Shown: positions 1 to 64,000, counted from the first letter of the stretch. The stretch: 64,000 nt of DNA from Alkalispirochaeta americana (GCF_900156105.1 NZ_FTMS01000011.1:1-64000); one strand, 5' to 3'. The notes: generated by a model not told the origin, from the letters alone. Translations and numbers: made by a program.

Positions 1-339
1 GCCGGAGGCGGCGAGATTCTTCAGGCCCTGACCCAGATGAGGGAGATGACCGGCTCGGTTCAGGGTGGATCGGGGGAGATGAAATCGGGGAACGACCAGA
101 TGCTCACGGCCATGCGGAACGTGAGCGAGATCACCCTGCGCTCCCGCGACGCCATGGATACGATCATTGCCAGCGTGGAGCAGATCAGTGCCGCCATCGG
201 CGATATCTCCAGCGTGAGCGATGTAAACCATTCCCAGATCGAGGAGATCCTCCGGGCCACGGGCGAACTCAAGCTGGCATCGCGGGACACCCTGGCACCG
301 GGGAACACTCCGACATCGGAAGAAGCGTCACCGGACTAG
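1..339 (+). CDS. Methyl-accepting chemotaxis protein, C-terminal fragment
   Basis: The reading frame is open from the window edge to a TAG at 337-339, so only the last ~112 residues are present. They read as a chemoreceptor signalling domain: heptad-like stretches such as MRNVSEITLRSRDAM and IASVEQISAAIGDISSVS match the long antiparallel coiled coil that presents CheA/CheW contacts, followed by a polar tail (TPTSEEASPD) with no CheR-binding pentapeptide. The sensor domain, membrane spans and most of the signalling domain lie outside the window, so the ligand cannot be inferred. The gene converges on the glycosyltransferase and the two stop codons overlap by 4 bp. Confidence 0.75.
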   Translation, partial: AGGGEILQALTQMREMTGSVQGGSGEMKSGNDQMLTAMRNVSEITLRSRDAMDTIIASVEQISAAIGDISSVSDVNHSQIEEILRATGELKLASRDTLAPGNTPTSEEASPD

Positions 340-1310
340 GGGTCCTTCCTCTTGCGCCGCCGGAGGCGGCGGCGCAGCTGCACCGATATTTGCCGAAACT
401 GAGACTGAAGCCGATCCCGCAACAGGGCCTGGTCCGCCTCGCCCTCTCCTTTGGCCGGATCAGCATCACGGCTCCTGGCATTGGCAATCAACGTGGAGAT
501 CCCTTCATCGGCAGACAGAAGGAACCGGTCAAGCTTGGCAAGAATCGTCTCACTGGGGGCCTCTTCAGCTGAGACGGGCGGTTCATCGTAGTGGGCAAAC
601 TCGTATTCGATAAAGTCGTCCCGGATCTCCCCCACCCACCGCCGATGAAGATCAGTCTGGATCGCCTTCAGCGCGTAGGCCAGACGCCCCTCCTTCTCAA
701 GACGCCGCACGCTTACGTCGGCCCAAACCGAGGAGAGAAACTCCAGGGGCCGGTACTTCACGGCGGCTTTCCCGAAGGCGTGATCTTCCCCCAGACGAAT
801 GGTCTCATCAAAGCCCCCGACGCGCCGAAACAGGCGGCGGCTCGCGATGAGACAGAACCCCGAGGAACGGGGCTCTGTCCGCAGGGTCAGGCGGGTTATG
901 GTCGAGGCAAAGCTGAAAAGAAGCTTGTCCAGAGAGACCTCCGAGAGAGGCCGAATCTCGCAAGTGGCGAAATCAATAAAACGTCGCTCTATCTCTTCGT
1001 GGGCATTCCGCAAAAACCCCAGAGGAAGTCGCACATCGGCATCGATGAAGAAAAAGAACTCTCCTCTGGCAACAGCTGCTCCGGCGTTGCGGCCTGCCCC
1101 GGGCATCCCTCCGGAAACAACCCGGCAGTTCCGGCTCAGGGCACACTCCACCGTTCCATCGGTGGACCCGGCGTCGGCCACAATCACCTCGTAATCGGAA
1201 AAATCCTGTTTCTCCAGGCTGTCCAGCAGAACAGGAAGATAGCGGCCCTCGTTCAGGGCGGGAACGATCACACTGATCGCGGGAGACACGGCGGGCGGCA
1301 AGGGCGTCAT
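336..1310 (-). CDS. Family 2 glycosyltransferase
   Basis: This 324-residue cytoplasmic or peripheral GT-A enzyme transfers a sugar from a nucleotide-sugar donor, probably to a surface glycan or lipid. The N-terminal half has the GT2 signature: ISVIVPALNEGRYLPVLLDSL, the nucleotide-binding VIVADAGSTDGT, and a DXD-type motif in FFFIDADVRLP at about residue 95. GFDETIRLGEDHAFG fits the acceptor-side ED motif. The basic C-terminal tail (RRRLRRRKRKDP) may contact membrane phospholipid. It overlaps the upstream FkbM methyltransferase by 4 nt (ATGA type), so the two are translationally coupled. The acceptor is unknown. Confidence 0.85.
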   Translation of the reverse strand: MTPLPPAVSPAISVIVPALNEGRYLPVLLDSLEKQDFSDYEVIVADAGSTDGTVECALSRNCRVVSGGMPGAGRNAGAAVARGEFFFFIDADVRLPLGFLRNAHEEIERRFIDFATCEIRPLSEVSLDKLLFSFASTITRLTLRTEPRSSGFCLIASRRLFRRVGGFDETIRLGEDHAFGKAAVKYRPLEFLSSVWADVSVRRLEKEGRLAYALKAIQTDLHRRWVGEIRDDFIEYEFAHYDEPPVSAEEAPSETILAKLDRFLLSADEGISTLIANARSRDADPAKGEGEADQALLRDRLQSQFRQISVQLRRRLRRRKRKDP

Positions 1311-2191
1311 GAGGGCAGATCCGTGCCAAGCTCTGCCCGGGCCAGAGGGAGGGCAAAGCGGTCAGAAAAGGCGATGATATTCCAGATGCGACAGTCTTCA
1401 AAGGCTTCTTCGCCGTAGAGCCTCCGATCCTTGTTGCGGTAGAGCCCAAAGATCTTGCGGTACCCGGCGCGGCGCAGCAGATCCAGAAGCTCCCTGCGGT
1501 CGTAGCCGGCGTGGGCGGTGTTGACACAGGAATATTCCATCACCACCGCCGGAGCGGCGTCCCGAAGCGTTTCCAGAGCTCCTTCCAGGACATCTCTCTC
1601 GGCCCCCTCCACGTCAATCTTCACCACATCAGGCGGAGGCAGGGGGGGCTCCGGCACAGAGGGAAGCGCTTCCTTCAGGACCCCCGCGAGAGCCTGGCGA
1701 AACGGGTCCGTCTGATCCGATTCTGCGGTTCCGGTCCCCCGGGTATCCTTTTGGCACACTCCTGTGAGCCCATCCAGAGCCAGGACTGTCACCTCTTCCG
1801 TCCCCGTCACGGCAAGACCATACCGTTGGAGATCCTCCCGAGAGCGCTCGTGAAGAGAAGAAAAGGTGTCATCGCTGTAAACATCCAGCACAGCTCTCCC
1901 CGGCTGGCGTCCCAGCGCGCAGGGAAGGAGGGTGAATGCCTGAAGATCTGCCTGACGGGATACCCGCTGGAGCAACCGCTCCCGGGCTGCCCGGCCCGGC
2001 TCAAAGGCGATCACTTTGTGGGGTTTTCGGGCAAAGGGAAGCGTAAGCTCACCGTCGTTGGCACCGATATCGTAGATCACCGCCCTCCCCGAAGGCACAG
2101 CCCCCACCAGCTCGTTCATCCAGTAGCGCAGATTCTCGTGAATGTCGTCGTAGCCGTCGATACCGGCCTGTTCCCCGTTGGAGCTTTTCAT
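1307..2191 (-). CDS. FkbM-family methyltransferase
   Basis: SAM-dependent O-methyltransferase of the FkbM type, 294 residues from the chosen ATG at 2191. Motif I is VIYDIGANDGELTLPFA, followed by the acidic ribose-binding strand VIAFEPG, and the family's late motif is VVKIDVEGAERDVLEGA. Between the ALDGL strand and that motif lies an unusual ~50-residue insertion rich in Pro, Thr and Glu. The ORF is open further upstream, but an extension would run into the divergent phosphatase gene. A promoter (TTGGCA-18-TAGAAT) ends 7 nt before this ATG and no Shine-Dalgarno is present. The coupled glycosyltransferase suggests methylation of a glycan. Confidence 0.8.
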   Translation of the reverse strand: MKSSNGEQAGIDGYDDIHENLRYWMNELVGAVPSGRAVIYDIGANDGELTLPFARKPHKVIAFEPGRAARERLLQRVSRQADLQAFTLLPCALGRQPGRAVLDVYSDDTFSSLHERSREDLQRYGLAVTGTEEVTVLALDGLTGVCQKDTRGTGTAESDQTDPFRQALAGVLKEALPSVPEPPLPPPDVVKIDVEGAERDVLEGALETLRDAAPAVVMEYSCVNTAHAGYDRRELLDLLRRAGYRKIFGLYRNKDRRLYGEEAFEDCRIWNIIAFSDRFALPLARAELGTDLPS

Positions 2192-2228
2192 GGCTGTGAT
2201 TCTACCAGACTCGGGCAGTTCTTGCCAA
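2191..2228 (-). promoter_or_regulatory. Promoter giving a probable leaderless FkbM mRNA
   Basis: On the minus strand TTGGCA (2228-2223), an 18-nt spacer and TAGAAT (2204-2199) are followed by only 7 nt before the ATG at 2191. The start point would fall on or next to the start codon, and no Shine-Dalgarno is visible. This is inferred from consensus matching only. Confidence 0.5.
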
Positions 2229-2256
2229 AGCCCGACCGATGAGGAAGAATACCGCC

Positions 2257-3147
2257 ATGACAGACACAGACACACTCTGGAAGGTTGAGGAAATCCGGGA
2301 TCTGATGCTCGAGGCAGGCAGAATTGCCCTGAGCCATTTCGAAGCCCCCGAGACAGAACACAAAGCCGATCAGTCCCTGGTTACCGCTGCCGACCGGGAA
2401 ATAGAACAGTTCTTCACCGAACGCCTGGTTGCACCCCAAAAAAATACCACCTCCCGGGGCATCGCCGCCGGGGCGACCCTTCTTGGAGAAGAAACCTGGG
2501 AAAAACTGGACCAACCAACCCGGGAAAAACTCTTCCAGGGAGCCACCTGGGTGGTGGACCCCATCGATGGAACCGCCCCCTATGCAAACCATCTTCCTTC
2601 CTGGGGTATCTCCCTGGGCCTGCTTCTGGAAGGCCGCTTTGCCGAAGGAGCAATTTTTCTTCCCTGCACGGGAGAACTCTTTCTCACCAGAGACGGCCAT
2701 GTGCTCTACGAGCAGGGCCCCCGGGACCCCCAGCGCTGGACCTTTGAGAATCTTCAGCCCCTGGAAACACCGGAACGGCCCTACCGTCCGGGAGGAATGG
2801 TGGCACTCCCCCACGAGATCGCCCGAACCACCCGTTTCCCCGGACCAAACCCGATCCAGGTGAACGGCTGCGCCGTCTATTCCCTGACCAACCTTTTTCT
2901 GGGGAACTATCTGGCCTACATCGCCAAGATTCGCCTGTGGGATGTGGCCGGAGCAATCCCCATGCTTCGGAACCTGGGCTTTCTGGTGCAATTCTCTGAC
3001 GGCCGGGAGTTGAGCTCCTCCGTCACCGATCAGGACTGGGTCCTGGATCCCCGGGACCGGAACCTCTGGAAGAGCAGGGGCCGCCTCTACACAGCCCGCT
3101 CACCGGAAACCCTGGAAAAAATTCGCCAGATCTACCAGACTCCCTGA
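2257..3147 (+). CDS. Inositol monophosphatase/CysQ-family phosphatase
   Basis: Mg-dependent phosphatase of the IMPase/FBPase/CysQ superfamily, 296 residues. Visible motifs are SLVTAADREIEQFF, GEETWEKLD with the metal-binding Glu, and the signature WVVDPIDGTAPYANHLPSWG. The C-terminal half includes RLWDVAGAIPML, matching the family's second Asp motif (W-D-x-A-A). The substrate may be inositol phosphate, 3'-phosphoadenosine phosphate or a sugar phosphate. The family signature does not discriminate. ATG 2257 is chosen over ATG 2239 because GAGGAAG at 2241-2247 sits ~9 nt upstream of it. The gene is divergent from the FkbM gene. Confidence 0.8.
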   Translation: MTDTDTLWKVEEIRDLMLEAGRIALSHFEAPETEHKADQSLVTAADREIEQFFTERLVAPQKNTTSRGIAAGATLLGEETWEKLDQPTREKLFQGATWVVDPIDGTAPYANHLPSWGISLGLLLEGRFAEGAIFLPCTGELFLTRDGHVLYEQGPRDPQRWTFENLQPLETPERPYRPGGMVALPHEIARTTRFPGPNPIQVNGCAVYSLTNLFLGNYLAYIAKIRLWDVAGAIPMLRNLGFLVQFSDGRELSSSVTDQDWVLDPRDRNLWKSRGRLYTARSPETLEKIRQIYQTP

Positions 3148-3194
3148 TCCCTGCCCCTGAACCATCGACCCCGCCCGGCCTCTCGGGCCGGATA

Positions 3195-3259
3195 TAACCG
3201 AACCGGATAACCGAACCGGCTAACCGGGCCGGGTAACCGAACCGGCTAACCGGGCCGGG
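3195..3259. repeat. 13-bp tandem repeat, five copies
   Basis: TAACCGRRCCGGV repeats head-to-tail with starts at 3195, 3208, 3221, 3234 and 3247. Copies alternate between an AA and a GG in the middle. A degenerate sixth copy may precede the array. It fills the gap between the convergent phosphatase and beta-galactosidase genes. The GGCCCGG/CCGGGCC half-sites can also pair into hairpins, so it may act as a bidirectional terminator. Confidence 0.85.
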
Positions 3260-3266
3260 CAAGGGG

Positions 3267-8678
<5,412 letters not shown>

Positions 8679-8682
<4 letters not shown>

Positions 8683-9536
8683 TCCTTTACCCCTCCAAAG
8701 GTCAGACCCGCGATAAACTGCCTCTGCAACACAAAGAAAACCAGCACCGACGGAAGCGCCGCCACCACAGACCCGGCAGAAATCAGGTTCCAGGCGATAG
8801 ACCACTGCCCTCGCAACGCCTGAAGTCCGAAAGTTACCGGCCGGGCAGCATCACTCTGAACAAGTGTCAGAGCCCAAAAGAAATCGTTCCACACAAAGGT
8901 AAAGAGCAGAACTCCCAAAGAAGCCAGAGCAGGACGAATCAAGGGCAGAATAACCCGGAAAAAGACGCCCATCTCGGAGGCTCCCTCCATACGAGCCGAT
9001 TCCACCAGGGAAATGGGCAGATCAGCGATAAAGTTCCGCAGAAAAAAGGTGGCAAACCCTATCTGAAAGGAGGTATGAAAGATGATCAGCGCCCGAAGCG
9101 TATCCAGGAGCCCCAGGTTTCCAAAGATCGTCCGCACGGGGATCATCAGAATCTGAAAGGGCACAAAGTTTCCGGCAATAAATATCGCGTACAGGAGAAT
9201 TCTCCCCCGAAACCTGTGGATAGCCAGGGTGTACCCCGCCATGGCGCTGAAAAAAATGGCCATAAAGACCGAAGGCAGGGTAATCACCAGGCTGTTTATG
9301 AAATACCGCACCATGGGGCTGCGGGCAGGGTTAAAGACCTCGGCGTAATTCTGGATCATCCGGAACTCCGAAGGCCAGCCCCAGTAATTTCCGGCGATGA
9401 TATCCTGGTTTCCCCGCAGGGAGGTAACAAGAATAGCCAGCATGGGAAGAAGCCAGAGCAGGAGCACCAGGGGCACAGCCAGGTGGTAGAGCACCCGCAC
9501 AACCCGGGGGGTTCGTTCTATTGGTGTTGGAAACAC
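8679..9536 (-). CDS. Sugar ABC transporter permease, MalG type
   Basis: Inner-membrane permease of the carbohydrate-uptake CUT1 family, 285 residues with six predicted hydrophobic segments. The first is PLVLLLWLLPMLAILVTSL. The EAA loop that contacts the ATPase is visible as ESARMEGASEMGVFFRVILP. The C-terminus QRQFIAGLTFGGVKE is typical of MalG-like proteins. It starts at GTG 9536 behind GAGAGG and follows its partner permease by 4 nt. No ATPase gene lies in this operon, so a shared MsmK/UgpC-type ATPase encoded elsewhere is likely. Confidence 0.9.
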
Positions 9537-9540
9537 AGCA

Positions 9541-10428
9541 TTACCTCTCGTTTTTCACGACGGTCCGCAGAAAAAAGGCGATAAAAACCGACATGATCAG
9601 AAAGAGCACCACAGCGATCGCCGCGCCATAGCCCATGTTAAAGTTGAAAAGGGCCTCGTTATACATCTGGTAGGCCAGAACATTGGTCCTTCCCCAGGGG
9701 CCGCCCCCGGTCATGATCGCAATCAGGTCGAAGCTCCGGAGCGCCCCCACAATCGTCACCACGAATGCTACAAAGGAAGCCCCCCGTAGCTGCGGAATAA
9801 TCACATGCCAGAGCATCTTCATTCCTGCAGCTCCGTCTATACGGGCCGCCTCCACTACCTGGGCGTTCATGCTGGTGAGCCCTGTCAAATAGAGGATCAT
9901 GCAGTACGCCGTCTGGGGCCAGAGATTTGCCGCGATCACCGCGTAGGTGGCAAGTCGCTCATCGGCCAGGATAGGAATCGGTTTCATTCCCAAAGAACGG
10001 AATAGCACTGCAAGAAGGCCCAGATCAGGGTTGTAGAACCAGGAGAAAACCAGACCGATCACCACCAGATTTATGACGAAGGGGAAAAAGAAGAGCGATT
10101 TTACCATCCGTATTCCCCGTATGTTCTGGTTCAGAAAGAGCGCCAGGACAAGCCCCCCCACCGGAGCCAGCATCATCACCACCAGCCAGCGGATGTTGTT
10201 CGCCAGAGAAATGTGGAACCGGTCATCACCCAGAAGACGCTCGTAGTTTGCCAGGCCCGCCCAGGTCATGGGCCCGAACCCTGACCAATGATGCAGGCTG
10301 ATCCAGAAACTCTGAAGCACCGGCCAGACCACGAAGATCGTAAAAAGCAGAACCGCCGGAGCAAGAAAATAGACTGGCGCAAACCGGTATTGCAGCCGCA
10401 ACCAGCGGTATTCGATATCTTTATTCAC
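9541..10428 (-). CDS. Sugar ABC transporter permease, MalF type
   Basis: CUT1-family permease, 295 residues with six hydrophobic segments. The first (VYFLAPAVLLFTIFVVWPVL) is followed by the common SFWISLHHW stretch. The EAA motif is VVEAARIDGAAGMKMLWHVIIP. It starts with GTG 10428 preceded by AGAGG. It forms the heterodimeric channel with the following gene. A stem-loop separates it from the binding-protein gene upstream. Confidence 0.9.
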   Translation of the reverse strand: MNKDIEYRWLRLQYRFAPVYFLAPAVLLFTIFVVWPVLQSFWISLHHWSGFGPMTWAGLANYERLLGDDRFHISLANNIRWLVVMMLAPVGGLVLALFLNQNIRGIRMVKSLFFFPFVINLVVIGLVFSWFYNPDLGLLAVLFRSLGMKPIPILADERLATYAVIAANLWPQTAYCMILYLTGLTSMNAQVVEAARIDGAAGMKMLWHVIIPQLRGASFVAFVVTIVGALRSFDLIAIMTGGGPWGRTNVLAYQMYNEALFNFNMGYGAAIAVVLFLIMSVFIAFFLRTVVKNER

Positions 10429-10466
10429 GCATAACCTCTACAGAGCAGGACGATAACCAAAACGGC

Positions 10467-10494
10467 TCCCGACCCCGGACCCCCGGGATCGGGA
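10467..10494 (-). terminator. Intercistronic stem-loop after the sugar-binding-protein gene
   Basis: Arms 10467-10478 and 10483-10494 pair over 12 positions with one mismatch around a 4-nt loop. On the minus strand the hairpin is followed by GCCGTTTTGG, a short U-rich run. Placed between the binding protein and its permeases, it probably acts as a partial terminator or 3'-end stabiliser that makes binding-protein mRNA more abundant. Confidence 0.55.
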
Positions 10495-10569
10495 ACCATC
10501 CCCTACAGGTATAACTCATGGAGCATTCGCGGTGCCTGCCGGACTACCTGTGTCGTCGGGCACAGACGA

Positions 10570-11823
10570 TCACCGGCTGAAAATCTCCTCGCGCCGCCTG
10601 TCCAGACGCTGGAGGATTCTCTCGAGCCGGTCGGGATTCACCATAAACTCCTGGAACCCCTCCATACCGTGGCGGGCCATCTCCTCGCTGGTGTCGCGAT
10701 CGTAGAACTGGGCCAACCCGTCGGCAGCGTTGAGCATCTCGAAACCCTTCAGCACGAAGGGATCCCGGGGCGGGGGAGAATCCCGGTGGGGAGAAATGTT
10801 CCCCGTTGCTGCGGCAAACTGAGCCAGCACATCGGGACGGGAAGCGAACGCCAGAAACCGTCGCGCCCCTTCCTTGTTCCGTGCCCCCGCAGGAATGTGA
10901 TAGGTCTCGGTAGGTGCGTCCTCGTAGATCCCTACAGAGGGGTCGATCACGGGAAACTGGAAAAATCCCATCTTGTCGCCGACTCCCGCAGCTTCCATAT
11001 CGGGTATGATGAAGTTGCCGATCAGATACATCGCTGCGGTACCGTTGATCAGTGGAGCCTGAGCCTCCTGCCAGGAGTAGGTAGCATGGTTTGCCAGGAA
11101 AAACTCCCGGTCTACCAGGTCCTGCCAAACCTCAAAGACCCGGTCCAGCTCGGAATCAAGATACGACGCTTCCCCGGCCATGAGGCGCATATGATAATCA
11201 TAACCGTTGATCCTCAGGTTGAGATAATCGAACCACCCCGCCGTGGTCCAGAGGTAGCGAGTTCCGATCGTAACGGGGGTGATGCCCTGATTCTTCAGGA
11301 CCTCGCCCAGGGCGATGAACTCATCCCACGTCTCGGGAACCTCCAGGCCGTGCTCGGCAAAGATGTCCTTTCGATAGTAGACGCCCCACTGGTAGTACCC
11401 CCAGGGCACCCCGTACTGCCGTCCGTCAACGGTGGCCGCCAGCCGCGACGAGGCCATGGCGCGGTGAAGATCATTCTCGGCCCAGACATCGCTGATGTCT
11501 TCCAGAAGCCCCTGGTCGACGAAATACTTCATCCGTTCCCCGGCAAACCAGAGGGCCACATCGGGCGGATCGGCCACCAGGAAGTTCCTGATCGCCGTCT
11601 TGTAGGCTTCGTGATCAAAGGTGTTGACCACCACGTCCAGGTCGGGATTCTCCTCCCGAAACTGCTCCACCACCTCGGCAAAGGCTGCGCGCGGGGCAGG
11701 ATCTGAAAGATTGGAGTTTATCACCAGCCGGCGGGATTGATCCTCTTTTTGGCCGCCTCCGAAGGCCACACCCGCTATCAGGGTAGCCAGGACCAGCACC
11801 ATAAGGGTTCTGCATCGTCTCAT
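10570..11823 (-). CDS. Extracellular sugar-binding protein of ABC transporter
   Basis: Solute-binding protein of the family-1 (MalE-like) class, 417 residues. It begins with a signal peptide (MRRCRTLMVLVLATLIAGVAFG). The mature part shows ENPDLDVVVNTFDHEAYKT, a typical lobe I, YGVPWGYYQWGVYYRKDIF and ETWDEFIALGEVLKNQGITP. These are common in oligosaccharide-binding proteins. It starts at ATG 11823 behind AAGGAGG and is the first gene of the operon. No lipobox cysteine is visible, so it is probably periplasmic and soluble. Ligand is inferred from the neighbouring enzymes to be an alpha- or beta-galactoside. Confidence 0.9.
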   Translation of the reverse strand: MRRCRTLMVLVLATLIAGVAFGGGQKEDQSRRLVINSNLSDPAPRAAFAEVVEQFREENPDLDVVVNTFDHEAYKTAIRNFLVADPPDVALWFAGERMKYFVDQGLLEDISDVWAENDLHRAMASSRLAATVDGRQYGVPWGYYQWGVYYRKDIFAEHGLEVPETWDEFIALGEVLKNQGITPVTIGTRYLWTTAGWFDYLNLRINGYDYHMRLMAGEASYLDSELDRVFEVWQDLVDREFFLANHATYSWQEAQAPLINGTAAMYLIGNFIIPDMEAAGVGDKMGFFQFPVIDPSVGIYEDAPTETYHIPAGARNKEGARRFLAFASRPDVLAQFAAATGNISPHRDSPPPRDPFVLKGFEMLNAADGLAQFYDRDTSEEMARHGMEGFQEFMVNPDRLERILQRLDRRREEIFSR

Positions 11824-11930
11824 TCTGTCTTTCCTCCTTGATTGGCATCCTCTGATATTCTCCCGTCACTCCGTCGGTCGGTCAATCTCAATATTTTCCG
11901 GAACTTTCCAATTATTCAGAACGAACAAAA

Positions 11931-11987
11931 TTTCGCATAAAAAACCACAAATTGCGCATAAAAAAAGATTAAAATGGATTTTTATGC
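11931..11987. promoter_or_regulatory. Putative AraC-type operator in the divergent galactoside promoter region
   Basis: TTTCGCATAAAAAA (from 11931) and TTGCGCATAAAAAA (from 11952) are direct repeats with a 21-bp period, two helical turns. An inverted copy of the core, TTTTTATGC, lies at 11979-11987. The 255-bp region 11824-12078 between the two divergent genes is visibly AT-rich compared with its surroundings. Two same-face direct sites are the usual target of AraC-family dimers. Confidence 0.55.
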
Positions 11988-12078
11988 AGAAAGAAGGGAA
12001 CGTTTCGCAAAGAGGCCGTCTCCGCCGTATCACAATAGTGAGGTTTGTTGTAAAATCCTCCGGTCAGGAAGGTCTATT

Positions 12079-12948
12079 GTGGAAAATCAGCACGACCGGG
12101 GCCGCCGGGACGGCGACTTTGTCCTGGGGCAACCCTCGGAGATAGAAAACGAACTCCCCTACCAGCTGGTTGGCGCGGGGTGCGATTTTTTCCAGTACCC
12201 CGTGAAGCGTCCCTTCGGTTTTCCTGCTTTTCAGTGGATTCAAACGATCTCCGGTACGGGGTCCCTCAGCCAGGGGGACGACACGCACACCGCCCGTCCC
12301 GGAGAAGGGCTCCTGCTGCACCCCAACGAGCCTCACCGCTACCAGGCCCTGGAGGATCCCTGGTATGTGCACTGGATAACCTTCAGCGGATACCATGTGC
12401 GGGATATGCTCTCGTACCTGGGAATGTCCACCACCGGCGTCTACGGCGTGGCAGAACCGATGGCTCTGGCAAGCCACATCAGAAAGGCCCTGGGAATCCT
12501 CAAAAGCGACTACCCCCTCCGGGGCATCGACGGATCCGTTGTGGTCTACCAGTTAATGATGGACTTTTTCAAGTTTGTCCATTCCGCCGGAGGAACAAGC
12601 CACGACGCCCACGTTCGCCGCCTGAAACCCGCCCTGGACCGTATCGAGCGGGAGATCCACCGGTCCCTGACTCTGGAGGATCTGGCACAGGAGGTGGGCG
12701 TTACGCCCCAGTATTTCTGCGAGCTCTTCAAATCTATCACCCGGTATCGTCCCACGGAGTACATCAATCAACGTCGGGTGGAGCGCGCCAAGAATCTGCT
12801 TCTGCGCAACCCTCGCGACAAGGTTCACGACATAGCCCGCCAGGTGGGGTTCGAGAGCGACAGCTACTTCTCCACGGTCTTCCGGAAGTACGAGGGGGTG
12901 AGCCCTCGCACCTACCGGGAGACCAACGGCCCCCTGGGGGGAGGCTGA
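12079..12948 (+). CDS. AraC-family regulator of galactoside use (MsmR/RafR-like)
   Basis: Transcriptional regulator, 289 residues. The N-terminal cupin sugar-sensing domain includes PFGFPAFQWIQTISGTGSL and GEGLLLHPNEPHRYQAL. The C-terminal double helix-turn-helix reads LTLEDLAQEVGVTPQYFCELFK and DIARQVGFESDSYFSTVFRKYEG, ending in the family motif SPRTYRE. GTG 12079 is preferred over ATG 11974 because AGGAAGG lies ~7 nt before it and the shorter form has the normal family length. Divergence from the transporter/galactosidase operon implies it activates those genes in response to imported sugar. Confidence 0.9.
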   Translation: MENQHDRGRRDGDFVLGQPSEIENELPYQLVGAGCDFFQYPVKRPFGFPAFQWIQTISGTGSLSQGDDTHTARPGEGLLLHPNEPHRYQALEDPWYVHWITFSGYHVRDMLSYLGMSTTGVYGVAEPMALASHIRKALGILKSDYPLRGIDGSVVVYQLMMDFFKFVHSAGGTSHDAHVRRLKPALDRIEREIHRSLTLEDLAQEVGVTPQYFCELFKSITRYRPTEYINQRRVERAKNLLLRNPRDKVHDIARQVGFESDSYFSTVFRKYEGVSPRTYRETNGPLGGG

Positions 12949-12961
12949 CCACCCCCAGGGG
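12931..12961. terminator. Bidirectional hairpin between araC-type gene and htpG
   Basis: CCCCTGGGGG (12931-12940) and CCCCCAGGGG (12952-12961) form a perfect 10-bp stem with an 11-nt loop. The hairpin contains the AraC gene's stop codon. No T-tract follows on either strand, so its terminator function is inferred from position between convergent genes. Confidence 0.5.
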
Positions 12962-12981
12962 AAATCCCGAAAGAGACAGTC

Positions 12982-14856
12982 CTAGGCGAGCCCCTGCTCC
13001 ATAACACGGTTGAGGCGTTTCACAAATTCCGCCGGGTTCTGCACGGGAGCCCCCTCCACGAGCAACGCCTGATCCAGCAACAGGAAAGCCGCATCGGCAA
13101 AGCGATCCTCATCGGCAAGTTCCTTCATGCGCAACACAATGGCACTATCGGGATTCACCTCCAGGATCGGCTTGATCTCGGGCAAATCAGTTTGCCCCAT
13201 GGCTTTCATCATCTGGGCCATCTTCATGGTGGGATCGCTCTCGTCCACCACTATACAACTGGGACTATCGGCAAGACGCACCGAGGTGACCACATCCTTT
13301 ACCCGATCTCCCAAAACAGTCTTCATGCGCTCCAGAAGCGGCTTGAGAGCCTCGTCCTTTTCCTGATCCTTCTCGGCCTCCAGATCCTTACCAGCATCAG
13401 AGCGATTTACCGACTTGAGCTCCACCTCCTTGTAGGTTCCGATCATGGGAACCACCAGCTCATCCACATCGTCGGCCATGATCAGTACTTCCAGATCCTT
13501 CTTGCGGTACGCCTCGAGGAGGGGAGAGTTTCGCAGGGTCTGCTCGTTATCGCCGGTGATATAGTAGATCGCCTTCTGATCGGGCAACATACGCTGCTTG
13601 TACTCGGCCAGACTCGTCCAACCTTCAACCTTGGTGCTGCGGAACCGCACCAGCTCCAGCAGGGTCTCGCGGTTGGCAAAGTCCGAATAGAGACCCTCTT
13701 TCAGGGGCCGATTATAGTGCTCCACAAAGGAGAGCCACCGCTGGGGATCCTCCTGGGCAATCCGGACAAACTCGCCCAGAACCTTCTTCACCGAGCTCTC
13801 CCGTATCTTTGCCATCATCCGATTCTGCTGCAGAATTTCGCGGCTCACGTTCAGAGGAAGATCCTCGGAATCGATCACCCCCCGGAGAAACCGCAGGTAG
13901 GTCGGCATCAGATCCTTCTCATCGTCGGTGATAAAGACCCGCTTTACATAGAGCTTCACTCCGGGGCGGTAATCCGCCTGATACATATCCAGCGGAGCCT
14001 TGGAGGGCACAAAAAAGAGGGTGGTGTACTCCATGGTTCCCTCGGCCCGGGTGTGGAGATGCATGAGGGGATCCTCTGTGTCATGGCTGATCGTCTTGTA
14101 GAACTCGTTATATTCCTCGGCCGTGATCTCGTTCTTGGAGCGCTTCCAGAGTGCTGCCGCGCTGTTGATCTGCTCCTCCGTGGGAGTGGATCCCTTCTCC
14201 TTGCCCTTATCGTCGTACTCGGTCTTCACATAGTGCAGGAAGATGGGAAAGGCGATGTGATTCGAGTACTTCTTCACAATCTGTTCAATCTGCCAGCGTG
14301 AGGCGAACTCGCTCCCCTCTTCGCCCAGATGCAAGGTCACGGTGGTACCGCAACTTTCACGCTCGGCGGGGGTGATATCGAACTCTCCCTGGCCATCGCT
14401 CACCCATTTCCAGGCGGTCTCTTCACCAGCTTTTCTGGTAATCACCTCGGCCCGGTCTGCCACCATAAAAACCGAGTAGAACCCGACCCCGAACTGGCCA
14501 ATCAGGTTGGAGTCTTTTTTGCTGTCCCCCGTAAGGTTTCCCAGAAAAGCTTTGGTCCCGCTCCGGGCAATCGTACCCAGGTTCTCCACCAGATCTTCCT
14601 GGTTCATGCCGATTCCCGTATCGCTCACGCTCAGGGTCTTCTCATCCCCCTCTTCAGAGAAGGTAATATCGATTCGGGGATCAAAAGAGAGATCTTTGAA
14701 GGAATCGTCCGTAAGGGTAAGATACTTCAGCTTATCCAGGGCATCACTGGAGTTGGAGATAAGCTCCCGCAGGAAAATTTCCTTGTGGGAGTAGAGGGAG
14801 TGGATGATAAGATGAAGTAACTGGTTTACTTCGGTTTGAAACTGATGCTTCGCCAT
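12982..14856 (-). CDS. htpG: Molecular chaperone HtpG (Hsp90)
   Basis: Cytosolic Hsp90 chaperone, 624 residues, full length. The GHKL ATPase domain shows LRELISNSSDALDKL, SVSDTGIGMNQEDL and GQFGVGFYSVFMVAD. The middle domain has YVKRVFITDD and the highly conserved LPLNVSREILQQN. The C-terminal dimerisation domain ends without an MEEVD tail, as in bacteria. ATG 14856 follows AGGAGA. A sigma-70-like promoter lies upstream. No CIRCE element was seen, so a HrcA-type heat-shock control is not supported here. Confidence 0.97.
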   Translation of the reverse strand: MAKHQFQTEVNQLLHLIIHSLYSHKEIFLRELISNSSDALDKLKYLTLTDDSFKDLSFDPRIDITFSEEGDEKTLSVSDTGIGMNQEDLVENLGTIARSGTKAFLGNLTGDSKKDSNLIGQFGVGFYSVFMVADRAEVITRKAGEETAWKWVSDGQGEFDITPAERESCGTTVTLHLGEEGSEFASRWQIEQIVKKYSNHIAFPIFLHYVKTEYDDKGKEKGSTPTEEQINSAAALWKRSKNEITAEEYNEFYKTISHDTEDPLMHLHTRAEGTMEYTTLFFVPSKAPLDMYQADYRPGVKLYVKRVFITDDEKDLMPTYLRFLRGVIDSEDLPLNVSREILQQNRMMAKIRESSVKKVLGEFVRIAQEDPQRWLSFVEHYNRPLKEGLYSDFANRETLLELVRFRSTKVEGWTSLAEYKQRMLPDQKAIYYITGDNEQTLRNSPLLEAYRKKDLEVLIMADDVDELVVPMIGTYKEVELKSVNRSDAGKDLEAEKDQEKDEALKPLLERMKTVLGDRVKDVVTSVRLADSPSCIVVDESDPTMKMAQMMKAMGQTDLPEIKPILEVNPDSAIVLRMKELADEDRFADAAFLLLDQALLVEGAPVQNPAEFVKRLNRVMEQGLA

Positions 14857-14903
14857 GGAATGTCTCCTGTGAGTTGGAATTAGATATCGTTTGTATGCAC
14901 CGT

Positions 14904-14932
14904 AATATACCGAGAGTCGGCGCAGCTGGCAA
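14904..14932 (-). promoter_or_regulatory. htpG promoter
   Basis: On the minus strand TTGCCA (14932-14927), a 17-nt spacer and TATATT (14909-14904) precede htpG, leaving a leader of about 40 nt that contains the AGGAGA ribosome-binding site. Confidence 0.55.
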
Positions 14933-14944
14933 TCTCTTCCGGGG

Positions 14945-15024
14945 CAGTTATCTTCCAGGGCAGTCTGCTGCCGGGGCAGTCTGCTGCCGGGACAGTTTGC
15001 TGCCGGGACAGTCTGCTGCCGGAA
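14945..15024. repeat. 16-bp tandem repeat between argA and htpG
   Basis: Four near-identical copies of CAGTCTGCTGCCGGGR start at 14961, 14977, 14993 and 15009, preceded by a degenerate copy at 14945. The last copy pairs with the adjacent AGCAGAC (GTCTGCT/AGCAGAC stem, 15011-15030), giving a hairpin that abuts the argA stop codon and may terminate argA. The copies have no spacers between them. Confidence 0.85.
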
Positions 15025-15029
15025 GCAGA

Positions 15030-16502
15030 CTATCCCGGGAGGGGGACCGCACCGGAGACCTGAGACGCCTCCCAGGAGGTATCCATCGAAAGATACAGGA
15101 CCTGGCTCTTTCGGTCTGCATCGTAGCGCTGACGTTTCTCCCTGGGGAGTTCATCGGGAGAAACCCGGGAAAACCCGATCGACTCGAACCAGTCCCCTGT
15201 CCGGGTGGTAAGAACGAAGACCCCCCGCAACCCCCGTTCCCGCGCCAGCGAGATCAGGTAGAGCACAATCTTCCGGCCAATTCCCAGCTCCTCGAAGGAA
15301 GGGTCCACGGCGATCGCCGCGATCTCCCCCTGACCGGAAGAATATGTGTGAAGCGCTCCGCACCCGTGGAGGCGGCCATCGGTCTCGTGAACCACAAAAT
15401 CCTGGTACATCGACTCGATCTCTTCCTGGGTGCGTACGACAAGAACACCCGAGTCCGCCAGGGGCCTGATCAGGCTCAGAAGCTTGGGAACCTCGTCAAG
15501 CCGAACGGAACGGATACTCTGGTAGGCGTTGGCATGAACCATGGTGCCCACCCCGAGATTGCTGAAGACTTCCACCAGGAGCACCCCGTCGCGCCGCCCA
15601 TCCACCATATGGACCCGGTTTACCGAGACCCCTGCGGCAAGGTAGGCGAGCCGCAGATACTCCAGGATCTCCCGCTGGCCCTCATAGTAGCCACTCGGCT
15701 TGGGCGTTGCCCCGGGAGTTGCCGCAGCATCGGCCCGTCCCTCCCCGCCTGCTGCAGGGCGGCCCAGTTCAAGATCATGAATGCCATTCAGGCGCAAAAA
15801 CTCCCGGGCCTCCTCCACCGAGAGGCGGCTCACCCGGCCATCTCCGGCGGTATCCACACCCTGGGGCAGGTTGAAATCCTTTCCGTTGATCCCCATCTGG
15901 TCGGTGATAAAAAAGAGTTTATCCGCCTCCAGAGAGACGGCGATCCGGAAGGCCAGCTCCCGGGAGGAAATATTGTAGGGCTTGCCGCTGACGCTCCAGC
16001 CGATGCAGGGAAAGATCGGGATAATCCCCTGTTCCAGCGTCTGCCGGATCAGATCAAGCTGCACCCGCTCCACCACTCCGGCATGGTGGTAATCCACTCC
16101 CTCGAGAACTCCCAACCCTCGGGCCCGCACCCAGTTTCCCACCACGGCGTTGGTGTGGTGCACGCTCAGGAGGGTCATGAACCGGTTCGTCACATCCACA
16201 GCGGCCATCTTTATAAAAGGAATAGCCTCGGACGAGGCGATCCGGACACCTCCCTCACGTCGCCAGGGAATATTATACCGCGTCAACACCTCGTCGATGC
16301 GCTGTCTGGCCCCGGGAACCAGAAGAATCCGGATACCCGATTTGTGGAGCAGCACCAGGTCCTGGATCAGCCCGTTCAGCCGGGAATCGTCCACAGCCCC
16401 ATAATCAACATGAATAACGAAGGTTTTTCCCCGGAAACGATGGGCGTAGGAAAAAACCTCCCGGATCAGGTCGACCTGATCAATGATCTGCGCACTTTCC
16501 AT
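15030..16502 (-). CDS. argA: Amino-acid N-acetyltransferase (N-acetylglutamate synthase)
   Basis: First enzyme of arginine biosynthesis, making N-acetylglutamate from acetyl-CoA and glutamate; 490 residues. The N-terminal ~300 residues form an amino-acid-kinase fold (FVIHVDYGAVDD, ILLVPGARQRIDEVL, LSVHHTNAVVGNWVRARG). In this family that domain binds arginine for feedback inhibition rather than catalysing. The C-terminal GNAT domain carries the acetyl-CoA loop IAAIAVDPSFEELGIGRKIV. A ~25-residue Gly/Ala/Pro-rich linker (GRPAAGGEGRADAAATPGA) within the kinase-like domain is longer than usual. ATG 16502 follows GAAAGGA. Other arg genes are not nearby. Confidence 0.92.
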   Translation of the reverse strand: MESAQIIDQVDLIREVFSYAHRFRGKTFVIHVDYGAVDDSRLNGLIQDLVLLHKSGIRILLVPGARQRIDEVLTRYNIPWRREGGVRIASSEAIPFIKMAAVDVTNRFMTLLSVHHTNAVVGNWVRARGLGVLEGVDYHHAGVVERVQLDLIRQTLEQGIIPIFPCIGWSVSGKPYNISSRELAFRIAVSLEADKLFFITDQMGINGKDFNLPQGVDTAGDGRVSRLSVEEAREFLRLNGIHDLELGRPAAGGEGRADAAATPGATPKPSGYYEGQREILEYLRLAYLAAGVSVNRVHMVDGRRDGVLLVEVFSNLGVGTMVHANAYQSIRSVRLDEVPKLLSLIRPLADSGVLVVRTQEEIESMYQDFVVHETDGRLHGCGALHTYSSGQGEIAAIAVDPSFEELGIGRKIVLYLISLARERGLRGVFVLTTRTGDWFESIGFSRVSPDELPREKRQRYDADRKSQVLYLSMDTSWEASQVSGAVPLPG

Positions 16503-16531
16503 AGTATCCTTTCGGCGCTCCCGCTATCTTA

Positions 16532-16565
16532 TGGCGCTTTTGTCGCTTTTGGCGATTTTGGCGCC
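16532..16565. repeat. 9-bp tandem repeat between two minus-strand genes
   Basis: TGGCGMTTT recurs with a 9-bp period from 16532 (TGGCGCTTT, TGTCGCTTT, TGGCGATTT, TGGCGCC). It runs up to the stop codon of the gene upstream of argA. The outer GGCGC/GCGCC can pair, so it may be part of a weak terminator. Confidence 0.6.
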
Positions 16566-17839
16566 TAGAACCGGGCCCCCAAGCCAAGACCCAGCCCGAG
16601 GAAAGAGAAAAGCTCTCCCTCGTCGTATATCCCGTAATACCCGACGGAAATAGACAACCGCCCCGTGTTGCCCAGACCGATTCCGATATCCAGGGAAGAG
16701 GAAAAGGCAGGCTGATAACTGGCGTCGGAGTCATCCGATACGACCCCGCCCCCATCTTTTCCATCGCGCACCGAGGAGTTTGTCATGGCGATGCCGACCC
16801 CTCCCCGAAGGGCCATATCGGCCACCGGGACAGGACCGAAGGATATTCCCGTGGTAAGGAGCAGCAAGGCCGCCTCCAGAGTTGCATCAAGAGGATCATC
16901 GGAATCTTTCAGGTCCGGATCGAAGGAGATAAATCCCGCCTCCACCCCCAGAACGTGGTGCCTGAAAAAGACATCGTTAAAGAGAACCGTGGCAAAGCCT
17001 CCCCCGGCAAGACCACTAAACTGATCGAGCCCTTCCATGGGTATCATGAGTGCAGCCCGGAGATCGAAGAGTGCGTACCAGTCGTCGGCAAAACCGCCAA
17101 AAAAGGAAAGACCGGGCGTCCCCGAATCCTCCTGCAGGGCAAAGCGCACCTCCAGCACCTCCCCGGGAGCAATCGTGACGGTGCGCTGCGCCAGGGGATA
17201 CTCCAGATCTCCCTGAAGGCGCCAGAGCTCGAGGCGGTGCGTTCCGGCGGGCAGAATCACCTCCTCGAGGCCATGACCAAGGAGTTCCCCCCCCGCATAG
17301 ACAGCGTAGGCCCCGGGAACACCCTCATTCCGCAAGAGAACTCGACCATGATCGGGGAAATACCCTTCCAGCCTCTCCCGGGTGGCCTCGATCAACCGAA
17401 AAAGGACGGAGAACGACCCGGGAGCATCTTCTCCCGAGGGGAGATCCTGTCGTTGAACCCAGACAGAACGTCCCTGATGGAAGAGTTCAAGCATAACCTG
17501 AAGCCCTCCCCCGGAAACCTCCCCGACACGGGCAGCCACCACGGCATCCACGGCGGGGGAGAAGGCCTCAAGAGCAGGGCCGTCACCGCGCTCACGATAG
17601 AGCCGGAAGCGCCCGCTCTCGCGCAGGCTTCCTTCCAGGAGCGATTCCAGAAGAGGAAGTACAGCCGCCTTCTCCCCGGGATCAACTTCGGCAGCTTCGA
17701 CAGAAGGCAGATAGATTCCCAGGGCAGGCAACAATGGATGACCTCCGGAGAACAGGGATCCCCCCCCGGAGAGAAAGAGAAATGCCGCGGCGGCAGAGAA
17801 GACAAGAACCCGTCTGGAACGCACCATATCTACACCCAT
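16565..17839 (-). CDS. Exported protein with PEGA-like domain and C-terminal beta-barrel
   Basis: Unrecognised 424-residue envelope protein. The N-terminus is a signal peptide (MVRSRRVLVFSAAAAFLF, from an alternative start at 17827). Residues ~165-235 (GVPGAYAVYAGGELLGHG, PAGTHRLELWR, APGEVLEVRFAL) resemble a PEGA carbohydrate-surface domain. The last ~180 residues alternate hydrophobic and polar residues with many glycines and end in a terminal Phe (GLGLGLGARF), as in outer-membrane beta-barrels. Its role is unknown. An anchor or assembly factor for the outer membrane is possible. Confidence 0.65.
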   Translation of the reverse strand: MGVDMVRSRRVLVFSAAAAFLFLSGGGSLFSGGHPLLPALGIYLPSVEAAEVDPGEKAAVLPLLESLLEGSLRESGRFRLYRERGDGPALEAFSPAVDAVVAARVGEVSGGGLQVMLELFHQGRSVWVQRQDLPSGEDAPGSFSVLFRLIEATRERLEGYFPDHGRVLLRNEGVPGAYAVYAGGELLGHGLEEVILPAGTHRLELWRLQGDLEYPLAQRTVTIAPGEVLEVRFALQEDSGTPGLSFFGGFADDWYALFDLRAALMIPMEGLDQFSGLAGGGFATVLFNDVFFRHHVLGVEAGFISFDPDLKDSDDPLDATLEAALLLLTTGISFGPVPVADMALRGGVGIAMTNSSVRDGKDGGGVVSDDSDASYQPAFSSSLDIGIGLGNTGRLSISVGYYGIYDEGELFSFLGLGLGLGARF

Positions 17840-18001
17840 AGGATACCGTCTACTCTAACACAAGGGATCGGTCTTTGCACCGTCTTTGCACCGTCTTCGA
17901 AGAGCCTTTCCAGGAAAATACTCCAGGAAGCCGCCCCCCTTGCCGACAAGCATCATTGTGGTTACACTATATATAGTTTAATCAAGATCGGAGAGAAAAC
18001 G

Positions 18002-18364
18002 ATGACCCAGACACTAACAAAAGATACCTTTCGTGAGAAAATTTTTGATTTCGAAGAGAACCAGGACTGGAAATTTCTCGGAGAACGGCCGGCAATCATA
18101 GATTTTTACGCCGACTGGTGTGGCCCCTGTAAAATGATCGCCCCGATTCTGGAGGAGATCTCCGATGAATACACCGGCAGTGTCGACATCTACAAAGTCG
18201 ATACCGATGCAGAACAGGAGCTGGCCCAGATTTTTGGGATTCAAAGCATTCCATCGATGCTCTTTATTCCCCTGGAAGAGAAGCCCCAGATGTCCGTGGG
18301 CGCGCTCCCGAAAGAGAGCATCAGTCAGGCGATCAAGGACGTCCTGAAAGTAGACCACCCCTAG
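18002..18364 (+). CDS. trxA: Thioredoxin
   Basis: Cytoplasmic thiol-disulfide reductase, 120 residues. The active site is FYADWCGPCKMIAP with WCGPC at about residues 39-43, and the cis-Pro loop is QSIPSMLFIP. The family core D-x-D (YKVDTDAEQELA) is present. The N-terminal ~15 residues are slightly longer than in E. coli TrxA. ATG 18002 follows GGAGAG at a good distance. The frame is open far upstream, but that region is antisense to the previous gene and not coding. No clear -35/-10 pair could be fixed, although the 162-bp gap upstream holds an AT-rich TATATATAG stretch. Confidence 0.93.
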   Translation: MTQTLTKDTFREKIFDFEENQDWKFLGERPAIIDFYADWCGPCKMIAPILEEISDEYTGSVDIYKVDTDAEQELAQIFGIQSIPSMLFIPLEEKPQMSVGALPKESISQAIKDVLKVDHP

Positions 18365-18399
18365 GGGGCTGTCGGGCCTCACCCGCCCCTCTTTCTTCT

Positions 18400-18420
18400 C
18401 CTCCTGTCCTCGCCAGGAGG
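18400..18420 (+). terminator. Hairpin after thioredoxin
   Basis: CCTCCTG (18400-18406) and CAGGAGG (18414-18420) pair around a 7-nt loop, 36 nt past the thioredoxin stop. No U-tract follows, so terminator function is tentative. Confidence 0.3.
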
Positions 18421-18460
18421 GAACTCCCCGGAAGAAAAGAGGGGGTCCTTCCCTGGCCCC

Positions 18461-18502
18461 TTCACTCCCCCCTCCCCGACAGGGTAGACTCCAGACATTG
18501 TG
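18461..18502 (+). promoter_or_regulatory. Promoter giving a probable leaderless mRNA for the CNNM/CBS protein
   Basis: TTCACT (18461-18466), an 18-nt spacer and TAGACT (18485-18490) are followed by 9 nt and then the GTG start at 18500. No Shine-Dalgarno precedes the GTG. The predicted start point coincides with the start codon. Confidence 0.4.
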
Positions 18503-19753
18503 GACCTCACACCGGCAATCACAGCACTTGCGGCCCTGATCCTGGGATCGGCTTTTTTCTCCGGCGCAGAATCAGCCTTCACGTCGCTCTCTCCTGAACA
18601 GTTGGCAGTTATCCGATCCTCGCGCGGCAAAAAAGGTATCCTGGTCTACGATCTGATGGGCCGCCCGAACCACCTGCTATCGACCATTCTCATCGGCAAT
18701 AACCTGATGAACATCGCCGCCAGCGCGCTGGCAACGCACATCACCATCAGACTCTTTGGCAGCGCCGCCGTAGGCATCATGACGGGCGTGCTCACTCTGA
18801 TCATGCTGGTTTTTGCCGAGATCACTCCCAAGCAGGTGGCCTTGGCAAATAACGAGTTTATCAGTCTTCACACGGCCCGAGTTCTCTATATCCTCTCCCG
18901 GATTCTGATGCCCCTTATCGTTGTTCTGGGAGGATTCAGTCGCCTGGCAGCCCGCGTCGGCGGAGGGGAGAAACGGCGGCACCTCACAATGGAGGGGCTT
19001 CTCCACATTATCCGCCACGCCGAAAACGCAGGCATTCTTGAGCAATACAAATCCCGGGCCATGAAAAACCTCTTTCGGTTCAGCGATATTCCCGTAAGCG
19101 CTGTCATGACCCACCGCACCGACGTGGTCAGCCTGGATCAAACCACCCCCATCAGGGAGGCTCTGAAGATCGTGGGGGAGACCGGCCACTCCCGGATTCC
19201 CGTCTACGACCGTGACCCTGAGCACATTGTTGGAGTAATCGTGACCCAGGATCTGATCAGGACCATCGCCGAACCGGAACGACCGATCAAGGCGATCATG
19301 ATGGACCCCATGTTTGTCCCGGAATACCGCAGGATCGACCAGGCCATGAACCAGATCCTCCAGGCAAAGCTGAATCTGGCCATCGTCCTGGATGAATACG
19401 GAGGGCTCTCGGGCATCGTAAGTCTCGAAGATATTCTGGAGGAGATAATCGGGGAGATCTACGATGAACACGAGCCTCGTGAGGGGAGCAAAATCATCCC
19501 CCTGGGAGAAAACCGTTATTCAATTCGCGCAGACATTCCTCTCTCGGTAATAAACGATTTTCTGCCGGTCCCCCTGAAAACCCGCAACAGCGATGTTCAC
19601 ACCCTGGGAGGATATATCGGAGAGATTCTGGGACGAATTCCAGGAAGATCGGAACGTATCCGTACCGTGGCAGGCGAGTTCACGGTGACCCGCATCAAGA
19701 AAAACCGCCTCATTGAGCTTACCTGGACGCGACCGGAACAAAACTCAACATAA
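18500..19753 (+). CDS. CNNM/CorC-family membrane protein with CBS domains
   Basis: Inner-membrane protein of the DUF21-CBS-CorC_HlyC family, 417 residues, often annotated as hemolysin-like or magnesium/cobalt efflux protein. The DUF21/CNNM transmembrane domain covers ~1-180 (GSAFFSGAESAFTSL, NHLLSTILIGNNLMNIAAS, FAEITPKQVALAN). Two CBS domains follow (PVSAVMTHRTDVVSLD, HSRIPVYDRDPEHIVGVI, IVLDEYGGLSGIVSLEDILE). The C-terminal CorC domain starts around YSIRADIPLSVINDFL. All parts are present. It starts with GTG and no ribosome-binding site. The transported ion is not determinable from sequence. Confidence 0.88.
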   Translation: MDLTPAITALAALILGSAFFSGAESAFTSLSPEQLAVIRSSRGKKGILVYDLMGRPNHLLSTILIGNNLMNIAASALATHITIRLFGSAAVGIMTGVLTLIMLVFAEITPKQVALANNEFISLHTARVLYILSRILMPLIVVLGGFSRLAARVGGGEKRRHLTMEGLLHIIRHAENAGILEQYKSRAMKNLFRFSDIPVSAVMTHRTDVVSLDQTTPIREALKIVGETGHSRIPVYDRDPEHIVGVIVTQDLIRTIAEPERPIKAIMMDPMFVPEYRRIDQAMNQILQAKLNLAIVLDEYGGLSGIVSLEDILEEIIGEIYDEHEPREGSKIIPLGENRYSIRADIPLSVINDFLPVPLKTRNSDVHTLGGYIGEILGRIPGRSERIRTVAGEFTVTRIKKNRLIELTWTRPEQNST

Positions 19754-19778
19754 AACCCAAAAAAGAACCTTCGAAGTG

Positions 19779-19807
19779 TTGATTCTCTTTGAATTCTGTT
19801 GTATGTT
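19779..19807 (+). promoter_or_regulatory. Promoter of candidate small RNA
   Basis: TTGATT (19779-19784), a 17-nt spacer and TATGTT (19802-19807) lie 25 nt past the stop codon of the CNNM/CBS gene. The predicted start is near 19811-19815. There is no ORF with a ribosome-binding site downstream before the terminator. Confidence 0.55.
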
Positions 19808-19810
19808 CCC

Positions 19811-19911
19811 AATCAACAACACAGCACGGTCGGGCTCTGTCAGGGTTCGGCCAGATTTCTTTACGTACCCTCTCAGGTTTTCCACCTCCTTTCCTGAGAG
19901 GGTTTTTTCTT
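19811..19911 (+). ncRNA. Candidate small RNA of about 100 nt
   Basis: A good promoter is followed ~100 nt later by a strong intrinsic terminator and no coding sequence lies between. Within the RNA, GGTCGG and TTCGGCC (about 19838-19862) can pair with G-U wobbles, giving a 5' hairpin before the terminator stem. It does not show the conserved loop of 4.5S RNA, nor features of tmRNA or 6S RNA. An alternative is that the terminator simply serves the CNNM/CBS gene and the promoter match is chance. Confidence 0.45.
19867..19911 (+). terminator. Rho-independent terminator
   Basis: ACCCTCTCAGG (19867-19877) and CCTGAGAGGGT (19893-19903) form a perfect 11-bp stem around a 15-nt loop, followed by TTTTTTCTT. 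This is the clearest plus-strand terminator in the window. Confidence 0.9.
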
Positions 19912-19991
19912 GCCCTCCCCGAGGGGGGGCCTGCCAAGAAAGCTCCACCGCTCCTGCAAACCAGGCACGGCACAGCCCTCACGAAGGATTT

Positions 19992-20546
19992 TCAGGGAGT
20001 CAGTGGATCCAGAGCAAAGTTGATTCCCAGACTGAACCGCGTCCCCGTGTTAATCCAGTCGTCACCACCGATCAGGAGATCCTGCTGAACCTCGGTGTAG
20101 AGACTCATGATAGGATGCACCCTGATACGCACCGCACCCTTCACATAGGGCCCCATATAAAAGTAAAATTCATCATCCGTGTCAGGATTAAAGTTAAAGA
20201 CCGGCGAGAGGCCCGTTCCAAATACAAAGGTCACCAGATCCTGGGGAAAGGTGAAGTTCAGTCCCAGATTCAGGGGAATAAGAAAACTGGGGACAGTATC
20301 CCCCTTGTCGTTTTCATCGGTATTGATCCCGAACTCGGCCCCCAGGTTCAACTCCAGCCCCTCCCCCAAACCATGCAGGTAGGTTGCGCTCAGAGCAGTC
20401 AGATAGGCCTTGTCATAGCGGAAAAAATTAACTCCCATACCACCCGAAAAGGAACTCTGCCCGGCCAGAGGAGCGCCACCCAGGGCAAGCCCCGCCACAA
20501 CCAGCACCAGTGAGAAGAGCCGTGTTTTGCATCGCTGTATCACCAT
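19992..20546 (-). CDS. Small outer-membrane beta-barrel protein
   Basis: Unrecognised 184-residue protein. It has an N-terminal signal peptide (CKTRLFSLVLVVAGLALGGAP). Short amphipathic strands rich in Gly, Tyr and Phe follow, for example GMGVNFFRYDKAYLTALSA, LNLGLNFTFPQD and TRFSLGINFALDPLTP. This pattern suggests an 8-stranded outer-membrane barrel of the OprF/OmpW size class. It starts at ATG 20546 with AGGAGG-like sequence upstream and stands alone after the AMMECR1-Memo-radical SAM genes. No function can be assigned. Confidence 0.6.
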   Translation of the reverse strand: MVIQRCKTRLFSLVLVVAGLALGGAPLAGQSSFSGGMGVNFFRYDKAYLTALSATYLHGLGEGLELNLGAEFGINTDENDKGDTVPSFLIPLNLGLNFTFPQDLVTFVFGTGLSPVFNFNPDTDDEFYFYMGPYVKGAVRIRVHPIMSLYTEVQQDLLIGGDDWINTGTRFSLGINFALDPLTP

Positions 20547-20555
20547 GTATCCTCC

Positions 20556-21602
20556 TCATTCCACAGAAGCCTCAATATTATTACCTCCGGAGGACCCGGA
20601 GAACACCCCGTAAATCTTCGCTCCGCAGGAGGGACACCTGCCCAAACGGGTATAATCCCCAGCGGACCGGCCCCGGCTGATACACAAGCTACCACAACGG
20701 GGACAAAGCGTCCTCTGATATCTCATGTGTCGGCAGTTTCCTCCGTAGATAAAAGGAATACGCCCCCCATCACCACCCTTGCGGGAAAATCGCTCCAGAA
20801 GCTCCTCCAGAAAGGCTTCTCCCGTGGGAGCCCGGTGGCTCATGGATCCGGCGGGAAAAAACCGGCTCAGATGCCATACCGATACACCGGCAGACACGAG
20901 GCGGGAAAACATTCCCTCAAGTTCAGCTCCGGTGTGAATTCCCTCGATCACCAGAGAGGTCACCTCCAGGTGCCGCACCGGGGCGATCCGCTCCAACGCC
21001 CCAACCACCCCTTCAAAGCCATCTTCAGCTCCGCAGTATTTTCCATAAAACCCGGGCCCTCCCTTCAGATCCACATTAAAGGCATCCACCAGGGGGATCA
21101 GCCGATCCAGAGCCTCGGAGGTGAGATATCCATTTGTCACCATCACGATCCTGGCCCCCTCCTTCCGGGCCAGAGCCGCGACATCCCGAAGGTAGTCCTG
21201 CCACACTCCCGGTTCAGTGTAGGTAAAGGAGAGCGTGGGGGTCTGTGATCTCTGCCAGGCCTCCACCGTCTCCCGGGGACTCCACCGCACCCGGGGCGGC
21301 CCCAGGCGGGAGGAAAAAGCGATCCTCCCGTTCTGGCAGAAGGGGCAGACGAAATTGCATCCTCCCAGGGCAAGCGAAAAGGTGCGGGATCCGGGCAGGA
21401 AATGAAAGAGAGGTTTCTTTTCGATCGGGTCGACGGCCCAGGCCTGAATCTCACCGTAGACCGTGGTGCAAAGTCGTCCGGCTTCGTTCCGGCGCACACC
21501 GCACCGGCCGGTACCACCGGGAGGGAGAGAACACCGATGGAGACAGAAGTCGCATTCCGGGCATCCCTCGATCACATCGTCAACCCCGATCATCTTCACC
21601 AT
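20556..21602 (-). CDS. amrS: AmmeMemoRadiSam-system radical SAM enzyme
   Basis: Radical SAM protein of the AMMECR1-Memo-radical SAM system, 348 residues. The [4Fe-4S] motif is CNFVCPFCQN (Cx3Cx2C) at about residue 82. An N-terminal Cys-rich segment (CPECDFCLHRCSLPPGG) and a C-terminal zinc-ribbon (CPRCGSLCIS ... CPSCGAKIYG) flank the core, as is usual for this pyruvate-formate-lyase-activase-like subgroup. The frame is open ~98 codons further upstream, but that would overlap the AMMECR1 gene, so ATG 21602 is chosen. The reaction of the system is not known to me. The three-gene linkage is the main evidence that they act together. Confidence 0.85.
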   Translation of the reverse strand: MVKMIGVDDVIEGCPECDFCLHRCSLPPGGTGRCGVRRNEAGRLCTTVYGEIQAWAVDPIEKKPLFHFLPGSRTFSLALGGCNFVCPFCQNGRIAFSSRLGPPRVRWSPRETVEAWQRSQTPTLSFTYTEPGVWQDYLRDVAALARKEGARIVMVTNGYLTSEALDRLIPLVDAFNVDLKGGPGFYGKYCGAEDGFEGVVGALERIAPVRHLEVTSLVIEGIHTGAELEGMFSRLVSAGVSVWHLSRFFPAGSMSHRAPTGEAFLEELLERFSRKGGDGGRIPFIYGGNCRHMRYQRTLCPRCGSLCISRGRSAGDYTRLGRCPSCGAKIYGVFSGSSGGNNIEASVE

Positions 21603-22131
21603 AGTGACAGGTCTGGAAGACCTGAAACCGTGCACCGCTATCCCTCCAGGCCCGGGGAGAAAGTCCCGCCTTCCGCGCCAGAGCCTCCAGCAGGGCCCGT
21701 GTATCCCACCCCTGCTCAAGAGCCACTTCGGGAAGAAAGACGCTCCGGGCACCGCCAAGAGAAAAAATAACCCCGTCCACCCCGAGACGCAGATTCTCTG
21801 CCTTGGCCAGGGGCCGGGGCGGCGAAAGAAGGGAGTGTTCGATGGTGAGCATCGACAACTCTTCGCCGGTGAGGGGAGAAAAGCGGCGGTCACCAAAGGC
21901 TGCTTCCAGGGTGCAATGCCTCAGCGTTTCGGGAAGTGCCACCTCAGCCACAATCCGACCGATACAGCCCCGCAAGGCCCCCTGAAGGCGCAACGTTACA
22001 AAGAGCCCCCGCTTCTCCTCCAGAAGAGCATCGCCCCGGGGCAGAGGGGGGGCAGGAACTCCCAGAAGAGATTCCTCCAGAAGTCCCCGGGAATATCCCA
22101 GGAGTTCTCTCCGCAACGCCCGGCAGACCAT
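21580..22131 (-). CDS. amrA: AMMECR1-domain protein of the AmmeMemoRadiSam system
   Basis: Single-domain AMMECR1 protein, 183 residues from ATG 22131. Characteristic stretches are GLFVTLRLQGALRGCIGRI (the family's LRGCIG motif), AAFGDRRFSPLTGEEL and IEHSLLSPPRPL, then VFLPEVALEQGWDT. The start overlaps the Memo stop by 1 nt (TGATG), a classical coupling arrangement, and the long in-frame extension upstream is the Memo gene in another frame. AMMECR1 proteins have a fold suggesting substrate binding, but the biochemical role is unresolved. Confidence 0.85.
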   Translation of the reverse strand: MVCRALRRELLGYSRGLLEESLLGVPAPPLPRGDALLEEKRGLFVTLRLQGALRGCIGRIVAEVALPETLRHCTLEAAFGDRRFSPLTGEELSMLTIEHSLLSPPRPLAKAENLRLGVDGVIFSLGGARSVFLPEVALEQGWDTRALLEALARKAGLSPRAWRDSGARFQVFQTCHYGEDDRG

Positions 22132-23099
22132 CACGACGGGCTCTCCCGGGATATTTTCCGGGTTATTTCCAGAGTGGCGTAGGAGACAAAGGAGAGATCC
22201 TCCAAACCATCCCGATCGGACGAGGCCTTCCGATCCGCCGAGGTATAATAGCAGAGGGAACGTCCGCCCACAGCCTCCTGCCCGAAGAGCTCCCCCAAAA
22301 CCGCCAGAACCAGAGCGATCGCAAAGCGCCCGCACACCGAAGAGGGCTCCCTCAGGGCGGCCCAATACCGCAGAAGATTCCCCGAGGCAGCCGCGTCGGC
22401 AAGGGCCTGATCGTTTCGGGCAACCCGGTCCCGCACCTCCCGCGCCCACCTCTCCCGGGACATGTTCCGGGACGATCCATCCCGGGAAAAGCGATAGCCG
22501 AAACGGGCCCCGTAATGGGTGAAATCGGAACTGGCAAGCCACAGCACACGGCGGGGATTTACATGCCGGGACAGACGCTTCAGGAGACGCCGGGCCGTGG
22601 CTACAACCTCTCCGGGTGAGGTCATGGGGCCCGTCAGAATCAGCGCCGTCGGAACCTCGCCGGCCCAGAACCGCAGGCCCGGCAAAAGCAACTCAAAGCC
22701 GTGTTCCCGGGCAAGAAGAGCAGGATCATCCCGGTCTCCAAAGAAGGGCAGAAGCCCCGGAATCTCACCAAGAGGCGTCTCGTGGGAAGCGAAGGAGGCA
22801 CCCAGGATACACCCCTGGGGAAGGTACTCGTAATGGCTGGGAGAAATAATCAGGACCGCCTCGGGAGCGCTCCGGCCCTCCAGCGGGTACCAGCGCCGCC
22901 AGAACGCAGCCTGACCGGGGGCACTGTAATAGAGCCCGGCGTGGGGGAGAACCGCAGCGGAGAGGATCTCTTCCGGGCGAGGAGGGCCGGAGGAACAGGC
23001 TACAGACTCCGGCGAGCCTTCCAGAAGGGCCTCAAGGGCAGCGACCTCGGCCGGATACCAGGAACCGGCGTAATGCGACGAATTCGACCTGGGTTCCAC
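22131..23099 (-). CDS. amrB: Memo-family protein of the AmmeMemoRadiSam system
   Basis: Memo-like protein related to class III nonheme-iron dioxygenases, 322 residues. Likely metal-site motifs are present: AAVLPHAGLYYSAP, LIISPSHYEYLPQG, and SVCGRFAIALVLAVL near the C-terminus. In human MEMO1 the matching His, His and Cys bind copper or iron. SSDFTHYGARFGYRF is another family hallmark. It starts with GTG 23099, without a ribosome-binding site, and a promoter ends 7 nt upstream. It is the first gene of the trio. Whether it is an enzyme is not settled. Confidence 0.88.
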   Translation of the reverse strand: MEPRSNSSHYAGSWYPAEVAALEALLEGSPESVACSSGPPRPEEILSAAVLPHAGLYYSAPGQAAFWRRWYPLEGRSAPEAVLIISPSHYEYLPQGCILGASFASHETPLGEIPGLLPFFGDRDDPALLAREHGFELLLPGLRFWAGEVPTALILTGPMTSPGEVVATARRLLKRLSRHVNPRRVLWLASSDFTHYGARFGYRFSRDGSSRNMSRERWAREVRDRVARNDQALADAAASGNLLRYWAALREPSSVCGRFAIALVLAVLGELFGQEAVGGRSLCYYTSADRKASSDRDGLEDLSFVSYATLEITRKISRESPS

Positions 23100-23136
23100 T
23101 CTTTCAAGTATAGGTCACGATTGACTGGCCTGTGAA
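23097..23136 (-). promoter_or_regulatory. Promoter giving a probable leaderless Memo mRNA
   Basis: On the minus strand TTCACA (23136-23131), an 18-nt spacer and TATACT (23112-23107) are followed by 7 nt and the GTG at 23099. It overlaps the divergent leuS promoter within a 57-bp intergenic region. Confidence 0.55.
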
Positions 23137-23159
23137 GCTTTGGGTACCATGCCGGCATG
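23121..23159 (+). promoter_or_regulatory. Promoter giving a probable leaderless leuS mRNA
   Basis: TTGACT (23121-23126), an 18-nt spacer and TACCAT (23145-23150) are followed by 6 nt and ATG 23157. No purine-rich ribosome-binding site lies between. Confidence 0.5.
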
Positions 23160-25616
23160 AAGAAATACCCCTTCTCCGAGATCGAGAAAAAGTGGCAGCG
23201 TTATTGGGAGGAGAATCGGACCTTCCGGACCGAGGAAGATCCCTCGGTTCCCAAGGAACGGCGCCGGTACGTGCTGGACATGTTTCCCTACCCTTCTGCG
23301 GCAGGTCTGCATGTGGGTCACCCCGAGGGGTACACCGCAACCGATATCTACTGCCGGTTCCTGCGCATGCGGGGCTTCAACGTTCTCCATCCCATGGGGT
23401 TTGACAGCTTTGGTCTGCCCGCTGAAAATTACGCGATCCAGACAGGAACGCACCCCCGAAAAACAACCGAAGAGAACATCGACCGCTTCCGGGAACAGAT
23501 AAAGAACCTGGGTTTCTCCTACGACTGGGACCGGGAAGTATCAACCCACAAGGAAGATTACTACCACTGGACCCAGTGGATCTTTCTCAAGCTCTGGGAG
23601 AAAGGGCTGGCCTACGTAGCAGAAATCCCCATGTGGTACTGCGAGGAGCTGGGAACAGTTCTGGCCAACGAAGAGGTCCTGACCACCCCCGACGGCCCCC
23701 GGAGCGAGCGGGGCAACCATCCCGTTGAACGAAGGCCTCTGCGACAATGGATGCTTCGAATAACGGAGTACGCCGATCGACTCCTGGAAGGGCTGGATGC
23801 GCTGGACTGGCCGGAATCGATCAAGGCGATGCAGCGAAACTGGATCGGCCGCTCCGAAGGTGCAAACGTCCGCTTCGCCCTGGCACCCGACACGGTCCCC
23901 GCCGGAGGAGATCTTCCCGATATCGAAGTCTACACCACCCGGCCTGATACGCTCTTTGGAGCCACCTACATGGTCCTTGCTCCGGAACACCCCCTGGTAC
24001 CGCAAATCACCATTCCCGAACAGGCCGACCAGGTTCAAACCTACATAACAGCAGCGCGCCTGAAAAGCGATCTTGAACGGTCCGAGCTGAGCCGGGAAAA
24101 AACCGGTGTCTTCACCGGTGCCTTCGCCATAAACCCCGTGAATCAGGAACAAATCCCCATCTGGATATCCGACTATATCCTGATCAGCTACGGCACCGGC
24201 GCGATCATGGCCGTCCCCGGTCACGACGAGCGGGACTGGGCCTTCGCGACCCAGTTCGAGCTGCCCATCCGCAAGGTTGTAGCCCGATCGCTCCAGGAAG
24301 ATCCCGAGGAACTTCTGGAAGCACCCCGGCCTGAGCCGGGCTTTTCCGTGAACAGCGGAGCCTTCGACGGCCTCCCCACAGAGGATGCCAAGGCCCGGAT
24401 CACCTCCTGGCTGGAAGAACAGGGAATCGGAAAAAAGACGGTAAACTACAAACTGCGTGACTGGATCTTCAGCCGCCAGCGGTATTGGGGCGAACCAATC
24501 CCCCTGGTGGAGTGCGAGGGCGAGTACTACCCTGTTCCCTACGATCAACTTCCCCTGACCCTGCCGGAAGTGGAGAAATACACCCCCACAGGAACAGGCG
24601 AGAGCCCCCTGGCGGCGGTGGAAAGCTGGGTAAACTGCGAGTGTCCCGACGGAAGCGGCCGCCCCGGGCGCCGTGAGACCAACACCATGCCCCAGTGGGC
24701 AGGCAGTTGCTGGTATTACCTCCGCTATATCGACCCCCGCAACCAGAACGCCCTGGCAGATCCCGAGAAAATGGAATACTGGCTCCCCGTAGACCTCTAC
24801 GTGGGGGGCGCTGAGCACGCTGTTCTTCACCTGCTCTATGCCCGGTTCTGGCACAAGGTGCTCTACGATCTGGGGATCGTCACCTGCGACGAACCCTTCG
24901 CCCGTCTGGTGAACCAGGGAATGATCCTGGGCGAGGGTGGCGTCAAGATGTCCAAGAGTCTGGGCAACGTGATCAACCCCGACGACGTGGTAGCCCGCTA
25001 CGGAGCCGACAGCATGCGCATCTACGAGATGTTCATGGGGCCGCTTCGGCAGGAAAAACCCTGGTCCACCCAGGGACTGGTGGGAGTATACCGCTTCCTG
25101 GACCGGGTCTGGCGCCTCACGGAGCGACCCGTCACGGAGGAGGCCCCCGACGAAACCCTGTTGCGCCTGCTCCACAAAACAATCCGGAAAGTCACCCACG
25201 ACACGGATGAGCTGGCCATGAACACCGCCATCAGTCAAATGATGATCCTGGTAAACGAACTCTACAAGGGAGACACCCTTCCCCGGGCAGTTTGGGACCC
25301 CTTCATTCGCCTCCTCTCTCCTTACGCGCCGCACCTGGCCGAAGAACTGTGGGAAATGATCGGGAACCCCGCACCGGCCTCGCTGGCTCCCTGGCCCCAA
25401 TACGACGAGGCCCTCACCCAGGACGAGCAAATCACCGTGGTCCTTCAGGTAAACGGCAAAGTTCGGGCCCGCATGGAGGTGCCGGCGGGAACCGATAAAG
25501 CCACGCTCCAGACCTCGGCAGCCCAAAACGCCCGAATCCAGGAGTTTATCGAAGGAAAAGAGATGGTCAAGGTCATCGTAGTGCCCGATAAGCTGGTCAA
25601 CTTCGTCGTGCGCTGA
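23157..25616 (+). CDS. leuS: Leucine-tRNA ligase
   Basis: Class Ia aminoacyl-tRNA synthetase, 819 residues, bacterial type. The HIGH-type motif is [15 protein letters not shown] at about residue 42 and the KMSKS loop is [15 protein letters not shown] near 600. The CP1 editing domain shows [24 protein letters not shown] and [16 protein letters not shown], including the editing Asp. [16 protein letters not shown] and the C-terminal [15 protein letters not shown] are also conserved. It stands alone and probably starts leaderless. Confidence 0.97.
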
Positions 25617-25649
25617 TCACCCCGCCCTACAGATCTTCGGGGGGGGGCC

Positions 25650-26507
25650 TCACGGCCCCTTCCGAGCTCTCTCCCCGCCGGGAGAGAGCTCCACCAGGCG
25701 ATGAAACCCATGGCCCTCGGGCGTTCTGTGCACCACCAGAAGTTCTGTCCCCCTCCCCTCCGTACTGCCAGCCCTCCAAAGGTGCCTCACCTCGCCGGGA
25801 AGCACCCCCAGAGAGAATAACTCGTACACGCCAGCCGGGGCCGGCACCAGGGGAGGTTCGGCCGGATCGTCGGTTATCCAGGGTCTGGCGGCCCATTCCG
25901 TCTCCGGAGACTCCCAGGGAAGACGAATCTGGTACATCGGAGCCCACCTCTTTGCCACATGATGGCTGTGCATGCGCTGCTCCGCCAGGGCGGCAGCCAG
26001 GCGAACCCTGTCGAGACGGCGCGGATATCGGGGAAGGCGCTCCCGAACCAGCCCCTCCAGCCGCTCCACGTTTACCAAAGCCGGATCAAGACCTTCCCTG
26101 GCCAGACCCAAAAGCACCAGGGATATCTCACCGCAGTGTCTATCCGGCAGAACCCGGGCATCTCCCGGCAGAAGCCACCCTCCAAAGGGAGCTAGCTCCA
26201 CCCCCTGGCCCGGCCCCAAAACCGGGGTCACTGTCACCACGGGAAGAAGCGCGCCCCCCTTTGAAAGAGGAAGAACCAGGCGGGAAGATCTATTTCCCGA
26301 AGAAACAGCCACCTCCTTCTTCCGAACCCTTCTTCCGTCCCACCAGGAAATTCGCCACAGGACCTCCCCGGATTCGTAGTGTGCGGGAAGATCAGGCAGC
26401 TGAAGAAGGACACCTCTCTCCAGGAAATCGCTGCATCCCGCCAGGAAAAATCCAGCCAGTATCAGCAAGCACTGCCACTGCGGAGAGCCTCCCGATGGTA
26501 CCTTCAT
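25650..26507 (-). CDS. Putative lipoprotein of unknown function
   Basis: Unrecognised 285-residue protein. A signal peptide with a lipobox (LLILAGFFLAGCSDF) predicts lipid anchoring at Cys. The rest has no motif I can name: VLWRISWWDGRRVRKKEV, VTVTPVLGPGQGVELAPFGGWL and RYPRRLDRVRLAAALAEQRM are visible. Long beta-rich N-terminal and helical middle segments seem likely. ATG 26507 is chosen over 26522 because GGAGG lies ~9 nt before it. It diverges from the next uncharacterised gene, and the two share a 70-bp promoter region. Confidence 0.6.
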   Translation of the reverse strand: MKVPSGGSPQWQCLLILAGFFLAGCSDFLERGVLLQLPDLPAHYESGEVLWRISWWDGRRVRKKEVAVSSGNRSSRLVLPLSKGGALLPVVTVTPVLGPGQGVELAPFGGWLLPGDARVLPDRHCGEISLVLLGLAREGLDPALVNVERLEGLVRERLPRYPRRLDRVRLAAALAEQRMHSHHVAKRWAPMYQIRLPWESPETEWAARPWITDDPAEPPLVPAPAGVYELFSLGVLPGEVRHLWRAGSTEGRGTELLVVHRTPEGHGFHRLVELSPGGERARKGP

Positions 26508-26508
26508 C

Positions 26509-26536
26509 TTCACATCCTCCATCCTGAAGGTACAAT
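26509..26536 (+). promoter_or_regulatory. Promoter upstream of the 476-residue uncharacterised gene
   Basis: TTCACA (26509-26514), a 16-nt spacer and TACAAT (26531-26536) precede GAGGAGGGG at ~26558 and ATG 26578. In contrast to neighbouring leuS, this gene has an ordinary leader. Confidence 0.45.
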
Positions 26537-26577
26537 CCCGGGAGCACTATCGCTTGTCGAGGAGGGGAACTTCCCGT

Positions 26578-28008
26578 ATGATTGGCCTCATGACCCAGCT
26601 GGACCAGTTTGAAACCACCTTGGCAGAACTCCTGGAACTCCGTCGAAGGGAGCTTGAAGAAGCGCTTCTGCCGGAGCTCAAGCAATGCTACCAGCAGATG
26701 CGAATAAACTTCGAAGCCATTCATACGGCCTTCAAAAAAAAGGGCCTCATCAAGCCCGACCCCTACAACTACGAGGAACGGATCTCCGAGCTTGACGTCC
26801 CTTCGGATCAACCCTTTCTGGAAAGCGACCGGGACCGGGAACTGGCGGCACGATCAGATCAGTACCTGGCACGGCTCATCTTTCTCACCGATTACTACGA
26901 GTTCTCCCTGGAGTATATTGACCTTCGCCGCCTGAAATCACTGGTTCGTTTTACCCGGTACATAAAATGGGAGAGCCTGAGCGAGACCGCCACGCAACCC
27001 ACCACGCGAGGACTGGGAGAAAACGCGGCAAAGCTGAAACGGGGAGGAGATCAGCTTTCGGCAAATATCGTCGCCGACGCTCAGGACAACCTTGCCCAGT
27101 CCTGCCGCAAAGCCCTCACCATTTTGCGCCAGCTCACGGCGTATCAGCGGGAAAACTACAAACTTGAGTTGCGCCGGGAGGTCCTCCCCTCGGCCCGGAT
27201 AGCGGAAAGCATCGCCTCGCCCGACCAGGCGGTGAAGCAGATCAGGATCGCCTGGCAACGGAAAATGGGCAAAACCCCCTTCGTGCAGGAACTCGTCCAG
27301 GAGGTGCTCACCGAGAACAGCCCCGACGCCGGCCCTGCCACGAGGGAGGCCCTGCTGGCAAGTCTCCAGGTAAAACAGGAGCAGAAGGAAACCCGGAAGC
27401 AACAGGCCCCCGACCTGAAAGATACTCTCCTGGAGGCTATTCGTGCCCTGGCCGGGGGAAGCAGCCCCCTTGAATCAATGGCCCAAAAGCTCACCGATAA
27501 CGCCCTTATCCTTCAGAGCAAGAAGCTGGGGATCAAGGAGTTCCTCCATCAGGTCTGGGACCGGCTGAGAGGAAAGGACGAAGCTGTCCATATTTACACC
27601 GTGGACTACCTGGACGAACAAAGCCAGACCAGAAAATCAGAAGACATCCGTTTCGAGGACTTTGTGAACACCCTCTCTCGACGCGCCCGCGTCTACAACG
27701 GATTTCTGGCCCGCTCGGGCAACGCCTGGAACCGCCTGATCGAGAGCAACGAAGAGGAACTGCTCCAGTTCGCAACCCGTGATATGCAGGAAATGCAAGT
27801 TGTGCTCCGACGTTGCGAATCTCTCGATACCTTTCTCCGCGCGTCCCTGGATCGGGAACAGCGGAAACGCCTGCGGGGAATCAGCGCAGAGCTGGTCTCG
27901 CTAAAAGAAACACTCCAGCGGGCCCGGAAGAAAACCCACGAGTACGTTGCCAAATACGAGGAACAACAACAGCTCAGACGACTGGGGATCTCCCCCGACC
28001 AGGTCTGA
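26578..28008 (+). CDS. Uncharacterised helical protein, possibly spirochaete-specific
   Basis: Unrecognised 476-residue cytoplasmic protein, with no signal peptide or membrane segment. It is highly charged and predicted mostly helical. The N-terminal ~60 residues (ETTLAELLELRRRELEEAL) and the C-terminal ~60 residues (RGISAELVSLKETLQRARKK) look coiled-coil. A central stretch, LVRFTRYIKWESLSET, and a later one, VYNGFLARSGNAWNRLIES, may be domain hallmarks. ATG 26578 is chosen because GAGGAGG lies 10 nt upstream. I do not recognise a family and infer no function. Confidence 0.7.
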   Translation: MIGLMTQLDQFETTLAELLELRRRELEEALLPELKQCYQQMRINFEAIHTAFKKKGLIKPDPYNYEERISELDVPSDQPFLESDRDRELAARSDQYLARLIFLTDYYEFSLEYIDLRRLKSLVRFTRYIKWESLSETATQPTTRGLGENAAKLKRGGDQLSANIVADAQDNLAQSCRKALTILRQLTAYQRENYKLELRREVLPSARIAESIASPDQAVKQIRIAWQRKMGKTPFVQELVQEVLTENSPDAGPATREALLASLQVKQEQKETRKQQAPDLKDTLLEAIRALAGGSSPLESMAQKLTDNALILQSKKLGIKEFLHQVWDRLRGKDEAVHIYTVDYLDEQSQTRKSEDIRFEDFVNTLSRRARVYNGFLARSGNAWNRLIESNEEELLQFATRDMQEMQVVLRRCESLDTFLRASLDREQRKRLRGISAELVSLKETLQRARKKTHEYVAKYEEQQQLRRLGISPDQV

Positions 28009-28024
28009 TCAGGGTCAACCTGGC

Positions 28025-28052
28025 AACCCCGGGGCTGACCTGCCCCCGGGTT
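28025..28052. terminator. Bidirectional hairpin between convergent genes
   Basis: Arms 28025-28035 (AACCCCGGGGC) and 28042-28052 (GCCCCCGGGTT) pair with one central mismatch around a 6-nt loop. They lie between the 476-residue gene and the aromatic-biosynthesis fusion. There is no U-tract. Confidence 0.45.
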
Positions 28053-28083
28053 CCCTGGCGACACAGGAGATATCCCGAATCTC

Positions 28084-30015
28084 TCAGGAGCGGGTGTATC
28101 CCCGGGCTTCCCGGAAGGTCCCAAGAAGACGCAAATCGTGGGTCTCGCCGTCAAGCTCTTTCATGGCCTGGTCGAAATGCGCCTCATCACCCGTGAGTTC
28201 GATGTCGGCGTAAAACATGTACCGCCAGGGTTGCCCCAGAAGCGGGCGGGACTCCAGCTTCTTCAGGTTGAGTTTCCGTTGCGCCAGGATCTTCATGCAC
28301 TGGTAGAGCGCCCCCGGTTTATCGGGAGTAGAGAAAACAATAGTCGCCATATTGGCGCCCGCCACAGCCTCTGCCTGGTCCTCCCGGACAAGAATCGCGA
28401 AGCGGGTATAGTTCCGGGGATTGCTCTCGATTCCCTGGCGCAGAACCTTCATGCCATAGACATCGGCGGTGCGGGCATTTGCAATGGCCGCCACGGAGGA
28501 ATCACCGCTATCCCGCAAATGCGCTACAGACCCGGCTGTGTCAAAGAAGGGTGTTATCGTCCAGTCGGGGTGGGCATCAAGAAAATCCCGGCACTGCTCG
28601 ATCCCCGGCCCCTGGGAAATCACCTCCTTGATCGTCTCGATCGAAGAATCGGGGGTGCCGATCAGGCTGTGCTCGATCCTGATCTGGGTCTCTCCCACAA
28701 TTGTTACGTCGGGATACTGCAAGAGGAGATCATAGTTCTGATGAATTGAACCCATGAGGGAGTTTTCCAGGGGAACAATACCACATTGCACCTCACCTGA
28801 GAGGACCGCCTCGAAGACATCCCGAAAATTGGGAAAACTCCGTGGCTCGACCCCCTGGGGCACATCGGAAAAATGGCGCAGGAGCGCCGCCTCGCTGAAG
28901 GCTCCCTTGGCGCCCTGGAACCCCACAGCCTGAGGCCCCTCCTGGACCGCCTTCTGCCCGGCTTCAGAGCCCGGTACAGGCTTCGCGGTTTTCCGGGGAA
29001 GGCGAGCGACCTCCCGTTCCACCACCGGGGAAAGCACCTCAATATCCCGAAGGAGCTTCTCGAACTGCTCGGGGTAGAGCGTCTGGGGACCGTCCGAAGC
29101 AGCTCGGGGCGGATCGGGATGAACTTCCACGATCAATCCGTCTGCACCGGCAACAATTCCCGCAAGCCCCACGGGAATGACCTGATCCCGAAGCCCCGTG
29201 GCGTGACTGGGATCAACAAAAACGGGTAGATGGCTAAGTTTCTTTACCACCGGGATGGATGAAATATCCAGACTGTTGCGGGTATAGGTCTCGAAAGTCC
29301 GGATGCCCCGTTCACACAGGATGATATCTTCGGCGCCATGGGCAAGGAGGTACTCCGCAGCCATAAGCCATTCCTCAATGGTTGCAGAAAGGCCCCGCTT
29401 GAGCATCACCGGCCGCCCCTCGGCTCCCAGAACTTTCAGGAGCTCGAAGTTCTGCATATTCCGGGCTCCGATCTGAAAGACATCCACGTAGTCTCGCATG
29501 ATCTCAACCTGATGAGGCGCAACGATCTCTGTAATTACGGGCATGCCGTAGCGCTCGCCGGCCTCTTTCATGTAGCGGAGCCCCTCCTCACCGAGGCCCT
29601 GGAAAGAATAGGGCGATGTGCGCGGTTTGAACGCCCCTCCCCGGAGCATAACTCCCCCTGCAGAAGCCACAATATCGGCGCACTCCAGGATCTGCTCACG
29701 ACTCTCTACCGCGCAGGGACCGGCGATAACCACCAGCCGGTTTCCCCCGATCTTGACAGGCCCCACGGAAAAGACAGAGTCAGCCTTCTTGAACTCCCGG
29801 GAGGCAAGCTTATAGGGCTTTGTGATCGGCACGACCCGGGCAACGCCGGGCTGCATCTCCACCTCACGGTGGTCTACCTGGCCGCTGCCCACTGCACCCA
29901 GAATTGTTTCTTCCTCGCCGGCAACTTCCCGGACCTGAAACCCCCGGTCTGTGAGGAACGCCCGAACCGCCTCTTTTTCACGGGGGGTAACCCCTTTTTC
30001 CAGTACCACAACCAT
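28084..30015 (-). CDS. Bifunctional DAHP synthase-prephenate dehydratase
   Basis: A 643-residue fusion of the first shikimate enzyme and the phenylalanine-branch dehydratase. Residues ~1-75 are the ferredoxin-like regulatory domain of type I-beta DAHP synthases. Residues ~80-345 are the catalytic barrel (VVIAGPCAVESREQ, MLRGGAFKPRTSPYSFQG, VFVDPSHATG). After a Pro/Gln-rich linker, prephenate dehydratase follows (VGFQGAKGAFSEAALL, GIVPLENSLMGSIHQNYD, and NYTRFAIL with the catalytic Thr). A C-terminal ACT domain carries the phenylalanine-binding ESRP in KLESRPLLGQPWRYMFY. The frame is continuous with no sign of a sequencing artefact. Phe feedback at the ACT domain could control both activities. 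Confidence 0.9.
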   Translation of the reverse strand: MVVVLEKGVTPREKEAVRAFLTDRGFQVREVAGEEETILGAVGSGQVDHREVEMQPGVARVVPITKPYKLASREFKKADSVFSVGPVKIGGNRLVVIAGPCAVESREQILECADIVASAGGVMLRGGAFKPRTSPYSFQGLGEEGLRYMKEAGERYGMPVITEIVAPHQVEIMRDYVDVFQIGARNMQNFELLKVLGAEGRPVMLKRGLSATIEEWLMAAEYLLAHGAEDIILCERGIRTFETYTRNSLDISSIPVVKKLSHLPVFVDPSHATGLRDQVIPVGLAGIVAGADGLIVEVHPDPPRAASDGPQTLYPEQFEKLLRDIEVLSPVVEREVARLPRKTAKPVPGSEAGQKAVQEGPQAVGFQGAKGAFSEAALLRHFSDVPQGVEPRSFPNFRDVFEAVLSGEVQCGIVPLENSLMGSIHQNYDLLLQYPDVTIVGETQIRIEHSLIGTPDSSIETIKEVISQGPGIEQCRDFLDAHPDWTITPFFDTAGSVAHLRDSGDSSVAAIANARTADVYGMKVLRQGIESNPRNYTRFAILVREDQAEAVAGANMATIVFSTPDKPGALYQCMKILAQRKLNLKKLESRPLLGQPWRYMFYADIELTGDEAHFDQAMKELDGETHDLRLLGTFREARGYTRS

Positions 30016-30033
30016 AGTGGGAGCAGTTTACCA

Positions 30034-30723
30034 TCAGGCGGCATCGAAGGGGAACTCGTTCAGGATATACTGGCGAAACCGTTTTTCCAGAGACCGACGG
30101 TACTCCCGGATACGCTCCACGTAGACCAGGGTGGATGCCGGAGTTCTGCCGGCCCGCACCCGGGTGAGTCCTGCGTTATAGACCGCCACCGCCTGGTACT
30201 CCGAGTCCGTATGGGAGAGGCACCAGAGCAGAAAGTCAATTCCGTGCCAGGTATTCACGGGAATATCGAAAAAATCCTCCTCCGAGAGATGCCGGAAGGT
30301 TAGCGAATTCAGCTGAAACAGCCCCCTGTCTATGGAGGTGGCATTCTCGTTCACCGCCACCGGAGAAAAGCGGCTCTCTACCCAGACCAGGGAAAAAATC
30401 AGCGAGAGCGAAAGATCTGCCTTCTCTGCATAATAGAGCATTGGCAGGGCCGTGGCAGGATCACCCGTGAGATGAACAAAAAAGTCAGTCACCGCCTGGT
30501 GGGTCAGATCTTCCCGGTAGAGGGCGAGCATGGGACGCTCGCTTTCAAGCAGATTGTGGACCGTAGCGAAGGAAGAAGGAAGCTCCTGCTGAACAGGATC
30601 GCTCTGCCAGAAAAAGCGGAAGCGCGGCGCTTCCCGGGCAGGGTCACGTTCCTCGGGAGCACCCGTGGAGCTGCACCCCAAGAGCAATACCATGAGGTAC
30701 AGCGTGAGAAATCGATTTGTCAT
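30034..30723 (-). CDS. Lytic transglycosylase-like lipoprotein (SLT fold)
   Basis: Peptidoglycan-cleaving enzyme of the SLT/goose-lysozyme fold, 229 residues. It has a lipoprotein signal (LYLMVLLLGCSSTG). The catalytic region is SLIFSLVWVESRFSPVAVNEN, with the catalytic Glu in WVESRF, followed by DRGLFQLNSLTF and AVAVYNAGLTRVRAG, matching the ES, GLMQ and AYNAG motifs. The usual Gly-Leu-Met-Gln reads GLFQ. It acts in the periplasm, anchored in a membrane. It ends 19 nt before the fusion gene on the same strand. Confidence 0.85.
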   Translation of the reverse strand: MTNRFLTLYLMVLLLGCSSTGAPEERDPAREAPRFRFFWQSDPVQQELPSSFATVHNLLESERPMLALYREDLTHQAVTDFFVHLTGDPATALPMLYYAEKADLSLSLIFSLVWVESRFSPVAVNENATSIDRGLFQLNSLTFRHLSEEDFFDIPVNTWHGIDFLLWCLSHTDSEYQAVAVYNAGLTRVRAGRTPASTLVYVERIREYRRSLEKRFRQYILNEFPFDAA

Positions 30724-30738
30724 GGAATCTGTCGCCTT

Positions 30739-31437
30739 TCATCTCGTTTTGACGACCACCGCGTGTCCATTGAGATTGGCCAGAACCACTCCATCGGAGC
30801 GGTCTCGCAAGGAGTGAACGTATCGGGTCACCCCTTCGCACCCCAGAAATCCGTAGTCATCGAAGACGACGATCCCTCCTGGGGGCATACGCGGCCAGGC
30901 CCATTCAAAGACATCCTGTGCGGACTGGTAGACATCAACATCGATATGGCAAAAGGCGATGTCCGCAGAGGGTACGCGGTGTGCCGTTTCCTCCGGAAAA
31001 ACTCCGGCAAGCACCGTACAATCGGGCAGACCAAGATCATGCAAAAAAGCACTGACCCTGTCAAGAGACGTATCACCGTGTTCGCCCCCGCGATAATAGG
31101 GATCCTCCTCTCCTGCCTTGGCAACACCGCAGAAGGTATCGGCCACCACCAGGGGTCGGGAATCCCCCCTTTGAAGCAACCTCAACCCCATGAGACCGGC
31201 GCTACCGCCCCGCCAGGCCCCTACCTCGAGGACTGCCCCCGAAATATCGGGAGAGAGCTGCCCCGTCAGCTCCCAGAGCTCAAAAAGCCGTGCCTGGTCC
31301 ACCATGGTGTATGCACGAACCCGCCTCCAGGCATCCAGAAACGGAATATCCGCTTCCCAGGGGCGATAATCGGAGGAAAGGGGACTGTGACCGTACCCCG
31401 GGGGATACACGTGAGTTGGGGTTATCAACGATTCCAT
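30739..31437 (-). CDS. TylF/MycF-family O-methyltransferase
   Basis: SAM-dependent methyltransferase, 232 residues, of the macrocin-O-methyltransferase family. Motif I is AVLEVGAWRGGSAGLMGL. The metal-binding segment is CHIDVDVYQSAQDV followed by GGIVVFDDYGFLGCEG, as in Mg-dependent TylF enzymes acting on sugar hydroxyls. N-terminal DAWRRVRAYTMVDQARLFEL fits the family cap. There is no antibiotic gene cluster here, so a surface-glycan or small-molecule substrate is more likely. ATG 31437 has no clear ribosome-binding site. Confidence 0.8.
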   Translation of the reverse strand: MESLITPTHVYPPGYGHSPLSSDYRPWEADIPFLDAWRRVRAYTMVDQARLFELWELTGQLSPDISGAVLEVGAWRGGSAGLMGLRLLQRGDSRPLVVADTFCGVAKAGEEDPYYRGGEHGDTSLDRVSAFLHDLGLPDCTVLAGVFPEETAHRVPSADIAFCHIDVDVYQSAQDVFEWAWPRMPPGGIVVFDDYGFLGCEGVTRYVHSLRDRSDGVVLANLNGHAVVVKTR

Positions 31438-31617
31438 AACTCCTGCAGTTTACACCGCCGGAGCGCATCCCGCCAGCCCGCTGCAGGACTTTACGTCCCG
31501 GGAACCGCCACGCCGGCGTCGGTGTCCTCACGGCTCTGGGTCTCCCGCTCTTCCGCTTCTCCCGCTTCTCCCGCGATCTTGAATCTCTCTCTCCGTTCCG
31601 GCAAGATACCGCCATCT

Positions 31618-32616
31618 ATGAAGCTACCGGATTTTTTCGGCCCCGCCGGCTTTCCCCTGGCCTTCGGGACCTGGGCCCTGGGAGAAACCGACTGGGGCGA
31701 GTTTCCGGCGAGACCCGCCAAGGACTTGCTCCGCCACGCCTGGGATCTGGGGTTCCGCCATTTCGATACCGCCGAATCCTACGGAGCAGGCCGAGCCGAG
31801 CAACTTCTGGGTCAGGCCTTCCGGGATATCCTCCGGACCCGGCGGGAGGCCCTCCACATCTCCAGCAAAAGCGTTATCAGGGAGGCCCCGGCCCTGAGAA
31901 AACACCTGGAGCGTTCTCTTCGCCGCCTGGGAACTGACTACCTGGATATTTTCTACATCCACTGGCCCCGAGAGGGGATGAGCCTCCCGGCAGCTCTGGA
32001 AGAGCTGCGGCGCCTTGCCGACAACGGCCTGATCAGGTCCGTGGGAGTCTGCAACATCACAGACCGGGAATACCGCCTTCTTCTCGAGCACACGCCCCCC
32101 GATCTGGTTCAGGAAGGATACAATCTCCTCTGGCGAAAACCCGAACAGACCCTCTGGCCCCACCTTCGCTGCCCTCGCGTGGCCTACAGCCCCCTTGCCC
32201 AGGGTTTGCTGGCACGCTCCTTTCCCCGGACCCCCACCTGGGACACCCGGGACCACCGTCAGACAACACCCTTTTTTCGCCCTCCCCTCTGGGAGGCCCT
32301 TCACCGCTTCAACACGTCTCTCATCGAGGCCTGCCGCGATCAGGACCTCCTCCCGGGGGCGGTGGCGATCCGGTGGCTTTTGGGAGGCTCATCACCCCGG
32401 TCGGATGCCGCTGTCGTGGGCGGCAGGAACCCGCGGCAACTCTCTCTGCTGGCCCGGGGCCTCGAGACGATCAGCAGTCATCGGGGAGAAGCTCGATACC
32501 TGGAACTTGAACCAAAGCTGGAGAAACTTTACCAAACCGTAGCCCCCCTGATTCCCGACCTGCCCAACATCTTTGGCTATACCCCCACCCCCAGGAACAG
32601 CACACTCCGGGAATAA
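31618..32616 (+). CDS. Aldo/keto reductase
   Basis: NADP-dependent oxidoreductase with an (alpha/beta)8 barrel, 332 residues. The catalytic tetrad is visible: Asp and Tyr in FRHFDTAESYGAGRAEQLLG, Lys in LHISSKSVI, His in YLDIFYIHWP. The cofactor-binding end shows AVAIRWLLGG and AAVVGGRNPRQLS. The substrate is unknown. The frame is open far upstream, but that stretch is antisense to other genes, and ATG 31618 fits the family start. No ribosome-binding site precedes it. The 180-bp gap upstream contains short CCGCTTCTC repeats and nothing else recognised. Confidence 0.88.
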   Translation: MKLPDFFGPAGFPLAFGTWALGETDWGEFPARPAKDLLRHAWDLGFRHFDTAESYGAGRAEQLLGQAFRDILRTRREALHISSKSVIREAPALRKHLERSLRRLGTDYLDIFYIHWPREGMSLPAALEELRRLADNGLIRSVGVCNITDREYRLLLEHTPPDLVQEGYNLLWRKPEQTLWPHLRCPRVAYSPLAQGLLARSFPRTPTWDTRDHRQTTPFFRPPLWEALHRFNTSLIEACRDQDLLPGAVAIRWLLGGSSPRSDAAVVGGRNPRQLSLLARGLETISSHRGEARYLELEPKLEKLYQTVAPLIPDLPNIFGYTPTPRNSTLRE

Positions 32617-32639
32617 GGTCTTGCCTGTCCGGGCCAGGT

Positions 32640-34268
32640 ATGAATAATTACAAGGGTATGCGACACAGCACAGGACAGCGGAATCTCCCGGTTTTTTTTC
32701 TGGCCATGGCCCTTCTCCTCTCTGCACCCCAGGGAGCTCTCTCCAGACAGCATGTTTCCCGCGACAGAGAGTTCGTTGCCGCCTTTGCAGCTACCTCGAT
32801 CAGACTGAACCCCCTTAACAGTTACACCGCCACGGAGGCTCAGGTCTATACTGCTCTCTACGAGGGCCTGACAGGATACCACCCCCGCACGCTGGAGCCG
32901 ATTCCGGCTGTAGCCGAACGCTGGGAGATCAGCGAAGACGGCACAATCTACACCTTTCACCTCCGGGAAGAGGCCCGCTACTGGAACGGCGACCCCGTGA
33001 AAGCCAGCCACTTCCGGGACACCTGGCTTGCCATGATCGATCCCTCGCAGGACCGGGCCTACAGCTTTCTCTTTGACGTGATCGCCGGGGTTCGCGAGTA
33101 TCGCCAGGCCGACGAACCGGACCCTGAATCGGTGGGAATCTACGCTCGGGACGCCCGGACCCTGGAGGTCCATCTCCACTCCCGGGCACCCCATTTCGTC
33201 CGGGTCCTGGCTCATCATGCCTTCACGCCCCTCCATCCCCAGGTTCGCTATCTCCATGAGCCAGCCCCCGAGGAAGCTCTGGGGAACGGTCCCTACCGCA
33301 TTATCAGCCGGACCCCCGAGGAGATGCGTCTGGAACGAAACAGCCATTACTGGGAGGCGTCCCGGGTGGCAATCCCCCGCCTTCGGCTCATCTTCACCGA
33401 TGACCCGCCAGAAGAGGTAACATCCCGATTCAACGACGGCAAGATTGATTGGGTATCCAGCGGGATGTCTCTGGCCAACGTGGCGGATCAGCCCTCGATA
33501 GTCGTTAATCCGCTCTTTGCCACAACCTACTACTTTCTCCGGGCCGACACGCCGCCCTTTTCAAACCCCTCGGTACGCAGGGCTCTGGCCCTGTTGCTGC
33601 CCTGGGAGCGTATCAGGGATCCATCGATCCACTTCATGCCATCATCCCGCCTGGTGCCGGCAATCCCGCACTATCCGTTTCAGGAAGGCATCTCCGCCCC
33701 CGACCATGATGAAGCAATGACCCTCCTGGCAGAGGCGGGTCACCCCCGGGGAGAAACCCTTCCCGAGATAACCCTCCACATCCCCCGGGGTCCTGAATCG
33801 ACCCGAGTGGCAGAACTCATGAAGAACGCCTGGGAAGAGGCCCTTGATACGACAGTGTCTCTGGCATATACCCCCTATCCCGATTATTTTGAGGCCCTCC
33901 GGGAACAGACCTACACAGTGGGAATGATCAGCTGGATCGGTGACTTCGCGGATCCCCTCACCTTTCTCAAGATGTGGATCAGCAGCAGCAGCCTGAACGA
34001 CGCCCGTTTTTCCGACCCCCGCTTCGATCAACTCATCGATGAATCGCTGTCACAGACCGGAGCAGAGCGTTACAAGACCATGGCTCAGGCAGAGAAAATC
34101 CTGCTCCAGACGGGGACCGTCCTTCCCGTAAGCCATTCCCCGGCGATAAACCTGATCGATCGGGATGCCCTGGAGGGGTGGTATCCAAATCCTCTGGATA
34201 TTCATCCTTTCAAGCATCTTTCCTTCGCGGAACGTCAACCCCTGCCGGGGCTGATTCGGTTTCCCTGA
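32640..34268 (+). CDS. Oligopeptide-type ABC transporter substrate-binding protein
   Basis: Periplasmic family-5 (OppA/DppA) solute-binding protein, 542 residues. A signal peptide is present (NLPVFFLAMALLLSAPQGALS). Family features are LNPLNSYTATEAQVYTALYEGLTGY, IPAVAERWEISEDGTIYTFHLRE, and ARYWNGDPVKASHF. The C-terminal lobe includes VGMISWIGDFADPLTFLKM, close to OppA proteins. No permease or ATPase gene is adjacent, so it is an orphan. It may act with a transporter elsewhere or in peptide sensing. ATG 32658 is an alternative start. Confidence 0.88.
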   Translation: MNNYKGMRHSTGQRNLPVFFLAMALLLSAPQGALSRQHVSRDREFVAAFAATSIRLNPLNSYTATEAQVYTALYEGLTGYHPRTLEPIPAVAERWEISEDGTIYTFHLREEARYWNGDPVKASHFRDTWLAMIDPSQDRAYSFLFDVIAGVREYRQADEPDPESVGIYARDARTLEVHLHSRAPHFVRVLAHHAFTPLHPQVRYLHEPAPEEALGNGPYRIISRTPEEMRLERNSHYWEASRVAIPRLRLIFTDDPPEEVTSRFNDGKIDWVSSGMSLANVADQPSIVVNPLFATTYYFLRADTPPFSNPSVRRALALLLPWERIRDPSIHFMPSSRLVPAIPHYPFQEGISAPDHDEAMTLLAEAGHPRGETLPEITLHIPRGPESTRVAELMKNAWEEALDTTVSLAYTPYPDYFEALREQTYTVGMISWIGDFADPLTFLKMWISSSSLNDARFSDPRFDQLIDESLSQTGAERYKTMAQAEKILLQTGTVLPVSHSPAINLIDRDALEGWYPNPLDIHPFKHLSFAERQPLPGLIRFP

Positions 34269-34308
34269 TCCTCTCTGTGCCCGGCATCCCCCTGCTTTCT
34301 GCAGGTCT

Positions 34309-34349
34309 TTGACCAGAAGAGGAAAATTCAGTATACTTCTGACCTCATG
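34309..34349 (+). promoter_or_regulatory. Promoter giving a probable leaderless carD mRNA
   Basis: TTGACC (34309-34314), a 17-nt spacer and TATACT (34332-34337) form one of the best consensus matches in the window. Only 9 nt separate the -10 box from ATG 34347, and no Shine-Dalgarno is present. Confidence 0.6.
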
Positions 34350-34958
34350 AGCGCCAAAACCAACGGGAAGGAAACAACCTTCGCAGTCGGCCAGCACGTT
34401 GTTTATCCAATTCAAGGTGTGGGCACAATTCAGGAGATCCTGGAGATTTCTTTTAAGGGAAAGGACGTACTCTATTACGTCATCTATATTCCTGTCTCGG
34501 ACATGACCGTCAAGGTCCCCGTGGACCGGGCAGAGCAACTGGGCATCCGGGCGATCGTTCCCCGCGAAGAATCAGAGAAAGCCCTGGCCATGTTCTCCGA
34601 GGAGTTTGAACCCATCCCGGCAGACTGGAAAATGCGGTACCAGATGAACCTGGATCTTCTGAAACAAGGGTCGGTACACGATATCGCCTCGGTAGTACGA
34701 ACCCTCTACCAGCGGAAAAAGGTCAAGGAGCTGCCAATCATGGAACGCAAGCTCTACGACAGCGCTCTACAGCTTTTCGTGGACGAGGTTTCCTTCTCTC
34801 TTGATATCGCACCGGCTGAAGTGGAAGAGCTTGTTTTCCGCAAGCTTGAAGAGTACGCCCCGGGAGGCAGCAAGGCCTCGGCAGACGTCCTTCCGGACGA
34901 GGATCTCGCCGATGACCACGAGAAGGATTCCGGCGATATCCTCGACGACGACGAATAG
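34347..34958 (+). CDS. carD: CarD-family transcriptional regulator
   Basis: RNA-polymerase-binding regulator, 203 residues. The N-terminal Tudor-like RID (FAVGQHVVYPIQGVGTIQEI, YYVIYIPVSDMTVKVPV) resembles the Mfd/TRCF beta-interaction domain. The C-terminal helical domain contains WKMRYQMNLDLLKQGS and MERKLYDSALQLFVDEVS, typical of CarD/CdnL. In that family it stabilises open complexes, often at rRNA promoters. An acidic tail (ADDHEKDSGDILDDDE) is longer than in most homologues. It has a strong promoter and no ribosome-binding site, and overlaps nth if the latter starts at 34912. Confidence 0.92.
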   Translation: MSAKTNGKETTFAVGQHVVYPIQGVGTIQEILEISFKGKDVLYYVIYIPVSDMTVKVPVDRAEQLGIRAIVPREESEKALAMFSEEFEPIPADWKMRYQMNLDLLKQGSVHDIASVVRTLYQRKKVKELPIMERKLYDSALQLFVDEVSFSLDIAPAEVEELVFRKLEEYAPGGSKASADVLPDEDLADDHEKDSGDILDDDE

Positions 34959-35655
34959 CACCTCTGGTTCCTGTCACCAGCAACCGTCCCGAGAGCCGGT
35001 GCCCTGGGAACCGCTCCTGGGACTCATCGCAGGGTGCGACGAGGTCCGTCGCTACGAGGCCAGTGTAAACGCCGTAGCGAGCTGGACAGACCCTCCCGAT
35101 CCCTTCCGGGTGTTGCTTGCAACGGTTATCAGCCTTCGCACCCGCGATGAAGTAACCTTCCCGGTGGCAGAAAGGCTGTTTTCCACGGCAGCCACCCCTG
35201 ACGAGATACAAAGGCTCTCCCTGGAACAACTGGAGAAGCATATCTACCCGGCCGGGTTCTACCGGACAAAAAGCAGACAGATCAAGGAGATAGCACGCCT
35301 TATCGCTCACACCCACGACGGCCGTGTCCCGTCGTCGGAGCAGGAGTTGCTTCAGCTTCCCGGGGTAGGCAGAAAGACAGCCAATCTGGTCAGAGCCCTT
35401 GGGTTCGGGATTCCGGCGATTTGTGTGGATATTCACGTCCACCGCATCTCCAACAGGATGGGATGGGTAACAGAAAAGAATCCCGACGACACCGAGCGGG
35501 CACTGCAGAAAATCCTTCCGGAACGGTTCTGGATACCCCTGAATCAGTGGCTTGTAGGATTTGGACGAAGCATCTGCACACCCCAGTCACCCCGGTGCAG
35601 TCTCTGTCCGGTGAGGGAATACTGTGACCGGGCGGGGGTCACCCGGTCACGATAG
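34912..35655 (+). CDS. nth: Endonuclease III (DNA glycosylase/AP lyase), archaeal-like
   Basis: Base-excision-repair enzyme for oxidised pyrimidines, 247 residues from ATG 34912. That start follows GAGG but overlaps carD by 47 nt. GTG 34999 would give 218 residues, closer to the family norm, so the start is uncertain. The helix-hairpin-helix with catalytic Lys is LLQLPGVGRKTANLVRAL, the catalytic Asp lies in CVDIHVHRISNRMG, and the [4Fe-4S] ligands are CTPQSPRCSLCPVREYC (Cx6Cx2Cx5C). The segment ISLRTRDEVT replaces the enterobacterial LSAQ(A/T)TD and looks like archaeal endonuclease III (SQRTRDE). Confidence 0.9.
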   Translation: MTTRRIPAISSTTTNSTSGSCHQQPSREPVPWEPLLGLIAGCDEVRRYEASVNAVASWTDPPDPFRVLLATVISLRTRDEVTFPVAERLFSTAATPDEIQRLSLEQLEKHIYPAGFYRTKSRQIKEIARLIAHTHDGRVPSSEQELLQLPGVGRKTANLVRALGFGIPAICVDIHVHRISNRMGWVTEKNPDDTERALQKILPERFWIPLNQWLVGFGRSICTPQSPRCSLCPVREYCDRAGVTRSR

Positions 35656-35671
35656 AAAAAGAACCGAACTC

Positions 35672-36379
35672 TTACTTATCCTCGCGAATCAGGAGAGTTC
35701 TGCTATCCAGCTCCAGATGAAGATCCTCGGCACTGTAATCACCGTGGTCTTTCAACAACCGCAACCCCACATGATCTTTCTCGGGGGTGAGCGTAATGAG
35801 CACGTCGATCGAATCAACGAAGGGAGAGAGCGCCATCGGCACACCCCGCTCATCAACCCGCTTGTCATCACGATGAACCGATGCACTGAACCAGACGGCC
35901 AGCCCGTTCTCTTTGGCAAAATCCCTCAAGGCTCGCAGCGTTTCGGGATCTCCCTTGGAAAAATCGTAGCCATCCACCACAAGCACATCAGCACGAAACT
36001 GTCCATCGTCTATCAAGGCACGAATGCTTCGAAGGAACTGGTGAACCGTGATGCCTTCCTGACTGAAGTTCATGATCATGCGGTTTCGGATCGCCGAATC
36101 ATGAACGTCCATGGCATGTTCCAGATCCCGGCGTTTGGCGATCTCACCAAAGATATCCTCGTACCAGCTCACTATATGATCGGTTCGCCCTGCAAACGAG
36201 ACATGGATCACATGCCGGTCCTGAAGCAACTGATCCGTCGCAATATGGACAAGACATGCCGTCTTTCCGGTTCCCTTTCGGGCGGCAAAAACCCCAATTT
36301 CTCCATCCTTTAATCCACCATGGATGGAGCGCTCCAGCAACCGCAGGGGACTACGCCTTATGAGTTCTTCCTTGACCAT
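35672..36379 (-). CDS. RecA-superfamily P-loop ATPase of unknown role
   Basis: Cytoplasmic 235-residue protein. The Walker A motif is FAARKGTGKTACLVHIA at about residues 30-46 and Walker B is ADVLVVDGYDF. The later HRDDKRVDERGVPMALSPFVDSIDVLITL resembles the L1/L2 area of RecA/DnaB-like ATPases, and the overall layout is KaiC- or DnaB-like but much shorter. ATG 36379 follows AAAGGAGA, and it lies 16 nt downstream of the fusA stop region in the opposite order (fusA ends at 36395). The two may be cotranscribed. I cannot name the function. Confidence 0.7.
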   Translation of the reverse strand: MVKEELIRRSPLRLLERSIHGGLKDGEIGVFAARKGTGKTACLVHIATDQLLQDRHVIHVSFAGRTDHIVSWYEDIFGEIAKRRDLEHAMDVHDSAIRNRMIMNFSQEGITVHQFLRSIRALIDDGQFRADVLVVDGYDFSKGDPETLRALRDFAKENGLAVWFSASVHRDDKRVDERGVPMALSPFVDSIDVLITLTPEKDHVGLRLLKDHGDYSAEDLHLELDSRTLLIREDK

Positions 36380-36394
36380 CCCGCTGTCTCCTTT

Positions 36395-38485
36395 CTACTT
36401 ATTCCCGTCACGCTTGGCCTTCAAGTACCGTTCACGCAACTCTTCAGCTATACTTTGCGGTACTTTTCCGTATTTGGCAAATTCCATTGTGTACTCTGCC
36501 TTTCCCTGCGTGAGGGATCGCAAAATGGTGGAGAAACCAAACATTTCTGCCAGGGGGACTTCTGCCTCGACCACGCTGAACATACCATCCTCATTGGAGG
36601 CGATGATCATGCCACGTCGCTGATTCAAGGTAGCAAAGATATTTCCCTGGAACTCCGTGGGACCTTCCACGGTAACTCTCATGATCGGCTCCAGAGCGAT
36701 CGGCTTTGCCTTCTCGTAGGCGGAACGAAACGCTCCAAGCCCTGCCGTCTGAAAGGCCTGGTCCGAGGAGTCCACCGCATGGGTAGCTCCATCGTTGATC
36801 AAGCCCAGGATGTTTACTACCGGATACCCGATGTAGGTTCCCCGCTCCATGGCAACCCGAAAACCCTTGTCAACGGAGGGAATATATTCATTGGGGATCA
36901 CGCCACCCTTGATCTTGTTGATGAACTCGTAATGTTGTTCCTCAGGGTGCGGCTCAATGTAGCCGGCAACACGGCCGTACTGCCCCGAACCACCGGTCTG
37001 TTTCTTGTGAGTGTAGTCAAAATCGGCTCGGGCAGAGATCGTCTCGCGGTAGGCAACCTGGGGCATACCCGTCTCAACGTCGGCCTTGTACTCCCGCTTC
37101 ATCCGTTCAACGTAGACCTCCAGATGGAGTTCTCCCATTCCCTGGATGATCGTTTCGTTGCTCTCTTCATCGACGTAGCTGCGGAAGGTAGGATCCTCCT
37201 TGATGAACCGGCCCAGGGCCTTGCCCATCCGGTCGGAAGAGGCCTTGTCCTTCGGCTTCAGCGAGAGCGAAATAACAGGCTCGGGCACGTACATGGAGGT
37301 CATGGAGACGTTCAGGCTGGGATCGCAAAAGGTGTCTCCCGAGGCACAATCGATCCCGAAGAGGGCAACAATATCTCCGGCCGAGGCCTCGGAAATGTCA
37401 TCCATATGATCAGCGTGCATCCGGATCAACCGACCCACCTTGAACTTTTTCCTGGTTCGAACGTTGTAGAGCTCGGAGCCCTTCTTTACCATCCCCTGGT
37501 AGATTCGAATATAGGTGAGCTGTCCGTACTGACCATCCTCCAGCTTGAAAGCCAGGGAGATGGTGGGCAAGGTGCTGTCAGACTGGGTGACAAACTCTTC
37601 CTCATTGTTGTCCAGATCGAGGGCCCGGTTTGTAATATCCGGGGGAGAGGGAAGATAGGCGAGGACTGCATCCAGCAGAGCCTGGACTCCCTTGTTCTTG
37701 TAGGCACTCCCCACAAACACGGGACACAGTTCGTTGGACAAGACCCCCTGACGAATCGCAGCATTAATCTGCTCTTCCGTGGCAGTTCCTTCCAGAGCAG
37801 CTTCCATAAGCTCCTCATCGAACATGGAGACCGCATCAAGGAGACCCTCACGGTACTCCTCGGCCTGGGCAAGGAGATCATCCGGGATTGCCTCGTAACG
37901 GGGCACTTCACCGTGGTCGCCATCAAAATAAATCGCCTGCATCTTGACCAGATCAATCACCCCCTGGTGCTTGTCTTCAAGACCGATCGGCAACTGGGCC
38001 ATCACGGCATTCAATCCGAGTTTTTCCCGTAACTGGCCACAAACCTTGAGAGGATCTGCACCGGTTCGGTCACACTTGTTTACAAAAGCCAGCCGGGGAA
38101 CACTGTAGCGTTTCAGCTGCCGGTCAACGGTGATCGACTGGGACTGAACTCCTGCCACGGAATCAAGAATGAGGATAGCCCCATCCAGAACCCGCAAAGC
38201 CCGCTCTACCTCGATGGTGAAGTCCACGTGACCTGGAGTATCGATCAAATTGATCGGGTGATCTTTCCAGGTTACGTTGGTAGCAGCGGACTGGATGGTG
38301 ATTCCCCGTTCGCGCTCGAGCTCCATGGAGTCCATGGTTGCCCCGACCCCATCTTTTCCCCGAACTTCGTGAAGGGCGTGAATCTTCTGGCAAAAAAACA
38401 GAATGCGCTCGGACAGCGTGGTTTTTCCACTATCAATGTGGGCACTGATGCCTATGTTGCGCATCTTTCTCACTGTTTCATTCAT
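36395..38485 (-). CDS. fusA: Elongation factor G, mitochondrial/spirochaete type
   Basis: Translocation GTPase, 696 residues, five-domain EF-G. The G1 motif is [20 protein letters not shown]3 is [18 protein letters not shown], and G4 is [13 protein letters not shown]. Domain IV shows [28 protein letters not shown]. The [10 protein letters not shown] version, rather than AHIDAGKTTTTERILFYTG of most bacteria, matches the mtEFG1-like spdEFG1 group known from spirochaetes and planctomycetes. There a second paralogue handles ribosome recycling. The ATG follows AAGGAAGAG. Confidence 0.93.
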
Positions 38486-38539
38486 GCGTTACTCTTCCTT
38501 ATAGTACTCCCTGTTATACTCCTTTGACTTACAACGACA

Positions 38540-38568
38540 GATATAACAGGTTGGTTTTTCCTTCTGAA
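38540..38568 (-). promoter_or_regulatory. fusA promoter
   Basis: On the minus strand TTCAGA (38568-38563), a 17-nt spacer and TATATC (38545-38540) give a leader of about 50 nt to the fusA ATG at 38485. The 170-bp gap 38486-38655 holds nothing else recognised. Confidence 0.4.
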
Positions 38569-38655
38569 CCCGCTGGACGAGAGGAGCAGGAACGCTCACA
38601 CGGGTCATATACATACCACGTTTTCCGATATATACACCAAAGGAGCGGTGATTGT

Positions 38656-39663
38656 CTACCTCCCGGGAAGCTCTCCCCGATAGACCGCAAGGACTGCCTC
38701 GACATGGCGCCGGTGAAGGGGAGGATCGCCTTCGGGGAGCTTCTGATTGACCCTGTCCCGCACCTGATCGGGATCAAGCGAGGGCTCCTCCTGCAGGAGC
38801 TCAAGTGTCGCCGAGAGCGCACGGGGCGAAATCTCACGGAGGGATCCGAAAAACGAGCGCCCCTCCAGAAATACCACACCCCGCCGGACCATATCCAGCT
38901 CCTCCGATACCTGTTCAAAGTTTTCCCGAAATACCCGGGAGAGATCCTCCGCACGCTCGGCCAGAGCACTTTCCTGAGCCAGCCGCTGGTCCTTCATCAG
39001 TCGGGTTTGCTCCCGCAGAGCCACCCTGAGAGCCTCCTCAAGGGCCTCCATATCCCGCTGCTGCTGCTCAAGACGCTGCGCCAGGTAGTAGGGATCGGAA
39101 CTCCTGATATATCCGGCAGGGTTTTCCACAGCCCCCACCACCCGTTCAGAGAGCTGCCGGGGCGTCAAAAACTGCCCGTGGATACGGAGAGAAAAGTTCT
39201 CTACCATAAGCCGAAAATCATAGGACCAGGAATCCTCAAAGACAAATCGCATCCCCCCCGGAAGATAGGGGCGATAATCAACCCCCTGAAGGAGATATTC
39301 ACGAGGAACAACCCCCGCGGTAATACGCCGACCTTCTACGGAGAGACGCACCCTTCCAATTTGCAACCCTGGCAAGGCAGCAAGAAACTCGTGCAGTTGA
39401 AGGAAGCGGCCGATCTCTTCAGGACCCAGCCCCGTGGTGGAAGAAATTGAAACAGAGAAGTTCTGGTGGTGCCGGAGCTCTCCCACAACACGAGGCCCCT
39501 CCTGTTGAAAGGAGATGACGGTGTACCCTTGATCCTCGAGCTCTCTCTGGAGAGGAACGGTATCCTGCGCAGCTACGTGATCCAGCAGGAGAACCTGAAG
39601 GACAAAGACCAGAGCAACCTGGATGAGCAACCTGGTCCGATAAAACGCTTTGCCACCACTCAT
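38656..39663 (-). CDS. Exported coiled-coil protein in cyclase operon
   Basis: Unrecognised 335-residue protein. An N-terminal hydrophobic segment (TRLLIQVALVFVLQVLLLD) acts as signal peptide or anchor. Residues ~35-180 look like paired alpha/beta modules (QDTVPLQRELEDQGYTVISF, FLAALPGLQIGRVRLSVEG). Residues ~190-280 are a coiled coil (LEQQQRDMEALEEALRVAL). The C-terminal part ends in HRRHVEAVLAVYRGELPGR. ATG 39663 is preceded by GGGGGG and starts 1 nt after the upstream stop, so it is coupled to the next gene. It is likely periplasmic and may partner the membrane-bound cyclase. Confidence 0.6.
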   Translation of the reverse strand: MSGGKAFYRTRLLIQVALVFVLQVLLLDHVAAQDTVPLQRELEDQGYTVISFQQEGPRVVGELRHHQNFSVSISSTTGLGPEEIGRFLQLHEFLAALPGLQIGRVRLSVEGRRITAGVVPREYLLQGVDYRPYLPGGMRFVFEDSWSYDFRLMVENFSLRIHGQFLTPRQLSERVVGAVENPAGYIRSSDPYYLAQRLEQQQRDMEALEEALRVALREQTRLMKDQRLAQESALAERAEDLSRVFRENFEQVSEELDMVRRGVVFLEGRSFFGSLREISPRALSATLELLQEEPSLDPDQVRDRVNQKLPEGDPPLHRRHVEAVLAVYRGELPGR

Positions 39664-39664
39664 A

Positions 39665-41116
39665 CTATTCCCCCCCCTGAAGATCAATCAGAATGCGATC
39701 AAAGGCGCGCAACCCCTCATCCTCGCTCCGGGCCCAAACCTGACCATCTTCTTCGTAGAACTGAACCCGCCCCACCAGCTCATCATCACGGCGGAAGACA
39801 TATCCCAGCGCCTCTTGCGGGAGCGCAACCAGGGGGTGAACATAGACGTGTATTGCTTCAGGATCTCTGGGATCGAGGATGTAGCCACTCTCTCCCTGAA
39901 TCAGACTCAACTCGTCCAGGGCGTAATGGAACCGCTCCAGGGCTTCCTCCCGAGCTTTCAGAGTATCGGCTTTCCGCTGGAGCGCATCACCTCTCTCTTC
40001 TACCAGATCCCCCAGACCCCGCCAGACCATTTCGTAACCGCTCACCAGGTGCTGAAGCCGAACCTCAAGCTGAGCCAGGGCGGGAGAAAGAGAGTTCTCG
40101 TAGGGAATCTGCCGGAGGCGTCCAAGCAGTTTCCGAAGCTCCTCATGGCGGGAAACAAAGTCGTTGTAGTCACGACGATCAGCAATATCGGTCTCGGCCA
40201 GGACAGTTCGGTACTCACCGGGCTCGGCCCATGCTTCGGGAGCATCCAGGGGGGCATCCAGAAGAGGTGCCACGGGGTCACGAGAGAGGTCCGGGTCAAA
40301 GCGGTTCCGCAGGAACGCTTCATTCTCGCGATTCCGTGCCCGCAGGGCAGCCACGACCTCCCTCTGATGAGCTTCAAGGGCCTCTAGCTCATGGCGGTGA
40401 CCGGCGAGGAGTTGATCAATCTCCCCTTCATAGCGATCGCGGAGCTGCTGCATCTCCATCTCGAAAAGCCGTTGCTGATTATTCAGAACCTCTTCCTGTT
40501 CCCGGGCCCGCTCCAGCTGGCGGCTGTCATACTGCGCAATCGCAGCCTCCAGCTCTTCCATTTCCTCTGCCAGAAGGCGATCGGCCCGGACGAACTCTTC
40601 CTGAACCAGCATAATCTGCTGCTCAGTTTCCTGTCGAAGCCTTGCCGCCTGAAGCGTCCGTTCCCGGGGGGCCAACCCCGAGTCACCCAGAAGCGAGAGC
40701 TCCCGCTCAAGACTCCGTTCAAGGGAACGCACCTGTCCATCCCGTTCATTGGTCAAGCGATTTCGTTCTCTGATCGTGATATCGTAGCGGTTTTGCAAGC
40801 GTTGAGCTTCGTCCAGGAGATCTCTCAGGTTCACATCGGCAAAATCATCGATATCCATGGCAATAGCCAGGCTCGATTCCTCTATGAAGCGGGTAACCAT
40901 GATGACTACCACAGAAAAAACCACCACCAGCAACAGAATAGACAAGGGAATGATGAGGCTCCGGTTTTTTTTTGTCTTGGCAAATTCCGCCTCAAGGTCA
41001 TACCGGTCCTGACCCTGGCGGAACTCCCTCATGATATCCTGGAGAAACCGCTCCTTGCTCCTGGCCAGGATTTGCGACTGTGAATGGACCTTTTCTACTT
41101 CTCTGTCATTGTCCAT
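39665..41116 (-). CDS. Membrane-anchored coiled-coil protein in cyclase operon
   Basis: Unrecognised 483-residue protein. A short cytoplasmic N-terminus is followed by one transmembrane helix at about residues 53-75 (SLIIPLSILLLVVVFSVVVI). A very long coiled coil then spans ~85-290 (LLDEAQRLQNRYDITIRER, RLRQETEQQIMLVQEEFVR). The C-terminal ~80 residues form a compact domain (GYILDPRDPEAIHVYVHPL, ELVGRVQFYEEDGQVWARSED) resembling a small beta-barrel. ATG 41116 overlaps the cyclase stop by 22 nt. The long rod suggests a periplasmic spacer or adaptor. Confidence 0.65.
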   Translation of the reverse strand: MDNDREVEKVHSQSQILARSKERFLQDIMREFRQGQDRYDLEAEFAKTKKNRSLIIPLSILLLVVVFSVVVIMVTRFIEESSLAIAMDIDDFADVNLRDLLDEAQRLQNRYDITIRERNRLTNERDGQVRSLERSLERELSLLGDSGLAPRERTLQAARLRQETEQQIMLVQEEFVRADRLLAEEMEELEAAIAQYDSRQLERAREQEEVLNNQQRLFEMEMQQLRDRYEGEIDQLLAGHRHELEALEAHQREVVAALRARNRENEAFLRNRFDPDLSRDPVAPLLDAPLDAPEAWAEPGEYRTVLAETDIADRRDYNDFVSRHEELRKLLGRLRQIPYENSLSPALAQLEVRLQHLVSGYEMVWRGLGDLVEERGDALQRKADTLKAREEALERFHYALDELSLIQGESGYILDPRDPEAIHVYVHPLVALPQEALGYVFRRDDELVGRVQFYEEDGQVWARSEDEGLRAFDRILIDLQGGE

Positions 41117-42795
41117 ATTCCATCCCACCCTTCCGGGGCCTCTCGACCATGGATGCGTTCCTTGAAAATGTTTGCCACGGGAAGCGACGAGGCCTGGAAG
41201 AGGGAAAAAGCCTCCGGCCATGCCCCCTGATAGTAAAGATTCAGAGCTTCGGAAAAATGAGCGATTCCCCGGCGAAATTCCTCGTCCAGAGATGTTGCCT
41301 CCAGGGGCCAGAAGATCTTCTTGCCCTGGGTCTTTCCCTTCACCTGGACAAGATCAAGTTCTACAAAGGCGTACTGATCGGTGAAGGCCTCAACTTCATC
41401 CTTCACGTACTCCGAACAAACGAGAGGAACCTTGTAGAACCGGGTAAGCCCCTCCAGACGGGCAGCGCTGTTCACATTGTCCCCGATAACGGTATTCACC
41501 ATACGCTCGTAGCTGCCGATGTTTCCGTAGAATACCATTCCTCCGTCGAGACCGACGCCCACATCCAGAAGCACCGCCCGGTAGACGTACTGCTCCTCTT
41601 CCGTGAGAAAACCCCGCTCCTCCATGATCTGATCACGCCGCTTCCGCATCTCCCGCCGCAACGATGCGGCCACCCGGTTTACCGCAAAGGCAGCCTGCAG
41701 GGCCTGGACACTTTTCGGAGTAGAGTCAGCCTCAACCGTGCCAAAAACAGCGAGCAAGGCGTCGCCAATGATGGAACCGATATCGCCACCCGCCTCATGA
41801 ATATGGTGAATTGCCTGATCGTAGTGGATGTTCAGGAGCTTGATGATGTCAGTCCCCAGGGCCTCGGTCATGAAGGTGAAGTTCTTGATATCGGTGAAGA
41901 GGATCGTCAGATCCCGCTTTACCCCTTCCAGACGAATTTCTCGTTCCTCGTAAGCCTTGGCCGCCACATCCCGGGCAACGAACTTCTTGAAGATTGTCAT
42001 GAGGTTGTCGATGGTGTTGGAGAGAGAGTTGAACGCCATTCCCAGGTAGGTCACATCGTCGTTGGGCGCTCCCTCCAGCTCCATGAGCGAGAGCGCCTGA
42101 TCTTCGTGCATCTTCATGATGTTGTCCGTGATGACCCGCACAAAACGCAGGATATGCCGGATTATGAGAATTCCGATAACGGCGAAGATCATCGTTACGA
42201 AAAGAATAATCCCTGAGACATTGCGGAAAATTTCCGCGGAGTCAGCGTAAAACTCGGAAAGCTCCTCCGCCCGGATCTGGAAAAATCCCCAGGCCTGGTT
42301 GTACTTGTAGACGCCGAAGTAGCTGAAATCCCCGTAGCGGAACCGCAGGGTTCCTTCCTCAACTCCGTTTTCAAGGGCTGAGGCCATCTCATTCAGGGCC
42401 CTGCGGTCCGGAAAGGAACCGTCTTTTGTGGCGGTGCCAGCCAGAAAAAAAATATCTCCCCGGGGATCAACACCGAGACTCAGCGACCGCTCGCCCCTGT
42501 GGTTACGCTGCGCTGCAGCGGCCATGCTGGTAACGGCAGCCTCTTCGTCGGGGTTGAAAAGAAATATTTCCCGCTGGTTGTTGGCAAAGACATGGAGCTC
42601 CTTGAGATCTTTTACCAGAAGCTGGTTCAGGAGCCGTATCTGCTCTCCCCTGTTGAGGATAAGATTGAGATAGTTCGTGGTGAAGTTGGAGATCAGGAGA
42701 AAAATCACGAATACTGCCACGATCTTGAGCCCCAAGGGAACAACACGAACAGCGCCGACCTTGTGGCCCAAGAAGTGGGTTAGAAAATTTCTCAT
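41095..42795 (-). CDS. Membrane-bound class III adenylate/guanylate cyclase
   Basis: Signalling cyclase of 566 residues. Two transmembrane helices (~22-42 and ~195-215) bracket an extracytoplasmic sensor domain. A HAMP-like linker follows (RHILRFVRVITDNIMKMHED). The catalytic domain reads LTILFTDIKNFTFMTEAL with the first metal Asp, GSIIGDALLAVFG with the second, and TVIGDNVNSAARLEGL with the transition-state Asn and Arg. The usual substrate-specifying Lys just before IGD (KFIGD) is Ser here (SIIGD), so nucleotide specificity or activity is uncertain. The cyclase leads a three-gene operon with two coiled-coil proteins. Confidence 0.85.
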   Translation of the reverse strand: MRNFLTHFLGHKVGAVRVVPLGLKIVAVFVIFLLISNFTTNYLNLILNRGEQIRLLNQLLVKDLKELHVFANNQREIFLFNPDEEAAVTSMAAAAQRNHRGERSLSLGVDPRGDIFFLAGTATKDGSFPDRRALNEMASALENGVEEGTLRFRYGDFSYFGVYKYNQAWGFFQIRAEELSEFYADSAEIFRNVSGIILFVTMIFAVIGILIIRHILRFVRVITDNIMKMHEDQALSLMELEGAPNDDVTYLGMAFNSLSNTIDNLMTIFKKFVARDVAAKAYEEREIRLEGVKRDLTILFTDIKNFTFMTEALGTDIIKLLNIHYDQAIHHIHEAGGDIGSIIGDALLAVFGTVEADSTPKSVQALQAAFAVNRVAASLRREMRKRRDQIMEERGFLTEEEQYVYRAVLLDVGVGLDGGMVFYGNIGSYERMVNTVIGDNVNSAARLEGLTRFYKVPLVCSEYVKDEVEAFTDQYAFVELDLVQVKGKTQGKKIFWPLEATSLDEEFRRGIAHFSEALNLYYQGAWPEAFSLFQASSLPVANIFKERIHGREAPEGWDGIWTMTEK

Positions 42796-42861
42796 ATCTG
42801 TCCTTCAGTATAACAGATACGGGCAACTTTGCTGAGGGATATCAGCAAAATAAATCAAAAA

Positions 42862-43512
42862 TTACACTTCCCGGATATCAATTACCTCGAGAATATGTTT
42901 TTCCACGGAAGAGAGGAACTGTTCGCGGGTCATGCCGGTGACCTTCATGATGCAGAGGGCATCGGTGGGTCGCTCCCCGGGCCAGGTGCCAATAGAGACA
43001 ATATTGCCGTTATGATCGGACACGTCGCTTCCAAGCTTTGCCAGCTCTCCCGGCTCCTCGGGGATCCGCAAGGTGGCTCGCAGCCCTTTTTCACGCGTGC
43101 CAAAGAGATCAATGAAGAGGCGGAACATATCGGACTCGGTGATGATTCCCACGGGATAATTATCTTCGTCCACAATAGGAAGACAACCGATATCATGGTC
43201 CACCATTTTTCGGGCTGCATCTTCCACCAGATCCTGGGGATGGGCCGAGACAACTTTCTTGGCCATCACACTCCCCACGGAGAGCTTCGAGAGGAGGCGA
43301 GTCATCTCGTAGACATCCAGCGTTGAGGCCGGCGATGGAGACGCGTAGAGGAGATCCTTCTCACTCACAATTCCCACCAGCTTTTTTGTATGGTCGTCGA
43401 TCACCGGAAGGTGGTGAATATTCTCCCGGCGCATCGTCTCCTGCGCATCCGTGACGGTTGTCTTTGGATGGGCCACAAACAAATTGCGACTCATGATGTT
43501 CTTTACCAGCAT
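42862..43512 (-). CDS. CBS-pair protein with C-terminal ACT domain
   Basis: Cytoplasmic regulatory protein, 216 residues. Two CBS domains (MLVKNIMSRNLFVAHPKTTV, HHLPVIDDHTKKLVGIVSEKDLL, LSVGSVMAKKVVSAHPQD, GCLPIVDEDNYPVGIITESD) form an adenine-nucleotide-binding module. Residues ~145-216 form an ACT-like domain (LRATLRIPEEPGELAKLGSD), which may sense an amino acid. This CBS-ACT layout resembles AcuB-type proteins. ATG 43512 is chosen over the upstream GTG 43542 because it matches the family start. It is upstream of, and codirectional with, the Liv transporter genes. Confidence 0.8.
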   Translation of the reverse strand: MLVKNIMSRNLFVAHPKTTVTDAQETMRRENIHHLPVIDDHTKKLVGIVSEKDLLYASPSPASTLDVYEMTRLLSKLSVGSVMAKKVVSAHPQDLVEDAARKMVDHDIGCLPIVDEDNYPVGIITESDMFRLFIDLFGTREKGLRATLRIPEEPGELAKLGSDVSDHNGNIVSIGTWPGERPTDALCIMKVTGMTREQFLSSVEKHILEVIDIREV

Positions 43513-43606
43513 TTGACGCCCTTTCTTCCCTTGGTATATCACCCGCCCACGAGGGCAAGCCCCCTCATGAGCATCATCGAAAACCGGTCTGGCTCTATTA
43601 TACTCG

Positions 43607-44314
43607 CTAAACGCCGAGATAGGCGGCTTTCACCTCGGGATTTTCCAGCAAGTTCGCGGCTGTATCAGACAGCGTTATCCGACCGTTTTCCATTACATAG
43701 CCCCGGTGCGCGACTTTAAGCGCCTGGTTGGCGTTTTGCTCCACCAGGAAGATCGTCGTTCCGTTTTCGCTGTTTATCTGGCTAATGATCTCAAAAATCT
43801 GTTGTACGATCAGCGGGGCCAGCCCCAGACTCGGTTCATCCAGCAACAGCAGTTTTGGACGAGCCATGATCGCCCGGGAAATCGCCAGCATTTGCTGCTC
43901 ACCTCCCGAGAGGGTCCCCCCGGCCTGCCCTCGCCGCTCGGCGAGAATAGGGAAGAGCGAATAGACGTACTCAAGATCACGCTTTATTCCATCCCGGTCG
44001 CGCCGGAGCAGAGCGCCCATATCGATGTTCTCCCGCACCGTGAGGTGGGGAAAAATGCGCCGTCCTTCGGGGACCTGGGATATACCCCTCCCCACAATAC
44101 GATCGGGATCAACCCCCAGGAGGGATTGCCCCTCGAAGACCAGCTCCCCCTCCCGGGGAGGAACAACGCCGGAGATTGACATGAGCGTTGTCGATTTACC
44201 AGCTCCGTTTGCGCCGATGAGCGTGATAATCTCTCCCCGGTCTATGACGAGGTCTATCCCCTTGAGAGCCTGAATGTTTCCATAGTAGGTGCTGATGTTT
44301 CGGAGCTCAAGCAC
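43607..44314 (-). CDS. livF: Branched-chain amino-acid ABC transporter ATPase LivF
   Basis: ATPase subunit of the Leu/Ile/Val importer, 235 residues. Walker A is LIGANGAGKSTTLMSISG, the ABC signature is TLSGGEQQMLAISRA, and Walker B is KLLLLDEPSLGLAPLI. It is the last gene of the livJ-H-M-G-F order and overlaps livG by 8 nt. The start fits LivF proteins, which begin MLELRNISTYYGN. Confidence 0.94.
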   Translation of the reverse strand: MLELRNISTYYGNIQALKGIDLVIDRGEIITLIGANGAGKSTTLMSISGVVPPREGELVFEGQSLLGVDPDRIVGRGISQVPEGRRIFPHLTVRENIDMGALLRRDRDGIKRDLEYVYSLFPILAERRGQAGGTLSGGEQQMLAISRAIMARPKLLLLDEPSLGLAPLIVQQIFEIISQINSENGTTIFLVEQNANQALKVAHRGYVMENGRITLSDTAANLLENPEVKAAYLGV

Positions 44315-45095
44315 TGACGTCCTCCCCCAGGTAGGCCTTGATTACTGCGGGATCATTGCGAACTTCCTCGGGCGTTCCCGTGGCTATCATTTTTCCGTAG
44401 TCCATCACATAGATCCGCTCCGACAGGGACATGACCAAGCTCATATCATGCTCGATCAGAAAGATTGAAACCTTCTCGGTGTCGCGTATCTTCAGTATCA
44501 GCGACTCCAGCGTTTTGGTCTCCTGCGGATTCATTCCCGCCGCAGGTTCGTCCAGCAGGAGCAGAAAAGGCTCCGTTGCCAGAGCCCGGGCAATCTCCAG
44601 ACGCCGCTGGGCACCGTACGGAAGGTTTCGGGCCAAATCATTGGCATACTGCCCAAGATTCAGTTTTTTTAGAATCTCGTAGCTGTCGTGAAGAACCTGC
44701 TCCTCCTCCGCTTTTGTTCCGGGGGGACGGAAAATTGCCCCCACGATTCCTGTCTTGAGCCGATTGTGGCGACCGATCATCACGTTTTCCAGAACGGTCA
44801 TGTTAGGAAAGAGCCGTATATTCTGGAAGGTCCGGGCCAGGCCCTTGGCGGAAATGCGACTGGGTTTTGCCCCTTTTATCGATTGCAACTCTCCCTGGGG
44901 GGGGCAGATCATTACATCGCCGCCCGTTGGGGTGTAGACTCCGGTGACACAATTGAAAAAGGTGGTCTTGCCCGCGCCGTTGGGGCCAATCAGGGCGATG
45001 ATCTCGCCCTGTTGCATTCCGATGTTCACGCGGTTCACCGCACGAAGACCACCGAAGTCCATGGTCATGTTCTTTACTTCGAGAATCCGGCTCAT
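44307..45095 (-). CDS. livG: Branched-chain amino-acid ABC transporter ATPase LivG
   Basis: Second ATPase subunit, 262 residues. Walker A is LIGPNGAGKTTFFNCVTG, the signature is the LivG-type LPYGAQRRLEIARALA, and Walker B is FLLLLDEPAAGMNPQET. It overlaps livM by 4 nt (ATGA). Confidence 0.94.
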   Translation of the reverse strand: MSRILEVKNMTMDFGGLRAVNRVNIGMQQGEIIALIGPNGAGKTTFFNCVTGVYTPTGGDVMICPPQGELQSIKGAKPSRISAKGLARTFQNIRLFPNMTVLENVMIGRHNRLKTGIVGAIFRPPGTKAEEEQVLHDSYEILKKLNLGQYANDLARNLPYGAQRRLEIARALATEPFLLLLDEPAAGMNPQETKTLESLILKIRDTEKVSIFLIEHDMSLVMSLSERIYVMDYGKMIATGTPEEVRNDPAVIKAYLGEDVSA

Positions 45096-46342
45096 TCCTG
45101 GGCCTCCCCGTGAAAGGTATAAGCTCGGCGTTTCTTCTGGATCAGCCCGCCGGGACGAAAAACCATCATCACCACAAGCACCGCGCCAAAGATCAGCATC
45201 CGATAGTCCGAAAAAGCCCTCAGGTATTCAGGAATAAGAATCAGCCCCAGAGCGCCAATAATAACGCCGGGAATGGACCCCATCCCTCCCAAAACCACGC
45301 AGGACAAGACGATAATGGATTGCCAGACGGTGAAACTTGCAGGGTTTATAAAAGCTGTCCGGGATGCAAAGATCACACCGGCAGCTCCTGCCCAGAGAGA
45401 GCCCAGGGCAAAGGCCGTGAGCTTTGTTCGGGCAATGTCGATACCCATGGCTTCTGCGGCTATTTCGTCCTCCCCCATGGCTACCAGAGCCCGGCCCAGG
45501 CGGGAGTTCTCGAAGCGCCAGACAACAAAAACCGTAAGAACCACAGCACCAAGTACGATGTAGTAGATGTAGGTCGAGACCTGGGAGAGATTCATGGTAA
45601 CACCGAAGAAGGAAGGCCGCGCAATCCCGCTGATTCCGGCAGGCCCCCCCGTGAGCTCCCGGGCATTGTTCAGGACGATTCGCACGATCTCGGCGAATCC
45701 CAGGGTAACAATGGCCAGATAATCACCCCGCAGGCGAAGAACAGGAAGTGCCAGGAGCACCCCCGCAACCATGCTGAAAAGGGCGCCCAAGGGAAGGGCG
45801 AACCAGAATCCCAGACCAAAATAGTGGTGGAGCAACCCGTAGGTGTAGGCACCCACGGCGAAAAACGCGATGTATCCCAGGTGGAGCATATTCCCGAGGC
45901 CGATAACGATATTCAGCCCCAAAGCGAGGATCACGTAAATCAGGGCCGAGATCATGATGTTCGTCTGGTAGAGAGATCCCACCAGAGGGAAGATGAGGGC
46001 CGCCACCAGGAGTGCCACCATCGCTCCCTTGCGAAGAACCGGCGTCCGAGCCAGGACGAGAAGTTTTTCTTTCCAGCCACCATCGGCCGCAAGAGCCTCC
46101 CCAAGATCAGGGGTTTCATCATCGGTTTTAACCTTCTGTTTTGCCCCCTGGCTTCGCCGGGAGAGGGCAAAACGCCACAGAAGCCCGCCGAAGAAGGTTC
46201 CCAACCCGATGTACAGCATATTGTGCCACCGCCACACTACCGTCTGGGTAATAGTGTTTACCCGGATAACCATAATGGGGAAGGTGAGAAAAACAAACCA
46301 CAGCGACACCAGGGCAGTCTTTTTAATATCTTGCACCGTCAT
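45092..46342 (-). CDS. livM: Branched-chain amino-acid ABC transporter permease LivM
   Basis: Inner-membrane permease, 416 residues with about ten hydrophobic segments. It has the longer N-terminal region (two extra helices and a charged loop, SRRSQGAKQKVKTDDETPD) also seen in enterobacterial LivM. The conserved core includes ALGLNIVIGLGNMLHLGYIAF and the permease loop MGEDEIAAEAMGIDIARTK. FRPGGLIQKKRRAY closes the protein. It follows livH by 3 nt. Confidence 0.93.
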   Translation of the reverse strand: MTVQDIKKTALVSLWFVFLTFPIMVIRVNTITQTVVWRWHNMLYIGLGTFFGGLLWRFALSRRSQGAKQKVKTDDETPDLGEALAADGGWKEKLLVLARTPVLRKGAMVALLVAALIFPLVGSLYQTNIMISALIYVILALGLNIVIGLGNMLHLGYIAFFAVGAYTYGLLHHYFGLGFWFALPLGALFSMVAGVLLALPVLRLRGDYLAIVTLGFAEIVRIVLNNARELTGGPAGISGIARPSFFGVTMNLSQVSTYIYYIVLGAVVLTVFVVWRFENSRLGRALVAMGEDEIAAEAMGIDIARTKLTAFALGSLWAGAAGVIFASRTAFINPASFTVWQSIIVLSCVVLGGMGSIPGVIIGALGLILIPEYLRAFSDYRMLIFGAVLVVMMVFRPGGLIQKKRRAYTFHGEAQE

Positions 46343-46345
46343 GGA

Positions 46346-47254
46346 TCACACCTTTTGCACTTCCGGTTTTCCCAGCAGTCCGGAAGGTTTGAAGATCAGA
46401 ATCAGCACCAGGATAACAAAGGCAAAGACATCCTCGTAGACACTGGAGATATAGCCGGCGGCAAAGGCCTCGGCCATGCCAAGAACCAGACTTCCCAGAA
46501 CTGCGCCGGGAATACTGCCGATACCTCCAAGAACCGCCGCCACAAAGGCCTTGATTCCTGCAATAAATCCCACATAAAAGTTGATCTGCCCCGTGTAGGA
46601 GCTTATCAGGATTCCCCCCAGGGCTGCGGTGAAACTACCGATAATAAAGGTCCAGCTGATCACCTTGTTCACGTTGATCCCTACCAGGGTTGCCATGGTG
46701 CGGTCCTGACTGGTGGCCCGCATGGATTTTCCGATCATGGTAAACTTGATCAGAACCGTGAGCGCTACCATTACTACCGCCGTGGTCCCGAAAATGATCA
46801 ACTGCGGGCCGTTTACAATACCCCGGAGAAATCGGGGAACGGTCACGTTGGGCAGGAGCGACGGGTAGGGAAGAAAGTTTGAAGTTTGTGCCAGAAGCAC
46901 GTAATTCTGCAAAAACAGGGACATGCCGATTGCGCTGATCAAAACAGACAGACGCGGGGCCTGACGCAACGGCTTGTAGGCAAGCTTCTCGATAGTGAAG
47001 CCATAGGCCGAGGAATAGACCATAGCGATGATACTGGAAAGGATCAGGATCGCCAGTGTGGGCATTCCCGTAAAGGAAAAAACGGTCGCCATGATCAGCG
47101 CCGTAAAGGCACCTATCATGTAAATCTCGCCGTGAGCAAAGTTTATGAGCTTGATGATCCCGTAGACCATCGTGTAACCGAGGGCGAGAAGCGCGTAGAT
47201 GCTTCCCCTGGTGAGGCCGCTAAAAAACAACCGGAAAAAATAGTCTATTGCCAT
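46346..47254 (-). CDS. livH: Branched-chain amino-acid ABC transporter permease LivH
   Basis: Inner-membrane permease, 302 residues. The family start GSIYALLALGYTMVYGIIKL and INFAHGEIYMIGAF are present, as is the loop ATSQDRTMATLVGINVNKV that meets the ATPase. GLLGKPEVQKV ends the protein. A stem-loop separates it from livJ upstream. Confidence 0.94.
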   Translation of the reverse strand: MAIDYFFRLFFSGLTRGSIYALLALGYTMVYGIIKLINFAHGEIYMIGAFTALIMATVFSFTGMPTLAILILSSIIAMVYSSAYGFTIEKLAYKPLRQAPRLSVLISAIGMSLFLQNYVLLAQTSNFLPYPSLLPNVTVPRFLRGIVNGPQLIIFGTTAVVMVALTVLIKFTMIGKSMRATSQDRTMATLVGINVNKVISWTFIIGSFTAALGGILISSYTGQINFYVGFIAGIKAFVAAVLGGIGSIPGAVLGSLVLGMAEAFAAGYISSVYEDVFAFVILVLILIFKPSGLLGKPEVQKV

Positions 47255-47284
47255 GAATGGGTTCCGCCTATCATAAAATCAGAA

Positions 47285-47311
47285 CAGGCGGGCACAACGC
47301 TGGCCCGCCTG
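47285..47311 (-). terminator. Intercistronic stem-loop between livJ and livH
   Basis: CAGGCGGG (47285-47292) and CCCGCCTG (47304-47311) pair perfectly around an 11-nt loop. The next minus-strand bases are TTCTGATTTTATG. As in the galactoside operon, it follows the binding-protein gene and probably raises its transcript relative to the permeases. Confidence 0.55.
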
Positions 47312-47327
47312 CATGGTGCTGCGTTTT

Positions 47328-48449
47328 TTACTGCAGCTCTACGTATACGCCGTTTTGCACCTGGTAGATGGCAAAACCGATTCCGATCGCGTCACCTCGC
47401 TCGTCGAAGGTGATTTCCCCGACGGGAGTCTGGACAGGGCTCGTGCGCAGAGCTTCCTGGATCGCCGCAGAATCGGTGGATCCCGCCACCTCGATTGCAT
47501 TCACCAGCGCCAGCATGCCGGAATAGGCGTTCATGAAGAAGGGGCCCGGTTCTTCACCGTACTTCTCCTGATGGGCGCGCCGGGCAGCCTGGGCAACGGG
47601 ATTTCCGCTGGTATCGCGAGGGCCGGTAGCATAGACACCCTCGGCGTTGGCACCTGCCACATCGATGAAGGTTTCATCCTGGATTCCGTCACCGGAGATA
47701 AAGGGCAAGTCCATACCCTGGGAGCGCATCTGCGAAACCAGACGGGATGCCTCGGGATGATACCCACCGTAGATCAGGACGTCCACGTTGGAAGCTCCCA
47801 CGCGATTGATAATTGCCGAGTAGTCCACAGCACCGACAGTTATTCCCTCGTAGAGAGCGATTTTCACGTCGGGGTAGTTCTCTGTCAGAGATTCCCGGGC
47901 AAAATCAGCAAGTCCGCGGCCATAGTCGCCACCGTCGTGAAGGATCGCCACCGATCGTGCCCCCAGTTTTTCAGCCACAAACTCTGCCTGAAGCGCTCCT
48001 TGGGCATCGTCGGGAGCAATGGTGCGGAAAAAGGTGGGAAACTCCCCGCTCTGCGTCAGAGGCGGGCTGGTCGCCGAAGGAGAAACGACGACGATTCCTT
48101 CGCCCGTATAGATTCCCAGGGCCGTCCGGGTTGCGCCGGAGCAGATGTGCCCCAGAACGCCAACGACACCGTCACCCACCAGTTTGGCAGCTATGTTTGT
48201 GGCGACCTCGGGCTGACACTGATCATCTTCGACAAAGAGCCTGATCTGCTTTCCCAAAAGGCCTCCGGCCTGGTTTACCTGCTCTGCCACAAGTTCTGCA
48301 GCGTTTACCGTGGGAAGACCGTACGACGCAAGATCACCGCTGTGAGCTCCGGGAACACCGATTCGTATTTCATCGGCCCCCTTCTGTCCACAGGCGCTCA
48401 GCATCAGTGCCAGAACTACGCCCCCCAGGACGCCAAATTTAATTTTCAT
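47328..48449 (-). CDS. livJ: Branched-chain amino-acid-binding lipoprotein LivJ
   Basis: Periplasmic receptor of the Liv transporter, 373 residues. The signal region KFGVLGGVVLALMLSACGQK has a lipobox (LSAC), so it is membrane-anchored rather than free as in E. coli. The body shows IGVPGAHSGDLASYGLPTVN, GVVGVLGHICSGATRTALG and VDVLIYGGYHPEASRLV, typical of LivJ/LivK. ATG 48449 follows AAGGAGG at 6-7 nt. The frame is open upstream but not coding. The 154-bp gap before the next gene contains TTTATACA-like sequence but no convincing -35. Confidence 0.92.
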   Translation of the reverse strand: MKIKFGVLGGVVLALMLSACGQKGADEIRIGVPGAHSGDLASYGLPTVNAAELVAEQVNQAGGLLGKQIRLFVEDDQCQPEVATNIAAKLVGDGVVGVLGHICSGATRTALGIYTGEGIVVVSPSATSPPLTQSGEFPTFFRTIAPDDAQGALQAEFVAEKLGARSVAILHDGGDYGRGLADFARESLTENYPDVKIALYEGITVGAVDYSAIINRVGASNVDVLIYGGYHPEASRLVSQMRSQGMDLPFISGDGIQDETFIDVAGANAEGVYATGPRDTSGNPVAQAARRAHQEKYGEEPGPFFMNAYSGMLALVNAIEVAGSTDSAAIQEALRTSPVQTPVGEITFDERGDAIGIGFAIYQVQNGVYVELQ

Positions 48450-48603
48450 GCTCACCCTCCTTGGAAAAAGTGGACCCATTATGCTGTAGGGCGCCTTTCG
48501 TTTGCAAGGACTCCCGGGCGTTTTTGTATAAATATGCAAATTCACCTCATTGTTATTCATTCCTGGCCTGCCCGAAGCCTCGAGGAACCCCGGGCCGAGA
48601 ACC

Positions 48604-49395
48604 CTAGGAGAGGCGGGCTCTGTCGCTCTCCAGATCCCGATGCCGGATTTGATGAAACCGTTCAACAAGACCCTCCACAGTAAGATTCCGTTTCTCGTCT
48701 CCCCGGAGATCCAGGATAATCTCACCCTGATCCATCATGAGCAACCGGTTACCGCAGGTAATCGCCTGCTGCATATTATGCGTTATCATCATCGCCGTAA
48801 GGCCGTAGTCCTCGATATATCGGCGGGTCAACTCCAGCACCAGATCGGCGTTTCGCGGGTCCAGGGCGGCCGTATGCTCATCCAGGAGAATTAAATCCGG
48901 ACGGGAGAGAACCATCATGAGGAGCGTCAGAGCCTGGCGTTGCCCCCCCGAGAGAAGCCGTACATTATCCTTCATCCGGTCTTCCAGCCCCATCCGGAGG
49001 TTCACAAGTTGATCCCGGAAGAATGATCGCCGCTCCCGGTTCAAACTTATCCGGAACCCCCGCATCCCTTTGCGGTAACAGATCATCATGTTGTCCTCGA
49101 GGGTCATGGAACCGGCTGTCCCCAGAAGGGGGTCCTGGAAGATCCTGCCGATATAACGAGCTCTGCGGTACTCCGGTTCGTTGGTTACATTCCGATCATT
49201 GATACGAATTGTCCCCTGACTCGGCAGGAAGGATCCGGCGATCAGATTGAAAAGCGTGGTTTTTCCCGCTCCGTTTCCTCCGATAAGGGTGATAAAGTCC
49301 CCTTCGGCCACATCGAGCGTAATGGGACGCAAGGCATTCACCTGATTGACCGTACCCGGATGAAAGGTTTTTGCGACCTGCTGCAGGCAAATCAC
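48604..49395 (-). CDS. ABC transporter ATPase of a TrpXYZ-like system
   Basis: ATPase of 263 residues. Walker A is LIGGNGAGKTTLFNLIAG, the signature is LLSGGQRQALTLLM, and Walker B is LILLDEHTAALDP. The unusual WB end (DEHTAALDP) and the pairing with an ABC_sub_bind receptor are typical of the tryptophan/tyrosine-type importers. It overlaps its permease gene by 4 nt. Confidence 0.88.
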   Translation of the reverse strand: MICLQQVAKTFHPGTVNQVNALRPITLDVAEGDFITLIGGNGAGKTTLFNLIAGSFLPSQGTIRINDRNVTNEPEYRRARYIGRIFQDPLLGTAGSMTLEDNMMICYRKGMRGFRISLNRERRSFFRDQLVNLRMGLEDRMKDNVRLLSGGQRQALTLLMMVLSRPDLILLDEHTAALDPRNADLVLELTRRYIEDYGLTAMMITHNMQQAITCGNRLLMMDQGEIILDLRGDEKRNLTVEGLVERFHQIRHRDLESDRARLS

Positions 49396-50327
49396 GGTGT
49401 CCCTCCTGTCTCTTTTGATGAGAGAAAACTCTTCTGGAGACGCGTGCGTTCGCTGCGACCGCTCTGATAGCGGCTTGCCAGGAGAGACAGAATAATCAGA
49501 AGTCCTGTGAGGAGACGAAGATCATTGGGCGTCAGTCGCACGTGGTATCCGTAGTAGCGGCCCAGGTACATAATCCCCCGGTAGGCGATAGATCCCAGAA
49601 GAACACGAAATGTCAAAAGGCCGATTCGATTGGATCGGAGAAGGAACTCGCCAATCATGACCGAGGCGAGCCCCGCCACAACAATACCCTGCCCCATGTT
49701 AACATCGGCGAACCCCTGGTATTGGGCAGCAAAAGCACCGGCAAGAGCAACCAGCCCGTTGGAGAGACTCAGACCAATGACCTTCATGATCTCGGGGTTT
49801 ACTCCCTGGCTCACCACCATCTGCTGGTTGTCCCCCATCGCACCCAGGGCAAGCCCCAGATCGGTGTGAAAGAAGAGGTCCAGAAGAAACTTCAGCGCAA
49901 AAGCAAGAAGGGCAAAGAACACCACCACCGACCAGGGGTACGGAAGAACCCCGCCGATCCACTCCGTGGCGGTGCTCAACACCGTGGGTGTCCGCAGGAG
50001 CGAGAGGTTGGCCCTATTCCCCAAAATACGAATATTCACGGACCAGAGCATGGTCATGGTAAGGATTCCCGCCAGCAAATTAGGAACCTTGAGCTTATTG
50101 TGAATGGTAGCAGTAACAGCCCCGGCGGCAGCACCCCCCAGGAAGGCAAGAAGCACTCCCAGGAGATGCGGCACCCCGGCCAGGACAGACATCCCCAGGA
50201 TAGCCGCCCCCAGGGGAAAAGTCCCGTCCACGGAGAGATCGGGGAAGTTCAGAATGCGGAAGGTAATGAAGACCCCCAGCGCCATAACGCCGTAGAGGAG
50301 GCCCTCTACAAGGATACCCTCGATCAC
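49392..50327 (-). CDS. ABC transporter permease of a TrpXYZ-like system
   Basis: Inner-membrane permease, 311 residues, about eight hydrophobic helices. It begins GILVEGLLYGVMALGVFITFR and contains ILNFPDLSVDGTFPLGAAI, a hallmark of the LivH-related permeases that accompany ABC_sub_bind proteins. ALGAMGDNQQMVVSQGVNPEI is the ATPase-contact loop. It overlaps the binding-protein gene by 4 nt. Confidence 0.88.
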   Translation of the reverse strand: MIEGILVEGLLYGVMALGVFITFRILNFPDLSVDGTFPLGAAILGMSVLAGVPHLLGVLLAFLGGAAAGAVTATIHNKLKVPNLLAGILTMTMLWSVNIRILGNRANLSLLRTPTVLSTATEWIGGVLPYPWSVVVFFALLAFALKFLLDLFFHTDLGLALGAMGDNQQMVVSQGVNPEIMKVIGLSLSNGLVALAGAFAAQYQGFADVNMGQGIVVAGLASVMIGEFLLRSNRIGLLTFRVLLGSIAYRGIMYLGRYYGYHVRLTPNDLRLLTGLLIILSLLASRYQSGRSERTRLQKSFLSSKETGGTP

Positions 50328-51325
50328 CTGAGGGTTCCCTCCTCGATCACCAGCGACGCCTGTTCGATTAATGCCTCGGGAAGGACCAGCCCAAGCTCCC
50401 GGGCCACGTCCAGATTCACCAGAAGGTCAAGATCTGCAGGGTCTGTTATAAATCGCACCGGCATGAGATCAGGATTGGCCCCCTGGAGGATCTCGGCAAC
50501 CATACCTCCCGTCACCCGGCCAAACGCATAGTAATCAAAGCCCAGGGCCAGAAGAACCCCTCCATCGAGAGCACTCGTGGTATCGGCCGCAACAACAGGA
50601 ACCCCGGCCATCGCGGCGACCTCCGTCAGGGCCGGCAGGGCGCTCACCACGGTGTTGTCGGTGCTCACATAGATCACGTCCACCCGGTGCAGAATCGACT
50701 GTGTCGCGGCGCGAACCTCGCTGGAATTCACCACCGTGGCTTCAATAAAATCCATCCCGAAGAACTCTGCCGCCTCCCGGGCTTTCCCGGCCAGACTCAC
50801 AGCGTTGGCTTCGCCGCTGGCATAAACGTGCCCAACCCGTTTGGCATCCAGGACATCGCGAATGAGCTCGAACTGGGCCTGAACGGGGGTCATATCAGAG
50901 GTTCCCGTGACGTTTCCTCCACCCCCCTCCAGGGAGGGAACAAGGCCGGCCCCCAGCGGGTCCGTCACGGTGGCAAAGACCACAGGAATATCTGTGAGGG
51001 TATTCGCCAGCGCCTGGGCAGTCTGCGTAGCGATCCCCACGGCCACGGCCACACGATCAGCGCGGAATTTTTGAGCAATCTGGGCCGCCGTGGAGACATC
51101 ACCTTGGGCGTTTTGCAAATCAAACGAAAGATCGCCGAACCCCTGGTCCCGCAACTCGTCCAGGATGCCCTGCTCCACGGCATCAAGGGCCGGGTGAGTA
51201 ACTATTTTTGATATTCCGATAACCATCCCCGCCTCCCGGGGTGACTCGGGAGCTCCTCCGGCAAAAAGCGGCATCCCCGCAGTGATCAGCACCAGGAGCA
51301 GTGAAAACTTTTTCATTACCTGCAT
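50324..51325 (-). CDS. ABC transporter substrate-binding protein, TrpX-like
   Basis: Periplasmic receptor of the ABC_sub_bind family, 333 residues, with a signal peptide (KFSLLLVLITAGMPLFAGG). Family features include VIGISKIVTHPALDAVEQG, VFATVTDPLGAGLV, NVTGTSDMTPVQAQFELI and YVSTDNTVVSALPALTEVA. Homologues bind aromatic amino acids or related compounds. The ligand here cannot be inferred. It leads a three-gene operon immediately downstream of the microcompartment operon. ATG 51325 follows AAGGAGG. Confidence 0.88.
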   Translation of the reverse strand: MQVMKKFSLLLVLITAGMPLFAGGAPESPREAGMVIGISKIVTHPALDAVEQGILDELRDQGFGDLSFDLQNAQGDVSTAAQIAQKFRADRVAVAVGIATQTAQALANTLTDIPVVFATVTDPLGAGLVPSLEGGGGNVTGTSDMTPVQAQFELIRDVLDAKRVGHVYASGEANAVSLAGKAREAAEFFGMDFIEATVVNSSEVRAATQSILHRVDVIYVSTDNTVVSALPALTEVAAMAGVPVVAADTTSALDGGVLLALGFDYYAFGRVTGGMVAEILQGANPDLMPVRFITDPADLDLLVNLDVARELGLVLPEALIEQASLVIEEGTLR

Positions 51326-51379
51326 ACGTATTCATCCTCCTTATTAAGGTCAATCGAATACGCATCAGGTTAGCGGAAT

Positions 51380-51407
51380 CGTTCCCCCCGTGTCCATGCA
51401 GGGAACG
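51380..51407 (-). terminator. Weak hairpin after the microcompartment operon
   Basis: CGTTCCC (51380-51386) and GGGAACG (51401-51407) pair around a 14-nt loop, 8 nt past the stop codon of the last microcompartment gene. There is no U-tract, so readthrough into the ABC operon is possible. Confidence 0.3.
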
Positions 51408-51414
51408 ACGGGGA

Positions 51415-51738
51415 TCAGCCCCTCTTCTGAAGTATCCTGGCGATCACGCCCTGCAATCCCGCGGGTTCATGCCCCAGGTGGGCCACAACAGCCCTCCTCA
51501 CGGCGGCCGCCAGGGCAGCATCGGCCGGGGCCGCCTCCAGCGAGCCCGCTGCGGCAGGCGATACCGGAGCATCCTGTTGTGCTGCAACGCCTTCGCCCCG
51601 GCGGAGGGAAACACCCCGTTCCCGTGCCCGCTCCCGCGCCACATCGGTAACCACCGTATTGGCATCAAGACAAAGCTCTGTTTCTCCCCGTTCCGTCAAC
51701 TCATCAATATCCCGGGCTGTGATAAAACGCTTTCCCAT
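51415..51738 (-). CDS. Small microcompartment-associated protein resembling EutQ N-terminal region
   Basis: Last gene of the microcompartment operon, 107 residues. Residues 4-45 (RFITARDIDELTERGETELC, then VVTDVARERARERGVSLRR) match the N-terminal module of EutQ, and more weakly EutT, encoded in the same operon. A Gln/Ala/Pro-rich linker follows. The C-terminal part, ALAAAVRRAVVAHLGHEP and LQGVIARILQK, is amphipathic and helical, like encapsulation peptides. From memory, enterobacterial EutQ has both segments fused ahead of its cupin. ATG 51738 is chosen for the GGAGG 8 nt upstream. A scaffold or targeting role is inferred, not shown. Confidence 0.65.
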   Translation of the reverse strand: MGKRFITARDIDELTERGETELCLDANTVVTDVARERARERGVSLRRGEGVAAQQDAPVSPAAAGSLEAAPADAALAAAVRRAVVAHLGHEPAGLQGVIARILQKRG

Positions 51739-51751
51739 TCTTCTGCCTCCG

Positions 51752-52375
51752 TCACACACCATCAATCGATTCTATCGCCGTCACTGCCGCATCGCGCGCA
51801 GCCAGGACATCGGCCTCGGTGCCCGCCATCCAGAGCCGTCCGTATCGCCCAACTCCGCTAATGTGCATCAAGTTGACCGTTGAAGCTTTCTCGGCCTCGT
51901 TTGCAGCAAGGTTGATGTATGCAGCAGGTTCAACCTCCAGGACCAGCATGGTCTCCCCCGGGACAAGCATCATCCCCCGACTGAAGCGGTTCAGGAGCTG
52001 TGCCTGGTAACCGTTCACGTTGGTGATCACCTGCATCGAGGCAATCGAGGGTTTTTTCCGCTGGCTCATATCCAGGCCGAGCTCCCGCAATACCACCTCA
52101 CCAGCCTGAAGCACATCCTCCTGGGAGGTGGAGTGAAGCTCAAACATTCCGAACTCCCGTTCCACAATCTGAGCCCCCGGGCGAGCACTGGTGGCCTTTA
52201 CAGCCGCATCAACCACCCGAAAAACCCAGTTCCCTGGAGCCATCTCCACGTAAAGGCTTGCCATACCCTCTATGGGAAGATCACCCTGGGTCACGGTACC
52301 CACAAAGGCGGCGTACTGCGGCTGCATCCGGTCAAGATAGCAATAGGCCCTCAATTGAAAATTGTCAGTGGTCAT
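51752..52375 (-). CDS. Tandem BMC-domain shell protein (BMC-T type)
   Basis: Shell protein of 207 residues with two divergent BMC-like units. The first covers about 38-100 (GMASLYVEMAPGNWVFRVVD to AGEVVLRELG) and the second about 140-205 (PGETMLVLEVEPAAYINLAA to AARDAAVTAIESI). Each follows the beta-alpha-beta pattern of pfam00936. Proteins with two BMC domains form pseudohexameric trimers, often with a gated pore. This one is not EutL, which is encoded separately upstream. It starts at the last base of the eutJ stop. Domain boundaries are judged by eye. Confidence 0.65.
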   Translation of the reverse strand: MTTDNFQLRAYCYLDRMQPQYAAFVGTVTQGDLPIEGMASLYVEMAPGNWVFRVVDAAVKATSARPGAQIVEREFGMFELHSTSQEDVLQAGEVVLRELGLDMSQRKKPSIASMQVITNVNGYQAQLLNRFSRGMMLVPGETMLVLEVEPAAYINLAANEAEKASTVNLMHISGVGRYGRLWMAGTEADVLAARDAAVTAIESIDGV

Positions 52376-53223
52376 CAGTTATTCCTTTCTGCCAGCGCCA
52401 GCGTCTGGACCCCGTCGTTCAAAGCGATTCCCAGGGGCGTCACAAAAAGCGGATTGCCCGGCACCAGGGTTTCTACCCCCGTGGCCGCCTGGACAACGCC
52501 CGCCATACCCTCAAAACTGCAGGTGCCACCCACCAGGTACACTCGGTCAACCTGAAAGGGTGCAATATGGGAGGAGATGATCGAACCGATCTTCTCCATC
52601 ACCGGCCGCACCAGGGGAAACAACTCCCGATGTCTGGAAGGATCCGTCTTGAGCGCCTCGGCCTGGTCAAAGGAGATCTTCCGTGCTCCCGCCAGGACCA
52701 GACTGAAATGGGTTCCTCCCGTGGGTTCATCGGCCGTATAGACCACCTCTCCCTGATCTATCACGGCGATCCCCGTTGTTCCGCCTCCTACATCCACAAC
52801 TACGCCCTGATCAACCTGCAGAAGCGTGTTGGCCGCGCTTGGCTCGTCGATCAGGGTGCTGCAGGAAAGACCTGCCGATTCCAGAACGTACTTCACCGCC
52901 CGGACCTCTCCGGGAGAAACCCCCGGAGGGTACGAAGTGGCGGCGCTCTCCAGCTCCCGTCCAAGACGAGCCTCAAGACGCTCTTTCATGGACCTCACCA
53001 GATCCGTGGCCCCAAGAAAATCCACCACTACGCCATCGCGCACCACTTGAGCAAAGTGGTACTCCCCCGCCAGGGGCGTACCCTCTTCATCAAGGACAAA
53101 CATGACGGTATAGGCCGTTCCCAGATCCACTCCAACCGAGAGACGCCCTTCGGCCCGGACAGGGCCCGTTTCCTGCACCACCTGATCAGCTCTGTCGAGG
53201 ATCTCCAGAAGTCGGCTGTTCAC
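52375..53223 (-). CDS. eutJ: Ethanolamine utilisation protein EutJ
   Basis: Actin/Hsp70-fold protein, 282 residues, with a putative chaperone-like role in the Eut microcompartment. The phosphate-1 motif is LSVGVDLGTAYTVMFVLDE, phosphate-2 is GVVVDVGGGTTGIAVIDQG, and the adenosine motif lies in VDRVYLVGGTCSFEGMAG. NTLLQVDQG and VVYTADEPTGGTHFSLVLAG fit the family. It overlaps eutT by 4 nt. The exact function of EutJ is unproven. Confidence 0.9.
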   Translation of the reverse strand: MNSRLLEILDRADQVVQETGPVRAEGRLSVGVDLGTAYTVMFVLDEEGTPLAGEYHFAQVVRDGVVVDFLGATDLVRSMKERLEARLGRELESAATSYPPGVSPGEVRAVKYVLESAGLSCSTLIDEPSAANTLLQVDQGVVVDVGGGTTGIAVIDQGEVVYTADEPTGGTHFSLVLAGARKISFDQAEALKTDPSRHRELFPLVRPVMEKIGSIISSHIAPFQVDRVYLVGGTCSFEGMAGVVQAATGVETLVPGNPLFVTPLGIALNDGVQTLALAERNN

Positions 53224-54026
53224 AGGAGACCTCCTGCACCGTAGTCTCCCCGCACCAGCAGGAGCTCCAGCAGATAGACGGCGCTACTCAGGCGATTCAC
53301 CGCAACCGCCAGCTCAGGAAGCTCCCGGGATGACCCCGGAGGGAAGGCATCAAGCGCAACAAGCTCCGTCTCCCTCACCTGGGTTCGCAGCACATTGAGC
53401 CAATGAAGCAGTTCCGCATCCTCTACAGCAGGCGCCAGGTGTGGCACCCCCAGCTCTTTCTGCGGATCGTGGGTAGCCTTCCGCAAAGCAGCCTCGTCGA
53501 ATCCAGCTACCTGGATCGGCGCTACAGGCCGCAGATTATACTCGGCGCTCATTATTTCCCGGCAATAGGCCGCCACCGTGGCCAGATGCTCCACCAGTTT
53601 TGGATACCCCGCCGTCCTGGCCCGGGACGCTGTCAGCATAACCCAGGCATTCAGGCTGTCCATTTTGCCCCGAAAGCGTATCCGGGGACTGTTCTTTGCA
53701 TCAAACCTTTCGGCATCGACCTGCGTCATATGTTCCGGTTTTTCCTTCACACCGGAACCACACAGCGCGCAACGAGGAGCATCTCCCGAGAGAACGACAG
53801 GAAACTCACCGGGGCGATCCCACCCGGAATCAGCCATCCCCGAGGCCTCCTTCTCACCGGAAGGAAGGGAACCCGAGGGATCATCAAAAGCGATTGCCAC
53901 CTTCCAGTGGTTCAGAAAGTCCTGTGCCGCCGGAGAGAAGCGGGATCCCCGGGGTAGCGAAAGCTTCATCCCCTCCCGGGGCGGCCCCAGGAGGTGCCTC
54001 AGGGCTTCCTCGGTGTACAACGGCAT
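53220..54026 (-). CDS. eutT: Ethanolamine utilisation cobalamin adenosyltransferase EutT
   Basis: Makes adenosylcobalamin, the cofactor of EutBC, from ATP and corrinoid; 268 residues. The Cys-rich metal site is RCALCGSGVKEKPEH, which retains a CxxC but lacks the doubled CC that I recall in the enterobacterial motif. SPRIRFRGKMDSLNAWVML, EHLATVAAYCREIMSAEYN and LHWLNVLRTQVRETELVAL agree with EutT. The first ~45 residues share the EutQ-like N-terminal module. ATG 54026 (behind AAAGGC) is chosen. GTG 54044 would overlap eutQ by 4 nt and is an alternative. Confidence 0.88.
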   Translation of the reverse strand: MPLYTEEALRHLLGPPREGMKLSLPRGSRFSPAAQDFLNHWKVAIAFDDPSGSLPSGEKEASGMADSGWDRPGEFPVVLSGDAPRCALCGSGVKEKPEHMTQVDAERFDAKNSPRIRFRGKMDSLNAWVMLTASRARTAGYPKLVEHLATVAAYCREIMSAEYNLRPVAPIQVAGFDEAALRKATHDPQKELGVPHLAPAVEDAELLHWLNVLRTQVRETELVALDAFPPGSSRELPELAVAVNRLSSAVYLLELLLVRGDYGAGGLL

Positions 54027-54040
54027 AGCTTTGCCTTTTT

Positions 54041-54649
54041 TCACGACGGCATCGCCCAGTCAGCCGGGTATGTGACGTAAAAGAGTTTCGCCCAGGAAGG
54101 AGTCCCGAAGGTTATCGCCGTTCCGTGGGGCACGTAGAGGATATCGCCCGGCTTGCCCACGATCGTTCCCTCCCGAGTCCCGATATGCAACTCCCCTTCC
54201 AGCACGTACTGAACTTCATGGTAATGAAAGGTCCAGGGGAAGGATCCTTTCTGGAGCGAGAGGAACCCCGCTGCCAGAGGAGCTCCATCGGCCGAGGTGA
54301 TCACATCTCCGCACCGAACATCCATCTCGGGCCGGCCGATATCGAAGGCGAAGGGAGGCAACGATACCTCCCGGCCATTCACGACCTTGATACCCCTCTG
54401 GGAAGAAAGCTCCTTCGCCACCGGGGGCGGAGCCGCCAGAGCATCCTGGTTCGCCCCGGGCCGGCCTTCACCGGAATCACCCTGGCTCGAAGCGGGACGA
54501 CGCCGAACCTCGATGGAAAGCTCCCTCGCCAAATCCCGGGCCAGGGGCGTAATGATATCCCCTGGCTCAAGGATCAGAAGGGAACAGCTACCGCTTCGTC
54601 CCAGATCACGGATCGAATCCTCGGTGTATAGTTTTTTCTTGCCTGCCAT
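54041..54649 (-). CDS. eutQ: Ethanolamine utilisation protein EutQ (cupin)
   Basis: Cupin-fold protein of 202 residues; EutQ has been reported as an acetate kinase in Salmonella. The N-terminal module (KKLYTEDSIRDLGRSGSCS, DIITPLARDLARELSIEV) precedes a ~40-residue low-complexity linker. The cupin core includes FPWTFHYHEVQYVLEGELHI, GKPGDILYVPHGTAITFG, and ends KLFYVTYPADWAMPS. This form lacks the helical VRR/AVVAHL segment found in the free 107-residue protein. ATG 54649 follows GGGAGGGG. Confidence 0.88.
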   Translation of the reverse strand: MAGKKKLYTEDSIRDLGRSGSCSLLILEPGDIITPLARDLARELSIEVRRRPASSQGDSGEGRPGANQDALAAPPPVAKELSSQRGIKVVNGREVSLPPFAFDIGRPEMDVRCGDVITSADGAPLAAGFLSLQKGSFPWTFHYHEVQYVLEGELHIGTREGTIVGKPGDILYVPHGTAITFGTPSWAKLFYVTYPADWAMPS

Positions 54650-54685
54650 AGGATCCCCTCCCCCTCGGTGCACACCGGCACAGTA

Positions 54686-55210
54686 TTATTTCGCGCTCGG
54701 CAGAATCATCTCGGCATCACTGTGGGGCCGAGGAATTACATGAACGCTCACCAGCTCCCCGATCCGCTGCGCAGCGGCCGCTCCGGCATCGGTAGCAGCT
54801 TTAACAGCACCTACGTCTCCCCGAACCATGACAGTAACCAGACCGCCACCAATATATTCTTTACCAATCAGCTTTACGTTTGCTGCCTTTACCATCGCAT
54901 CGGCTGCCTCGATTGCTCCGACAAGCCCTTTGGTCTCGATCATTCCCAACGCGATCATCTGTACGTCTGCCATTGTCTGCTCCTTTTCAGGTTTCTCTTT
55001 TTTTGGTGATGAAGAACCGGATTGTTCCGATTTCCCGCCGTCTTCCCCGCTACTCTCGCCTTTATTTTTGTTGCCTTTGCTGTTTCCCTTCCGGGCATCT
55101 TTCTCTTGCCCGGCGGTATCGCCCTGCGCCAGCCCCCCCTCCTCAACCGAATCAAGTTCGGGCTGGACAGGATCGTTCTTCTTGCCACCTTTTTTTGGTT
55201 CATCAGCCAT
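54686..55210 (-). CDS. eutM: EutM-like BMC shell protein with a charged N-terminal extension
   Basis: A 174-residue protein. Residues 80-174 are a canonical single-domain BMC shell protein ([27 protein letters not shown]-like [20 protein letters not shown]), nearly identical to the upstream EutM copy. Residues 1-79 are an unstructured, Lys/Glu/Gly/Ser-rich extension ([34 protein letters not shown]). ATG 55210 follows AAGGAGC. A second ATG at 54973, with AAAAGGAG 6 nt before it, would start the plain shell domain. The gene may therefore make a long and a short form, similar in principle to PduB and PduB'. Confidence 0.88.
54971..54987 (-). promoter_or_regulatory. Internal ribosome-binding site and start codon in the extended eutM gene
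   Basis: AAAAGGAG (54987-54980) lies 6 nt before an in-frame ATG (54973-54971) that begins the canonical shell domain ([11 protein letters not shown]). Spacing and strength equal the operon's other start sites. Confidence 0.6.
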
Positions 55211-55221
55211 CTACCAGCTCC

Positions 55222-56715
55222 TTATATCTCCGCCAGAACCTGGCGAACGATATCGGCGATCAGCTCTGGTGAGTGGGTAGACGTACCGGCACTCCCCTGG
55301 CCGTCCGACACAGCCTTCACCCCCGGAGCGAGACTCTTTGCGGCCTCGGGAGGTTCCAGGGTCATCGTCGCCAGCTGCTTTACGTTCAGAAGGTGCGTCA
55401 CGGTAATATTTCCGCTCATCACCGCCCCGCCGACACCACCAGGCGCAAGGGTCATGGAGGGCATCACGCCCGTCGTTGCTCCCACGGCGCCCAAGGTTCC
55501 CCAGGTGTTTACCAGAATGCGAAAGACCGGTTTTTCCAAACCGAAGGCCTCAACAACCTCTTCATCGGTGGCGTGAATCACCAGGGAGTGGCCGTCGCCT
55601 CCGTAGCGGATCAGCTGCAGGCACCGTTCGCACCCGGCATGCCAATCATCCTCCACGTAGAACCCCAGGACAGTGGTGAGCTTTTCCCCACTTAGAGGGT
55701 ATTCCTTCCCGACCCCCTCCAGATCAGCCACAAGCACCCGGGCATGATCAGGGACAGAAAACCCCGCCAGGGCAGCCAGTTGCTGCGGAGTCTTCCCCAC
55801 AGCCTTGGGGTTCATGGCGCCGCTGGAATGAAAAAGAGTTCGCTCCAGAGCGTTCCGTTCTTCAGCGTTCACCCAGTGCGCCCCGGCAGCACGCATCTCC
55901 TGTCGCAACTGCTCCGCAATGGGTCGGTCTGCCACAACAGCCTGCTCGGTAGCACAAATCACGGAACAATCGAAGGCCTTGCTGTTGACGATATCCTGAG
56001 CAGCCTTCCGGACGTAGGCGCTCCGGTCTACGTAGACAGGGACATTCCCCGGACCAACCCCGATCGCAGGTTTTCCCATGCTATGGGCTGCCCGAACCAT
56101 GGGGGTTCCTCCGGTAGCAAGAATCAGTGACACCGCATAATGCTGCATCAACTCCCGGGACCCTTCCAGAGAGATCTGTTCCATGCAACTGACCAGTCCG
56201 GGAGGCATTCCGGCCCGTTCCCCCGCTTCAGCCATAATGCGCACCGTCTCCAGAGAACACTTTTTCGCCGAGGGATGGGGTGCGATGATCACAGCGTTGC
56301 GAGCCTTCACCCCGATGAGGATTTTATACATTGCCGTGGAAGTCGGGTTGGTTGAAGGAATTAACCCTGCAATCACCCCCACGGGCCAACCGATCTTTAC
56401 AACCTTGCGCGCCTCGTCCCGCTCGATCACGCCAACGGTGGGAATATTCTGTATGGATTCCCAGAGAGTCTTGCTGGCGAACTCGTTTTTCACGCGTTTA
56501 TGAGCGGGGACACCAAAGCCCGTCTCGTCGTGGGCCATCTGTCCCAGCCGTTCCGATGCCTTAAACGCAGCCTCAGCCATGGCGGCGCAGATCCGGTCCA
56601 CCTCCTGCTGCGACGCCTTCAGAAACTTCCGTTGAGCAGCACGAGCAGCAACAGCCCGCTCCCTCGCTTCCTGAATCGAAAGCAGATCCGCATCAAAGGT
56701 TTGCTTTTCCTGCAT
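55222..56715 (-). CDS. eutE: CoA-acylating aldehyde dehydrogenase of the microcompartment (EutE role)
   Basis: Oxidises acetaldehyde to acetyl-CoA with NAD, 497 residues. The catalytic Cys lies in KAFDCSVICATEQAVV; IPSTNPTSTAMYKILIGVKA and GGTPMVRAAHSMGKPAIGVG are cofactor- and substrate-site segments. It belongs to a Firmicutes/AdhE-like clade rather than the enterobacterial EutE one. A Gly/Ser linker (SDGQGSAGTSTHS) leads to a C-terminal amphipathic helix SPELIADIVRQVLAEI, a probable encapsulation peptide. Enterobacterial EutE has its peptide at the N-terminus. A sulfoacetaldehyde dehydrogenase is a less likely alternative. Confidence 0.85.
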   Translation of the reverse strand: MQEKQTFDADLLSIQEARERAVAARAAQRKFLKASQQEVDRICAAMAEAAFKASERLGQMAHDETGFGVPAHKRVKNEFASKTLWESIQNIPTVGVIERDEARKVVKIGWPVGVIAGLIPSTNPTSTAMYKILIGVKARNAVIIAPHPSAKKCSLETVRIMAEAGERAGMPPGLVSCMEQISLEGSRELMQHYAVSLILATGGTPMVRAAHSMGKPAIGVGPGNVPVYVDRSAYVRKAAQDIVNSKAFDCSVICATEQAVVADRPIAEQLRQEMRAAGAHWVNAEERNALERTLFHSSGAMNPKAVGKTPQQLAALAGFSVPDHARVLVADLEGVGKEYPLSGEKLTTVLGFYVEDDWHAGCERCLQLIRYGGDGHSLVIHATDEEVVEAFGLEKPVFRILVNTWGTLGAVGATTGVMPSMTLAPGGVGGAVMSGNITVTHLLNVKQLATMTLEPPEAAKSLAPGVKAVSDGQGSAGTSTHSPELIADIVRQVLAEI

Positions 56716-56743
56716 TCCTCCCCCTTTCCAGAACCGTTTCCAA

Positions 56744-57400
56744 TCAGTACTTCAGCGGATGGGCCGCAACTTCCACCACCGCATCGGAAAAGGCCTGACA
56801 GGCAGCCTTGCAGGCGCTCTGGGAACCCGCCATAAGAGCTCCACCAAAGTTTGTCTCCGAGGGCGGCTTGAACCACTCCTTCATCTCCACGTCAGCTGCC
56901 TTCAGCGCCGCATCGATGGCGAAGGTCGATTCAATCGGTGGAGCAATGAGATACGCCAGGGGTGTCCCCAGGGGGATATCGGCCATCTTGCTCAAGAACG
57001 ATCCTGTTCGTGAAATGGTATGGGGGAAAAAAGCGATCGAATCATCATCGTTGGCCGAGTAAAACCAGGCGCTTTCCTCGCAATAGGCCACACAGGCGTT
57101 GACGCCCGATCGAACCTCGGCGGGATCGTTTCCGGCAAGAATACCGATCACCTCTCCCGACAGTTTACCCGACGCGTGAGCCGATCCGGCATAGAAGCTC
57201 TGTCCGTAGACGACCTCCACATCGGCCATCTTTGTGGCCTCGTCCAGCGCCACGTAGAGGGGATCATCCATATCGCAGGTGATAATTGCAATGCTTCGCT
57301 GATCCGGTCTCAACTCCAGCCGCTTTGCAAAATCGGTGTGAACATTCGGGATAAGCCGAACTGCCAAAATAGTTGGTTTTATTGGATCAAGGGTAGCCAT
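56744..57400 (-). CDS. eutL: Ethanolamine microcompartment shell protein EutL
   Basis: Tandem-BMC trimeric shell protein with a gated pore, 218 residues, the same length as enterobacterial EutL. It begins LDPIKPTILAVRLIPNVHTD and includes ALDEATKMADVEVVYGQSFYAG, FFPHTISRTGSFLSKMADIP and PPSETNFGGALMAGSQSACK, all typical. It lies between eutC and the aldehyde dehydrogenase gene, with short gaps. Confidence 0.94.
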   Translation of the reverse strand: MATLDPIKPTILAVRLIPNVHTDFAKRLELRPDQRSIAIITCDMDDPLYVALDEATKMADVEVVYGQSFYAGSAHASGKLSGEVIGILAGNDPAEVRSGVNACVAYCEESAWFYSANDDDSIAFFPHTISRTGSFLSKMADIPLGTPLAYLIAPPIESTFAIDAALKAADVEMKEWFKPPSETNFGGALMAGSQSACKAACQAFSDAVVEVAAHPLKY

Positions 57401-57417
57401 CTTCTCATCCTCCTCGT

Positions 57418-58335
57418 TCAGCCCTGCTCGCCGGAAATCTTCATCCGGAGATCTACACCGCTTGCCTGGTACTGGAGATACTTTTTGACCTGCTCCACAA
57501 TATAGGCTCCCGCCTCAAGGGGGTTCGTTCCACCCTGGGTCGTAATCATGCAAAAAGCATCACGCTCTCCGTCGGTCTTTCCCTTGGCAGGTTTCCAGCC
57601 CATGTAGGCGCTCATCGCATCGGCAACCCCCAGGCCGGGTCGTTCACCGATCAGGATAATCACTACGTCGGCCCCAAGAACGGAGTTTACGCTGTTAATC
57701 ACCCCCACCCGGGCGTACTTGATGAAGAAAGGAGTGCCCGAAGAGATACCCGCTGATTTCAGCCCCTGCTGGATAACGGGAAGAATCTCCGGCGCATTGT
57801 TGTTTATGGCAGCAGCGCTCAGGCCATCGCCCACGACGATCTGCACCTGGGGATTTTTCGTGCATTTCTCGGCCACCAGCGCCTTCGCCTCATCGGAGAG
57901 CTCCCTCCCCAGATCAGGCCTCATGAGGTACTGCTGCCGGTTCTCAACTTTGCTTTGCACAGAAAAGAGCCCCATTTTTTCGATGACCTCGTCGGGGACA
58001 TCGGAATAGATCGCATCCTGGGTTACTCCGTGATCCGCCTGGAAGAGCAAGAGCGATTTGGTCCGGGGACGGGATCCCGCCCGGCCAGCCCCAATGCGCG
58101 CGCCCGAGGCGGCTTTCAGATTCTTCAAGCCCTCTGGATCAACAGGATTCTGTACTCCGATTTCCTGGCGGGCCTCGACGGTGGTGGGGTCATCCAGGTC
58201 GATAACAACGCCCCCTTCCGGGGAAGCGACCTGAGCCTTTCCGGCAGAACCAGCGGCAGTCGCTCCCGGTGATCCGCCCAGCTCCTTTAACACTGCCTGA
58301 ACGATAGCCTCTATATCATGCTTGGTCTGTTCCAT
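57418..58335 (-). CDS. eutC: Ethanolamine ammonia-lyase small subunit EutC
   Basis: Small subunit of the adenosylcobalamin-dependent lyase that converts ethanolamine to acetaldehyde and ammonia, 305 residues. ARIGAGRAGSRPRTKSLLLF and QADHGVTQDAIYSDVP are family motifs, and LIGERPGLGVADAMSAYMGW contributes to the corrinoid site. The N-terminal segment HDIEAIVQAVLKELGG is an amphipathic helix like the known EutC encapsulation signal, followed by a linker. ATG 58335 follows AAGGAGC. The upstream frame is not used. Confidence 0.94.
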   Translation of the reverse strand: MEQTKHDIEAIVQAVLKELGGSPGATAAGSAGKAQVASPEGGVVIDLDDPTTVEARQEIGVQNPVDPEGLKNLKAASGARIGAGRAGSRPRTKSLLLFQADHGVTQDAIYSDVPDEVIEKMGLFSVQSKVENRQQYLMRPDLGRELSDEAKALVAEKCTKNPQVQIVVGDGLSAAAINNNAPEILPVIQQGLKSAGISSGTPFFIKYARVGVINSVNSVLGADVVIILIGERPGLGVADAMSAYMGWKPAKGKTDGERDAFCMITTQGGTNPLEAGAYIVEQVKKYLQYQASGVDLRMKISGEQG

Positions 58336-58360
58336 GTCTATGCTCCTTTTTCCGTGTGCC

Positions 58361-59728
58361 CTACCGTTGCAGGAAGAACGAAGCGTCCCCGGCTTTTTCG
58401 GTGAGAACGCCGTCTTCCATGAGCCCGATCTTCTCCATCCACCGCTCAAACTCGGGCAAGGGCCGCAAGTTCAGCAACCGCCGCAAACTGGCCGCATCGT
58501 TGAAACTGGTGCTCTGGTAGCTCAACATTGGATCATCTCCCAGGGGAACACCGATGAAGAAGTTACACCCCGCCGCCGAGAGAAGCACCGCCAGATTCTC
58601 GATATCGTTCTGGGTTGCCCGGGCATGATTCGTGTAGCACACGTCCACCCCCATGGAAATCCCCGAAAGCTTGGCCATGAAGTGGTCTTCCAGCCCGGCC
58701 CGAATGATCTGAACCGAGTCATAGAGGTACTCAGGGCCGATGAAACCCACCACAGAGTTTACCTGATAGGGTTCGTACCGTTTTGCCAGGCCGTATTTCC
58801 GGGCTTCCAGGGTGACCTGGTCCGCACCGTGATGGGCATCGGCCGAAAGATCGGCTCCCTGGCCAGTCTCGAAATACATGTAGTTCGGCCCGGGCGTTAC
58901 ACAGTACTTCTTGGCCATGTCGTAGGCTTCATCGAGCATGTTCACGGTCACCCCGAAACTGGTATTGGCAAGCTCGGTACCGGCAATACTTTGAAAGATA
59001 AGCCCCGCAGGAGCGCCCTTCTTGAGAGCATCCATTTGGGTGGTAACGTGAGAAAGGAGACAGTTTTGGGTGGGAATCTCCCAGCGCTCGATCACCTCCC
59101 AGGTCATTTCCAGGAGCCGGGAGACGCTCGCCAGGGAATCGTCCACAGGGTTTATTCCGATCACACTGTCACCGGAACCAAAGCTCAAGCCATCGTAGAG
59201 CGCAGCCCGGATACCTTCCACGGAATCGGTGGGATGGTTAGGCTGATTACGGGAGGCCAGTGTTCCCGGCAACCCGATGGTGTTGGCGTTCTTTGCCACA
59301 ACACGCACCTTTGAGGCAGCCAGCATGAGGTCCATGTTCGACATGAGCTTTGTCACTGCCGCAATCATCTCCGAAGTGAGACCCCGCGCAACCCGGACGA
59401 TCATATCCCCCGTGGTGGTATCATTCAGAAGCCATTCCCGGAGCTCTCCCACGGTCCACCCGCTGATCCCGGTATAAATTGAGACGTTCACCTGATCCTG
59501 AATGATCCGCGTGACTTCATCGTCCTCGTAGGGAACCACTGGATTCTCTCTGAGCACCCGTAACGGGAGTTCTGCCAGAACAAACCGTGCAGCTACCCGT
59601 TCAGAGGCGTTCTCGGCGGCGATACCCGCCAATTGATCACCCGATTTAATCTCGTTCGCCTTGGCCAACAGCTCCTTTATGCTATGAAACTGATAGGTCG
59701 TACCGAACAGCTTGGTCTTTAGGATCAT
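58361..59728 (-). CDS. eutB: Ethanolamine ammonia-lyase large subunit EutB
   Basis: Catalytic barrel subunit, 455 residues against 453 in E. coli. Recognisable segments are DQLAGIAAENASERVAARFV, LSHVTTQMDALKKGAPAGLI, YMYFETGQGADLSADAHHGA and VCYTNHARATQNDIENLAVL. ATG 59728 follows AGGAGAAGGGG. Together with EutC it forms the cargo core, dependent on EutA and EutT. Confidence 0.96.
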   Translation of the reverse strand: MILKTKLFGTTYQFHSIKELLAKANEIKSGDQLAGIAAENASERVAARFVLAELPLRVLRENPVVPYEDDEVTRIIQDQVNVSIYTGISGWTVGELREWLLNDTTTGDMIVRVARGLTSEMIAAVTKLMSNMDLMLAASKVRVVAKNANTIGLPGTLASRNQPNHPTDSVEGIRAALYDGLSFGSGDSVIGINPVDDSLASVSRLLEMTWEVIERWEIPTQNCLLSHVTTQMDALKKGAPAGLIFQSIAGTELANTSFGVTVNMLDEAYDMAKKYCVTPGPNYMYFETGQGADLSADAHHGADQVTLEARKYGLAKRYEPYQVNSVVGFIGPEYLYDSVQIIRAGLEDHFMAKLSGISMGVDVCYTNHARATQNDIENLAVLLSAAGCNFFIGVPLGDDPMLSYQSTSFNDAASLRRLLNLRPLPEFERWMEKIGLMEDGVLTEKAGDASFFLQR

Positions 59729-59759
59729 TCCCCTTCTCCTTTTTTTGCTTCGTGCCGGA

Positions 59760-61208
59760 TCATTGATAAAACACCAAGGTCTTGATAGAAAGCGGAACCA
59801 CCCGCCCTCCCAGAATCGGCTCCCCGATATCGATAAAGTCACCCTCGCCCAGCCCGACCTGATCAATACTGATCACCGGGATATCCCCGCGCAGCGCCTT
59901 GATGGTCTGCCCCAGACTCTGGGCAAAATCACGTTGCAGAACGAGCACCAGCGGCATTCCCTCGGGAACCACCGCATCATAAAATTGCCCCAGACCCTCA
60001 GCAATGGAGGAGAGTCTGCGGTAATTCATCTCCTGCGGTACGTCGAGAGCCAGAGCAAAACCGATCTCCCGGGTGTGCTGATCCCAACGTCGCACCGCCG
60101 CCTCGGTACTCGCAGAAAACCGGCCGGGATTATCGAAATCATCCTGCTCAAGTTGTGGATAGATCACCGCCAGATTCCTGAGCGGCAGGATATCCCCATC
60201 GGTCCAAATCGTGCTTCCACTCAGGGTTATTGTCTGACTTGCAGCACCCAGGACGGTAGCCCTCAAGGTCTCCCCCGGAGGGATTACCTTCATTGACCGA
60301 AAACGCGGGTTGAGCCGCAGAGATCGGGCAAAAAGGGGTCCCACATCGTTGTGGACTGCCACATCGGCGATCGAACTGATCTCCAGGGGCTCGTAGAAAT
60401 ACCTGGCTACGCCCCCCGAGAGAAACACCGTGGTTGACTCCTCCGATGCTGTCAGAGGAGGACTCAGCTGGACCGCATCTCCCAGGGAGGGCCGTATCCC
60501 CTGGGCGAGATCTGCCGTCAGATCGGCCATGCGATCGCAGAAATCCTCCAGCACCGACAACTCCGCAGGCCGCCCCTCCTGCAAAGGAATATCGAAAGCG
60601 TCAATGATGGCCCTTCCGGGCCCGGCGATCCGCCGCACGATTCCCGACGTTCCTTCCAGGATAACCTGGCGCCCTCCGACAGCCATCGCCGAGGCACTCA
60701 CGTTTCTTCCCATTTTGAAGATCGCCGCGTTGGCCGTGCCCCCCCCAATGTCGATATTGGTCACCTGGGTATAGTGCTCTGCCGAATACGCAGCAGCACC
60801 AGAACCACGGCCGGCTATCTGGGCCTCCACATTCGGCCCCGCCACGGTGACGACAAAATCTCCAGCGAAATCCGAAAGGGCTTCCAGCATGACGTCGGCA
60901 TTTTTTGTCCGGGCAATTTCCCCGGTTATGATCACCGCACCGGTTTCGACCATCTCAGGGGTCATGCCGGCTTTGCCGTACTCCCGCTCCACAATCGCCA
61001 CAAGAGCATCAGAATCGATCTCATCGGGCGATATCAGGGGGGTAAAGGAAATATCACTGGTGAAAAGCACCGACCGAGCGCTAACCTCAATGCGCGGAAT
61101 CTGACCGGGACGGGCGACATTGTAAAGCTCCAGCCGAGAGAAGACGACCTGTGTTGTCGTGGTGCCGACATCTACGCCGACACTAAGCATGGTGCGACTA
61201 TCTCTCAT
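59760..61208 (-). CDS. eutA: Ethanolamine ammonia-lyase reactivating factor EutA
   Basis: Actin-fold ATPase that exchanges damaged cobalamin on EutBC, 482 residues. The phosphate-1 loop is SVGVDVGTTTTQVVFSRLEL and the second is TNIDIGGGTANAAIFKMG. VFLSGGVARYFYEPLEISS and the late GTKTLVF-like SIKTLVFYQ fit the family. ATG 61208 follows GAAGGGC. It lies directly upstream of eutB. Confidence 0.93.
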   Translation of the reverse strand: MRDSRTMLSVGVDVGTTTTQVVFSRLELYNVARPGQIPRIEVSARSVLFTSDISFTPLISPDEIDSDALVAIVEREYGKAGMTPEMVETGAVIITGEIARTKNADVMLEALSDFAGDFVVTVAGPNVEAQIAGRGSGAAAYSAEHYTQVTNIDIGGGTANAAIFKMGRNVSASAMAVGGRQVILEGTSGIVRRIAGPGRAIIDAFDIPLQEGRPAELSVLEDFCDRMADLTADLAQGIRPSLGDAVQLSPPLTASEESTTVFLSGGVARYFYEPLEISSIADVAVHNDVGPLFARSLRLNPRFRSMKVIPPGETLRATVLGAASQTITLSGSTIWTDGDILPLRNLAVIYPQLEQDDFDNPGRFSASTEAAVRRWDQHTREIGFALALDVPQEMNYRRLSSIAEGLGQFYDAVVPEGMPLVLVLQRDFAQSLGQTIKALRGDIPVISIDQVGLGEGDFIDIGEPILGGRVVPLSIKTLVFYQ

Positions 61209-61245
61209 GAAAGCCCTTCTGCCGTCCCGTCATGCCGCATCACAA

Positions 61246-61536
61246 TCAGGAACTGATTTTTGGCAGGATTGACTCCACATCGCCATGGGGTCGGGGAATC
61301 ACGTGAACGCTTACCAGTTCGCCAATTCGTTGCGCTGCCGCTGCACCGGCGTCGGTCGCTGCTTTCACCGCACCCACATCACCTCGAACCATGACGGTAA
61401 CAAAACCACCGCCGATATACTCTTTTCCGATAAGCTGCACGTTGGCTGCCTTCACCATTGCATCGGCTGCCTCAATCGAACCGACCAACCCTTTGGTCTC
61501 TACCATCCCCAGCGCGATCATCTGAACTGATGCCAT
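61246..61536 (-). CDS. eutM: Ethanolamine microcompartment shell protein EutM
   Basis: Single-BMC-domain hexameric shell protein, 96 residues ([59 protein letters not shown]). It is the standard length and has no extension, unlike the second copy at 54686-55210. The two proteins differ at only a handful of positions, while their codons differ widely, so they have been held similar by selection. Confidence 0.95.
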
Positions 61537-61617
61537 TCCTCTGCCTCCTCTTTCTGTCCTGTCATGTCTGTATCGCCTGTCTTTCCGGGACGTCGCCCCG
61601 GAAACGACCTGTGATTC

Positions 61618-61908
61618 CTATTCTTTTCGGAAGGTTTCCCCCGACTCAACTTCAAGTGAATCGATTACACCCACGATTGCCGCGTCAACCGGAGCACCTT
61701 CGGTTTTGTCCGTCTCCCGGGCAGCACTGCCCAGAGCGACAATGACCAGCTCACCCGTGCCTGCCCCGACGGTATCGATCGCGACCATCTCGGGACCGGA
61801 GAGGTCTCCCGACGAAGTACACTGCCGGAGAATGAGCAATTTCTGACTGACCAGTTTTGGCTCTTTTATGGTAGAAACCACGCTACCGATTACCCGTGCG
61901 ATGATCAT
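61618..61908 (-). CDS. eutN: Microcompartment vertex protein EutN (CcmL family)
   Basis: Pentameric vertex protein, 96 residues: MIIARVIGSVVSTIKEPKLV, KLLILRQCT, MVAIDTVGAGTGELVIVALG, AIVGVIDSLEVE. The glycine-rich turn and closing VVG-IID motif are typical. ATG 61908 follows AAAGGGAA. It is the first gene of the microcompartment operon. Confidence 0.92.
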   Translation of the reverse strand: MIIARVIGSVVSTIKEPKLVSQKLLILRQCTSSGDLSGPEMVAIDTVGAGTGELVIVALGSAARETDKTEGAPVDAAIVGVIDSLEVESGETFRKE

Positions 61909-61962
61909 AACATTCCCTTTCTGTGCCCCCACACCTGGTCTGTTCGGTGCGGCGGCCACCAA

Positions 61963-61990
61963 AATATACCAAACACGCCCTCGTATCAAA
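61963..61990 (-). promoter_or_regulatory. Putative promoter of the microcompartment operon
   Basis: On the minus strand TTTGAT (61990-61985), a 16-nt spacer and TATATT (61968-61963) lie ~55 nt before eutN. A second candidate (TTGCGA-17-TATCGT) lies further upstream just after the proX terminator. No cobalamin riboswitch or ANTAR-type hairpin pair was recognised in the 195-bp gap. Confidence 0.4.
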
Positions 61991-62051
61991 GGCGGCCGGC
62001 AGATTTCAGGCTCCCTCTAACGATAAGACCGAACTGTGAAAATCGCAAGAG

Positions 62052-62080
62052 AAAAAAAGGGCTGTCCTCGCGGACAGCCC
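62052..62080 (-). terminator. Rho-independent terminator of the proWX operon
   Basis: GGGCTGTCC (62059-62067) and GGACAGCCC (62072-62080) form a perfect 9-bp stem with a 4-nt loop. On the minus strand it is followed by seven Ts (62058-62052). It ends the transporter operon 24 nt after proX and separates it from the microcompartment operon. Confidence 0.9.
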
Positions 62081-62103
62081 CATCAGATTCCCCGTCAGGG
62101 TTC

Positions 62104-63015
62104 TTAGATCTGCAACCCTTCGGGAAGCATGCTGTTGATCAGATCGGTATTGTCCGCAACAATCTGTGCAGCGGCATCTTCAGGATTCATTCCTTCATCG
62201 GTCATGACCATCACAGGGCTGATCAGATCATCCTCCACGGAGATCCAGTCAAAGGTTGTGAGGAACTCGTAGACCAGGGGAAGATCGTCCTTGAGACCAA
62301 GCCGTCCGATCGCGTTGATCGTCTCGGTCCCGCCGTAGATCCCTGCGGGATCTTCCAGGATCTTGAGATCAAACCGGGCAAACTTGATATGGGGAGCCCA
62401 ACCGGTGACAACGATGGGCTCGTTGTTCCTGATCGCATCCTGAAGAGCGGACATCATGGTAGCGTCGCTTCCCTCGAGGAGGTCGAAGGCTCCCAAGCCG
62501 AGGACATCGTCGGCGATCGCATCCTCTGTGGCCTGCATCATACCGGCACCGGGATCGATCCCCACAATCTTGTTGTTGTAGGCCCCGGCGTTTGCAACAA
62601 GCTCTTCCACAGTGTTCTCTTCCACGTAGGAGGGAACAACCAGTCCAAGCATGGCGTTATTGTAGGTTACACCCAGATCCTCCACCTGATCGGTGAACTG
62701 ACCTTCGGGTCCGTAGAACATCTGGTGCGTCACGGGCAACCATGCCGCCACGTGGAAATCGGAATCCCCCGTAGCCACGGACTGCCACATTGCCGCGTTG
62801 GCTACGCTGCGAATCGTCACATCGTATCCCGCACGATCAAGGATCTCTCCAACCACGTGGGTGATGGCAACTTCGCGATCCCATTCCACGTAGGCGATGT
62901 TGACAGGGCCACCGACACCGTCAACCGCTTTTTCTTTTGAACCACCTGCCATAGCAAGGGACGCAACCATCGCAATCATCAACACGCTCAAGAGAGCTTT
63001 TTTCGTAAACCTCAT
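62104..63015 (-). CDS. proX: Glycine betaine/proline-type ABC substrate-binding protein
   Basis: Periplasmic receptor of the OpuAC/ProX family, 303 residues. A signal peptide is present (KALLSVLMIAMVASLAMAGG). NIAYVEWDREVAITHVVGEI, VATGDSDFHVAAWLPVTHQM and ATEDAIADDVLGLGAFDLLEG are typical, with Trp residues that form the quaternary-ammonium cage. GWAPHIKFARFDLKILEDP is another family stretch. ATG 63015 follows AAGGAGG; the preceding TTG is not needed. Ligand could be betaine, choline or a related amine. Confidence 0.9.
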   Translation of the reverse strand: MRFTKKALLSVLMIAMVASLAMAGGSKEKAVDGVGGPVNIAYVEWDREVAITHVVGEILDRAGYDVTIRSVANAAMWQSVATGDSDFHVAAWLPVTHQMFYGPEGQFTDQVEDLGVTYNNAMLGLVVPSYVEENTVEELVANAGAYNNKIVGIDPGAGMMQATEDAIADDVLGLGAFDLLEGSDATMMSALQDAIRNNEPIVVTGWAPHIKFARFDLKILEDPAGIYGGTETINAIGRLGLKDDLPLVYEFLTTFDWISVEDDLISPVMVMTDEGMNPEDAAAQIVADNTDLINSMLPEGLQI

Positions 63016-63050
63016 CAATATTCCTCCTTGAAAGGTTTGTTTTCATGCTA

Positions 63051-63075
63051 GCCGGACCAGGGGTTCCGGTCCGGC
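63051..63075 (-). terminator. Intercistronic stem-loop between proW and proX
   Basis: GCCGGACC (63051-63058) and GGTCCGGC (63068-63075) pair perfectly around a 9-nt loop, upstream of the proX ribosome-binding site. It is probably a processing or attenuation element. No T-tract follows. Confidence 0.4.
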
Positions 63076-63130
63076 GGCTATCATACAGAGCCCGCAGGCG
63101 GCTCACTATCACCGTATCTTCCAGTGCTCC

Positions 63131-63970
63131 CTACTGCTCCCGCTTCTGCGAAGCAATACTGGCACTCATTCGATCCAGAATCATCGCTATAATTACCACA
63201 GCCACACCAGCTTCAAAGCCCTGTCCAGGTCGGAGTCGCTGGATAGCCCTCCAGACCTCGCTTCCGAGCCCCCCGGCCCCAATCATGGCGGCGATAACAA
63301 CCATGGAGAGAGCGAGCATGATCGTCTGGTTTACCCCGGCCATAATGGTGGGCAACGCCAAAGGCATCTGCACCTTGAAGAGCTTCTGACGAGTTGTACT
63401 TCCAAAGGCGTCAGAAGCCTCGATCAACTCCTTGTCGATCTGTCGTATTCCCAGAGCTGTCAGGCGAATCGTGGGAGGGATGGAAAAGATCACCGTGGCA
63501 AAAACCGCCGATGTCTGGCCCAGTCCGAAAAAGGGGATCGCCGGGATCAGGTATACGAAGGCCGGCATGGTCTGCATGAAGTCAAGAATCGGCTTTATGA
63601 TCGAGTAAAAAGTGTCGTTCAAGGCAGCCAGTATTCCCAAAGGCAGGCCCATGGCTACAGCGATTGCCGTGGCCACCACCACCAGGGCGATTGTGGCAAG
63701 CGTCGGCGACCAGAGCCCGATGTTCCAGATAAAGAGCAACCCCAGGGAGGTAAAAATTGCAAGCTTTCGCCCCGTGAGCTTCCATGCGAGAGCAGCAAAG
63801 AGCGCTATCAGGATCAACGGAGGGAAAAGTCCCAGGAGATCTTCCAGAGAATTGATTCCAGCCTGAACCACCGTGGAAAAGGCCCGGGTGGCCCAGGAGA
63901 ATGTTGTGGTCATCCAGTCCAGAGCCGCCTCAACACCGGCTCCCAGAGGAATTCGGGGTATATTAGTCAT
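63131..63970 (-). CDS. proW: Glycine betaine/proline-type ABC transporter permease
   Basis: Inner-membrane permease of the OpuAB/ProW family, 279 residues with six hydrophobic segments. Family features are LDFMQTMPAFVYLIPAIPFFG, TIRLTALGIRQIDKELIEASDA (the EAA-type loop), QLPLALPTIMAG-like QMPLALPTIMAGVNQTIM, and MIGAGGLGSEVWRAIQRL. ATG 63970 follows AAGGAGG. The ATPase gene appears to overlap its start. Confidence 0.93.
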   Translation of the reverse strand: MTNIPRIPLGAGVEAALDWMTTTFSWATRAFSTVVQAGINSLEDLLGLFPPLILIALFAALAWKLTGRKLAIFTSLGLLFIWNIGLWSPTLATIALVVVATAIAVAMGLPLGILAALNDTFYSIIKPILDFMQTMPAFVYLIPAIPFFGLGQTSAVFATVIFSIPPTIRLTALGIRQIDKELIEASDAFGSTTRQKLFKVQMPLALPTIMAGVNQTIMLALSMVVIAAMIGAGGLGSEVWRAIQRLRPGQGFEAGVAVVIIAMILDRMSASIASQKREQ

Positions 63971-64000
63971 TGTTGCCTCCTTGCTCGGCCAGCGCCGCCA
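63963..64000 (-). CDS. proV: C-terminal end of the transporter ATPase (ProV), partial
   Basis: On the minus strand the frame entering from the window edge reads AALAEQGGNND and stops at TAA (63965-63963), overlapping the proW ATG by 8 nt. Only 12 residues are visible, so the identity rests on operon order (ProV before ProW). Confidence 0.4.
   Translation of the reverse strand, partial: AALAEQGGNND

Follow-up and report, generated by a model that had tools for sequence, protein, structure and literature searches.

The eut locus and its three module-bearing genes

The question raised by this locus is why three proteins of a single eut microcompartment operon, EutQ, EutT and a small protein of 107 residues, begin with what appears to be the same short pattern, and what the smallest of them might do. 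The window, the whole 64,000-nucleotide stretch of DNA that was analysed, comes from the 3.3 Mb genome of the spirochaete Alkalispirochaeta americana (NZ_FTMS01000011.1:1-64000) and contains one such operon on the minus strand. The operon begins near 62 kb and ends at 51.4 kb, in the order EutN-type vertex protein, EutM, EutA, EutB, EutC, EutL, EutE, a second EutM with a long N-terminal extension (between EutE and EutQ), EutQ, EutT, EutJ, a CcmP-like BMC-T protein and the 107-residue protein. An earlier note on this DNA had placed the three genes close together in one operon, and they do lie within 51415-54649 of the eut operon, all on the minus strand. The relevant features are as follows.

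54041..54649, minus strand: EutQ, with module, linker and cupin and without H3/H4 (PF06249 1.3e-29 over residues 82-199, NF012001 2.2e-39; linker read from the sequence)
54500..54637, minus strand: module of EutQ (A2 profile E 2.3e-17)
53220..54026, minus strand: EutT, with module, disordered linker and adenosyltransferase (NF011595 4e-32, PF01923 4e-10; AF2; Foldseek)
53886..54026, minus strand: module of EutT (A2 profile E 1.2e-13; AF2 pLDDT 87-93)
51415..51738, minus strand: small protein, 107 aa, proposed stand-alone adaptor and counterpart of EutQ residues 1-99 (ORF; GGAGG at 51746-51750)
51598..51732, minus strand: module of the small protein, residues 3-47, corresponding to the H1/H2 unit (A2 profile E 7.7e-16; AF2 pLDDT mostly 85-90)
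51421..51528, minus strand: C-terminal two-helix segment of the small protein, residues 71-106, putative counterpart of EutQ H3/H4 (AF2 helices; hhalign)

The product of 53220-54026 contains a EutT catalytic domain as judged by PF01923 and PRK15020 (4e-10 and 4e-32, respectively); its NF011595 score of 111 is under the NCBI equivalog cut-off of 226, and the Foldseek matches of its model are PduO-type adenosyltransferases.

Homology of the three N-termini

Comparison of single sequences is weak, with the small protein and EutQ 26% identical (E 0.007). Family-specific profiles compared with hhalign give probabilities of 99.2% for EutQ and the small protein, 97.0% for EutT and EutQ, and 96.3% for EutT and the small protein, with scores of 86, 49 and 43 against a maximum of 15.5 in 120 decoy comparisons with pieces of other Eut proteins. 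The match between all three N-termini is therefore significant by the profile-profile alignment that the earlier note had proposed as a check, and the common N-terminal pattern described there is borne out as a module of about 45 residues. Iterated searches of 11,347 ORFs from 85 sequences (82 eut loci, two E. coli regions and the window), each with one of the three N-termini as the sole seed, end on 75, 75 and 69 ORFs with near-complete overlap, and a search from any one seed recovers the other two families. Taken together, the data confirm that the resemblance among EutQ, EutT and the small protein is real and beyond chance. When the whole genome assembly of the window is scanned with the module profile, exactly three copies are found, those in EutQ, EutT and the small protein. 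One further match in module profile scanning is weak (G316:C43, E 0.0035).

Shell docking as the proposed function of the module

A possible function is provided by Salmonella EutQ, which has four helices in its N-terminal 99 residues (PMC12487888, Sci Adv 2025). The protein lacking H1/H2 (residues 9-41) is found with the cargo and off the shell, and the protein lacking H3/H4 (residues 62-99) is found with the shell and off the cargo (PMC12487888). Residues 1-99 alone send sfGFP to the BMC and bind EutC 1-20 with a Kd of 7.6 uM; H3/H4 are the binding site for the EutC and EutE encapsulation peptides, with L89 and V93 as two essential hydrophobic residues, H1/H2 show no shifts with cargo peptide, and EutQ, EutM and EutL bind one another (PMC12487888).

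On this basis, it is probable that the module, which corresponds to H1/H2, is a portable shell-docking domain on EutQ and EutT and that the small protein acts alone as an adaptor between shell and cargo. Shell docking as the common function of the module is inferred by analogy with Salmonella EutQ, and that both shell docking and cargo-peptide binding carry over to the proteins of the window is likewise inferred, without binding data. The module and a flexible linker would moor the cupin of EutQ and the adenosyltransferase of EutT to the inner face of the shell, presumably on EutM or EutL. EutT is reportedly located inside the Salmonella metabolosome, an observation attributed to Costa and Escalante-Semerena in 2022. 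The EutQ of the window, read from its sequence, passes from the module through a Pro/Ala-rich linker directly into the cupin, with H3/H4 absent. The small protein would attach to the shell via its module and, across a disordered linker, hold the amphipathic N-terminal encapsulation peptide of EutC and the C-terminal one of EutE by its two-helix segment, such that the job done by one protein in Salmonella (EutQ with module, H3/H4 and cupin) would be divided over two proteins in the lineage of the window. The candidate partners in the operon are listed below.

51752..52375, minus strand: CcmP-like BMC-T shell protein, adjoining the adaptor gene (NF053796 3.1e-73)
54686..55210, minus strand: EutM-type shell protein, candidate docking surface (NF012018 4.6e-41)
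56744..57400, minus strand: EutL shell protein, candidate docking surface (PF00936 7.9e-15; 53% identity to E. coli EutL)
58273..58335, minus strand: encapsulation peptide MEQTKHDIEAIVQAVLKELGG at the EutC N-terminus, candidate for binding by the two-helix segment (resembles the E. coli EutC N-terminus MDQKQIEEIVRSVMASMGQ)
55225..55272, minus strand: encapsulation-type helix SPELIADIVRQVLAEI at the EutE C-terminus, candidate for binding by the two-helix segment (conserved in EutE of spirochaetes and actinobacteria)

The encapsulation-type helix of E. coli EutE is at its N-terminus, whereas that of spirochaete and actinobacterial EutE is at the C-terminus.

Other carriers of the module

The module is also found on proteins outside the three families. 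The C-terminal 45 or so residues of PduM (TIGR04493 / PF15953) are the module, with hhalign probabilities of 94% to EutQ, 95.5% to TIGR02536, 92% to the small protein and only 55% to EutT, and an encapsulation-type helix lies at the N-terminus, an arrangement that differs from the N-terminal position of the module in the window proteins. PduM has been described as a shell-core linker of Pdu compartments (PMC12108088, PMC9132943) without known homology outside Pdu (PMC12108088). TIGR02536 (eut_hyp) similarly combines an N-terminal encapsulation-type helix with a C-terminal module (hhalign probability 98% to each of EutT, EutQ and the small protein); it differs in its middle domain and in its distribution, its Eut loci being those of Bacillota, Fusobacteriota and deltaproteobacteria. 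Among the eut loci listed from deltaproteobacteria, Bacillota and Fusobacterium, most encode a short EutQ of about 150 aa that starts with an encapsulation-type helix and lacks the module, and in loci with such a EutQ the module sits on TIGR02536 and/or EutT. Further carriers include BMC flavoproteins and some PduL-type proteins, with the module at the C-terminus, and, with the module at the N-terminus, a Tessaracoccus phosphotransacetylase, a malate dehydrogenase of actinobacteria and an aminotransferase/desulfurase-like protein encoded in a BMC locus of a spirochaete.

For Gram-positive Eut compartments, in which EutQ lacks H1-H3, the authors of the Salmonella study concluded that assembly is probably different (PMC12487888). 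The distribution above slightly favours a broader proposal, that one small domain is the common shell dock of Eut, Pdu and other, apparently glycyl-radical, metabolosomes, with the Gram-positive Eut dock placed on other proteins (the TIGR02536 C-terminus and the EutT N-terminus) rather than replaced by an unrelated assembly route.

The module could instead be a general protein-protein unit for docking or oligomerisation, with lumen proteins or the module itself as its partners and not the shell, and with BMC operons merely as frequent users, a possibility that we regard as unlikely but still worth weighing. The module is present in 74 of 300 Bacillota genomes (E <= 1e-4) and a BMC shell protein in 85, and both occur together in 67, compared with about 21 expected by chance; 67 of the 74 module-bearing genomes thus have BMC shell genes, which speaks against this alternative. 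The remaining seven have the module without BMC shell genes, in all cases at the N-terminus of one kind of ACT-domain protein, and the adjoining gene is one that we take to be UPF0210/DUF711 (recognised without a profile test). Because of this ACT fusion the module is not strictly microcompartment-specific; its association with microcompartments is strong without being exclusive, and it may have a more general binding role. Two further points favour general docking, namely that no solved relative reveals the surface of the module and that PduM was reported to accompany the cargo core rather than shell assemblies if PduB lacks its N-terminus (residues 1-37) (PMC9132943). This localisation favours core over shell and has to be accommodated by a shell-docking model, for example if the dock is weak and depends on PduB. 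Evidence against general docking also comes from Salmonella EutQ, in which the protein without H3/H4 follows the shell, the protein without H1/H2 follows the cargo, and H1/H2 do not respond to cargo peptide (PMC12487888).

The small protein as a probable stand-alone adaptor

In the interpretation of the module as a shell dock, the small protein is considered to be the counterpart of EutQ residues 1-99 because it consists of the module, a disordered linker and a two-helix C-terminus matching H3/H4. In the AF2 model (built with ten relatives, mean pLDDT 75), residues 50-70 are disordered and helices are predicted at 71-88 and 95-106; the linker has pLDDT < 50, is Ala/Pro-rich and differs in length among homologues. 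The earlier note had read the protein as the module plus an amphipathic tail, of which the module stands and the tail proves to be more than amphipathic, namely a two-helix segment that aligns with EutQ H3/H4. In hhalign, this segment from spirochaete and actinobacterial stand-alone proteins matches H3/H4 of beta/gammaproteobacterial EutQ over 36 columns with a score of 23.5 and a probability of 66% (decoy maximum 16.2). A hand alignment of LVAQLMEKV in E. coli H4 on LQGVIARIL places EutQ L89 and V93 at I99 and L103 of the small protein, and membership of H3/H4 with hydrophobic residues at these two positions is thereby moderately supported. Two observations count against the adaptor reading: the H3/H4 match is only moderate, and the small protein has not retained Q75 of Salmonella EutQ.

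The likeness to residues 1-99 of Salmonella and E. coli EutQ thus comprises an H1/H2-homologous module, a flexible linker, two C-terminal helices aligning with H3/H4 and the same type of operon; the differences, besides Q75, are that the adaptor of the window stands alone and that the neighbouring EutQ has only module and cupin. The EutQ family model NF012001 matches stand-alone homologues from position 1 to about 100 in Wohlfahrtiimonas (L087, 4e-10), Ignatzschineria (L079, 3e-9) and Tessaracoccus (L052, 8e-4), and matches the small protein of the window up to position 81 (E 1.1e-3). By inspection, stand-alone adaptors with two C-terminal helices also occur in Actinomycetota, Bacillota and a second spirochaete family, in each case within BMC loci.

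That the small gene is broken, or encodes a mere vestige of EutQ or EutT without its own function, is very improbable. The protein lacks an enzyme domain and does not reach the length of EutQ, and a Pfam search assigns it to no family and finds no cupin PF06249, so that it does not qualify as a whole EutQ. However, its ATG at 51738 follows GGAGG by 7 nt, a normal Shine-Dalgarno distance, and comparison with Alkalispirochaeta alkalica DSM 8900, a relative whose EutL is 96% identical to that of the window, indicates purifying selection (NG86: dN 0.32, dS 1.27, dN/dS about 0.25; module alone 0.18/1.57, about 0.11). Orthologues are present in spirochaetes and Actinomycetota (loci L038, L039, L040, L041, L042 and L221), with the same gene order in L221 as in the window, and both ends of the protein are conserved among homologues while the linker drifts. 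The small protein is best described as a full adaptor between shell and cargo that lacks the cupin enzyme and is the counterpart of EutQ 1-99, with the reservation that the H3/H4 match is moderate and that its function is inferred without binding data.

Predicted fold and ancestry of the module

In the AF2 model of the small protein, the module is predicted as E4-6, H8-17, E21-24, E28-30, H32-41 and E44-47, and in that of EutT (built with 22 relatives, pLDDT 87) as E3-4, H6-13, E21-25, E29-30, H32-40 and E44-48, followed by a disordered linker from 52 to 65 and the adenosyltransferase core. Both have the topology strand-helix-strand-strand-helix-strand, the order of elements that the earlier note had described, for two of the three N-termini; the agreement is one of order and placement without superposition of coordinates, and there is no EutQ model. 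H1/H2 of Salmonella EutQ are described as helices (PMC12487888), whereas the module of the window is predicted with strands. No solved structure of the module was identified by sequence search (best E 0.16) or Foldseek (best E 0.45). As a predicted folded alpha/beta unit of 45 residues, the module does not match an encapsulation peptide, which is a single amphipathic terminal helix of about 20 residues. The peripheral subunit-binding domain of 2-oxo acid dehydrogenase E2 (PF02817) is likewise a small docking unit between flexible linkers and weakly matches the second helix of the module (E 0.015-0.04), but this identity was rejected, since only half-domain matches below the Pfam cut-off are found, the module fold has strands, and no such domain is among the 50 Foldseek matches shown.

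Convergence on a common helix-strand pattern deserves almost no credence: the pattern T-P-x-A-x(6)-G-I-x-V does recur in unrelated alpha/beta proteins, pairwise identities to the small protein of the window are often only 11-36%, and the best PDB matches of its model are unrelated proteins at E 0.45 or worse, but independently built families match at 96-99% with decoys far below, searches from three seeds converge, and the order of secondary structure is the same in two models.

The modules group by protein family across phyla and not by genome, and from these sequence relationships the duplication is judged to be ancient. A tree of 76 modules from five families requires 6 label changes compared with 40 when labels are shuffled, although it rests on few columns and has many unresolved forks, and the nearest module in another genome outscores the paralogue in the same locus in 56/56 testable rows. 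A duplicated docking domain, as first suggested, is thus retained, and its recent local origin in the operon of the window is rejected. Either the module was copied between these genes ahead of the divergence of the phyla, or it travelled with operons as these spread. A search of 296 Spirochaetota genomes with the small protein alone returns essentially noise, and a profile is therefore needed; the module profile identifies 21 module-bearing genomes.

Implications for microcompartment assembly

The idea of a shared short docking or targeting domain is supported by the profile-profile comparison, two predicted structures and the published Salmonella EutQ experiments. An earlier description of the module as a domain cannot be excluded, as only open-access literature was covered. 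The module would explain how EutT could enter the compartment in the absence of a classical encapsulation peptide, and it offers one answer to the questions surrounding Gram-positive compartments and PduM, in that the dock is present on other polypeptides and PduM ends in the module. It makes the question of assembly directly testable, suggests a likely function for several unnamed BMC proteins, and is on offer as a compact folded shell tag for compartment engineering.

Module carriers in other microcompartment loci

The C-terminal ~45 residues of PduM, as encoded in loci L150-L155 from other genomes, are the same module as that of EutQ and EutT. Homologues of PduM outside Pdu have been described as absent (PMC12108088). 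Further carriers are encoded in bacterial microcompartment (BMC) loci.

Examples of module-carrying genes (extracted locus:coordinates)
L150:1486-1977, PduM, module at the C-terminus
L237:5380-6765, aminotransferase/desulfurase-like protein, N-terminal module, spirochaete BMC locus
L219:8067-10181 (genome G757), malate dehydrogenase-like protein preceded by the module, actinobacterial BMC locus
L223:12701-13387 and L224:8231-8782, module and an unidentified helical domain, EutJ-like genes adjacent

The spirochaete locus contains BMC-T, BMC-H and vertex shell genes, no eut enzyme genes were seen in it, and it is possibly an uncharacterised compartment type. In the actinobacterial locus there are also genes for a BMC-T, for an aldehyde dehydrogenase resembling EutE and for a stand-alone adaptor (the module with two C-terminal helices, judged by inspection). 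L223 and L224 come from Clostridium and Enterococcus, where each is a second BMC locus, and their module-helical domain protein is perhaps a degenerate EutT.

EutM and EutE of the A. americana operon

The second EutM (54686-55210, minus strand) has a charged, low-complexity N-terminal extension of 78 residues, and extensions of similar length occur in several spirochaete and actinobacterial orthologues at the same gene position. EutE (55222-56715, minus strand) bears its encapsulation-type helix at the C-terminus, a placement common to spirochaete and actinobacterial EutE, whereas that of E. coli EutE is N-terminal.

The module outside microcompartments

In BMC-less Bacillota and genome G550 (loci L207-L214), the module forms the N-terminal part of a fusion with an ACT-domain protein. 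The adjoining gene is one that we take to be UPF0210/DUF711-like, recognised without a profile test, and in five of the eight loci the fusion gene is preceded by an ORF of ~937 residues that reads like isoleucyl-tRNA synthetase. The module-ACT fusion is a use of the module outside microcompartments.
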